The position numbers were made by a program, and so were the translations under genes. 40,401 nt of DNA from Candidatus Poribacteria bacterium (GTDB lineage Bacteria > Poribacteria > WGA-4E > WGA-3G). The stretch is taken from the NCBI GenBank assembly GCA_012270795.1, contig JAAXHO010000212.1, positions 3,951 to 44,351 of the forward strand, in the 5' to 3' direction. The notes under the pieces are model-generated. The model did no database searches and was not told where the DNA came from. It worked only from the letters and a program-made list of their open reading frames with translations. Numbering within the stretch: the stretch's first letter is position 1; each line of letters opens with the position of its first letter. Below are positions 1-40,401 of the stretch, one piece after another.

Positions 1-15
1 GGTCGCTCCTACCAG
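1..15. repeat. Half copy of the GGTCGCTCCTAC hairpin repeat at window edge
   Basis: The first bases match the right arm of the palindromic repeat seen complete at 7170-7211 and in variant form at 10061-10101 and 35517-35557. The left arm would lie outside the window. It sits just upstream of the molybdo-hydroxylase operon. Confidence 0.7.
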
Positions 16-79
16 AACATTTTGACAAATGGTATCTTATTTCTTAGAAATGGTATTACATTGATAAAGGAGGGAAGGT

Positions 80-718
80 ATGTCAGAAAAAGAGAAAAAA
101 CAGAGTACCAATATCTCGCGTCGCAGTTTCTTGAAGGGTGTCGGTACAGGAACCGTCGCTGCAACAGTTGTCCCCGCTATCTTGGTCGGTGATGCAGAAA
201 AAGCAGAGGCACAAACCGATGACACAATCTCCACAGCACAAATTCAATTGGCAATCAATGAACAGAAATACACAATTGAAGTGGAAGCACGTACCACACT
301 GTTATCAGTATTGCGTGACGGAATTGATACAAATGGAAACAGTGTTGATCTGACCGGAGCAAAACTTATCTGTGACAGAGGAGAATGTGGGGGATGCACC
401 GTCTTAGTTGATGGAAAACCTATATATGCCTGCATGATGCTGGCAATGGACGCACAGGGAAAGCAAATAACAACCGTAGAAGGTATTGCAGACGGGAACA
501 CACTCCATCCAGTACAAGAGGCATTTATTAAACATGATGCATTGATGTGCGGATTCTGCACACCCGGTTTCGTCGTATCCTCCGTTGCACTATTGAACGA
601 AAACAAGAAACCAACACTTGAAGAAATTAAGAACGGTTTATCTGGTAACACATGCCGATGCGGTACCTACCCGTTTATATTTGACGCAGTCGAAACCGCA
701 GCACAGAAAATGAAGTAA
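80..718 (+). CDS. Tat-exported 2Fe-2S subunit of a periplasmic molybdenum hydroxylase (PaoA/XdhC type)
   Basis: This is the small iron-sulfur subunit of a xanthine dehydrogenase/aldehyde oxidoreductase family enzyme; it passes electrons from the molybdenum site towards FAD. A twin-arginine signal (SRRSFLKG, residues 13-20) precedes a hydrophobic stretch, so the folded complex is probably exported. The plant-ferredoxin-type cluster has C98, C103, C106 and C118; the helical second cluster has C157, C160, C192 and C194, so both 2Fe-2S sites are complete. A strong Shine-Dalgarno (AAAGGAGGG) precedes the ATG. The Moco and FAD subunits follow in the same direction. A Tat-tagged FeS subunit with separate Moco and FAD subunits resembles E. 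coli PaoABC, an aldehyde oxidoreductase; the substrate here cannot be read from sequence. Confidence 0.93.
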   Translation: MSEKEKKQSTNISRRSFLKGVGTGTVAATVVPAILVGDAEKAEAQTDDTISTAQIQLAINEQKYTIEVEARTTLLSVLRDGIDTNGNSVDLTGAKLICDRGECGGCTVLVDGKPIYACMMLAMDAQGKQITTVEGIADGNTLHPVQEAFIKHDALMCGFCTPGFVVSSVALLNENKKPTLEEIKNGLSGNTCRCGTYPFIFDAVETAAQKMK

Positions 719-778
719 ATGCTACAACCCTATCAGTTAAACATTATGAACGCATTATGATATAAAAAGGAGAAACAG

Positions 779-2899
779 ATGGCATCATGGGGAGAAGCAA
801 GTCAATCTCGACTTATTGGGAAGCGGATTACACGCTTGTCCGGTAAGGATAAAGTTACAGGAAAAGCAAAGTATACTTATGACATAAATCGACCAGGATT
901 GTTATATGCTCGTATTTTACGTTCTGAAGTCGCCCATGCGGTTGTTCTTGAACTGGATCTGAGTCGTGCCGAAGAACTGCCCGGTGTACATGCAGTATTA
1001 CCACTCACTGAAGCTGGAAGAAAACTCCGGTATCAAGGGCAGGAGATCGCTGCTGTTGCCGCTGAAACTGACGATATCGCAAAAGACGCACTTCGGTTAA
1101 TATATGTTGATTTGGAAGAGCAACCCTTTGTGGTAACAGAAGCAGATGCAATGGCTGAAGGAGCACCGCAGATACGGGATGATTGGCAAGGAAACAGAAG
1201 CAATCCAGGAATAAATGAACAAGGCGACGTAGACGCAGGGTTTTCTGAGGCAGCGGTAACAGTGGAAGCAACATACCACACGCCTGTCCAAACACATGTT
1301 TGCTTAGAAACACACGGACACGTCGCAGAATGGAGAGGCGAGGACTTTCTCACTGTCTGGGCTTCAACACAAGCGGTTTTTGGGGTACGGAACGACCTTT
1401 CAAGACGTTTTGAACTACCAGCGAACCAAGTCAGAGTTATTACAGAACACATGGGAGGCGGTTTCGGTAGTAAATTCGGCCCTGGCGTAGAAGGACACAC
1501 CGCAGCACAATTGGCAAAAATAACCAAAAGACCTGTAAAACTGATGCTGACTCGAAAGGCTGAGCATCTCGTCGCAGGAAACAGACCCTCAATGACACAG
1601 CATGTGAAGGCAGGTGCAACAAAGGACGGCCGCCTCATCGCTTATGATATGAAAGGATATGGAACTGGTGGGATTTCCAGTGGTGCTGGATTCCAAGCAC
1701 CTTATGTCTACCACGTTGAAAATCAGAGAACTGAACGATTCAACGTCGCTACCAACGCTGGTAACCAACGCGCTATGCGAGCCCCAGGACACCCCCAAGG
1801 GGCATTTGCAATGGATTCGTTGATGGACGAACTCGCTGAAAAACTCGGTATGAATCCGCTTGAGTTTCGGAGAATCAACGATTCAAACGAGGTGCGACAA
1901 GCACAATACACCCTCGGTGCACAAGAAATCGGATGGCACAGACGTAACAACGTCCCCGGTTCCGGTACAGGAATTAAAAAACGGGGTATGGGTGTCGGCA
2001 GCGGTCAATGGGGTGGCGGCGGCGGTAGAGGCACGCAAGCACGCGTCACTATAAATCCCGATGGTACAGTAGAAGCAGTTACCGGAACACAAGACATCGG
2101 TACTGGTATCCGAACTGCAATTGCAATTATCGTTGCGGAAGAATTCGGTCTTGAACCAACAGAAATCGCTGTCCAAATTGGAGATAGCGGCCCAGGACTT
2201 CCCTCCGGTGGAAGTGGCGGCAGCCAGACGACAGCATCTGTTGCACCCGTAATCAAAACCGCAGCTGCTGCAGCAAAACAGAAACTGTTCGAAACCGTCG
2301 CACCTTTACTTCAAACAACGGTTGATGACCTTCGTATCGGTAAAGGCACTATCTACGTAGCATCTGACAGAACACAGACGATCACATGGAAACAGACAAC
2401 CGGACTACTTGGCATGGAAAGTATCACAGAAAGTGGAAATTGGGACCAAGAACTCCGACAAGGTGGTGTCGCTGGCACACAGTTCGCTGAAGTAGAAGTT
2501 GATACTCAAACCGGTCATGTTAAAGTTTTAAAAATTGTCGCTGTTCAAGACTGTGGATTAGCTATTAACAGATTAACCACCGAAAGTCAGATCAACGGTG
2601 GAGTTATTATGGGTTTAGGACAGACACTGCTTGAAGAACGAATTATGGACCCACTCACTGGTAGAATGCTTAACGCAAACCTTGAGGATTACAAAGTACC
2701 TGGAACCTATGAGATACCTGAAATCAAGTCAATTGTGTTTGATACACACCGTAAGGTTACGGGAGTCGGGGAGCCACCTTGTATTCCTACACTCGGGGCA
2801 ATCGCTAATGCTGTATATAATGCAATCGGTGTCCGTATTCGCGAACTGCCGATCACACCTGATAAAGTCCTAACCGCACTTGCTCAAAAGAAAGCATAA
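779..2899 (+). CDS. Molybdopterin-binding subunit of xanthine dehydrogenase/aldehyde oxidoreductase family
   Basis: This 706-residue protein is the catalytic subunit that carries the molybdenum cofactor and hydroxylates an aldehyde or N-heterocycle. The N-terminal a/b-hammerhead region (GKDKVTGKAKYTYDI) is followed by the Moco-binding domains with the family motif GGGFGSK and, near the C-terminus, GVGEPP, which holds the catalytic glutamate. The protein has no signal peptide of its own, as expected if it is carried across the membrane with the Tat-tagged FeS subunit. Length is normal for a split large subunit. A glycine-rich stretch (WGGGGGRGTQ) follows the middle domain. An AAAAGGAG Shine-Dalgarno lies just upstream of ATG 779. 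It is followed 11 bases later by the FAD subunit. Confidence 0.93.
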   Translation: MASWGEASQSRLIGKRITRLSGKDKVTGKAKYTYDINRPGLLYARILRSEVAHAVVLELDLSRAEELPGVHAVLPLTEAGRKLRYQGQEIAAVAAETDDIAKDALRLIYVDLEEQPFVVTEADAMAEGAPQIRDDWQGNRSNPGINEQGDVDAGFSEAAVTVEATYHTPVQTHVCLETHGHVAEWRGEDFLTVWASTQAVFGVRNDLSRRFELPANQVRVITEHMGGGFGSKFGPGVEGHTAAQLAKITKRPVKLMLTRKAEHLVAGNRPSMTQHVKAGATKDGRLIAYDMKGYGTGGISSGAGFQAPYVYHVENQRTERFNVATNAGNQRAMRAPGHPQGAFAMDSLMDELAEKLGMNPLEFRRINDSNEVRQAQYTLGAQEIGWHRRNNVPGSGTGIKKRGMGVGSGQWGGGGGRGTQARVTINPDGTVEAVTGTQDIGTGIRTAIAIIVAEEFGLEPTEIAVQIGDSGPGLPSGGSGGSQTTASVAPVIKTAAAAAKQKLFETVAPLLQTTVDDLRIGKGTIYVASDRTQTITWKQTTGLLGMESITESGNWDQELRQGGVAGTQFAEVEVDTQTGHVKVLKIVAVQDCGLAINRLTTESQINGGVIMGLGQTLLEERIMDPLTGRMLNANLEDYKVPGTYEIPEIKSIVFDTHRKVTGVGEPPCIPTLGAIANAVYNAIGVRIRELPITPDKVLTALAQKKA

Positions 2900-2910
2900 G
2901 GAGGGAGACA

Positions 2911-3891
2911 ATGGATACGTTTAGTTATGTCAATGCAACCAGTTTGAAACAGGTCACCTCATTGCTGAGTGATAGCGAATGGGGCGAAGTTATGCTGATC
3001 GCAGGTGGTACGGATCTGCTCAGTGAACTCAAGGAATACATTGAAACACCAAAGACACTGATTAACCTCAAGACTTTACCCGGTATGGATAGTATCTCAT
3101 CTGACACATCGGGGCTAAAAATTGGTGCGTTGACCACAGTCGCTGAAATTGCCATGCACCCAACGATTCAACAGCACTATACCGTGCTTGCTCAGGCGGC
3201 AGCATCTGTTGCTACACCCCAGATAAGGAATGTTGGTACACTCGGTGGAAATCTATGCCAACGCCCGCGGTGCTGGTATTACCGTGATGAGACCGTCAAT
3301 TGTCTTAAGAAGGGGGGAGACATCTGCTATGCTGTTGATGGATTGAGTAAATACCATGCTATTCTCGGTGGAGATCCTGTCTACATTGTTCATCCATCAG
3401 ACATCGCCCCAGCATTGATCGCACTCAACGCAACACTCAAGATTACAGGACCTGACGGGGACAAAACCATGAAAGTTGAGGAATTCTTTACCTTACCTTC
3501 AGCAAACCCATTTCGGGAAAACGTGCTTGAACCGAATGAAATCGTTGTTGAAGTTGAGGTCCCCAAACCAAAACCGAACACCAAAAGTCTGTATCTGAAA
3601 GCACGTGAGAAAGGCGCGCCTGATTTCGCATTAGCAAGTGTTGCGGGTGTCTTTGAAATGAATGGGAAAACATGTCAATCTGCCAACGTTGTTCTCGGTG
3701 GGGTTGCTCCTGCACCCTGGCGTTCTGCTGAAGCCGAAACCGTGCTCACAGGTAAGACTATTAACGACTCAATCAGCATGAAGGCAGGCGAAGAAGCAGT
3801 CAAGGACGCACAACCTTTAGCAGATAACGAATATAAGGTGACACTCACACAGAATCTCATCAGTCGTGCAGCGATGATGGCAGTAAACTAA
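2911..3891 (+). CDS. FAD-binding subunit of the molybdenum hydroxylase, with four extra cysteines (PaoB/HcrB-like)
   Basis: This 326-residue CoxM/XdhB-family protein holds FAD and hands electrons to the acceptor. The FAD-binding segments AGGTDLL (residues 31-37) and IRNVGTLGGNL (105-115) are present, and the C-terminal CO-dehydrogenase flavoprotein domain follows. Four cysteines, C116, C121, C131 and C139, cluster in a loop directly after the second FAD motif (CQRPRCWYYR...C...C). In PaoB and 4-hydroxybenzoyl-CoA reductase beta subunits such a loop binds an extra 4Fe-4S cluster; that assignment here is inference. AAGGAGGGAGAC lies ahead of the ATG. It closes the three-subunit operon; no XdhC/PaoD-type maturation chaperone gene is adjacent. 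Confidence 0.9.
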   Translation: MDTFSYVNATSLKQVTSLLSDSEWGEVMLIAGGTDLLSELKEYIETPKTLINLKTLPGMDSISSDTSGLKIGALTTVAEIAMHPTIQQHYTVLAQAAASVATPQIRNVGTLGGNLCQRPRCWYYRDETVNCLKKGGDICYAVDGLSKYHAILGGDPVYIVHPSDIAPALIALNATLKITGPDGDKTMKVEEFFTLPSANPFRENVLEPNEIVVEVEVPKPKPNTKSLYLKAREKGAPDFALASVAGVFEMNGKTCQSANVVLGGVAPAPWRSAEAETVLTGKTINDSISMKAGEEAVKDAQPLADNEYKVTLTQNLISRAAMMAVN

Positions 3892-3904
3892 GGAGCGAAT
3901 AAAA

Positions 3905-4144
3905 ATGTTAGAAACAAAAACTCTTCCAATTCTCAATCGTCCAATTTGCCAGAACCTACGGACGAAGGCGATCTATATTCCCGGTGGCAACTTACAAAAC
4001 CTTGTTGTTGAGAACCCGGGAACGCATTATTGGTGCAACTGTACGATGCAGGTGGTCGGACCAGATGACGATTTTGTATCACCAAATGCATGTAAACAGT
4101 CGCGTTCCTGTTTTAGTCCAATCGGTGGAAAACCAGTTGTATAA
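3905..4144 (+). CDS. Small cysteine-containing protein, unknown function
   Basis: I do not recognise this 79-residue protein. It starts 13 bases after the FAD subunit with AAGGAGCG upstream, so it is probably translated from the same mRNA. It has no signal peptide or membrane segment. Five cysteines are present (one near residue 15, a CNC triplet in HYWCNCTMQVVG, and two in ACKQSRSCF), enough to bind a metal, but the pattern matches no motif I know. A role linked to the upstream oxidoreductase is suggested by position only. Confidence 0.6.
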   Translation: MLETKTLPILNRPICQNLRTKAIYIPGGNLQNLVVENPGTHYWCNCTMQVVGPDDDFVSPNACKQSRSCFSPIGGKPVV

Positions 4145-4177
4145 ACACAAAAACATAGTTATCATAAGTGCCTGATA

Positions 4178-4633
4178 ATGTTCCTGAAGCCTCTGATACA
4201 ATGGATACATGTGGGTTCTGTTGTCTTGATGATAGGGGGATTCTTCTTCTTCCGCGTTGTACTCATTCCAATTGCGAAACGGCAGACAGATGCGGATACG
4301 CTTATTTCATCTGCATTGAGACGTTTTAGTAGCATTGTTTGGTGTACACTCTTATCTGTGCTTATTTCGGGTTTGTACAACGTCGTCTCGTTCTTCAGAA
4401 CAGCTCGTAATCCTAACGTAGAATCCGTTATCTCCGATTATTCACTCTATATACTCGTTTTAGGTGTAAAATTCTTTCTCGTTTTTGTCATATACACACT
4501 TGCGATTATACTGACATTCCCATATCCTGTGTTTGAACCGGTCCAGAAAAAACCATCACCCTGGCTGAACGTTTTGATATTCTTTGCTTTGATTATAATT
4601 TTCCTGTCTGCTTTTTTACGTCGAATTGCTTAG
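4178..4633 (+). CDS. Four-helix integral membrane protein, CopD/DUF2269-like
   Basis: The 151-residue protein is almost entirely hydrophobic, with about four membrane helices. The opening segment WIHVGSVVLMIGGFFFFR resembles the first helix of CopD-like and related small membrane families, in which a histidine sits early in helix 1. Helices follow near residues 50-70, 90-115 and 130-147, with basic ends (FLRRIA). A specific function cannot be assigned. Its start lies 33 bases after the preceding small gene, so it could be the end of the same transcript. Confidence 0.65.
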   Translation: MFLKPLIQWIHVGSVVLMIGGFFFFRVVLIPIAKRQTDADTLISSALRRFSSIVWCTLLSVLISGLYNVVSFFRTARNPNVESVISDYSLYILVLGVKFFLVFVIYTLAIILTFPYPVFEPVQKKPSPWLNVLIFFALIIIFLSAFLRRIA

Positions 4634-4703
4634 ACAGTTAAACCTACATATTGAACTATAGTTTAGACAATTCTCATTTCGTTTAAAAGGAGAATTAGAA
4701 TAA

Positions 4704-5204
4704 ATGAACCGTTTAAACTTGATTTTTATGTTAGTCTCTTGTGTGTTTATGTCTTTCGGCATCGTTATGGCGCAGAAAGATGCTTCAGATGCAGAAATTC
4801 TTAGCGAAAGTGTAAAAATTGGTGGTAATGTTGTTGATAATTCCGTTGAACAGAACCCTATTGAGGGGGTAACGGTTACAATTATGCGTAGTGATGACGA
4901 AGCAATATTTACTGTGACAACCGATAAAGAAGGTAATTTTGAGAAGACGAATCTGGAGCCAGGACGTTACTTCATTAGTTATGCTAAAGATGGTTATGAA
5001 GAAAGGTTCGGTAAATCAAGGTTTGTCGCAGCTGGTGTTGAAGTATATGACCGAATCATATTGAGAAAAAAAGATAATATCATCTCCTTTTTTAAGAAGT
5101 ACGATTTCGTCTTGTGGCCATTAATTATCCCTTCTGTTATAGGATTAGTCTTTTTTGTTGTAGTATTAGTTTTTATTATAGTGATTTATAGGAAGATGTC
5201 ATAA
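4704..5204 (+). CDS. Secreted/anchored carboxypeptidase-regulatory-like domain protein
   Basis: The 166-residue protein has an N-terminal signal peptide (MNRLNLIFMLVSCVFMSFG...MAQ), one beta-sandwich of the carboxypeptidase regulatory-like type (residues about 35-110, with NPIEGVTVTIMR and DKEGNFEKTNLEPGRYFISY) and a C-terminal transmembrane helix (about 135-162) followed by a short basic tail. It should be anchored in the inner membrane with its domain outside. AAAAGGAG precedes the ATG. Its stop codon overlaps by 6 bases the stop of the convergent hydantoinase gene. Such domains are structural; no enzyme domain is attached. Confidence 0.75.
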   Translation: MNRLNLIFMLVSCVFMSFGIVMAQKDASDAEILSESVKIGGNVVDNSVEQNPIEGVTVTIMRSDDEAIFTVTTDKEGNFEKTNLEPGRYFISYAKDGYEERFGKSRFVAAGVEVYDRIILRKKDNIISFFKKYDFVLWPLIIPSVIGLVFFVVVLVFIIVIYRKMS

Positions 5205-6782
5205 ACTTTTTCCTTTTGTTTTTCCATAACCACCGCCACCAGGTGTTTCAATCTGTATCACATCACCTTTATTTGCAGAAAAAGTTACTTTTCCTGCAAG
5301 TGGATGTTCTTTGCCATCATGTATAAGCACGTTTCGTCCTAACTTACCAGAATCAGCATCTTGTAAACCATAAGGATGATACTTGCGACGTTCCGTAAGA
5401 AGCGTTACCTCAGCATCCGTAAGAACACGAATGGATCGCACAACACCAGCACCGCCTTTATATTCACCTGCTCCACCACTGCCATGGCGGATTGCATACT
5501 GTTCCACTTGCATCGGATAACTTGTCTCAATTGTCTCAATAGGTGTGTTCATAGTATTTGTCATGTGTGTATGGATAGCATCAATCCCATCACAAGTGGG
5601 ACGTGCTCCCATCCCACCAGCAATCGTTTCATAGTAGGTAAAATCGCTACCACGCGTGTTGTCATATCCACCGACAGTGATATTGTTCATTGTTCCAGAA
5701 CTTGCAGCGGGTATCTTTTCGGGACATGCCTTTGCCAAAGCACCAAACAGCACATCAACGATTCGTTGTGATGTCTCAACATTTCCACCAGCAACAGCAG
5801 ATGGAAACTTTGCATTGATAACACTCCCCTCAGGGGCAATGATCTTGATGGGTGCCATACAACCGGCGTTAGATGGTACATCAACCCCAGCGACACAACG
5901 GAACGTATAGAATACTGCTGAGACAGTGATAGCGTAAATTGCATTTACTGAACCTTTTACCTGCTCTGATGTTCCCGTAAAGTCAACAACAGCGGAGTCA
6001 CCACTGATTTCAATTGCAACCCGTATTTCTATCGGGGCATCAGAAATACCGTCGTTATCCATGAAATCAGAGTAAGTATAAACACCGTCAGGAATCTCGC
6101 GTAAAAATGACTTCACCATTCTGCTGGAATAGTCGCAAAGTTCCTGCATATATGTCTGAATTTCTGAGATGCCGTATTTTGCTACGATTTCTTGCAATCT
6201 GCGTTCACCTATTCGGTTTGCTGCAAGCTGAGCTTCCATATCTCCCTTGCGTTCAGTTGGTGTTCGTACGTTTGAAAGAATTAATTCCCACAGATCGGTG
6301 TCCAATTCCCCGCGACGAACAAGCTTTACAGGTGGAATACGAATACCTTCTTGAATGACGCTTGTTGATAAGGGCATGGAACCTGGTGTCATACCTCCGA
6401 CATCCGCATGATGTGCACGGTTTGCGACATAAAACGTTGGACGACCTGATGTTTCTTCTCCAAACACAGGTGCTACTAAAGTAATATCTGGTAAGTGTGT
6501 GCCACCACGATATGGATCGTTCAGTATAATCATATCTCCACATTCCATATCGGTATGTTCAATAGCCGCTAACACCGATAAAGGCATTGATCCCAGATGC
6601 ACGGGTATATGTGCAGCCTGTGCGATCATCTGACCTGACGCATCAAAGACAGCACATGAAAAGTCAAGTCGTTCCTTAATGTTCGGAGAAAAGGCGGTTC
6701 GTTGTAACGTAACACCCATCTCTTCCGATACTGAGGTTAATATATTCTTATATAATTCTAATTTTATTGGATCAAAGTTCAT
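5199..6782 (-). CDS. Hydantoinase B/5-oxoprolinase family protein (HyuB)
   Basis: This 527-residue protein is a full-length hydantoinase/oxoprolinase B subunit: the N-terminus (FDPIKLELYKNILTSVSEEM) and the conserved ILNDPYRGGTHLPDIT segment are typical, as is the glycine-rich end (ETPGGGGYG). The family performs ATP-dependent ring opening of hydantoins or 5-oxoproline, or acetone/acetophenone carboxylation, normally together with a HyuA subunit. No HyuA gene is in this window, which is unusual because the two are commonly adjacent. It is convergent with the preceding small gene, sharing six bases at the stops. The upstream side opens on a large repeat block. Confidence 0.9.
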   Translation of the reverse strand: MNFDPIKLELYKNILTSVSEEMGVTLQRTAFSPNIKERLDFSCAVFDASGQMIAQAAHIPVHLGSMPLSVLAAIEHTDMECGDMIILNDPYRGGTHLPDITLVAPVFGEETSGRPTFYVANRAHHADVGGMTPGSMPLSTSVIQEGIRIPPVKLVRRGELDTDLWELILSNVRTPTERKGDMEAQLAANRIGERRLQEIVAKYGISEIQTYMQELCDYSSRMVKSFLREIPDGVYTYSDFMDNDGISDAPIEIRVAIEISGDSAVVDFTGTSEQVKGSVNAIYAITVSAVFYTFRCVAGVDVPSNAGCMAPIKIIAPEGSVINAKFPSAVAGGNVETSQRIVDVLFGALAKACPEKIPAASSGTMNNITVGGYDNTRGSDFTYYETIAGGMGARPTCDGIDAIHTHMTNTMNTPIETIETSYPMQVEQYAIRHGSGGAGEYKGGAGVVRSIRVLTDAEVTLLTERRKYHPYGLQDADSGKLGRNVLIHDGKEHPLAGKVTFSANKGDVIQIETPGGGGYGKTKGKSL

Positions 6783-6971
6783 ATTTTTTCTCTGTATATT
6801 AATTTTGATGCAAGAGTTAGTTATATTCTAACACTTACACCAATAACTTACAAGTAAAACAAGTATGTTGGCCAGAGGGCATTCAATTGTCGGGTTTTGC
6901 GGATTTGGGTTCGGAATCGCGGAATTCTCGGATTTCACGGTGTGCTTCAAAATCACGGAATGCGCGGAGTA

Positions 6972-7478
6972 CACGGAAAAGACCGCTGCCACGGATCGTC
7001 TTGCTTATTTATGGGTTATTCTTTGCAATAAATGTTCATGAGGGTGTCTTTTCCGTGCCTTCCGTGTAATCCGCGAATTCCGTGATTCCGCACACACGCC
7101 GTGTAATCCGCGATTCTGACAAAAAGGGTGACAAAAACTTTACACATCCGCATTAGCTACGGAGAGCCGGTAGGAGCGACCTCCCGGTCGCGACCGGGAG
7201 GTCGCTCCTACAGAAGATGGGGAAATTTGGGGTTGAAAACCCCTCCTACAAGAGTACATTTTGACAATTGAATGCCTCTGCACGGCATTCGGGTATGTAA
7301 AGTTTTTGGCATCCAGAATCGCGGATTTCCCGGAATGCGCGGAGGGCGCGGCGTGTGCGCGGAATCGCGGAATGCGCGGAATTCACGGAAGACGCGGAAA
7401 AGACATCCCCATGAACATTTATTGCAAAGAATAACCCATAAATAAGCAAGACGATCCGTGGCAGCGGTCTTTTCCGTG
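6972..7478. repeat. Roughly 85-bp inverted repeat pair with 335-bp spacer
   Basis: The left arm 6972-7057 begins CACGGAAAAGACCGCTGCC and reads through CTTGCTTATTTATGGG to TTTTCCGTG. The right arm 7393-7478 is its near-exact reverse complement (one or two differences by eye). The spacer contains the 42-bp palindrome. The whole could extrude as a very large cruciform or represent a non-autonomous mobile element. Confidence 0.85.
7170..7211. repeat. Perfect 42-bp palindrome (GTAGGAGCGACC family)
   Basis: GTAGGAGCGACCTCCCGGTC is followed by its exact reverse complement, with a CGCG-containing centre and no loop. The family recurs at 1-15 (half), 10061-10101, 35517-35557 and, degenerate, 35562-35596. 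In RNA it would make a very stable GC-rich hairpin. Confidence 0.95.
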
Positions 7479-7549
7479 TCCTCCGTGCATTCCGCGATTC
7501 AGACACAAAGAGTGACAAAAACTTTACCCACCCGGCATTCAATTAGACA

Positions 7550-7578
7550 TTGAAATAATTATAGTTGTGTGGTATAAT
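7550..7578 (+). promoter_or_regulatory. Sigma-70-type promoter for the aldo/keto reductase gene
   Basis: TTGAAA at 7550-7555 and TATAAT at 7573-7578 are separated by exactly 17 bases. They lie about 85 bases before the reductase start and immediately after the repeat block. Confidence 0.7.
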
Positions 7579-7661
7579 CTTTGATGTTTATAATAACACT
7601 GAAAAATAGCAAAATGGATTCTAATTGATAATAATAAAAGAGAGTTGAGGATGCTGATTCT

Positions 7662-8594
7662 ATGAAGCGAATAAAGATTCCCGGCGTTGACCAAGAGATT
7701 TCACAACTCATTCTGGGAACAATGATGTATTCACCTGCCCAATATGAACATAGCACTAAAATGCTTGATACGTTCTTTGAAGCAGGTGGAAATACACTGG
7801 ACACTGCACACATATATGGTGGAGGGAACAGCGAGAAGTTAATCGGTCTCTGGATGAAGGAACGTGGTAATCGTGAAGAGGTGTTTCTAATAGATAAAGG
7901 GGGGCATCCACAAGGGGGAATTCCTAACCGCGTGTCTCCAGAATACATAAAACTGGACCTTGATGAAAACTTAACACGACTTGATACCGATTACATTGAT
8001 CTCTATATGCTACATAGAGACGACCTGAACATGCCAGTAAACACAATAATAGATTACTTGAATGAAGAGATAGACTCAGGGCGAATCCGTGCCATTGCAG
8101 CTTCTAACTGGACACCTAAACGTATTGTTGAAGCCAATGCTTATGCAACAGAAAACAGACTCAACGGTTTTGTTGCATGTAGCAACAACATAAGTCTTGC
8201 AGTGCCGATGGAACCTATGTGGGGAGGATGCGTAAACGTTGACGAGGATGCACGACGGTGGCATATTGAAAGCCAATTTCCTCTCATGCCGTGGTCATCA
8301 CAGGCGCGCGGTTTTTTCAGCGGGGCATTCACACCTGACAAGCGAGATAATGGTGATATGGTTCGGGTCTATTACAATGACAACAACTTTGAAAGACTAT
8401 CACGTGCTAATAAATTAGGCGAAAAAAACGGGTTCTCTGCTATACAAGTGTCTCTGGCGTATTGTCTAAATCTTCCCTTTCCCATTTTCCCGATTGTTGG
8501 TCCTGCGAATTTAGATGAGATGAATTCTTCACTCGGTGCATTGAACCTCGATCTTTCAGACGATGAAATGGCATGGCTAAATCTTGAAACATAA
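7662..8594 (+). CDS. Aldo/keto reductase
   Basis: This 310-residue NAD(P)H-dependent oxidoreductase has the complete catalytic tetrad: D47 (NTLDTAHIYG), Y52, K79 (LIDKGG) and H118 (YMLHRDD). The C-terminal cofactor end (IVGPANLDEMNSSLGAL) matches the typical phosphate-binding segment. Length is standard. It lies alone behind a good promoter, with a purine-rich stretch (GAGTTGAGGA) upstream of the ATG. The substrate is not deducible; in sugar-degrading bacteria such enzymes often act on sugar-derived aldehydes or ketones. Confidence 0.92.
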   Translation: MKRIKIPGVDQEISQLILGTMMYSPAQYEHSTKMLDTFFEAGGNTLDTAHIYGGGNSEKLIGLWMKERGNREEVFLIDKGGHPQGGIPNRVSPEYIKLDLDENLTRLDTDYIDLYMLHRDDLNMPVNTIIDYLNEEIDSGRIRAIAASNWTPKRIVEANAYATENRLNGFVACSNNISLAVPMEPMWGGCVNVDEDARRWHIESQFPLMPWSSQARGFFSGAFTPDKRDNGDMVRVYYNDNNFERLSRANKLGEKNGFSAIQVSLAYCLNLPFPIFPIVGPANLDEMNSSLGALNLDLSDDEMAWLNLET

Positions 8595-8647
8595 AGAATA
8601 TAGATTCGTATGCATAATTTCGTTATGAGTAATAGGGAGGTACGACT

Positions 8648-9916
8648 ATGGGATTGGCTGAAATACAAACTAATCAAAGTGTACCGATTGCTACCGATGC
8701 GCCGCATCCTTACCTTCATACGATATTCGAGATCAGTGAAAAATATCTAAAGCGCGTCTTTGATGAACGACTTCTGAATGAATTTAAGACAGATTGCTTA
8801 AGTCATATTCGGGGTGATAGAGATTCAACCATAGAACAGTTCATAAAAGCATACTACGATTTTGTTAAGAAGGAATATCAAAAACAATATACCAATGCCG
8901 ATTCAGCATTAAATAATGACATTTTTTCTGCATCAAATAGACCAAAACTGTTGTGGGGTCACTGTTTGGATTTTTTGAAACGAATGGACAGCGAAAGCGT
9001 TCAGTTGATGATTACTTCGCCACCATATTACAATGCCAGAGATTATTCCCAATGGGAAACTCTGGATGACTATTTGGATGATATGTCCAATATTATCAAG
9101 GAATGTTATCGGGTACTGGACAATCATCGTCCTTTCGTTTTCAATGTGGGAGATATATTTGACAACGATCACAGACACACTAAATCCACTTGGGGAAAAC
9201 GTAGGATGCCATTGGGTGCATATTTCACTATGATTTTTGAAGAACACGGTTTTCAATTTGTGGACGATTTCATCTGGGACAAGGGGGAAGTTCAGACGCA
9301 GCGGCATAAAAATGGAAACAGACCCTATCCGTTATATCAATATCCCGTCAACTGTTATGAGCATATTTTTATTTTTTACAAACATCGGTTAGATGAAACA
9401 CTTTATCCTTGTCCAATATGTGGATGCCTGAAAATCAATGGGAATGCATACTCTGGCGTAGGTATCAAATCTTGGGAATGTAAGAATTTAGAGTGTTTCA
9501 AGCGATCGGCTGGCAATCGGGGCAAACGTTTTTCTGCACGTACGCAGTTGATGACAGGGTTGCAACGCACGCATAATCTTGTTGATGAAGATTTGTTACA
9601 TAAGTGGCGGCGTGATATTGTCAAATTAGCACCCGTAATCAAGATAAACAGCAAAGGGCAAAACACGCTTGGACATACAGCTCCCTTCCCACGCGAAATT
9701 CCCGAATACGCAGTCCGGGTGTTCAGTGGTATAGAAGAATCTGTCCTTGACCCTTTTGCAGGTTCATTCACGACTACAATAGAATCATTGAGGTTAGGAC
9801 GAAACAGCATCGGCATAGAACTGAATAGATCGTTATGTAGAGATGCCGTCCTGAATCGAATCCCAGACGATCTCTTTACTATGGATCCAAAAGAGGTGGA
9901 AAGTGAATGGATCTGA
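8648..9916 (+). CDS. Site-specific DNA methyltransferase, beta-class order (N4-cytosine/N6-adenine), apparently orphan
   Basis: The 422-residue protein carries the catalytic motif TSPPYYNARDY (T123-Y133) before the AdoMet-binding motif DPFAGS near residue 367, the order expected for beta-class amino-methyltransferases. The SPPY form is commonest in N4-cytosine enzymes. About 95 N-terminal residues of unknown fold precede it. A cysteine set (CPICGC about 20 residues ahead of WECKNLEC) looks like a zinc ribbon inserted in the target-recognition part. GGGAGGTACGACT lies upstream of the ATG. No restriction endonuclease gene is adjacent; only very short frames follow before a repeat. It could be a regulatory orphan or the survivor of a restriction-modification pair. 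Confidence 0.88.
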   Translation: MGLAEIQTNQSVPIATDAPHPYLHTIFEISEKYLKRVFDERLLNEFKTDCLSHIRGDRDSTIEQFIKAYYDFVKKEYQKQYTNADSALNNDIFSASNRPKLLWGHCLDFLKRMDSESVQLMITSPPYYNARDYSQWETLDDYLDDMSNIIKECYRVLDNHRPFVFNVGDIFDNDHRHTKSTWGKRRMPLGAYFTMIFEEHGFQFVDDFIWDKGEVQTQRHKNGNRPYPLYQYPVNCYEHIFIFYKHRLDETLYPCPICGCLKINGNAYSGVGIKSWECKNLECFKRSAGNRGKRFSARTQLMTGLQRTHNLVDEDLLHKWRRDIVKLAPVIKINSKGQNTLGHTAPFPREIPEYAVRVFSGIEESVLDPFAGSFTTTIESLRLGRNSIGIELNRSLCRDAVLNRIPDDLFTMDPKEVESEWI

Positions 9917-10023
9917 TTGCTTGGAAGAATTAATTGATGGAGATGATTGGAAGTGAAAACATTCCGAGAAGAATTAACCCCTCAGAGAAATCATATACGT
10001 AACATTGAGCAAATCTAAAAATA

Positions 10024-10138
10024 CTATGGTGAAATATGGAAATAATTATACACATTTTCTGTAGGAGCGACCTCTGGTCGCGACCGGGAGGTCGCTCCTA
10101 CCAGTGAAAGTATGTAATTAATTCCATAATCTACCATA
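10024..10138. repeat. MITE-like element: hairpin bounded by TATGGTGAAAT inverted ends
   Basis: The left end (10024-10053, CTATGGTGAAATATGGAAAT onward) and right end (10110-10138) are imperfect reverse complements. Between them lies a copy of the GTAGGAGCGACC hairpin (10061-10101). The end sequence recurs at 12269-12298 and 35604-35632. No transposase is encoded. The remaining gap 9917-10179 holds only tiny open frames. Confidence 0.7.
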
Positions 10139-10179
10139 AACTAAAAAATACACAATTCTAAAATAAAAAAGGAACGACA

Positions 10180-11289
10180 ATGCAAAACACATTTTTTAAC
10201 ATAAAACTTTTTATACTACTTACGATACTAACCTTTAGTACTTTGCATGCGACTTTTGCACAAGAGAGTTGAGGTGCGTGAAGCAATCCCGCAATCCCAC
10301 GCAGCGGAATGGGTGAAGTCAGTTTGACTTCAGACGGTAAGAAGTTCCAGGCATCTGTTAGTTTGATGAGATGGTACGACGCACAGGGTGGACACTTTGA
10401 AGATGAAGGTGTCTTCATTGACGAAAATGGGAACAGAACAATTGGTCATGTTCCAAATCACCGACATCATGTTACATTAAACGTATATAGGATTGATGTC
10501 GGGTTAAAATATCAACTCGGCACGCAATGGTCTTTAGAAGCAAATCTCCCGTTCGAATCTAAAGTCCAGGATGCAAATGTTGAGAAACTTGCAGGTGTTG
10601 ACTATGATGATAAACAGTGGGCAGCAATTGTAGAAAATGGACGTATCCATCATCGCGATGAAACCTATACGGGTTTGACAGATTCAGAGGTTTTTCTTGG
10701 ACATTATAGGCTTGGTGTTGTCACTGAAAATGATTTTTTGATGGGGCGTATCGGGATGTCAATTCCATTTGGTAAAACGGAGGAAGACCCTTGGAAACTC
10801 GGGGCTAAAGGAGAAGAACATTTACATCTCCAATTTGGTACCGGAACTTTCAATCCAATTGTTGACTTGTACTACAACTTTCCTTTATATAAAGGATTAG
10901 CGGCACATACCAGTTTCCGAACAAAACTGCCGTTCTATGAGAATAGCAAGACATATCGGGGTTCCAGGGAACTTACTTACACAGGTGGGTTGAATTTTCG
11001 TTTGAATAAGTGGTTTTCTTTTCAAGCAGGTTACCTTGGAATATATCAGACTTATGCTTATTGGGATGGGGTCATAGACAAGAATACGGGTTTGCTTTTT
11101 GGTATGGCATCTCTTGGAACATCTATATCAACTCCATTTAATGTTCCGTTATCCGTTTCGCTCATGCTGCCGTTACATCAAAAGACGCTATATGATGATA
11201 GTGAAACTTTGGCTGATACCAACTATGAGGAAAGCGATGCGTTTGAATTTGGACCGTTAGTCTCAATGACAGTCTTATATTCATTTTAG
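10180..11289 (+). CDS. Outer-membrane beta-barrel protein with two in-frame UGA codons: candidate UxxU selenoprotein
   Basis: The reading frame opens at ATG 10180 (Shine-Dalgarno AAAAAGGAACG) with a clear signal peptide ending HATFA, residue 27. It then meets UGA at 10270-10272 (codon 31) and 10279-10281 (codon 34) and continues open to a TAA at 11289. The join reads QES-U-GA-U-SNPAIPRSGMGEVS, so the two UGAs stand as a UxxU pair, the spacing of a CxxC redox motif, in the first residues of the mature protein. The rest is rich in alternating beta strands and ends in VLYSF, an aromatic C-terminus typical of outer-membrane barrels. Starting at the internal ATG 10309 would leave a barrel with no signal peptide. 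Other genes here use UGA as stop, so general recoding is unlikely. The alternative is two nonsense mutations nine bases apart in an otherwise intact frame, which is less plausible. The barrel's function is unknown. Confidence 0.8.
10314..10332 (+). promoter_or_regulatory. SECIS-like hairpin after the UxxU codons
   Basis: TGAAGTCA-GTT-TGACTTCA is a perfect 8-bp stem with a 3-nt loop beginning with G. Its loop begins 40 bases after the second UGA, slightly beyond the range usually quoted for bacterial SECIS elements. A second possible stem (TGCGTG 10275-10280 with CACGCA 10298-10303) spans the second UGA. Which one SelB would bind cannot be settled by eye. Confidence 0.4.
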
Positions 11290-11375
11290 GTCTTTAATGG
11301 GACACTATCGGGTAGTTTCAGAAACTTAATCACAGCACCGCCGACACAAAACATGCATATAGCAACAAAGGAAAA

Positions 11376-11819
11376 ATGATAGCACAAAGCAAAGGCGTTC
11401 AAATATTTCAGGGTATAATCAGCATAATTTTAGGTGTTGTCAGTATTCTCTTAGCGATTATGTTAAGTAGCTCCTTCTACTCAACAAAGACACTTTTCAC
11501 CTTTTTTGTAGTTGGATTGACACTCGTTTTCTGTGGCGACTATCTTGTTAACCCATTTGGTATGCCTGTGAATCCGTTTAAGCAGCAACTTCTCAGTGAG
11601 ATTTGTTTGATCGCCTATGGTATATTTTATCTGAATATTGGGTTATCCCGCCTGTTAAAACCGCTGCTGATGTACAACATATCCGACTATTTACATCCTG
11701 TCTGGATACGGCGTGGGATAAGCACAATCGGTATATTGTTAATCATTGGGGGTATTTACGGGATTTACCAATTAATGCAAACTGAAGGAACTGAAGCCTC
11801 AACGGAAGAAACATTGTAA
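11376..11819 (+). CDS. Integral membrane protein, unknown function
   Basis: The 147-residue protein has about four hydrophobic helices (residues about 10-32, 40-62, 75-95 and 112-133) and a short acidic tail (QTEGTEASTEETL). I do not recognise the family; it superficially resembles small DUF308-like or DoxX-sized membrane proteins but lacks a diagnostic motif I can point to. AAAGGAAAA precedes the ATG. It follows the UGA-containing barrel in the same direction with an 86-base gap, so co-transcription is possible. Confidence 0.65.
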   Translation: MIAQSKGVQIFQGIISIILGVVSILLAIMLSSSFYSTKTLFTFFVVGLTLVFCGDYLVNPFGMPVNPFKQQLLSEICLIAYGIFYLNIGLSRLLKPLLMYNISDYLHPVWIRRGISTIGILLIIGGIYGIYQLMQTEGTEASTEETL

Positions 11820-11848
11820 AGGATGCACAACCAAAAAGCGTATTTGAT

Positions 11849-12154
11849 TCATCGTGCGATTATGACTGCATAACGAAGCGGTGTTTCTCCGACGTTCTGT
11901 ATACCGTGTAATACTTGACAATCAACATGCACAGCCTCGTTTGTCCCTATACGGTGTGTCTGTTCACCGAACAGAACTTCACCTTCACCGGAAAAAACGT
12001 AGAAAATTTCTTGGCCGTCATGCGTGTGTGGCGGGTGGGCGCGTTGCCCCGGTCCAACTTCGGAAATATGTAAACTGAGTTGTTCCCTGTTTGCTCCATC
12101 TTCAAGAATATATCTATCAATACCTTTGATATCAGTTCTAACTATATCTGCCAT
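11849..12154 (-). CDS. Single-domain cupin protein
   Basis: This 101-residue protein is a small conserved-barrel cupin. The metal-binding motif 1 is visible as HPPHTHDGQEIFYVFSGEGE (two histidines plus glutamate) and motif 2 as HVDCQVLHGIQNVGE, giving a likely three-His one-Glu site. The start has a clean AGGAGGT Shine-Dalgarno (12162-12168 on the plus strand as ACCTCCT). Such proteins act as isomerases, dioxygenases or sugar-binding modules; nothing here narrows that. It is convergent with the preceding membrane protein. Confidence 0.85.
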   Translation of the reverse strand: MADIVRTDIKGIDRYILEDGANREQLSLHISEVGPGQRAHPPHTHDGQEIFYVFSGEGEVLFGEQTHRIGTNEAVHVDCQVLHGIQNVGETPLRYAVIIAR

Positions 12155-12268
12155 TGTAGTACCTCCTGTTTTTATAATACTATTACTTCCTTGAATTCAT
12201 GTCAAGTATAAAGAAGAATCAGGTGTGTAAATGTTTTGGATATTGTTTGTTCATGAATTACAGAAAAG

Positions 12269-12298
12269 GTGTATAATTATTTCAATAATTCACCATAA
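12269..12298. repeat. Copy of the GTGTATAATTATTTCA...TTCACCATA short repeat
   Basis: It matches 35604-35632 nearly exactly and the reverse complement of 10024-10053. Here it stands alone without the hairpin core, between the cupin and the DUF202 gene. Confidence 0.75.
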
Positions 12299-12353
12299 AT
12301 AACCCTGAGAAGAATCAAGTTTTATTTTCATAGAAAGGAAAGTTATTCACTAA

Positions 12354-12680
12354 ATGTCGGAGAGAGAAATTCCATACCAGGATATTAAAGGTCAACTCAT
12401 TCTACGTGACCATCTCGCAGCAGACAGGACAATTCTTGCGAATGAGCGGACCTTCCTCGCTTATATCCGTACTGCCTTAACGTTGTTTGTGGCAGGATTG
12501 TCCTTCGTCCATTTTGATATTTTAAACAGGCCTGTAATAGATGGAATAATTGGAAGTTTATTCATGGTGATTGGTGCTATAACATTTTTTCTTGGACTAT
12601 ATAGATATAATAGGATGAAAACATTAATTTGCGATATCAAACAGAAAGAATTAGAGGAGGGAATCACTGATGAAATTTAG
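12354..12680 (+). CDS. DUF202 family membrane protein
   Basis: The 108-residue protein has the DUF202 signature near its N-terminus (DRTILANERTFLAYIRTALT), then two membrane helices (about 45-65 and 68-85) and a charged C-terminal helix. The family is widespread and of unknown function, related to yeast VTC-associated membrane domains. The start follows GAAAGGAAAG. Its end overlaps the next gene by 11 bases, implying coupled translation. Confidence 0.88.
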   Translation: MSEREIPYQDIKGQLILRDHLAADRTILANERTFLAYIRTALTLFVAGLSFVHFDILNRPVIDGIIGSLFMVIGAITFFLGLYRYNRMKTLICDIKQKELEEGITDEI

Positions 12681-13695
12681 AGAGGTAGTTGTAACAGGAC
12701 AAAATCAGGTTGAACTGCAAACCGGTGAATTTGATGATTCAAATCTCTCACCGAATGAAGTTCTCATAGATACGGAATATACATTTATCAGTAGTGGTAC
12801 AGAGTTAGCGAACTACACTGGAAAAGAACCGAAAGTGTTTCAGAAAGGCGCGTGGTGTGCTTATCCTTGGCGATCGGGGTATGCAAACGTGGGAATTGTC
12901 CGGGAAGTCGGAGTAAATGTAAACCGTGCTACGCCTGGAGACCGTGTCTTTACTTATGGACGGCACGCTTCAACTGTCAGGTATTTCCAAGATAGACTCA
13001 TTGCGCCGGTACCAGAATCAATTGACCCCGCGGTTGTTGCTGCATCGCGCATGGCTGGTGTTGCTATGACAGCAATTATCGTAGCAGAAATCAATATCAA
13101 CCCGTGTGTCATTGTCTTCGGTTTAGGACTTGTTGGCAATTTGGCATCACAGATGTTTCAAATTCAGGGGTGTCGTGTCATCGGTGTAGACCCTGTAGCA
13201 GCAAGACGAGAATTGGCAAAACGGTGCGGTATTGCAGATACTGTCGGGGGTGATGCTGATGCAGTGCAGGTACAAATTCAAGAACTTACCAATGGTAGAC
13301 TTGGCAATATCACCGTTGATGCTGTTGGACATAGCGGGGTCGTCATGCAAGCCCTACGCGCCACAGCAAACCATGGACAGCTTGTTATACTCGGTTCGCC
13401 ACGTGTTTCGGTTACAGGTGATTTAACTGAACTTCTCTCCGATACACATCTACGTTGGATAACTATTCGTGGTGCGTTGGAATGGTGTGTCCCTATGTAT
13501 CCAGAGATTGGCAACCGTCCCTCCCAATACAGCAAACAACAGACGATTTTCGGTTGGATTGAACGGGAGCAATTAGATGTTGAATCTTTGATTTCGCATC
13601 GTCTTAAACCTGAACATATCAAGGAAGCTTATGATGGTCTCCTTAATGAACCCAACCTATATACTGGTGTTGTGTTAGATTGGACCGCAAATTAA
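12670..13695 (+). CDS. Zinc-less alcohol-dehydrogenase-like (MDR) oxidoreductase
   Basis: The 341-residue protein belongs to the medium-chain dehydrogenase/reductase superfamily: a GroES-like N-terminal half (FISSGTELANYTGKEP, NVGIVREVGVNV) and a Rossmann domain (VFGLGLVGNLASQMFQIQGC, about residues 147-166, ending in a VIGVDP strand). The usual Cys-His catalytic zinc ligands are replaced (SSGTE), as in bi-domain oxidoreductases linked to sugar or glycan metabolism. A likely dinucleotide partner is NAD(P)H; the substrate is unknown. The ATG lies inside the end of the DUF202 gene, with AGAGGAGGG as Shine-Dalgarno. Confidence 0.88.
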   Translation: MKFREVVVTGQNQVELQTGEFDDSNLSPNEVLIDTEYTFISSGTELANYTGKEPKVFQKGAWCAYPWRSGYANVGIVREVGVNVNRATPGDRVFTYGRHASTVRYFQDRLIAPVPESIDPAVVAASRMAGVAMTAIIVAEININPCVIVFGLGLVGNLASQMFQIQGCRVIGVDPVAARRELAKRCGIADTVGGDADAVQVQIQELTNGRLGNITVDAVGHSGVVMQALRATANHGQLVILGSPRVSVTGDLTELLSDTHLRWITIRGALEWCVPMYPEIGNRPSQYSKQQTIFGWIEREQLDVESLISHRLKPEHIKEAYDGLLNEPNLYTGVVLDWTAN

Positions 13696-13721
13696 GGTCA
13701 GGACTTACGCACTCCGCTTGA

Positions 13722-13909
13722 ATGAAGATTAAGTTATTAATTCGATAATATTTTGCGTTTGTAAGATTTTAAGAATTTTTTGTAGTATATCTGTTCTTTG
13801 TCTGAACCAGGATTTTCAGGATTACCTTATCAAGGCTTTTTGATGCACTTTGATGTCAACTTTGGGAATAGAACCTGTTGAGGAAAATTCTGTAAATCCT
13901 GGTTCAGAC
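13722..13909. repeat. GTCTGAACCAGGATT inverted-repeat element, copy 1, with flank
   Basis: The 110-bp core 13800-13909 begins GTCTGAACCAGGATTTTCAG and ends with the complementary ATCCTGGTTCAGAC. Its inner segment (ACTTTGATGTCAACTTTGGG) is the reverse complement of the inner part of the copy at 34139-34282, so this copy is inverted relative to that one. The flank at 13722-13748 (GAATGAAGATTAAGTTATTA) recurs inverted near 32716-32738 and 37530-37552. This explains most of the 13696-14055 gap. Confidence 0.85.
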
Positions 13910-13960
13910 GGAATCGCGGAATTTGCGAATTCCGCGATTCCGTATACAAAGGAAATTTTC

Positions 13961-13989
13961 TTGAAAATTGCTATAATTTATGATATAAT
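13961..13989 (+). promoter_or_regulatory. Sigma-70-type promoter of rpsO-pnp
   Basis: TTGAAA at 13961-13966 and TATAAT at 13984-13989 are spaced by 17 bases, about 65 bases before the rpsO start. This leaves a short leader, where ribosomal protein S15 autoregulation often acts; no specific S15-binding fold was established. Confidence 0.75.
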
Positions 13990-14055
13990 TAGTCTAAATA
14001 TGTTCAATTATTTTTTATCTCATAGAAATACGAACAGAAAAGGAGGTGAAGTAGA

Positions 14056-14346
14056 TTGGCAATTGATGCAGCAAAGAAGCGGGAATTGATTCAAAAACAT
14101 CAGATACATGATCGAGACACCGGTTCGCCAGAAGCACAAGTCGCAGTATTAAATGCTCGCATTAAGGAACTGACAGAACATTTTCAAACGCATAAAAAAG
14201 ATCACCATTCAAGATATGGGCTCTTTCGGTTGGTAGGAAAACAACGTCGTTTGTTACGTTATCTCTACAAGAAAGATGTCCCTCGGTATTATCGTTTAAT
14301 TAATGAACTCGGAATTCGCGACACAATCGGTGTACAAAGAAGTTAA
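14056..14346 (+). CDS. rpsO: 30S ribosomal protein S15
   Basis: The protein binds 16S rRNA in the small-subunit platform. The sequence is unmistakable: [35 protein letters not shown], then [16 protein letters not shown]. At 96 residues it is a few longer than the usual 88-89, with a short extra C-terminus (DTIGVQRS). The start is TTG, supported by a strong AAAGGAGGTG Shine-Dalgarno eight or so bases upstream and by alignment with the usual S15 N-terminus. It stands directly before pnp, the classical rpsO-pnp order. Confidence 0.97.
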
Positions 14347-14386
14347 AAAACCACCGTAAGCATTTTGGTTATGAGGAGGAAATTTA

Positions 14387-16699
14387 GTGAAAGTTGAAAT
14401 GCAACTCGGAAGTGAAAAGCTTTCAATAGAAATGGGTAAAGTTGCTAAACAAGCAGATGGTGCCGTTTGGGTACAATACGGTGGAACAGTTGTCTTAGTG
14501 ACCGTAGTAGCAGATAATAAAGAAAATGATTTAGACTTTTTCCCTTTAACAGTAGATTACAGAGAGAGATCCTATGCCGCTGGACGCATACCGACTGTAT
14601 ATGGTAGACGTGAACCCCGTCCTGGAACATCAGAACAATTGATTGCGCGTCTAATAGATCATTGTATACGTCCACTATTCCCTAAGCAATTTAAGGCTGA
14701 GGTACAAGTTTTGTGCACCGTCTTATCATCAGACGGTGTCCACCCCGCGGATGTTCCCGCACTCATCGGTACATCTGCTGCATTATCTGTTTCAGACATA
14801 CCTTTTAATGGACCGGTAGCAGCGGTCACCATCGGGAAAAAAGATGGAAAATTGATTGTAAATCCAACCTATGAAGAATTACATTCTTCTGAGATCGAAC
14901 TATTTGTTAGCGGTACATCAAATGCTGTGATGTCTGTTGAAGGGGGTGGGCACGAGATACCAGACGACGAAGTGATTGACACAATCATTGCAGCACACGA
15001 ACAGATAAAAGAAATTATTAAACTACAAGAAGGCATTGTCGCTGTTTGTAGTCAGGGAAAACGTAAATATGAAGCAAAAGCTGTTGAAGATACGTTAAAC
15101 ACTCGTATTAGAGACCTTGCCACCACACGTATACGAGAATCTATTGGGATGGCAGACAAGCAACTACGTGAAGATTATCTTGAGCAAATTCAATCAGATA
15201 TTTTATCTGAAATTCAAGAGGATGCCCCCGAAGAAATTGAGCCCAATGCTGAGAAAGATGCCAGGTCTATCCTGAGCGATATAGAAAAAGAGGAGATGCG
15301 GCAAGCAATCCTTGTTGAAGGCAAACGGGTTGATGGCCGTGGTGTGAAAGATATTCGAGCGATTTCAGGTGAAGTTGCCCTACTCCCTCGTACACACGGT
15401 TCATCTCTTTTTACTCGTGGTCAGACGCAAGCTCTTTGTGTAACGACGCTCGGCACCTCTGGTGATGAAGATGTGCAACGTGGTTTGGACGGTGAAAATC
15501 GACGCGCATTCTTTTTACACTATAACTTCCCCCCCTATAGTACGGGTGAAGTGAAACGCATGATGGGCCCAGGCCGTAGGGAAATAGGACACGGTGCGCT
15601 TGCACAAAAGGCACTTGAACCTGTCATGCCAGATAAAGAAGAATTCAACTATACGATTCGCGTTGTCTCGGAAATTTTGGAATCAAATGCATCCTCATCA
15701 ATGGCTTCTGTCTGTGGTGCTACGTTAGCCCTATTGGACGCAGGTGTACCTATAAAAAAACCTGTTGCAGGTATTGGTGTTGGTCTCATTAAAGAGGGTG
15801 AACAGGAAGTCATATTGACCGATATGCTCGGTACAGAAGATTTTCTTGGTGATATGGATTTCAAGGTCGCTGGTACAACTGAAGGTGTAACAGCAGTTCA
15901 AATGGATATAAAGATTGATGGCGTTACACCTGAATTAATGCGGACAGCCATACATCAAGCGAGGGAAGCACGTATCGCTGTTATCGAACAGATGAATTCT
16001 GTGCTTGATGCACCTCGGGAAGAATTATCTCCTTATGCTCCGCGTATTTACACCCTTCAGATCCCACCTCAAAAGATAAAAGACCTGATTGGTCCTCGAG
16101 GTAAGACAGTTCAAGGTATTCAAGAAGAAACGAATACCACCATCAATATTGAAGATGATGGTAAAGTTGAAATTGCATCAACCAGCGCAGAAGATGTCAA
16201 ACGTGCTGAGGAAAGGATACGCGAAGTTACGGCTATGCCTGAAATCGGAAAAGAATATACAGGAAAAGTTGTCAGAACAGCGTCATTTGGGGCATTTGTG
16301 GAGATACTCCCAGGTAAAGATGGACTGGTTCATATTTCACAAATGGGTGACGGATATGTCCGTAGAGCTGAAGATGTTATGCAGGTTGGGGATGAGGTGA
16401 CAGTGCGTATCTTGACTATTGACGAACAAGGTAGAATTGACCTTTCGTTGATTGCTGCAAACGGTGTTCCACGTGAAGAACTCGAAACCAATTCTGAACC
16501 TGATGGAGGTTCAGATGAAGGCGGACGGGGACAACGAGAACCACGTGAACGCTCTAACTACAGAGATAGTCGTCCTTACCGTGATTCGCGTGACAGTCGT
16601 GACAGTCGTGATAGACGCAACAACCGTTATGAGCAGCGAGATAATTACAGGGATTCCAGAAATAGAAAATCGCCACGTATTCCAAAAGGTAGATTTTAA
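14387..16699 (+). CDS. pnp: Polyribonucleotide nucleotidyltransferase (PNPase)
   Basis: This 770-residue 3'-5' phosphorolytic exoribonuclease degrades mRNA as a trimeric ring. Two RNase PH-like domains are present (first from residue 1; second from about 310, with EGKRVDGRGVKDIR), then a KH domain (IPPQKIKDLIGPRGKTVQGI) and an S1 domain (GKEYTGKVVRTASFGAFVEI). The start is GTG behind GAGGAGGAAA. The C-terminal tail is a low-complexity run of Arg-Asp-Ser repeats (RDSRDSRDSRDRR), which probably is disordered and binds RNA or partner proteins. A compact terminator follows. Confidence 0.97.
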   Translation: MKVEMQLGSEKLSIEMGKVAKQADGAVWVQYGGTVVLVTVVADNKENDLDFFPLTVDYRERSYAAGRIPTVYGRREPRPGTSEQLIARLIDHCIRPLFPKQFKAEVQVLCTVLSSDGVHPADVPALIGTSAALSVSDIPFNGPVAAVTIGKKDGKLIVNPTYEELHSSEIELFVSGTSNAVMSVEGGGHEIPDDEVIDTIIAAHEQIKEIIKLQEGIVAVCSQGKRKYEAKAVEDTLNTRIRDLATTRIRESIGMADKQLREDYLEQIQSDILSEIQEDAPEEIEPNAEKDARSILSDIEKEEMRQAILVEGKRVDGRGVKDIRAISGEVALLPRTHGSSLFTRGQTQALCVTTLGTSGDEDVQRGLDGENRRAFFLHYNFPPYSTGEVKRMMGPGRREIGHGALAQKALEPVMPDKEEFNYTIRVVSEILESNASSSMASVCGATLALLDAGVPIKKPVAGIGVGLIKEGEQEVILTDMLGTEDFLGDMDFKVAGTTEGVTAVQMDIKIDGVTPELMRTAIHQAREARIAVIEQMNSVLDAPREELSPYAPRIYTLQIPPQKIKDLIGPRGKTVQGIQEETNTTINIEDDGKVEIASTSAEDVKRAEERIREVTAMPEIGKEYTGKVVRTASFGAFVEILPGKDGLVHISQMGDGYVRRAEDVMQVGDEVTVRILTIDEQGRIDLSLIAANGVPREELETNSEPDGGSDEGGRGQREPRERSNYRDSRPYRDSRDSRDSRDRRNNRYEQRDNYRDSRNRKSPRIPKGRF

Positions 16700-16701
16700 G
16701 T

Positions 16702-16718
16702 AAACGCTCGCGTTTTTT
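16702..16718 (+). terminator. Intrinsic terminator after pnp
   Basis: AAACG-CTCG-CGTTT followed by further T residues begins three bases after the pnp stop codon. The stem is short but the position and U-run fit a rho-independent terminator. Confidence 0.6.
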
Positions 16719-16782
16719 CAAAATATTTTTCGTAAGATTTTGTAGCAATCCAGTTTGCGGTCCTCACGACACAATCTGGAAA

Positions 16783-16813
16783 ATTGTGCTACTTATGTGG
16801 CAACTTAGGTTAC
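16783..16813. repeat. ATTGTGCTAC...AACTTAGGTTA repeat
   Basis: ATTGTGCTACTTATGTGGCA and the following AACTTAGGTTACT recur at 37586-37616 with two or three differences; the second half recurs at 37252-37269. It lies in the 16700-16933 gap, which otherwise holds only the pnp terminator and an imperfect TGTAGCA...TGTGCTAC inverted repeat. Confidence 0.65.
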
Positions 16814-16933
16814 TTTGATTGCTAAAAGTGATAAAACCTTATCTCCAATGATGGGTGAGTTTTTTAGGAATGTCTTTCCTGATTCTATTGAAATTCACCC
16901 ATTTCATCTTCATATTCTTTGATGGTGAATGTA

Positions 16934-17235
16934 TGAGAACACGTATCTCCAGTGCCCAAAGTGGTGTCCAAAAAAGTAAAAGGGATATACTTGCCCAGAA
17001 ATGGATGACCAATTTGTTGGCATTCATTCTAATTTTACTTATCATAGTTTTTGTCATTCTATCAATTCCAGCAGTGAAAAATCAAATCGTAGACCTTATA
17101 CGTGTTATATTATATGGTAAGGAGCAGAAACCTGAACGTCCTAAGGTCTCTCCTGTTGGACAATTAAATCTTCTCCGAACCCCGTCATTTTCAATAAAAG
17201 GAAATTGCAATGCATACCAATTGGTCATACTATAG
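16934..17235 (+). CDS. Small single-helix membrane protein, unknown function
   Basis: Taken from ATG 16934, the protein is 99 residues: a basic N-terminus (MRTRISSAQSGVQKSKRD), one strong transmembrane helix (about residues 28-50, LLAFILILLIIVFVILSI) and a basic exterior or cytoplasmic tail. A longer version starting at GTG 16855 is possible but adds an odd hydrophobic leader. Its end overlaps the LptE-like gene by 26 bases, so the two are probably co-translated. No family recognised. Confidence 0.55.
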
Positions 17236-17809
17236 AAGGAACTTTTCACGCTATGTATACGCACCTTCCCTAAATGTATTGAGAAAAAGTATACCAAGTC
17301 ACTTTTGTAATTACTTTGTAGTTCTTCTAATTCTTGGCTTTTTCAGCGGTTGCGGATATGTTTCTACATCATCCTATCTGGAACATATAGAAAGTATAAA
17401 TATCCCACCTATTAGTATTCAGGATCCTGATTTCGCATACGATAATGTTTCGCAACGTCCCTTTGATGAAGTCATTCAAGAAAAACTGATTGAACAGTTC
17501 AACAAAAAATGGAAAGATGGAAATGATGCCGAACTTTCAATTAGGATACAGGATTATGATGTAAAAGAACACGGGTTCGGTCCAAGTGGTAATGTAGAAT
17601 TGGTAAGAATGAGTTTGCAAGTTGAGTACGAATTCATTGATAAAGTTAGAGATAATATCATCGCAAAAACTGACAACCATTTGCAGATACACGACTTCTA
17701 TGTCGTTGATAATCGCGGGGAACCATCTGAAACAGAAGATCAAGCAAAGAATCTGATAGTTGAGGAACTTATAGAAGACCTTTACAATCAACTTGCGGAA
17801 CAGTGGTAA
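17210..17809 (+). CDS. lptE: LptE-like outer-membrane assembly lipoprotein
   Basis: The 199-residue protein has a lipobox (ILGFFSGC, modified cysteine C48) after an unusually long basic N-terminus, then a fold typical of LptE: a strand-rich region with NIPPISIQDPDFAYDNVSQRPFDEVIQEKLIEQF resembling the family's N-F-E-l-T-xxl pattern, then LSIRIQDYDVKEHGFGPSGNV and a C-terminal helix. LptE plugs LptD and delivers LPS to the outer surface; the match supports a true outer membrane. It follows the small membrane gene with overlap and precedes a lipoprotein gene. The family is very divergent, so the name is likely but not certain. Confidence 0.65.
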   Translation: MHTNWSYYRRNFSRYVYAPSLNVLRKSIPSHFCNYFVVLLILGFFSGCGYVSTSSYLEHIESINIPPISIQDPDFAYDNVSQRPFDEVIQEKLIEQFNKKWKDGNDAELSIRIQDYDVKEHGFGPSGNVELVRMSLQVEYEFIDKVRDNIIAKTDNHLQIHDFYVVDNRGEPSETEDQAKNLIVEELIEDLYNQLAEQW

Positions 17810-17811
17810 CC

Positions 17812-18828
17812 ATGAAATCCTCAAGCACAATAGTTCTCTGTATCATGTTATTGATGATATTCATGTCTTGTCAGCAGCAGGAAAACTTGATTTCTGTCCA
17901 ACAAGAAGATGGTTACATTTTTGGCACATGGAACGCTCCTACCAATGAGAATGTAAATCAAGCAAGAACAGGGATTCTGACCAGTATTAAGTTACAAAAT
18001 CAAACGAAAAAAAACTCACTTACATTAATTACGGATGTTGCCCCTGAAACGCTTTTACCTCAGAATGGTGAAATTCATGATTGGGTGCGTTCACGCAAAC
18101 CTTCAACCTATAATCCTAAAACACTCTATGTAGATAGATTTATCCCATCTGAAGACCATATTACAATTTATAAAGAGTTTGGGTTTCAATCACAAGCAGA
18201 GATGGAATACCAAAGTCCAAAATACGAGTCCGTTCCTTTTATCCTACTTGAGATATTTGATATGGGAACACCAGAAAACGCATTCGGGATTTTCAGTGTC
18301 AACAATTACCCGAATCCAAAATTTGAGTGGGTGGGATGTAAAGCGATAATTTCAGGAAAATACTTACGGTTTTGGAAGGGGAAGTATTTCGTTCAAATTG
18401 AAGGCTATGGAATCGCAACCGGAATTCGTAACGGAATGATTGAATTAGCAAAAGTAACTGCTAAAAAGATACAGGATAAACCGCAAAAAATACCTTTGCT
18501 TGAACTGTTACCAAGTAAATATATACGTGGCAGTGAAAGATTGTGGACAACCAATTGGTTGTTGTATGAAATTAATAGATCCATACCCGATATTGTTCCA
18601 CAATTGGAGGACGGTGCAATTGGCGTATTTGCGAAATACTTGTCGAAAAAACCAAAGAATAATAGAAAGCACTATTATGTTTTTGTTATGCGGTTTCAGA
18701 ATGTTAATGCTGCAAAACACGCTTACAAAGAGTATCGTGATACTTTGGTGGAAGAAATGGTAAATTTTGAAAATGATCCGAATGCAGATGCAATACTGAT
18801 TGAACAGCAGGTTGACAATTCGCTGTGA
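17812..18828 (+). CDS. Lipoprotein of DUF6599-like type
   Basis: The 338-residue protein starts at ATG 17812, two bases after the preceding stop. It has a signal peptide with lipobox (LLMIFMSC). The body contains EIHDWVRSRKPSTYNPKTLY, then ENAFGIFSVNNYP and LRFWKGKYFVQIEGYG, segments I associate with DUF6599 proteins (often seen in Acidobacteria, Poribacteria and similar phyla). Function is unknown; the arrangement after an LptE-like lipoprotein suggests an envelope role. Confidence 0.55.
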   Translation: MKSSSTIVLCIMLLMIFMSCQQQENLISVQQEDGYIFGTWNAPTNENVNQARTGILTSIKLQNQTKKNSLTLITDVAPETLLPQNGEIHDWVRSRKPSTYNPKTLYVDRFIPSEDHITIYKEFGFQSQAEMEYQSPKYESVPFILLEIFDMGTPENAFGIFSVNNYPNPKFEWVGCKAIISGKYLRFWKGKYFVQIEGYGIATGIRNGMIELAKVTAKKIQDKPQKIPLLELLPSKYIRGSERLWTTNWLLYEINRSIPDIVPQLEDGAIGVFAKYLSKKPKNNRKHYYVFVMRFQNVNAAKHAYKEYRDTLVEEMVNFENDPNADAILIEQQVDNSL

Positions 18829-18913
18829 ATGTCTTATACTTACATCAGGTTTGCAATCAGATAATTGTGCATACTATAGCATTGCTAACCACTTTTTGTA
18901 CGGAGGCATCTCA

Positions 18914-19135
18914 ATGACAACGCGTCTTGCACAAGCTTGGATAGAAGCATCAAAGCTCTCACCGAAGGAACAAGATGCCCTGGCGGATTGGGTGCTCGCT
19001 GAACTCTGCTCTGAGAAAAAATGGGATAGATTATTCGCCAATTCTCAAAAGAAATTATCTAAATTGGCTTCTGAAGCAATTGACGAGTATCATAGTGGTC
19101 AAACGCAGCAACTCAATTTAGAGGAAACACAATGA
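18914..19135 (+). CDS. Small antitoxin-like protein, first of a toxin-antitoxin-like cluster
   Basis: ATG 18914 has a CGGAGG Shine-Dalgarno, giving 73 residues: MTTRLAQAWIEASKLSPKEQ, then DALADWVLAELCSEKKWDRL. Proteins of this shape (a helix rich in Leu/Ala, then a segment like ASEAIDEYHSGQTQ) are common next to type II toxins in cyanobacteria and Poribacteria. The stop overlaps the next start (ATGA). A cognate toxin (PIN or RelE type) is not obvious here, so the assignment rests on resemblance and context. Confidence 0.6.
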   Translation: MTTRLAQAWIEASKLSPKEQDALADWVLAELCSEKKWDRLFANSQKKLSKLASEAIDEYHSGQTQQLNLEETQ

Positions 19136-19470
19136 AAGCGGATATTAAACTTCAGCAATGCACAACCCCTTTTAAAGATTATCTTCTTAAAGATTTAGCG
19201 CAACCAGAATTTGCAAAAGGTTATCTTGAAGCTGCACTCCAAAACTTTGATAAAGATGGCAACATTGAGATACTATTACTTTCTATGAAAGATATTGCAG
19301 AAGCACAAGGTGGAATTGAAAGACTCGTAGCATGGACAGATCTCAGTCCGCAAACCTTTGCCTATCTGCTTAAGCCCGAACACCCACCGCAATTGGATAA
19401 AGTGTTGGAGATTCTCTCCAGGTTAAAAGATGCCCTTCATGCAAAGCATATTGTTATTGATAATGATTAA
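19132..19470 (+). CDS. Addiction-module antidote protein, HigA/COG3636-like
   Basis: The 112-residue protein shows the order typical of the COG3636 antidote family: FKDYLLKDLAQPEFAKGYLE, then MKDIAEAQGGIERLVAWTDL, then a helix-turn-helix end (SPQTFAYLLKPEHPPQLDKVL). It should bind DNA and neutralise a HigB/RelE-type toxin, but no such toxin gene precedes or follows it. It overlaps its upstream neighbour by four bases and its downstream neighbour by eight. Confidence 0.75.
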   Translation: MKADIKLQQCTTPFKDYLLKDLAQPEFAKGYLEAALQNFDKDGNIEILLLSMKDIAEAQGGIERLVAWTDLSPQTFAYLLKPEHPPQLDKVLEILSRLKDALHAKHIVIDND

Positions 19471-19684
19471 GAACAACCATGAACTTGAGACAACATTAGC
19501 GCGCATCAGATATTTTCAAAAACAGATAGAAAAAATCCGAGTGGTCGAAACTAATCCAAAGAATTATCGACTCTCCGTAGGCGGTTTCCTTGCTGAGATT
19601 GATCGGATGAACCTGGAAGTCCGAGAGTATCTATCTGTTCATCCCAGCGAATTGGTAGAACAAGTTGCTGAGGCAAGGGCATAA
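19463..19684 (+). CDS. Small helical protein, third gene of the antitoxin-like cluster
   Basis: Starting at ATG 19463, inside the end of the antidote gene, the product is 73 residues: helical and charged, with YFQKQIEKIRVVETNPKNYR and GFLAEIDRMNLEVREYLSVH. I recall similar small proteins next to toxin-antitoxin genes, but no domain can be named. The in-frame sequence after its TAA is an unrelated methyltransferase tail. Confidence 0.6.
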   Translation: MIKNNHELETTLARIRYFQKQIEKIRVVETNPKNYRLSVGGFLAEIDRMNLEVREYLSVHPSELVEQVAEARA

Positions 19685-19864
19685 AAACAGGGCGTTGATA
19701 CGGACTACACAGGCGAGCATTTTGATATAGTTGTGAGCGATGTTCCTGAGAAAAAGGATGATTTTGTTGCGCGAGAATACACGGTATCACTGCCGCGTCC
19801 TGATGCCCGCGTTGCTGTGAAGATTATTGATATGCTTGGAGAAGAAACGGTTGTTATGGAATAA
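19685..19864 (+). pseudogene. C-terminal remnant of a DNA methyltransferase (Mod-like)
   Basis: The open frame directly after the preceding stop has no start of its own. It encodes about 59 residues ending FVAREYTVSLPRPDARVAVK and IIDMLGEETVVME, which resembles the C-terminal end of Mod-type adenine methyltransferases. The catalytic motifs are absent, so this is the scar of a deleted gene. Confidence 0.6.
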
Positions 19865-19890
19865 TACTCTATAAGGCATGGGTTTAATAG

Positions 19891-20160
19891 TTACTTGACG
19901 ATGGCGACAACAATAGAGATAACCAATGCACCGATGGCACATGCTGTGACAATCCAGCTGCGCACCCCTGCAATTGCACTTTGCTTACCCTTGAGTTCGG
20001 AGATACCACTTTCAACTGTCCGGAGCCGCTCATCCATCGTATCTAAACGCTGATCAACCCGATCTAAACGCTGATTGACATTTTCTAAACCTTGATCTAA
20101 ACGCTGATTGACCTGTGCAAAACCGTCTTTCATTAATTCATAGAGTTCTTCATTCGTCAT
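19891..20160 (-). CDS. Coiled-coil protein with C-terminal membrane anchor
   Basis: From the ATG at 20160, which has AGAGG eight bases upstream, the product is 89 residues: MTNEELYELMKDGFAQVNQR, then several heptad units of the form (V)NQRLDQ/DERL, then a membrane helix (IVTACAIGALVISIVVAIVK) at the very C-terminus. Longer starts exist at 20211 and 20259 but lack a Shine-Dalgarno. DUF1640-like coiled-coil proteins have this layout. It would be a tail-anchored oligomer; function unknown. Confidence 0.6.
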   Translation of the reverse strand: MTNEELYELMKDGFAQVNQRLDQGLENVNQRLDRVDQRLDTMDERLRTVESGISELKGKQSAIAGVRSWIVTACAIGALVISIVVAIVK

Positions 20161-20283
20161 TTTGTTTGCCTCTGATAGTTCGTCAATTATACTTGCCGCA
20201 CTTTTCATCATAAACGGGATAGTAACACCGCAAGGTGTAACGGTGAGAAAGTCTTCCATAACTGATAAAATATGATACCATTT

Positions 20284-20302
20284 TCTTGACGGTTTGTCAA
20301 GA
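20284..20302. promoter_or_regulatory. Perfect hairpin/palindrome TCTTGAC-N5-GTCAAGA
   Basis: A 7-bp inverted repeat with a 5-base centre lies between the divergent coiled-coil gene and gcvT. It could be an operator or a weak terminator; there is no U-run on either side. Confidence 0.4.
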
Positions 20303-20354
20303 GACTTTTACAAACCATCCATTACCTTCAACCTAAAATGTTCTATCATTTTTA

Positions 20355-20384
20355 TTGACATTTCCCACTCTGTTAGTGTATCAT
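20355..20384 (+). promoter_or_regulatory. Putative gcvT promoter
   Basis: TTGACA at 20355-20360 and TATCAT at 20379-20384 are spaced by 18 bases, about 57 bases upstream of gcvT. No glycine riboswitch could be recognised in the leader. Confidence 0.55.
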
Positions 20385-20440
20385 AGAGATAGAACACTTG
20401 CCCAAACCATATAACTTAAAAAAGGCAGACTACAAAACAG

Positions 20441-21511
20441 ATGAAAAGAACACCACTTTATGAAGTTCACAGATCCCTCTATGCCAAATTCACTGAATTC
20501 GGTGGGTGGGAAATGCCTTTACAATATAGCAGTATTGTAAAAGAACACCGTGCTGTTCGTGATGCTGCGGGTTTGTTTGACCTGTCACACATGGGGGAAA
20601 TTGACATTACAGGAGATGGGGCAAATGAATTAGCACAAAAACTTACTACAAACGATATCAGGCGACTAACTGATGGTCGGGTGCAATATACGCTATTATG
20701 TAATGAAAATGGCGGCATCGTTGATGATATTCTGATATACAGGCATGTTGACAATGACTATACACTGGTTGTCAACGCTGCAAACATTGAGAAAGATTTT
20801 GAATGGATAAAACATCATAATGATACTGGCGCGGAAGTGAGTGATGTCAGTGATGAAACTGTCCTCATCGCGGTACAAGGTCCAAGATCAATGGATATTT
20901 TATTTAGTGTAACACCTGCCGATCTTGCGTATGATATCAAACCGTTTCAGTTTTATGTGGATCAAGTTGCAGGACATACAGTAGCAATATCACGAACTGG
21001 ATATACAGGTGAAGTTGGATTTGAAATATACCTTAAACCCAAAAATGCAGAAGATCTGTGGGATACCCTCTACGAAATCGTAAAAGAGGAAGATGGACTA
21101 CCCGTAGGACTTGGTGCACGCGACACTTTAAGACTTGAAGCAGGATTACGCTTATACGGTATGGACATGGATGAAAACACGACACCTTATGAAGCAGGAC
21201 TCGGACGTTTTGTTAAGTTAGATACAGACGATTTTATCGGTAAAGAGGTGCTCCTTGCACAAAAGGAAACTGGAGAATTAAAAAAGAAATTAGTAGGTTT
21301 TCAAATGTTGGACCGTGTTGTTGCGCGTCCTGGGTATACCGTCTATCAGAACGACGAGGTTATCGGTATCGTGACAAGCGGTGCGCCTTCACCAAGCTTG
21401 AATTGTAATATCGGTTTTGCATCCATCACGCCCAATTCAGGGAACAACATAGAAATTGATATAAGAGGCAAACAGTACCCCGCGAAAATCGTAAAGGTGC
21501 CTTTTATTTAG
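20441..21511 (+). CDS. gcvT: Glycine cleavage system T protein (aminomethyltransferase)
   Basis: This 356-residue folate enzyme takes the aminomethyl group from lipoyl-GcvH, releasing ammonia and forming 5,10-methylene-tetrahydrofolate. The family segments are complete: PLYEVHRSLYAKFTEFGGWE at the N-terminus, VRDAAGLFDLSHMGEIDITG, the folate-binding region (SRTGYTGEVGFEIY), GLGARDTLRLEAGLRLYGMD and the C-terminal beta-barrel. Length is normal. gcvH and gcvP follow after an 873-base stretch containing a repeat hairpin, a gene fragment and an inserted gene. lpd is not in the window. Confidence 0.96.
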   Translation: MKRTPLYEVHRSLYAKFTEFGGWEMPLQYSSIVKEHRAVRDAAGLFDLSHMGEIDITGDGANELAQKLTTNDIRRLTDGRVQYTLLCNENGGIVDDILIYRHVDNDYTLVVNAANIEKDFEWIKHHNDTGAEVSDVSDETVLIAVQGPRSMDILFSVTPADLAYDIKPFQFYVDQVAGHTVAISRTGYTGEVGFEIYLKPKNAEDLWDTLYEIVKEEDGLPVGLGARDTLRLEAGLRLYGMDMDENTTPYEAGLGRFVKLDTDDFIGKEVLLAQKETGELKKKLVGFQMLDRVVARPGYTVYQNDEVIGIVTSGAPSPSLNCNIGFASITPNSGNNIEIDIRGKQYPAKIVKVPFI

Positions 21512-21533
21512 AAATGAACGTTTAAAAGTAGTA

Positions 21534-21550
21534 GGCACACTCCGTGTGCC
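21534..21550. repeat. GGCACAC-TCC-GTGTGCC hairpin
   Basis: A perfect 7-bp stem with a 3-base loop 23 bases after gcvT. It lacks a T-run; it may act as an mRNA 3' end or be an interspersed repeat. A second weaker inverted repeat (CGTAGGT...ACCTACG) lies near 21698-21734. Confidence 0.55.
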
Positions 21551-21554
21551 GTAA

Positions 21555-21686
21555 ATTGAACTTAATCCGAAATTCGCTAAGGCATATCACAATCGTGGGA
21601 AAGCAAAAAAAGCACTCGGGCAGCATGACGCAGCAAAAATTGACTTTGAAAAGGCAAAAGAGATAGACCCCAAGGTAAAAAAATAA
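21555..21686 (+). pseudogene. TPR-repeat protein fragment
   Basis: An open stretch without a start codon encodes IELNPKFAKAYHNRGKAKKA and LGQHDAAKIDFEKAKEIDP, one tetratricopeptide unit plus the end of a protein, closing in TAA. It is flanked by hairpins, so it looks like the last part of a deleted TPR gene left inside the gcv cluster. Confidence 0.75.
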
Positions 21687-21772
21687 AGGCTGCTATATCG
21701 TAGGTCGGGTGTCGCTTCACTCTACTCAACCTACGGACTTTTGCATAAAATATCACAGTAAGGAGACATTAA

Positions 21773-22321
21773 ATGGAATTACGTGATAAATCTAAAATCC
21801 GATATTGGGCTGATAAGTATAAGCGTGAATGTAATTCTGATATACTCAAACTTGAAAAAGAGTTATTGCAACTGAAATTCGATATACGAAAACGCGACTA
21901 TCTCTATCTCACCAAAGATGAGTTGAAAAAAGTTATAAAATGGAAATTATGTACACAACCGGGACGGAAAACAATGAATCTTAATAGACTTGAAACAAAG
22001 AGTAATAACTACATAAAATGTATTACGTCTGATGCACTTACAATCACAAATGATTATCTCAGTTTCAAAAAACTAACAAACTTAATACCTGGTGTGGGAG
22101 ATGCAATCGGTTCTACAATTTTACATTTTTTTCACTCAAAACGCTATCCTATTTGGGATTTTCGTGCGCGATGGAGTATTCAATTAGGCATAAACCATAT
22201 CACTATCAAAGGCTGGAAAGACTATGTGTGCTTTTGCAGAAAAACAGCAGAAAAATATAAAGTATGTATGCGAACCTTAGATCGTGCTTTGTGGCAGTAT
22301 TCAAAAGAAAACCAAAAGTGA
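21773..22321 (+). CDS. Uncharacterised protein with helix-hairpin-helix-like region
   Basis: The 182-residue basic protein is rich in Lys and aromatic residues. The central segment LTNLIPGVGDAIGSTILHFF, followed by RYPIWDFRARWSIQLG, looks like the helix-hairpin-helix and substrate-helix region of HhH-GPD DNA glycosylases (GVG... then YPIxDxRA), but the length is short and there is no catalytic Lys/Asp that I can name with confidence. AAGGAGACATTAA precedes the ATG. It sits between gcvT and gcvH, splitting an otherwise conserved operon, which suggests a later insertion. Confidence 0.6.
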   Translation: MELRDKSKIRYWADKYKRECNSDILKLEKELLQLKFDIRKRDYLYLTKDELKKVIKWKLCTQPGRKTMNLNRLETKSNNYIKCITSDALTITNDYLSFKKLTNLIPGVGDAIGSTILHFFHSKRYPIWDFRARWSIQLGINHITIKGWKDYVCFCRKTAEKYKVCMRTLDRALWQYSKENQK

Positions 22322-22384
22322 TCAAAACCATGAATTCGAAATTTAAAACCACTTATTACGTAAAAATATTCATTGAGATAAAAT

Positions 22385-22771
22385 ATGATTCCAGAAAATT
22401 TGAGATACAATGAAAGCCATGAATGGGTTAGACAAGAAGAGGACATCGCTACTATAGGCATTACAGACTATGCACAATCCGAAATACAGGATATAGTCTT
22501 CGTAGAATTGCCAGATGTCGGAACACAAATCACACAGGAAACAGAATTCGGAGTAATAGAATCTGTCAAAGCAGCCTTTGATCTATACGCACCAGTCAGT
22601 GGAGAAGTCATTGAGGTAAACGAATCGTTACTTGATGCACCTGAACAGGTCAATGAATCTCCTTACGATGACGGTTGGTTTCTCAAAATCAAGATGACAG
22701 ATACGAATGAACTTGACGAACTGCTTGATGCCGATGGTTATCAAGCACATATTGAGGCGGAGCATGCTTGA
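22385..22771 (+). CDS. gcvH: Glycine cleavage system H protein
   Basis: This 128-residue lipoyl carrier shuttles the aminomethyl intermediate between GcvP and GcvT. The lipoylation site is K62 in [20 protein letters not shown], and [20 protein letters not shown] is the typical N-terminal region. Complete length. Its end overlaps gcvP by eight bases, so translation is probably coupled. Confidence 0.97.
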
Positions 22772-25640
22772 AACAGGAAAGTGGAACTTCGCTGATCGGC
22801 ATATAGGTCCTCGTCCAGAAGACATTAGACAGATGTTGACAACGCTCGGATATACTTCAATGGAAGCATTCATTGAGGATGTTGTTCCATCAGATATTCG
22901 CATGTCTTCACCCTTAAGTCTAAACATCAGCGAAAAAACTAATTGCCCCCAAGGTCTTTCAGAGGATGAAGTAGTTGAAGCATTAAAACACCTTGCTAAC
23001 CAAAATCAAGTTTACCGTTCCTATATCGGAATGGGTTACTACGACTGTCTCGTTCCTCCAGTTATCCAAAGAAACATTCTTGAAAATCCCGGTTGGTATA
23101 CCCAATACACACCCTATCAAGCCGAAATTTCACAAGGTCGTTTAGAAGCGTTGCTTAACTTCCAAACAATGGTGATAGATTTAACCGGACTTCCCGTCGC
23201 CAATGCCTCACTTCTTGATGAGGCTACCGCTGCTGCTGAGGCTATGGGAATGTGTTATGCAAATGTACCAAGAGAGATCAGTCGTATCTTTTTTGTTTCA
23301 GAAACCCTCCACCCACAAACAATCGCTGTGCTGCAAACACGGGCTGAACCGCTCGGAATTGAGTTAATAATCGGTGATCATCGGGATGTCAATTTTGATA
23401 CACCAATATTAGGGGCAATCGTACAGTATCCCGCAACGGATGGATCGATTTATGATTACCAGCAATTCGCTGAACAGGTGCATGCAGCGGGTGGGTTATT
23501 TGTTACCGCAACAGACCTATTAGCACTCATGCTCTTGAAACCGCCAAGTGAATTCGGAGCAGACATAGCCATTGGCAACTCACAACGGTTTGGTGTTCCA
23601 CTCGGATATGGCGGTCCACATGCTGCTTTTCTCTCTACGCATGAAGAACTCAAACGCAGCATCCCTGGACGGATTGCTGGTGTTTCTCACGATGCAAACG
23701 GGAATCCTGCAATCCGTTTAGCACTTCAGACACGTGAACAACACATCCGACGCGAAAAGGCTACGAGTAACATCTGTACAGCACAAGTCCTCCTCGCGGT
23801 GATGGCGGGAATGTATGCAGTCTATCACGGTCCCAAAGGACTTAGAAACATTGCTGACCGTGTCCATACACTAACTTATACGTTACGGGACCAACTTGAA
23901 AAACTCGGTAATTCGACTGGAGACACTCCCTGTTTTGATACGCTCTGTGTTGATGTTGGTACAGAAAGTATTAAGGAGATACTTGATACTGCTAAAGCAA
24001 AACAGATCAATCTACGTGAAATTGATGCATCACACATCGGCATTTCACTTGACGAAACGACTACGTCTGCCGATGTTGAAGACTTGATAAGCCTCTTTTC
24101 AAATAATACCACCGAAAAACAGGATAGCAAACCTATTGAAAATAAAATCCCTAAAGAATTATGCCGTACAACCCCATGTCTCACCCATCCTGTATTCAAT
24201 AGTTATCATTCTGAAACCGAGATGCTCAGATATATACATAGATTGCAAGCAAAAGACCTTTCGCTCGTTAACGCAATGATACCACTCGGTTCTTGCACCA
24301 TGAAACTCAATGCAACAACTGAAATGGTGCCTGTCACATGGCAAGCATTCGGTGGGTTGCATCCATTCGTTCCCAGCGAACAGGCACAAGGTTATCATAT
24401 CTTATTTGAACAGTTAGAGACATGGTTAGCAAAAATTACTGGTTATAGTGGTATTTCATTGCAACCAAATGCTGGTTCACAAGGGGAATATGCAGGATTG
24501 TTAGTCATCCGAAAATACCATCAAAGTCGAAACGAAGGGCATCGCGATGTGTGTCTCATACCAACATCAGCACACGGTACAAACCCCGCAAGTGCAGTCA
24601 TGGCTGGTATGAAGGTTGTCGTTGTCGCATGTGATACAGAAGGTAACATTGACATTGATGATTTACGGGAAAAAGCTGAAACACATCACGAAACACTTGC
24701 AGCAGCTATGATTACCTATCCTTCAACACACGGTGTTTTTGAAGAGAAGATCCATGATATATGTGCAATAGTCCATCAACACGGGGGACAGGTGTATATG
24801 GACGGTGCGAATCTCAATGCACTTGTGGGATTGAGTCAACCTGCAGCCCTCGGTGCGGATGTCTGCCATCTCAATTTACACAAGACATTCTGTATTCCAC
24901 ACGGTGGCGGTGGTCCAGGTATGGGACCCATCGGTGTGAAAACACATCTAACGGATTTTTTGCCCACTCATCCCATTGTCAAAGTCGGAGGAACCGATGG
25001 GATTGGTCCTGTATCCGCAGCACCCTGGGGAAGCCCTGGAATTCTGCCTATCTCATGGACATACATTGCGATGATGGGAGCAGAAGGACTTAAATTTGCA
25101 ACAGAAGTCGCTATCCTGAATGCAAATTATATAGCCAAACAACTGGAAGCACATTACCCTGTCCTTTACACAGGCAAAAATGGACTGGTTGCCCATGAAT
25201 GCATCATTGATTTACGCAACTTTAAGAAAACTGCTGGTATAGATGTTACGGATGTTGCAAAACGTCTCATGGATTACGGTTTCCACGCACCTACAGTATC
25301 TTGGCCTGTTACCGGAACGATGATGATTGAACCTACTGAAAGCGAATCTAAAGCGGAAATTGATCGTTTCTGTGATGCTCTTATCGCAATACGTGAAGAA
25401 ATTGCAGAAATCGAAAATGGTAATGTAGACAGTGATAATAACGTGTTGAAAAATGCACCACATACTGTCCAAGCGGTTACACAGACGGACTGGCATCATC
25501 CTTATTCACGTGAAAAAGCTGCATTTCCAAAACCTTGGGTGCGTCAAAGAAAATTTTGGTCTTCAGTTGCACGTATTAACGAAGTTCATGGTGACAGAAA
25601 CCTCGTTTGTTCCTGTCCACCCCTCACAGAATACGAATAA
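22764..25640 (+). CDS. gcvP: Glycine dehydrogenase (decarboxylating), GcvP
   Basis: This 958-residue single-chain P protein is a PLP enzyme that decarboxylates glycine and loads the aminomethyl group onto GcvH. The PLP lysine is K707 in [33 protein letters not shown] is the standard N-terminus, and both halves (GcvPA- and GcvPB-like) are fused. ATG 22764 inside the gcvH end is preferred over a longer frame because the family begins near [13 protein letters not shown]. With gcvT and gcvH it makes three of the four components of the glycine cleavage system. Confidence 0.96.
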
Positions 25641-25685
25641 ACAAATATCACAAAAGATAGAAATTTCTAACTAAAAACCTAAAAT

Positions 25686-27059
25686 ATGAAAGCAGTCATC
25701 ATAGGCGCAGGTGAAGTCGGATTTCACACCGCGAAATTACTCACAGCAGAAAAAAACGATGTCGTCTTGATAGATGAGTCCGAAGAAGCCTGCCAACGCG
25801 TCAACGAACAATTGGATTTGCAGACACTGTGCGGTTCTGGTGCATCCCCAGTTTTGCTAAAAAAAGCTGGCATCAGTGATGCCCAACTTATCATTGCGGT
25901 TACGAACAGTGATGAAATCAATATGCTTGCTTGTCAAATCGCAGAACGGTATCAAGTAGAAACAAAAATCGCACGCGTATCAAATCCGGACTACTTTACA
26001 GATGAAAGCGGGTTGACACCGCAAGATTTCGGTATTAACTTACTCGTTAATCCTGAAAGACTCTGCGTTGAGGAGTTTATACGTCTCCTAAAAACACCTG
26101 AAGCTCGAGAAATTGTTGAATTTGAAGATGGCAGAATACAACTCGCCGCATTTCGCATAAGACCCAGAAATCCTTTCATTGGAAAATCTCTTAACGAATT
26201 AGATAAGAGTAGAGTAATTTCTGATGTGCGTTTTGCAGCAATTAAAAGACGGGGAGCAAAAGATGTCATCATTCCAAGAGGGAACGATGTCCTCAGGCAA
26301 GGAGATGATGTTTTTGTCATCGGTAGTGCATTGGCAATTGAACAATTGTTCAGGTTGTTCGGTATATTTATCAACCCACATCTCGAACGCGTCATAATTG
26401 TCGGTGCAAGTACTATAGGCATTGAACTTGCGCGTACACTTGAAGGGAACGGTACCGATGTAAAACTAATTGAATCTGATGAAAAACTTGCCGAACTTGC
26501 ATCACAAACCCTAAAAAAAACAACTGTACTTCACGGCAATTACCTACAATTTCATTTGTTAGAGGAAGCAGGAATTGAAGAAGCAAATGGGTTTGTCTCG
26601 GTCACAGGTGATGACGAAGACGATATTATGGCATGCATGACAGCAAAGGAACACGGCGCACAACGCGCACTCGCTTTAATCCAACAACCGCGTTACCTTC
26701 CGCTGCTCAATCGTATTCCACGTTTAGACGGTGCAGTCAGCAGACATCTGACCGTTGTTAGCAACCTTCTACGTCTCATCCGCCGTGGTAATATCGTCTC
26801 TGTCGCTTCACTTCATGAAATAGATGCAGAAGTAATTGAAATCATCACAGGAGTCAACGCGAAAATAGCACACAAAGAAATCAGCACTTTGAGAAACAAA
26901 CTACCAGACAACGCATTTATTGGAGCAATACTCCGACGTGAAAAACTCATTATTCCACACAGTGACACTGTGATCCAACCTGCTGATCGTGTGATTGTCT
27001 TCAGTATGCCGGACGCAATCGCTGTTGTTGAAGATATGTTCGCTACACGTAGGGTTTGA
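25686..27059 (+). CDS. trkA: Trk potassium uptake regulatory protein TrkA
   Basis: This 457-residue cytoplasmic protein gates Trk/Ktr potassium channels in response to NAD(H). It contains two RCK units: a first NAD-binding Rossmann fold (VIIGAGEVGFHTAKLL, with D at the end of strand 2 in LIDESEE), an RCK-C domain, then a second pair (IIVGASTIGIELARTLEG). The length fits duplicated TrkA. No TrkH/TrkG membrane partner follows; the next gene is a WD40 protein. No clear Shine-Dalgarno precedes ATG 25686. Confidence 0.94.
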   Translation: MKAVIIGAGEVGFHTAKLLTAEKNDVVLIDESEEACQRVNEQLDLQTLCGSGASPVLLKKAGISDAQLIIAVTNSDEINMLACQIAERYQVETKIARVSNPDYFTDESGLTPQDFGINLLVNPERLCVEEFIRLLKTPEAREIVEFEDGRIQLAAFRIRPRNPFIGKSLNELDKSRVISDVRFAAIKRRGAKDVIIPRGNDVLRQGDDVFVIGSALAIEQLFRLFGIFINPHLERVIIVGASTIGIELARTLEGNGTDVKLIESDEKLAELASQTLKKTTVLHGNYLQFHLLEEAGIEEANGFVSVTGDDEDDIMACMTAKEHGAQRALALIQQPRYLPLLNRIPRLDGAVSRHLTVVSNLLRLIRRGNIVSVASLHEIDAEVIEIITGVNAKIAHKEISTLRNKLPDNAFIGAILRREKLIIPHSDTVIQPADRVIVFSMPDAIAVVEDMFATRRV

Positions 27060-27090
27060 TTGATAACTTCCAAAACCCATACTAACCTTA

Positions 27091-27103
27091 GTCCCGTAGG
27101 GAC
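27091..27103 (+). terminator. Possible terminator after trkA
   Basis: GTCCC-GTA-GGGAC forms a 5-bp GC-rich stem, followed 16 bases later by a T-rich run. It lies 31 bases after the trkA stop. The T-run is a little far, so this may be a repeat rather than a true terminator. Confidence 0.45.
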
Positions 27104-27179
27104 GATATGTTTATGTTTTTTGTCCAATATATGTGAAAATCACAAAGAAAATGCTTACTAACGATATAGGAAATTGACG

Positions 27180-29175
27180 ATGAAAAACAGGTTTTTGCTA
27201 TTTACCTTATTTCTGCTGAATATATCTATATTGTCAATCAGTTATGCACAAGACAACACACAGGCTGGCTTACCTGAAGGAGCAATTGCACGTCTTGGAA
27301 AAGGTGGTATCAATATCATGCGGTTCTCAGCAAATGGCAAGTACCTTGCAGTGGGAACGGATGTTGGCGTGTGGTTATACGACATCGCAACAGGAGAAGA
27401 GACTGCATTGTTCACGGGTCAACGCGGACAAGTCAATGCCCTTGAATTCTCACAAGATGGAACAGTACTTGCAAGTAGTGGCTATGAGAGCCCAATCATT
27501 CAGTTGTGGAACACAGACACTGGTGAGAAACGCAATCATATTGAATTAAAAAAAGGAACGAATCAATAGCATCATTAGCGTTCAAAGGAAAAATCCTAAT
27601 ATGCCTTGATCAAAGAGGTGGACTAATTTTTTACAACGTTGACATTGGTAAGGAATTAACTGAATCAAGAGATGTAAGTTTTTTTGATGCGGTAGCAGTC
27701 TCTGAAGATGTTAACAAATTTGCGATTGGCGTGCATGGCGGTAGAATACATTTATGGGATGCAACCTCGGTCAAGAAAGAAAAAACGCTATTAGGTCATG
27801 CAAGTTTATTCAATAGAGATGAAAGGACAATTAATGCGTTGGCAATTTCACCTGATGGGCAAATCCTTGCAAGTGGAAGCGAAGACAAAACCGTGCAGCT
27901 ATGGGATACTCAGACCTATAAACTACTCTCACGACTTAAAGGACATAGTGGATGGGTTACCTCGCTCGCTTTCTCAAAAGACGGGAAACTTCTTGCAAGC
28001 GGAGATGCTGATAAGACAATAAAACTCTGGGACGTGGAATCCAAGAAATTAACAGAAACTATAATCGGACACAATAATTCCATAAACGCATTAGCTTTTG
28101 TACCTGAAGGAACGCACCAGTACAGTGGGTGTCTTGCAAGTGGAAGTGCAGATGGAACTATCCGTTTTTGGAATCCAGATACTGGAGAAGAAATCACTAT
28201 CTTCGCGACAGGACATACAGAGTGGGTAAAAGCATTAGCTTTTTCAGAAAATGACACAACCCTTGCAAGTGCAGTTTTTAATGGGACAGTAGAGTTGTGG
28301 AGTCTACAGACAATGCAGGAACTTACTACTTTTACAATGGGGCTTAGTGATGCGGCTGATAGTGTAAAGCTTTCACCAAATGCTAAGTACTTTGTCTGTC
28401 GTGGTAACACGGGTATGATTGCTTTTAATTCTTTAGGATACGGGATGCGCAGCAGTTATAGAATGGATGACAAGTATAAAATATGGGAAATTGCATCTGG
28501 TAATGAATTGCAAATTCCTATTCAGCAACGTGGTGCTTTCAACCCTACACACCTCTCTTTCTCACCAAATGATGACATCATAGCAGTCTATAATAACCCA
28601 GAAATTAGCCTGTTGCACATAAACACTGGCACGGAACTTTATCAATTAAAACCGCGTCATAGATTACATTGGCACTCTGCGCGCTTAGCCTTTTCACATG
28701 ATGGGAAAAATTCGCTGCATTTAATAGCTATGACAGACCACAAATTTGGGATGTCTCTACACAGAAAGAAATTACTCCCCCTGGTATTGATGATACAGAG
28801 ATATTGAGGTTTTCCCCGAATGGAAATTCATTTGCTACAGTAAGTCAGAAGATTGTTAAATTATGGAAATTAGATGAAAATAATGAATATTTTCACACGG
28901 AACTAACCAAAGCACCTTGGCGGATATCTGAAGCCATAACATTCTCACCAGATGGAAAAGTTCTTATTCTTTTAGGTCCACAGAAACATCGGATTAAATT
29001 ATTTGATGTGGAAACAGGGAAATTCATTGGCAACCTTACGGGACATACAGAACCGATTGAAACGTTGGTGTTTTCGCACGATGGCAAAACACTGGCAAGT
29101 GGCAGTCAAGATGGGACGGTGTTATTATGGGATTGGGAGCAGGTTATCAATGAAGAATTAACTGATTATGAATGA
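27180..29175 (+). pseudogene. WD40-repeat beta-propeller protein, interrupted by two frameshifts
   Basis: The gene starts at ATG 27180 with a signal peptide (MKNRFLLFTLFLLNISILSI...AQ) and encodes about ten WD40 blades, such as VNALEFSQDGTVLASSGYES and INALAISPDGQILASGSEDK, ending QDGTVLLWDWEQ. The frame changes twice by -1: at a run of seven A residues (27548-27554), after which reading continues as ESIASLAFKGKILICLDQRG, and at a five-A run near 28706-28710, after which it continues as KFAAFNSYDRPQIWDVSTQK. Restoring one A at each place gives a full-length exported propeller of about 660 residues. It may be a pseudogene, an assembly error in homopolymers, or slippage; the first site reads A AAA AAA in frame. 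WD40 propellers are protein-interaction platforms. Confidence 0.8.
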
Positions 29176-29208
29176 CCGTAGCGGTTCCTATCAAGACATT
29201 ACTCCATT

Positions 29209-29451
29209 CTAATAGATGATGCATTGTCCATCAGTGCAAACGCTTCCTGCCTTTTGTGTTGCATCGCCAGCCATATTTTCTTCTTCCGCAGATTCAAACT
29301 CCGATATTAGGGATACAGATTTTGTGTTAGGTTCTGAAATATTGAACTGTAGCGAATCGTTATCAGTGAGGGTTAATGAGCATCCTGCCAACATAGCAAC
29401 CGCGACTAACACATAAACTAATAAGAGAAAGTTTTTCCATTGAAATTTCAT
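29209..29451 (-). CDS. Small lipoprotein ending in a CTDGQC motif
   Basis: The 80-residue protein has a signal peptide and lipobox (VAMLAGC, acylated cysteine about C24). The mature part is short, acidic and ends GSVCTDGQCIIY, giving two cysteines four residues apart at the extreme C-terminus, well placed to be exposed for thiol chemistry. It begins four bases after the DUF362 stop, so it is the last gene of the selenoprotein operon. I do not recognise a named family; acting as a redox partner of the peroxiredoxin-like lipoproteins is inference from context. Confidence 0.7.
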   Translation of the reverse strand: MKFQWKNFLLLVYVLVAVAMLAGCSLTLTDNDSLQFNISEPNTKSVSLISEFESAEEENMAGDATQKAGSVCTDGQCIIY

Positions 29452-29455
29452 ACGT

Positions 29456-30568
29456 CTATACCTCTATTTTCTGAAGATTTACTTGATTCAGTGAGTTCTT
29501 TCCTATACCGAGTCCACTTGCGGAACTAATGTGGTTCGCAAACTTTGACATTGAACTCAAACCCAATTCCTCACGTTTCTGATTGACAGTTTGTAGTATT
29601 AAGACATCAAGTATCACTGGATCTTGACTGACAAACATGCCACCGTACTGCCAAGTGCTTTCAGCGTGATATAACGGACCACGGTCATAAGATGCTACCA
29701 ACCCATCAACGATGTTGAGGACAACCTTATCTTTTAGCACTTTGTTCTCAAATATTTCTCCGATTGCGGGGTTACAGTAAAGTGGTTTTCCGTGAAATCT
29801 GCGTGTGTTGTCAACACTACCGAAAGCCATGTTCTTCAGACATCCACTTACGCCAGCCATATCATGATGTTTCAGTACAGGGACATTTATTATGACATCC
29901 ACCATTTCTGTCACAATTCGTGAGTATCGGGAGCGTGTGCTTTCATTTTCTCGTCTGGTGCTGCTGTCTTTTTCGGTTTCATAATAGACATTATCGTCGT
30001 ACCCGATATCCGGTAGATCGGAGGAAATTGTACGAACACCCGTATCTTCGGTCTTGATAGGATATCCAGCTTTTAGTAGATGTTTTTCAAAGCGATCCCA
30101 AATGATTATCTGTTTTTTTAGAACGCCGGCATTGAACAAACCCTCAATGATTTTGTCAACGATAATGGAATGTGTGCTTAATTGTGGACCTGCAATTGGG
30201 TTAACTTTTATGCCGACGATTTGGTCTGGTAGGACAATCTCTCGCCATGCTTCTTTTGCTGCTTCGCGACCGGTGAGTTTCATCAATGCCTGATCGACCA
30301 TTTCACCGACAGTATCCTCATTGAGTTGGTCGTCTTCCCAAACACTTTTACCGAGAACTTCCACAGCTGGTGTTAGATCCGTAGATTTTGGTTGAATAAC
30401 AGGAACTTTCCCACCAATCTGTGCGAAAGCGGGGAGCGTCGTCAGTGCTACTCCGCCAATTGTACCAATTTGACCAAGGAATTGCCGCCTGTTGAATTTG
30501 TCTTGATTGCGTAATGTCTCTTCGCTATCTCTGAGAATATTAGCAATAACTTTATCGTCTGTTTTCAT
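29456..30568 (-). CDS. Tat-exported DUF362 domain protein
   Basis: The 370-residue protein has a twin-arginine signal (NRRQFLGQIG, then a hydrophobic stretch ending PAFAQ) about 30 residues from the start. The body is a DUF362 domain (IVGIKVNPIAGPQLSTHSII, VPVLKHHDMAGVSGCLKNMA). DUF362 proteins are often linked to iron-sulfur clusters, but no ferredoxin-like CxxCxxC set is visible here, so no cluster can be claimed. Its ATG overlaps the stop of the upstream selenoprotein gene (TGATG), so translation is coupled. Function is unknown. Confidence 0.85.
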   Translation of the reverse strand: MKTDDKVIANILRDSEETLRNQDKFNRRQFLGQIGTIGGVALTTLPAFAQIGGKVPVIQPKSTDLTPAVEVLGKSVWEDDQLNEDTVGEMVDQALMKLTGREAAKEAWREIVLPDQIVGIKVNPIAGPQLSTHSIIVDKIIEGLFNAGVLKKQIIIWDRFEKHLLKAGYPIKTEDTGVRTISSDLPDIGYDDNVYYETEKDSSTRRENESTRSRYSRIVTEMVDVIINVPVLKHHDMAGVSGCLKNMAFGSVDNTRRFHGKPLYCNPAIGEIFENKVLKDKVVLNIVDGLVASYDRGPLYHAESTWQYGGMFVSQDPVILDVLILQTVNQKREELGLSSMSKFANHISSASGLGIGKNSLNQVNLQKIEV

Positions 30569-31188
30569 CAGAGTTTACCTAATTCTGTAAGGATTGTTGC
30601 TGTTGGAACACGTTCATTTTGCGTATCAATTGATTTCCAAGCGACCTTACCATCCGATGAGATAATGAAGGCTGCGGGTCTTGCTATTGATGTGTCTGTT
30701 TGATCAAGCACATTATATGCATTGATAACGTCTTTGTTTGTATCAGCGAGTACTGAAAAACTGAGACCAATATTGTCTATTGTCCTTTTTGTAGTTTCAA
30801 TATCATCGGAACTGATAGCGAATAATTCTGCCCCGGTAGTTTGGATGCTCTCATAATTTTCTTGCAACTCACCGAGTTGCGTCTGGCAGAAACCTCATCC
30901 ACCAAAGCGGTAAAAAACGACGACTACTTTTTTGGTCCCAATATAGTCTTGTAGATTGTGAGTTTCTCCATATCCATCAGGTAATTCAAATGTAGGTGCA
31001 GTAATACCTATGGGCAAACCTTCTCCTGCGGGTAATTCCTCAAAGTCATCAACAGGCTCAATCAATTCCATATCCTGCATTACTTCCTCATTTACAGAAT
31101 CGTCGGTTGAGGAACAACTAAATACTCCCAACAGTAATAATACGAATGAAAAATAAGTTATAGTTTGTGTCGTTATAGTTTGTTTCAT
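30568..31188 (-). CDS. Peroxiredoxin-like lipoprotein with in-frame UGA: candidate UxxC selenoprotein 1
   Basis: Reading through UGA at 30897-30895 (codon 98) gives a single 206-residue protein. The N-terminus is a lipoprotein signal (LLLLGVFSC, C25), followed by an AhpC/TSA-type thioredoxin fold: ITAPTFELPDGYGETHNLQD, VVVVFYRFGG, then U-GFC-QTQLGELQENY and the rest of the domain (ELFAISSDDIETTKRTIDNI). The UGA stands exactly where the catalytic cysteine of the W-C-P-F-C type site belongs, giving UxxC. The frame is otherwise intact on both sides. AAGGAG precedes the start. A SECIS-like hairpin follows the UGA at 30864-30880. Likely role: reduction of peroxides or disulfides at the membrane surface. 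Confidence 0.9.
30864..30880 (-). promoter_or_regulatory. SECIS-like hairpin of peroxiredoxin-like selenoprotein 1
   Basis: On the mRNA, GCAACTC-GGT-GAGTTGC is a perfect 7-bp stem with a 3-nt loop starting GG. The stem starts 14 nt and the loop 21 nt after the UGA, within the usual bacterial SECIS window, with a G early in the loop. The paralogous gene has the same geometry. Confidence 0.7.
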
Positions 31189-31222
31189 AGTAACTCCTTA
31201 TACTCATCTGTGATTAGAGATA

Positions 31223-32326
31223 TCAAAGTTTACCTAATTCTGTAAAGATATCCTGAATAGGCACTCTATGATTAGTACCTCCGAGGAATTTTGATACTAT
31301 TGTGCCTTGTCGGTTCAATATGTAGGTGGAAGGTCTGGCGATTCTGGTATTCCCTCGATCCACTACGTTATATGTTTTAATAACGTCCAAACTTCCATCA
31401 GAAAGAACTATGTATTCAAGCCCTTCATCTTGTACAGTATCTTTAGTAGCTGATACGCTATCAGAACTGATAACTATGATTTCACCACCAGCGGACTTAA
31501 TTTTATTGTAGTTCTGTTGCAACTCAACGAGCTGCTCTACACAAAACGGTCACCATTCACCTCTATAGAAAACTAACACAACGTTATTATCTGATGTATA
31601 GTCAGAAAGTGAATGTTGTGTGTTGTTTCCATCTGGCAATTCAAAATTCGGTGCTATGCTGCAAAGATTTAATCCTTCACTTGGTCCGGGTGTTTCAGAT
31701 ACAGATATTTTTGTTAGTTCAAGTGTAACTTCATAGATTTGATCCGCGCTGAGGGGTTGTAACGTTATTTCACTGTCTTCATAACATGTATATGTAATAA
31801 CTAATGTCAAGTCTTGATCTATAGGAAGCTTCTCAAAAGAAAACTCACCATCATTATTTGTCAGTGCAGTTACTTTTTCATCATTTTCAGTCGTTAATTG
31901 AACGGTTGCTTTTGCAAGAGGGGTTCCTGTTTCGTCGTCTTCTAACATCCCAAGAATGTGAGCCACAGGTATATCTAATTTAACAAGACCTACTTTTTCT
32001 AAGGAAATAGTTTCTTCAGCAACAACTGTTGCATTTAGTGCTGTTGCTTCATATCCTAATGCGGATATTTGTATCGTATAATCTCCTTCATCAAGTTCAG
32101 TAAATTCGTAATTCCCATCGGTCTCAATTTGTTTTATAAGTTTTCCTGCTTTTAGTATACGCACCTGAATTGGTACACCGTCAATTGATTGTACCTCACC
32201 AGAAATGGATCCCGTTTGAATAACGACTTCGCCAATTATATCTTTATCAACGTCTTCTGTTGTTCCACACCCGAATGCAATTAGCATCAAACATGTGAAT
32301 GCCAGGAGTGTCAGTGTTCGTTTCAT
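31223..32326 (-). CDS. Peroxiredoxin-like lipoprotein with regulatory-like beta domains and in-frame UGA: candidate UxxC selenoprotein 2
   Basis: Reading through UGA at 31552-31550 (codon 259) gives a 367-residue protein. A lipobox (LMLIAFGC, C20) is followed by two carboxypeptidase-regulatory-like beta-sandwiches (about 35-100 and 120-205), then an AhpC/TSA fold: SIAPNFELPDGNNTQHSLSD, NNVVLVFYRGEW, U-PFC-VEQLVELQQNY, then EIIVISSDSVSATKDTVQDE. FYRGEW-U-PFC matches the usual FYRGxW-C-PFC site with Sec for the first cysteine. AGAGGTTAAAACTC precedes the ATG. The gene heads the operon and is a tandem paralog of the next one, with added surface-stalk domains. The start of its redoxin domain also has an ordinary cysteine (LNLCSIAP). 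Confidence 0.92.
31519..31535 (-). promoter_or_regulatory. SECIS-like hairpin of peroxiredoxin-like selenoprotein 2
   Basis: On the mRNA, GCAGCTC-GTT-GAGTTGC makes a 7-bp stem with one G-U pair and a 3-nt loop starting with G. It begins 14 nt after the UGA, the same spacing as in selenoprotein 1. The G-U pair keeps the stem despite a base change. Confidence 0.7.
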
Positions 32327-32396
32327 GAGTTTTAACCTCTATTAATTCAGTGTGATATTCATTATGATCTGTCCGTTTAGCAAACCTAATGGACTG

Positions 32397-32756
32397 CGTG
32401 TGTTGTAGCACAACCTGTATGAAGATTAAAAATAAATGGGGTAATGTATTGTTCTTATTATATTTTAGAATAGTTGTGTAGCATACATGTTCTTTGTCTG
32501 AACCAGGATTTACAGGATTTACAGATTTCCAGGATTTTTTCTCATCAGATCCTATTCAAAAAAGAACCTAAACGCGCATCAAAAGTCCTTGATAAGGGAA
32601 ATCCTGAAAATCTGGAGATCCTGAAAATCCTGGTTCAGACAACAGAGAACGTAACGACCCAGAATAGGTTCTATTCCTTACAAATTAGCATATAAGGGAA
32701 ACATTTGATTACCCAATTAATAACTTAATCTTCATACAGGTTGTGCTACAGACACG
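32397..32756. repeat. 360-bp composite element with long terminal inverted repeats
   Basis: The left end reads TGTAGCACAACCTGTATGAA (from 32404) and continues GATTAA; the right end 32725-32750 is its exact reverse complement, and a CGTGT/ACACG pair extends it outward. Inside lies a copy of the GTCTGAACCAGGATT element (32496-32640). No protein is encoded. Its right half recurs at 37451-37552. It fills the gap between the selenoprotein operon and the LamG gene. Confidence 0.85.
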
Positions 32757-32769
32757 TTAGAAGTACATT

Positions 32770-34029
32770 TTATTTAATGGAACGTTTTTTGACATTACCC
32801 CAGGTGGTTGCAAGTTTACCATCTGCTTCCACAGCGGTAAGATTTACAAGTCCATCATTCATGATAGATTGCATATCATCTTCAGTTAATGCGACATTGA
32901 ATAGTGCAACTTCATCAATGATTCCAGCGGTATAACGGTCAAAATGCCGTCCTATATGGAATACACCTTCTGCGGTGCCGTATCCACTGTCTTTATTAAA
33001 ATCATATTCAGCTTCTTGTGTTCCATCAATCCACAAAGTTGCTTTTCCTGTTTCTGCATCTGCTCGTCCTGCAATGAAATGCCATTGATCGTCATTAATA
33101 TCTGTCGTGCTATTCATTCTAAAACTTGCATTTGAACCGTCTCGTAAGAAGAATGCAAGTTTTCCATCAGCTCCACCGTTCCAAAGCATATACCACGGTG
33201 TCGCTTGTGTTTTATCTTCATAATTTTTGCCAGCAAGTGATCCACCAACTGAGGTTCCTTTGAAATGAACCGTCAATGTAAAGGAGGTCCCTGCTTCAAA
33301 AACGACACTATCTGAGTGAGGCACTTCAACCCAAGTGTCAGTACCATTAAATTCAAGTGCTTTTCCAAATCTACCATCAACCCACTGTGCACCGTGAATT
33401 GTACCGTCATTATCATTCAGTGAAGAATCTGTTGCGATAGTGCCTTCACCATCATCAAATAACCACATTGCTGTGATGTTTTCTAAGGTATATTCTGAAA
33501 TACTTGCAAGCGAAATTTTCTTAGCATCTGCATCTGCGACTGCAGCGATAAAGTGCCAATCATCATCAGACACATCTACAGTGCCATTAATTCTGGAATT
33601 CTGATCGTCGGTAGTGCGCAAGTAGATAGAAATCGTATTACCAGATCCACCGTTCCAGATAAGATACCAAGGTTTTGCCTGTGATGTATCTTCATAGTTT
33701 TTTCCTACGAGTGAACCACCAACTTTTGTACCTTTGTAGTGGAGCGTAATAGAAAATGAAGTTCCTGCGGGAAATCCGAGAGATTTTGCATGGGGAACTT
33801 CAACCCAATCGTCTGTACCATCAAATTCCAGTGCTTTTCCAAACACGCCATCAACCAATTTTGCACCGTGGATAGTGCCATCATTGCCGTTTTCTGATGA
33901 ATCTACTGCAATACCACCAGAATCCCTTTCAAATAACCACATCCCCATGATATTATTTGTATCAATTGCTGCGTAGGTTGGGAGTGTTATTACACAGATT
34001 GCTAAGAACATTAGTATAATTTTTTGCAT
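32770..34029 (-). CDS. Secreted protein with tandem LamG (concanavalin-A-like) domains
   Basis: The 419-residue protein has a signal peptide (MQKIILMFLAICVITLPTYA) and two LamG/laminin-G-like units of the carbohydrate-binding jelly-roll kind: MWLFERDSGGIAVDSSENGN and MWLFDDGEGTIATDSSLNDN, each followed by DGTIHGA, GKALEF(D/N)GTD and WVEVPH. The first unit is truncated: it runs from DDDWHFIAAVADADAKKISL straight into ASISEYTLENITAMWLF, missing the last 50 or so residues that the second unit keeps (ending IIDEVALFNVALTEDDMQSI). The C-terminus, LTAVEADGKLATTWGNVKK, is a tail I associate with many Poribacteria LamG proteins. A good promoter lies upstream. Confidence 0.88.
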   Translation of the reverse strand: MQKIILMFLAICVITLPTYAAIDTNNIMGMWLFERDSGGIAVDSSENGNDGTIHGAKLVDGVFGKALEFDGTDDWVEVPHAKSLGFPAGTSFSITLHYKGTKVGGSLVGKNYEDTSQAKPWYLIWNGGSGNTISIYLRTTDDQNSRINGTVDVSDDDWHFIAAVADADAKKISLASISEYTLENITAMWLFDDGEGTIATDSSLNDNDGTIHGAQWVDGRFGKALEFNGTDTWVEVPHSDSVVFEAGTSFTLTVHFKGTSVGGSLAGKNYEDKTQATPWYMLWNGGADGKLAFFLRDGSNASFRMNSTTDINDDQWHFIAGRADAETGKATLWIDGTQEAEYDFNKDSGYGTAEGVFHIGRHFDRYTAGIIDEVALFNVALTEDDMQSIMNDGLVNLTAVEADGKLATTWGNVKKRSIK

Positions 34030-34069
34030 TAAAATATTTTTCCTCCAAATTGAAATTTGCTACCTTGAT

Positions 34070-34098
34070 AGTATATCATACTCAGTTTTTTATGTCAA
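34070..34098 (-). promoter_or_regulatory. Sigma-70-type promoter of the LamG gene
   Basis: On the minus strand TTGACA (plus-strand 34093-34098) and TATACT (34070-34075) are separated by 17 bases, about 40 bases upstream of the LamG start. Confidence 0.7.
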
Positions 34099-34138
34099 TT
34101 GATTTTCAACAATGGGGTGTGTAAAGTTTTGGTTACTT

Positions 34139-34282
34139 GTCTGAACCAGGATTTACAGGATTTATAGATTTCCAGGATTTCCCTCAACAGGTTCTATTCC
34201 CAAAGTTGACATCAAAGTGCCTCAAAAATCCTTGATGAGGTAATCTTGGTAATCTGTAAATCCTGAAAATCCTGGTTCAGAC
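34139..34282. repeat. GTCTGAACCAGGATT element, copy 3
   Basis: The 144-bp unit begins GTCTGAACCAGGATTTACAG and ends AATCCTGGTTCAGAC. It lies between the divergent LamG and BNR genes, flanked by GTAAAGTTTTGG and AAAACTTTACACACCC words facing each other. It separates the two promoters. Confidence 0.85.
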
Positions 34283-34326
34283 ATAAGCAAAAACTTTACA
34301 CACCCATAAACCCATAAACATGAGAG

Positions 34327-34355
34327 TTGAATACTTACCTTTACGATGTTATACT
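34327..34355 (+). promoter_or_regulatory. Sigma-70-type promoter of the BNR gene
   Basis: TTGAAT at 34327-34332 and TATACT at 34350-34355 are spaced by 17 bases. Because it lies inside the longest open frame, it supports the internal start at 34389. Confidence 0.65.
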
Positions 34356-34388
34356 ATCAAGATTACATCAATTGATTGGAGCATAGAA

Positions 34389-35477
34389 ATGAAACAGATT
34401 ACAATATACCGCGAATCTGGTCGATTTGCAGGTTGGCCTGCAAACTACGGAATATGGTCTTGGGACAACGAAATCGTAGTCGGATTTACTGTGGGATACC
34501 ACAAATCTGACGCAGGTTTTCACCGACGTGACAGAGACAAACCATTTACAGCAATGCAAGCGAGAAGTACCGATGGTGGTGAATCGTGGTCAGTCTCAGA
34601 AACACCGTGTCGTCTTCCAGGTTCAGGTTCACTATCAGCCGATGAACATGTGCAGGCAAATCTCAAATCACAAGGTAAAGCAGAATATTGTACACCACAA
34701 ACAGTTGACTTTGAACATCCCGGTTTTGCCTTGATGTGTAGCAGAACAGGACTCAGAGAAGGGGCGTATTCTTGGTTCTATACCTCAACTGACCGTTGCC
34801 ACAGTTGGGCTGGACCTTATCAACTACCAATGTTTGATTACACGGGTATAGCGGCACGTACAGATTATCTTATTACGAGCTCAACAGAGTGCTTGCTGTT
34901 TCTCACTGCTTCCAAAGCGAATGGAGAAGAGGGTTTGATATTCTGTGCTAATACAACCGATGGTGGTAAGTCTTTCTCACGTTTTTCACAGATTGGTCCA
35001 GAACCGGAAGGTTTTGCTATTATGCCTGCAAGTGTGAGGCTCACTGATTCTCGTATATTAGTCGCAGTGCGGTGCCGCGGCAGAAGTAAGAGTGCTAACA
35101 AAGATTGGGAACAACTGCAAAATTGGATTGATCTCTATGCTTCAGAAGATAGTGGACAGACTTGGAATTATGTGAATTGTCCAGTGGAAAACACAGGTCG
35201 TGGCGGTAATCCTCCCACCCTAACACAACTCCATGATGGTAGATTGTGCCTAACTTACGGTTTCAGAGATGCACCCCAACGTATCTGTGCAAAGTTGAGT
35301 GATGATGATGGAAAAAGTTGGAACGATGAGATCGTCCTGCGCGACAATGGTGGGGATCACGATATTGGTTATCCCCGAACTGTTCAGCGGCCAGACGGTG
35401 ACATGGTAACGGTCTACTATTTCAATGAAGAACCCGATGGTGAGAGATTCATTGAAGCGACTCTCTGGAAACCTTAA
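34389..35477 (+). CDS. BNR/Asp-box repeat protein, sialidase-like six-bladed propeller
   Basis: From ATG 34389 (GGAG about eight bases upstream, promoter just before) the product is 362 residues with no signal peptide. Four Asp-box motifs are visible: STDGGESWS, TTDGGKSFS, SEDSGQTWN and SDDDGKSWN, so the fold is a BNR-type propeller like GH33 sialidases. The N-terminal catalytic arginine region (RESGRFAGWP) is present, but the Tyr/Glu pair of a true sialidase was not pinned down, so other glycosidases or lyases of this fold are possible. It may act on host or algal glycans together with the sulfatase and mannonate-dehydratase-like enzyme. Confidence 0.82.
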   Translation: MKQITIYRESGRFAGWPANYGIWSWDNEIVVGFTVGYHKSDAGFHRRDRDKPFTAMQARSTDGGESWSVSETPCRLPGSGSLSADEHVQANLKSQGKAEYCTPQTVDFEHPGFALMCSRTGLREGAYSWFYTSTDRCHSWAGPYQLPMFDYTGIAARTDYLITSSTECLLFLTASKANGEEGLIFCANTTDGGKSFSRFSQIGPEPEGFAIMPASVRLTDSRILVAVRCRGRSKSANKDWEQLQNWIDLYASEDSGQTWNYVNCPVENTGRGGNPPTLTQLHDGRLCLTYGFRDAPQRICAKLSDDDGKSWNDEIVLRDNGGDHDIGYPRTVQRPDGDMVTVYYFNEEPDGERFIEATLWKP

Positions 35478-35516
35478 TTTCTCGTAGATTCTACAATTAA
35501 TTCTACATTCTGAGTT

Positions 35517-35632
35517 GTAGGAGCGACCGCACAGTCGCGACCAAAGGTCGCTCCTACAGAAGAGACCGCACAGTCGTGACCAAAAGTCGCTCTTACAGAA
35601 GAGGTGTATAATTATTTCAAAAATTCACCATA
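35517..35632. repeat. Two hairpin copies plus short-repeat end
   Basis: 35517-35557 is a GTAGGAGCGACC...GGTCGCTCCTAC hairpin; 35562-35596 is a degenerate second one (GTGACCAAAAGTCGC). 35604-35632 is a copy of the GTGTATAATTATTTCA end repeat, which runs into the 3' end of the propeller gene below. The order is the same as in the element at 10024-10138, half of it. Confidence 0.8.
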
Positions 35633-37003
35633 AGAGTGTCGCTCTTTTTCAGAATTCAGTTGGAAACATACGAGTCGGTCTTTTCCTCGAACGTACAAAC
35701 GACCGTCTGATAGCACAGGTGCTGCCCATGCAGGATAATTAATCAACTGATTGCCATTTTCATCTGTTGGAACGGCAACAGAGATAAGTTCAGGTTTTTC
35801 AGGTGTACATTTGAGCAACATCAATCGTCCATACTCTCCGAGAAAAATGAAGTAGTCATTTACTCAGAGCAATGACGCGCGTTCATTGACGCGTTGCTTC
35901 CACATAACTTTGCCTGTCTTGAGTTCTACGCATCGCAAATCTGCACCACCAGAATGCCTTCCGCTGCTGCCATACAGGTATCCTTCATGGTGTATTGCTG
36001 TATTCCAGTGTAACTCCATTGCTCTGTTTCTACTTTTTGGTTCGTCTTTCCAAACAACATCGTAATCCCCCGGACGCACTTGAATGACTGAGCTACCAAT
36101 CCCATAAGATTCACTGATAAACACAAGGTCTTCTGCTACAACAGGACAGGATGCATTGACTGACTCTATTTTTGAACTTCGCCAAGGATAGTGGAAATCT
36201 ATATTACCCGTTTTCGGTTCAAACCCAACCAGTCCCCCTCGTAAGAATGAAAACCCCCAACGTCTTCCGTTGATTGTAGCAAAGACTGGACTGGCATAGC
36301 TGGCAAGTTCATCGGCTATCTGATAAACAACTTCACCTGTGTGTTTGTTGAAGGCAACTATACCACTACCATTTGGTTTAGGGTTACCGTTTGATTCCCA
36401 TATATCTTTAGGTGTCCCTTTTGGGGATCCGCCAACATGAACGATGAGTAATTCTCCTTCAACTGCGGGTGCAGAAGCAACACCAAAAAAGTTCTGAATA
36501 ACATTGAATCTTGATGCTGTATCTACTCTCCAAATCTGTTTTCCATCTATGGTATTGACACAGTGCAATTCTCCTTCTGCACCAAATATGTAGACACGAT
36601 CTCCATCAACAACGGGATAACACCTGGGACCGTTGTTGTAACCGTACATATCTTCATAGTCAGTTGGATATTCATAAAACCAAAGTTCGTTTCCGTTGTT
36701 ACTATCCAGACAAGTAAGTCGTGCCATGTCTCCATAACGTGCAAAGACAAACACCTTACCTCCAGCAATGGTAGGTGTGCCGTAACTTGTCCCAATCGCT
36801 TTGCTCCACAACACAGGGGGACCGTTCTTTTCCCATGGCGTAATTTTTATCTTTTCTTCAGATTTTCCGTTGCGGTTGGGGCCGAGAAAATCATTCCAAT
36901 CAGAAGCACATAAGGTAAGTGGAACAACGATTAAAAGGACAAATATTGAAAAGAAAATACGTACAGATTTAAAAAGGATGGTTTCATATCCTAAATCATA
37001 CAT
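35612..37003 (-). CDS. PQQ-like beta-propeller protein with one in-frame UGA
   Basis: A signal peptide (about residues 1-32, ending LTLCA) is followed by DWNDFLGPNRNGKSEEKI and PQQ-like propeller blades (GGKVFVFARYGDMARLTCLD, GDRVYIFGAEGELHCVNTID, and so on). The frame is stopped by UGA at 35866-35864 (codon 380) but continues, in the same frame, for 83 codons that finish the propeller (VNDYFIFLGEYGRLMLLKCT ... GRLYVRGKDRLVCFQ). So the product is either 379 residues or 463 with readthrough. Related proteins often have Tyr at this place, so a nonsense mutation is as likely as selenocysteine here. The last codons and TAA stop come from an interspersed repeat. Such propellers bind or oxidise sugars or act as scaffolds. 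Confidence 0.75.
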
Positions 37004-37088
37004 TTCAATTACAAATCAACACTTCTGCTTCTTGGAAACAGAGGTGTTGGTATAATATTAAAACCCAAGTTGCTACCTACTTCAAAAC

Positions 37089-37240
37089 ACTCTTGTTAGA
37101 GGGGTTTCTAACCCCGATAGCAGAGTGGAACGGCATAAAATCGGGGTTAGAAACCCCGATTGACAACAGAAAATAGAAAAACAACGAATTTTGATGTGAA
37201 TTGTCATAAATCGGGGTTAGAAACCCCTCCAACAAGAGTA
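37089..37240. repeat. AGGGGTTTCTAACCCCGAT repeat cluster
   Basis: Three copies in alternating orientation: 37089-37118, 37140-37160 (itself a near-palindrome, ATCGGGGTTAGAAACCCCGA) and 37210-37240. Further copies lie at 7229-7280 and 40338-40391. They occupy part of the 644-base gap 37004-37647. Confidence 0.8.
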
Positions 37241-37286
37241 TTCTAAAGTAAGTGGCAACTTAGGTTATTTTATTTGATATTCCTTT

Positions 37287-37616
37287 GTCTGAACCAGGAT
37301 TTTCAGGATGATGAGATTGAGGTATTACCCACCATTCATAAGTTGGCATAAATCTGTGTCAAAAAAACTATTGATGAGGTAAATCCCGGGGAATGCCTAA
37401 ATGGCATTCATACCGTTGATTTGGTAATCTGTAAATCCTGAAAATCCTGGTTCAGACAACAGAGAACATAACAACCCAGAATAGGTTCAAATCATTCAAA
37501 TTAGCCAATATGGATAAGATTAGAATTGCCGAATTAATAACTTAATCTTCATTCAGTTTGTGTATTAAAATGCACAATCTAACAGATTGTGCTACGTATG
37601 TGGTAACTTAGGTTAT
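37287..37616. repeat. GTCTGAACCAGGATT element, copy 4, with flanking repeats
   Basis: The core 37287-37457 (171 bp) ends with ATCCTGGTTCAGAC and carries an internal GAATGCC-TAAAT-GGCATTC hairpin at 37391-37409 that other copies lack, so one repeat has landed inside another. The downstream flank 37451-37552 matches that of copy 2 (ACAACAGAGAAC, AGAATAGGTTC, TTAATAACTTAATCTTCAT). 37586-37616 is the ATTGTGCTAC repeat also seen at 16783-16813. No gene is seen in 37004-37647. Confidence 0.8.
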
Positions 37617-37647
37617 TAAAACATTAACAATAGAAGTTTAAAGCACA

Positions 37648-38673
37648 TTATGCTGCAGCCGCATATTCTTCATTAGCACGTTTCACAAGTGCATTCATAT
37701 AAGCAATCGTATATGCGGTACCGACACGATGATCCCCTGCCATGCTTGGTATATGATCAGGTATCATCACGCCGTTGAAGTCAACTTCACGCAACACTTT
37801 CGCGACCTCATACATATCCTGATAGCCGTTATCAACAAAAGTTTCAACGAAATGTGGAAGTGGTTTATCTACATTGCGGAAATGGACTTTGAATATCTTA
37901 CCACGTTCACCGAAATAGCGTATAGATTCAATGACATCTTTACCCATTAAATCACCGCCTTCCAGCCAGCAGCCAACACAGAAACACATGCCAACGTTCG
38001 GACTGTCGGCAATCTCAAGCGCACGTTTGTATCCATCAAAGCTACTGAAAATGCATCTTGGGATTCCAGCAAGGTTGAGTGCCGGTGGGTCATCAGGATG
38101 GATACCGATCATGACACCTGCTTCCTCAGCAACTGGTGCTGCCTGCTTGATAAAATAGGTATAGTTATCCCATATTTCCTCTTCAGTATACTCGCGTCCA
38201 TGCGAAAGTGGCATTTTGAATTTTTGACCACTCCAGTGCCCCTCTTGTGCTGATTGGAGATTAAACGCCCGTGCACTTGCACCACCACGGGTTGTTTCCC
38301 GTTCGGTACTCCAGATACCGTTCCCCATGTGAGCATACGTTGTGTAAGGTATACCAGCTCTCCCCAAATCCCGGATGTATCTCTTATATTGTTCAACTTT
38401 GGCATCACGGTTGTCTAAGTTAAGCACTATTCCATCTTGATTGTGAACATCACTGTTTCCGAACCCGTAAATCTTCAAACCGGCATTCTCAAAAATTTCG
38501 CGGCGGCTCATGAAATAGTCGTAATTCGCATTTTGACCGTTTGTCCAGAGAACAACATACTCAACATCCATCTGTTTCGCGAACTGTAAATCTGCTTCGC
38601 TCGGTTCAGGAGACATCTGTGCAGTTACTTTCATGCCAGGTTCAATGTTTTTCAATGGATTCTGTTTAACCAT
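37648..38673 (-). CDS. Mannonate dehydratase-like TIM-barrel enzyme (UxuA family)
   Basis: The 341-residue protein resembles UxuA-type D-mannonate dehydratases and sugar isomerase/epimerase barrels: EYVVLWTNGQ, a conserved ETTRGGASARAFN segment, VMIGIHPDDPP (metal-binding His/Asp), MCFCVGCWLEGG, KIFKVHFRNVDKPLPHFVET and MIPDHIPSMAGDH, each contributing the metal-site residues expected of the family. The reaction would convert D-mannonate to 2-keto-3-deoxygluconate in uronate breakdown. It lies 68 bases downstream of the sulfatase gene, same strand, so the pair may strip and catabolise sulfated uronate-containing glycans. ATTAAAACATT-like sequence follows its stop. Confidence 0.7.
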   Translation of the reverse strand: MVKQNPLKNIEPGMKVTAQMSPEPSEADLQFAKQMDVEYVVLWTNGQNANYDYFMSRREIFENAGLKIYGFGNSDVHNQDGIVLNLDNRDAKVEQYKRYIRDLGRAGIPYTTYAHMGNGIWSTERETTRGGASARAFNLQSAQEGHWSGQKFKMPLSHGREYTEEEIWDNYTYFIKQAAPVAEEAGVMIGIHPDDPPALNLAGIPRCIFSSFDGYKRALEIADSPNVGMCFCVGCWLEGGDLMGKDVIESIRYFGERGKIFKVHFRNVDKPLPHFVETFVDNGYQDMYEVAKVLREVDFNGVMIPDHIPSMAGDHRVGTAYTIAYMNALVKRANEEYAAAA

Positions 38674-38741
38674 TTTAATCCTCCACTCACATATTGGTAA
38701 AATCTGGGTAAATATCTTAGTACAGCTACGTTTATGTAGGA

Positions 38742-40139
38742 CTACTCATCATCCATCGCCTCTGCTTTAAGACGATACAATTCTGCAGTCAATTCTTTAA
38801 CGACATCAGCATACTCAGGGTCATCATAGACACTACACATCTCGTTTGGATCTTTCTCAAGATCAAAGAGTTCCCATTCTGGTTCTTTTGATTCGTCAAT
38901 TGATCCTGATGTCCCAAGTGCTTCTCCATAGTAATAAATGAGTTTATACTTATGTGTACGGATGCCGTAATGCGCGCCAACATAATGGTGAGAGAGGTGC
39001 ATCCAGTAACGATAGTACATAGATGTCCGCCAATCGTCTGGAACACTTCCTTCAAGAATGGGTCGCAAACTTGCCCCCTGCATATCTTCAGGAATTTCTA
39101 TGCCCGCGTAATCCAACCACGTCTCAGCAAAGTCGATATTCAGTGCCATTGCATGTGTAGAACTACCCGCACCAATTGCCCGAGGATAACGAACTATGAA
39201 AGGCATACGTAAAGATTCTTCATACATAAATCGCTTGTCATACCAACCGTGATCGCCTAAGAAGAATCCCTGATCTGATGTATAAATCACCATTGTATCT
39301 TCAGCAATGCCATCTTCATCGAGATAATCCAGTAATCTGCCGACATTGTCATCAATAGATGCGACACATCTGAGATATTCCTTGATATAGCGTTGATACT
39401 GCCAGTTTGCTAATTCTTCATCAGATAAGCCTTCAGGGGGCGGTCCAAATTTTTCAATCTTCAGGTCTCTATCGTTCATGTGGCCGAATACTCGCATCTT
39501 TGCTTCTTTGGCAGCATTGGAACGATTAGAGTAATCATCAAAGAAGTTGTCTGGCATGGGGACATCTTCATCTGCAAACATGTGTAGATGTTTCTCATCG
39601 GAATCCCAAGGGCGATGCGGTGCTTTGTGATGACTCATCAGGAAGAACGGTTTATCTCTGTCACGATTTTGAAGCCAATCCAATGAAAAATCGGTGATGA
39701 TGTCTGTAGCATATCCTTCATGCTTTTTTCTACCATTTTCTTCAATCATGACTGGATCATAATAATCTCCCTGTCCAGGTAGGACGTTCCAATAGTCAAA
39801 CCCAGTGGGGTCTGCATCACCGCCATGACCAAGATGCCATTTGCCGACAATTGCTGTCTGATAACCATTAGCTTGAAGCATTTTGGCTACATTCGGTTTT
39901 TTACCATCAATTTTGTCACCTAATGTCTTGACACCATTCAGATGGCTATGCAACCCTGTCAATATGTTTGCTCGACTGGGGGTGCAAATAGAATTGACGC
40001 AGAAGCAGTTTTGGAAGATCATCCCACCATCTGCAATTCGGTCAAGATTCGGGGTTGTGTTAATTCGACTCCCATAACAATTCATTGCATGAGATGCGTG
40101 GTCGTCTGACATTATAAATAGAATGTTTGGTCTACTCAA
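38742..40139 (-). CDS. Type I sulfatase
   Basis: This 465-residue arylsulfatase-family enzyme hydrolyses sulfate esters. The metal-binding start is PNILFIMSDDHASHAMNCYG (D12, D13) and the formylglycine signature is C52 in CTPSRANILTGLHSHLNG (C-x-P-x-R), which would need a formylglycine-generating enzyme for activation. GKWHLGHGGDADPTGFDYWN and YTSDQGFFLGDHGWYDKRFM supply the remaining active-site segments. No signal peptide is seen, so the enzyme may act in the cytoplasm or be exported otherwise. The abundance of such enzymes in sponge-associated lineages fits. The mannonate-dehydratase-like gene follows it. Confidence 0.95.
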   Translation of the reverse strand: MSRPNILFIMSDDHASHAMNCYGSRINTTPNLDRIADGGMIFQNCFCVNSICTPSRANILTGLHSHLNGVKTLGDKIDGKKPNVAKMLQANGYQTAIVGKWHLGHGGDADPTGFDYWNVLPGQGDYYDPVMIEENGRKKHEGYATDIITDFSLDWLQNRDRDKPFFLMSHHKAPHRPWDSDEKHLHMFADEDVPMPDNFFDDYSNRSNAAKEAKMRVFGHMNDRDLKIEKFGPPPEGLSDEELANWQYQRYIKEYLRCVASIDDNVGRLLDYLDEDGIAEDTMVIYTSDQGFFLGDHGWYDKRFMYEESLRMPFIVRYPRAIGAGSSTHAMALNIDFAETWLDYAGIEIPEDMQGASLRPILEGSVPDDWRTSMYYRYWMHLSHHYVGAHYGIRTHKYKLIYYYGEALGTSGSIDESKEPEWELFDLEKDPNEMCSVYDDPEYADVVKELTAELYRLKAEAMDDE

Positions 40140-40337
40140 GTGGGTCTCCTTTGCTTTTTAATACCATGTCTTTATCGTGGGACGTTCCACAATAAGGACA
40201 CTGTAACATTAATGATGTTGGTTTCTAAAATTGGATTCCTTGTGTTTTCAATTCTTCTTGATGTTGTTTAAATCGATCTTTCCACGTCTTTTATATCTTA
40301 CTTATTTTTCCTTTAAAAGTCAATCTATATTAGGGGC

Positions 40338-40391
40338 AGAGGCATTCAATTGTCGAAATGTACTCTTGTTGGAAGGGTTTCTAACCCCGAT
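40338..40391. repeat. Inverted copy of the segment at 7229-7280
   Basis: GAGGCATTCAATTGTCGAAA, TACTCTTGTTGGAAGGGTTT and CTAACCCCGATTT are the reverse complement of 7229-7280 with a few differences. The rest of the gap from 40140 to the window end shows no gene; the upstream region of the sulfatase lies there. Confidence 0.75.
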
Positions 40392-40401
40392 TTCTGCTGC
40401 T

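Follow-up and report, generated by a model that had tools for sequence, protein, structure and literature searches.

Within the 40,401-nt stretch of Candidatus Poribacteria DNA analyzed here (the window; contig JAAXHO010000212.1), positions 10180 to 11289 of the forward strand form a single coding frame, closed only by UGA at codons 31 (10270-10272) and 34 (10279-10281). Read through, the frame encodes a 369-residue protein, predicted to be an outer-membrane barrel with two selenocysteines (Sec), that contains the sequence U-G-A-U and ends in Phe, and its features described below all lie on the same strand. The ATG at 10180 has a plausible ribosome-binding site, AGGAA (10170-10174), as read directly from the sequence, and the stop codon is TAA (11287-11289). 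A hydrophobic leader ending ..ATFA|QES stands before the UGA pair; sequence and alignment mark it as a signal peptide of codons 1-27 (10180-10260, with a putative cleavage site), and the AlphaFold2 model places a helix over residues 2-23. After cleavage, the mature protein would begin QES-U-G-A-U-SNPAIPR, and the region 10345-11286 is predicted to fold as a 12-stranded β-barrel. Ordinary gene calling returns only ATG 10309 to 11289, a product without the signal peptide. An earlier note on this DNA had reported the frame with its two UGAs behind a signal peptide and had expected a conventional caller to find only the shorter gene, and both points held when the sequence was read again.

An aldo/keto reductase gene (7662-8594, forward strand) lies upstream and is separated from the barrel gene by a DNA methylase gene (N6_N4; 8648-9916). 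In 41 of 57 loci of the window's type (UGAU), no more than 600 nt separate the barrel gene from an aldo/keto reductase gene upstream, so the methylase gene here looks like an insertion. A REP-like palindrome (GTAGGAGCGACCTC..GAGGTCGCTCCTAC) occurs three times in the window (7170-7211, 10061-10101, and 35517-35557; 6 half-sites versus 0.14 expected), and two of the copies flank the reductase and methylase genes. Elsewhere in the window, 4178-4633 encodes a membrane protein with a subthreshold match to CopD (copper resistance; 25.6 bits, cut-off 32.1).

The barrel family was present in 67 of the 85 Poribacteria genomes, and nearly all of its full-length copies carry two TGAs or, in a second group, one. 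UGAU-type sequences read QESUGAUSNP or a close variant and those of the second group QESCPAUSNP, and the double-UGA site is found, nearly identical, across one large branch of Poribacteria (sponge symbionts). TGA stands at both codons in all 57 anchored UGAU-type sequences, among which the Gly32 and Ala33 codons between the UGAs use all four third bases. When pairwise differences among these 57 sequences were counted by codon position, third positions near the UGAs, before and after them, proved ~7-fold more variable (7304 differences, versus 855 and 1132 at first and second positions). Since homologues with both TGAs occur in most of the family-bearing genomes and the TGAs are invariant, we concluded that the UGA pair is not a product of chance.

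The earlier note had proposed looking for Cys or Sec at codons 31 and 34 of homologues, and the relatives indeed carry UxxU or CxxU there. Cys replaces Sec31 in the CPAU group and in a single gene, in L064, that reads QDSCSAUSNP. In a tree built from the barrel region, the CPAU copies form one paralogous clade (support 1.0), and the CSAU gene is nested in a UGAU group; therefore, Sec31 has changed to Cys at least twice, independently. Sec34 is never exchanged: all homologues whose sequence extends over this codon have it, and no family member was seen with Cys at both codons. The in-frame UGAs are thus conserved, and the homologous positions hold either Sec or Cys, which is the pattern by which selenoproteins are recognized; on these sequence comparisons the barrel family is almost certainly a real selenoprotein family whose homologous UGAs recur across the Poribacteria branch. 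No homologue was found in 302 genomes from other phyla; the best 80 of the 116 loci from a search over 84,980 species all carry the title (Candidatus) Poribacteria. The window's genome also holds a second, distantly related barrel (L023; 26% identical over 145 residues), which lacks the N-terminal Cys/Sec pair. Among other copies, in L129 the barrel frame contains TGA a third time, at residue 60, where the relatives' consensus MRWFDAQ has Trp, and the second copies L068 (genome G046) and L071 (genome G028) look fragmentary, as if duplicates had been lost more than once.

The window's genome, a draft of 298 contigs that is 95% complete, contains selB (353 bits, above the cut-off), an adjoining gene for tRNA-Sec (selC; 78.5 bits, UCA anticodon), and selD (371 bits), which itself has an in-frame UGA at codon 17 (..KCAGUASK..). 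The earlier note had named these three genes together with selA, and selA alone is missing from the draft (a match of only 19 bits to TIGR00474 and none to PF03841). Because selA is strong in nearly all relatives (~480 to 543 bits in most of the 85 Poribacteria genomes searched), its absence is probably a gap of the draft. The Sec machinery is complete in relatives. Judged from these comparisons, both UGAs of the barrel gene are almost certainly decoded as Sec.

Two hairpin regions follow the UGAs. The distal hairpin, UGAAGUCA-GUU-UGACUUCA (10314-10332; loop 10322-10324), has an 8-bp stem in which 97% of cells are paired across 67 distinct sequences. Four of the eight pairs (alignment pairs 57-69, 59-67, 60-66, and 61-65) show compensatory changes, in different lineages, and RNAalifold recovered the hairpin unaided. 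None of 500 shuffles matched it in paired cells, in cells altered at both partners, or in covariation score, and when the register was shifted at most 49% of cells paired. For the number of pairs altered at both partners, 24 of the 500 shuffles reached the observed value; because shuffles ignore relatedness, the separate lineages of the changes weigh more. Its loop, A/G-G-U/G-N-U/C, fits the bacterial SECIS loop pattern, and the hairpin conforms to the bacterial SECIS rule of a 4- to 16-bp stem and a 3- to 9-nt loop with G and then mostly G or U at the first two loop positions (PMC13188914). In the window, the loop lies 40 nt after the second UGA and 49 nt after the first, outside the 16 to 37 nt that the spacing rule allows from UGA to apical loop, and a subset of bacterial SECIS elements is known to depart from the model (PMC13188914). 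The proximal region (10285-10311; AAUCCCGC..GCGGGAUU type), which is imperfect in the window, has two alternative, mutually exclusive registers with moderate, partial support for each. As the registers compete and neither is clean, we do not claim it as a SECIS element; if folded, it would shorten the distance from the UGAs to the distal loop.

AlphaFold2, run on 49 family members, gave a 12-stranded barrel (mean pLDDT, 76), and Foldseek matched it to the amyloid secretion channel FapF (5o65, 5o67, and 5o68; best match, E = 5.6e-11) and to the COG4313 channel Pput2725 (PDB 4rl8), with E values from 5.6e-11 to 5.3e-9 and 12 to 15% identity. Export and a barrel fold are thus predicted for the window protein. 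The likeness to FapF goes with only 12 to 15% identity, however, and no Fap operon or amyloid subunit was seen in the family neighborhoods examined. Pput2725 shares the predicted 12-stranded barrel and an N-terminal segment before strand 1 (PMC4493636), but it shows no sequence relation to the family above cut-off, no Sec/Cys pair has been described for it, and its presumed role is the uptake of hydrophobic molecules. COG4313 channels likely correspond to PF13557, to which 5 of 24 members had weak matches (best E, 8.1e-4, below the Pfam cut-off) and the window protein none. No Pfam or NCBIfam model above cut-off covers the family (24 members were scanned with Pfam), nor does any PDB chain sequence, and the barrel protein has no thioredoxin-like domain.

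In the AlphaFold2 model, the N-terminal segment 20-51, which carries the Sec pair, is of low confidence (pLDDT < 50 for residues 20-35 and 42-51). The first ~14 residues of Pput2725 fold into the lumen and almost close the channel (PMC4493636), and by analogy the UxxU pair is rather more likely to sit in such a lumen plug than elsewhere. The invariant residues of the family include H72, H94, H96, H157, H158, H214, and H216, and in strand 86-113 the odd positions are more hydrophobic than the even ones, which would turn H94 and H96 toward the interior.

Gene neighborhoods gave a further indication of function. In 23 of 24 CPAU loci, a Cys-rich secreted protein is encoded within 600 nt upstream. 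In the complete genome of L207, the CPAU barrel gene is followed by genes for a YHS protein, two genes of outer-membrane factor size, a CusB-type adaptor with heavy-metal-binding (HMBD) domains, and CusA/CzcA (939 bits, cut-off 701), and an OEP gene stands at the corresponding place in L166. The CPAU paralogue therefore lies with CusA, CusB, and an outer-membrane factor, whereas no metal operon surrounds the window's UGAU copy. L063, a UGAU relative that is further removed, adjoins genes for a BlaI-type repressor, an M56 peptidase, and a YHS/thioredoxin protein. From these sequence contexts, metal appears to be the best-supported theme for the family, one that extends to the window's copy solely through homology. 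Small Cys-rich secreted proteins with CC pairs are encoded upstream of CPAU copies and of some distant copies (L171:6359-6802, L066:4400-4915, L070:3197-3667, and L064:3465-3899); those of L171, L066, and L070 had no Pfam match.

We propose that UGA 31 and UGA 34 would both be read as Sec, directed by SelB, tRNA-Sec, and the SECIS-type hairpin at 10314-10332, and that the signal peptide would be cleaved to leave the N terminus QES-U-G-A-U-SNP. The N-terminal stretch would then turn back inside the barrel and plug its lumen close to H72, H94, H96, H157, H158, H214, and H216, where the selenolate pair could bind a soft metal such as Cu(I), or toggle between diselenol and diselenide, and so gate or load the channel. 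Taken as a whole, an exported outer-membrane Sec barrel with its Sec pair in a lumen plug and soft-metal or diselenide gating is the reading that we favor, at somewhat better than even chances. For soft-metal binding as the main role of the pair, the chances suggested by the sequences fall a little short of even. The most specific form of the proposal, a channel in which a lumen-plug Sec-x-x-Sec and an invariant His ring gate a soft metal, encoded by UGAs nine bases apart that are served by one unusually distant, two-hairpin SECIS, is put forward tentatively.

The strongest rival keeps the same double-Sec barrel and gives the pair a redox function, catalytic or regulatory (diselenide/diselenol), such as (lipid hydro)peroxide reduction at the outer membrane or oxidant sensing. 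UxxU and CxxU have the spacing of thiol-redox motifs, redox activity is the presumed role of most selenoproteins (PMC13188914), and the UGAU copy usually lies near an aldo/keto reductase gene; beside the copy in L070 there are, in addition, a weak FMN-binding match below the Pfam cut-off and a CNVCH haem-like motif. However, with no thioredoxin-like domain, many invariant His residues but no recognized peroxidase site, and heavy-metal efflux as the clearest conserved operon, we consider a redox centre a serious possibility, though one that would have to be bet against, and we would place the metal and redox readings close to each other in probability. Thus, where the earlier note had seen a UxxU diselenide or redox motif on a barrel protein, the double-Sec barrel is supported, and for the role of the pair, metal is at least as well supported by context as the redox function that the note had deduced.

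It is improbable that the barrel is an electron conduit of the MtrB/PioB kind with a Sec pair engaged in maturation or electron transfer. That barrel type does include one listed selenoprotein, but the match of our family to PF11854 (MtrB/PioB) is weak (E = 0.034, in 1 of 24 members), and NF041027 gave no match. MtrB-type barrels have more strands than the 12 predicted here, and no multihaem cytochromes were seen in the neighborhoods examined.

The two readings that dispense with Sec are both very hard to sustain. UGA readthrough by a changed code or a suppressor tRNA, inserting an ordinary residue such as Trp or Cys, would by itself look identical, but UGA directly follows the terminal Phe as the stop in 16 of 80 barrel relatives and terminates 4 of 15 clear window genes, which rules out a changed code and makes the readthrough local, as expected for Sec; moreover, the relatives' Sec machinery is complete, the homologous residue is Cys and not Trp, and the SECIS-like hairpin is conserved. 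Genuine stops, in a pseudogene, an assembly error, or a gene for a shorter protein from ATG 10309, would agree with standard gene callers, but the same UGAs recur in dozens of species, purifying selection runs through them, Cys takes the place of the first in some relatives, and a start at 10309 loses the signal peptide. The concern about assembly errors raised in the earlier note was settled by five complete single-contig chromosomes (OX639992, OY282374, OX638316, OX639973, and OX638352) with identical UGAs, and these comparative data exclude a pseudogene as well.

Among the 119 prokaryotic selenoprotein families of a list from 2026, two are outer-membrane entries, the GSU2204-type MtrB/PioB barrel (NF041027) and the FCYXU TonB receptor (NF049945), and UxxU appears in that list only in a Prx-like protein, the NF041115 metal-binding protein, and FmdB (PMC13188914). 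The GSU2204-type protein is likewise an outer-membrane β-barrel with a predicted Sec, but only one, and no UxxU is listed for it (PMC13188914); the TonB receptor has CxxU with a single Sec, and our family does not match its model. Prx-like, NF041115, and FmdB proteins share the UxxU spacing of two Sec residues but come from other families, and the list describes none of them as a barrel of the outer membrane. Neither the present family nor any UxxU barrel is on the list (PMC13188914), and no paper in our limited literature collection treats selenoproteins and Poribacteria together. As far as Pfam, NCBIfam, and the 119-family list go, this is apparently an undescribed selenoprotein family. The novelty suspected in the earlier note therefore stands for the family and for its UxxU barrel, which has no listed precedent, but not for outer-membrane barrel selenoproteins in general, which have precedents (PMC13188914).

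Across a whole branch of sponge symbionts, then, ordinary annotation cuts a selenoprotein family down to a signal-less fragment. With two UGAs so close together and a hairpin so far behind them, it probes how far the bacterial SECIS model extends. The family places easily oxidized Sec twice at the outer membrane, at the extreme N terminus of a barrel, which raises questions about how reduced Sec is exported, how the barrel is assembled, and what advantage selenium offers over sulfur. As far as sequence can tell, the Sec pair probably has a part in metal or redox chemistry on the surface of the cell, and the series UxxU, CPxU, and CSxU within one phylum is a ready-made natural experiment.
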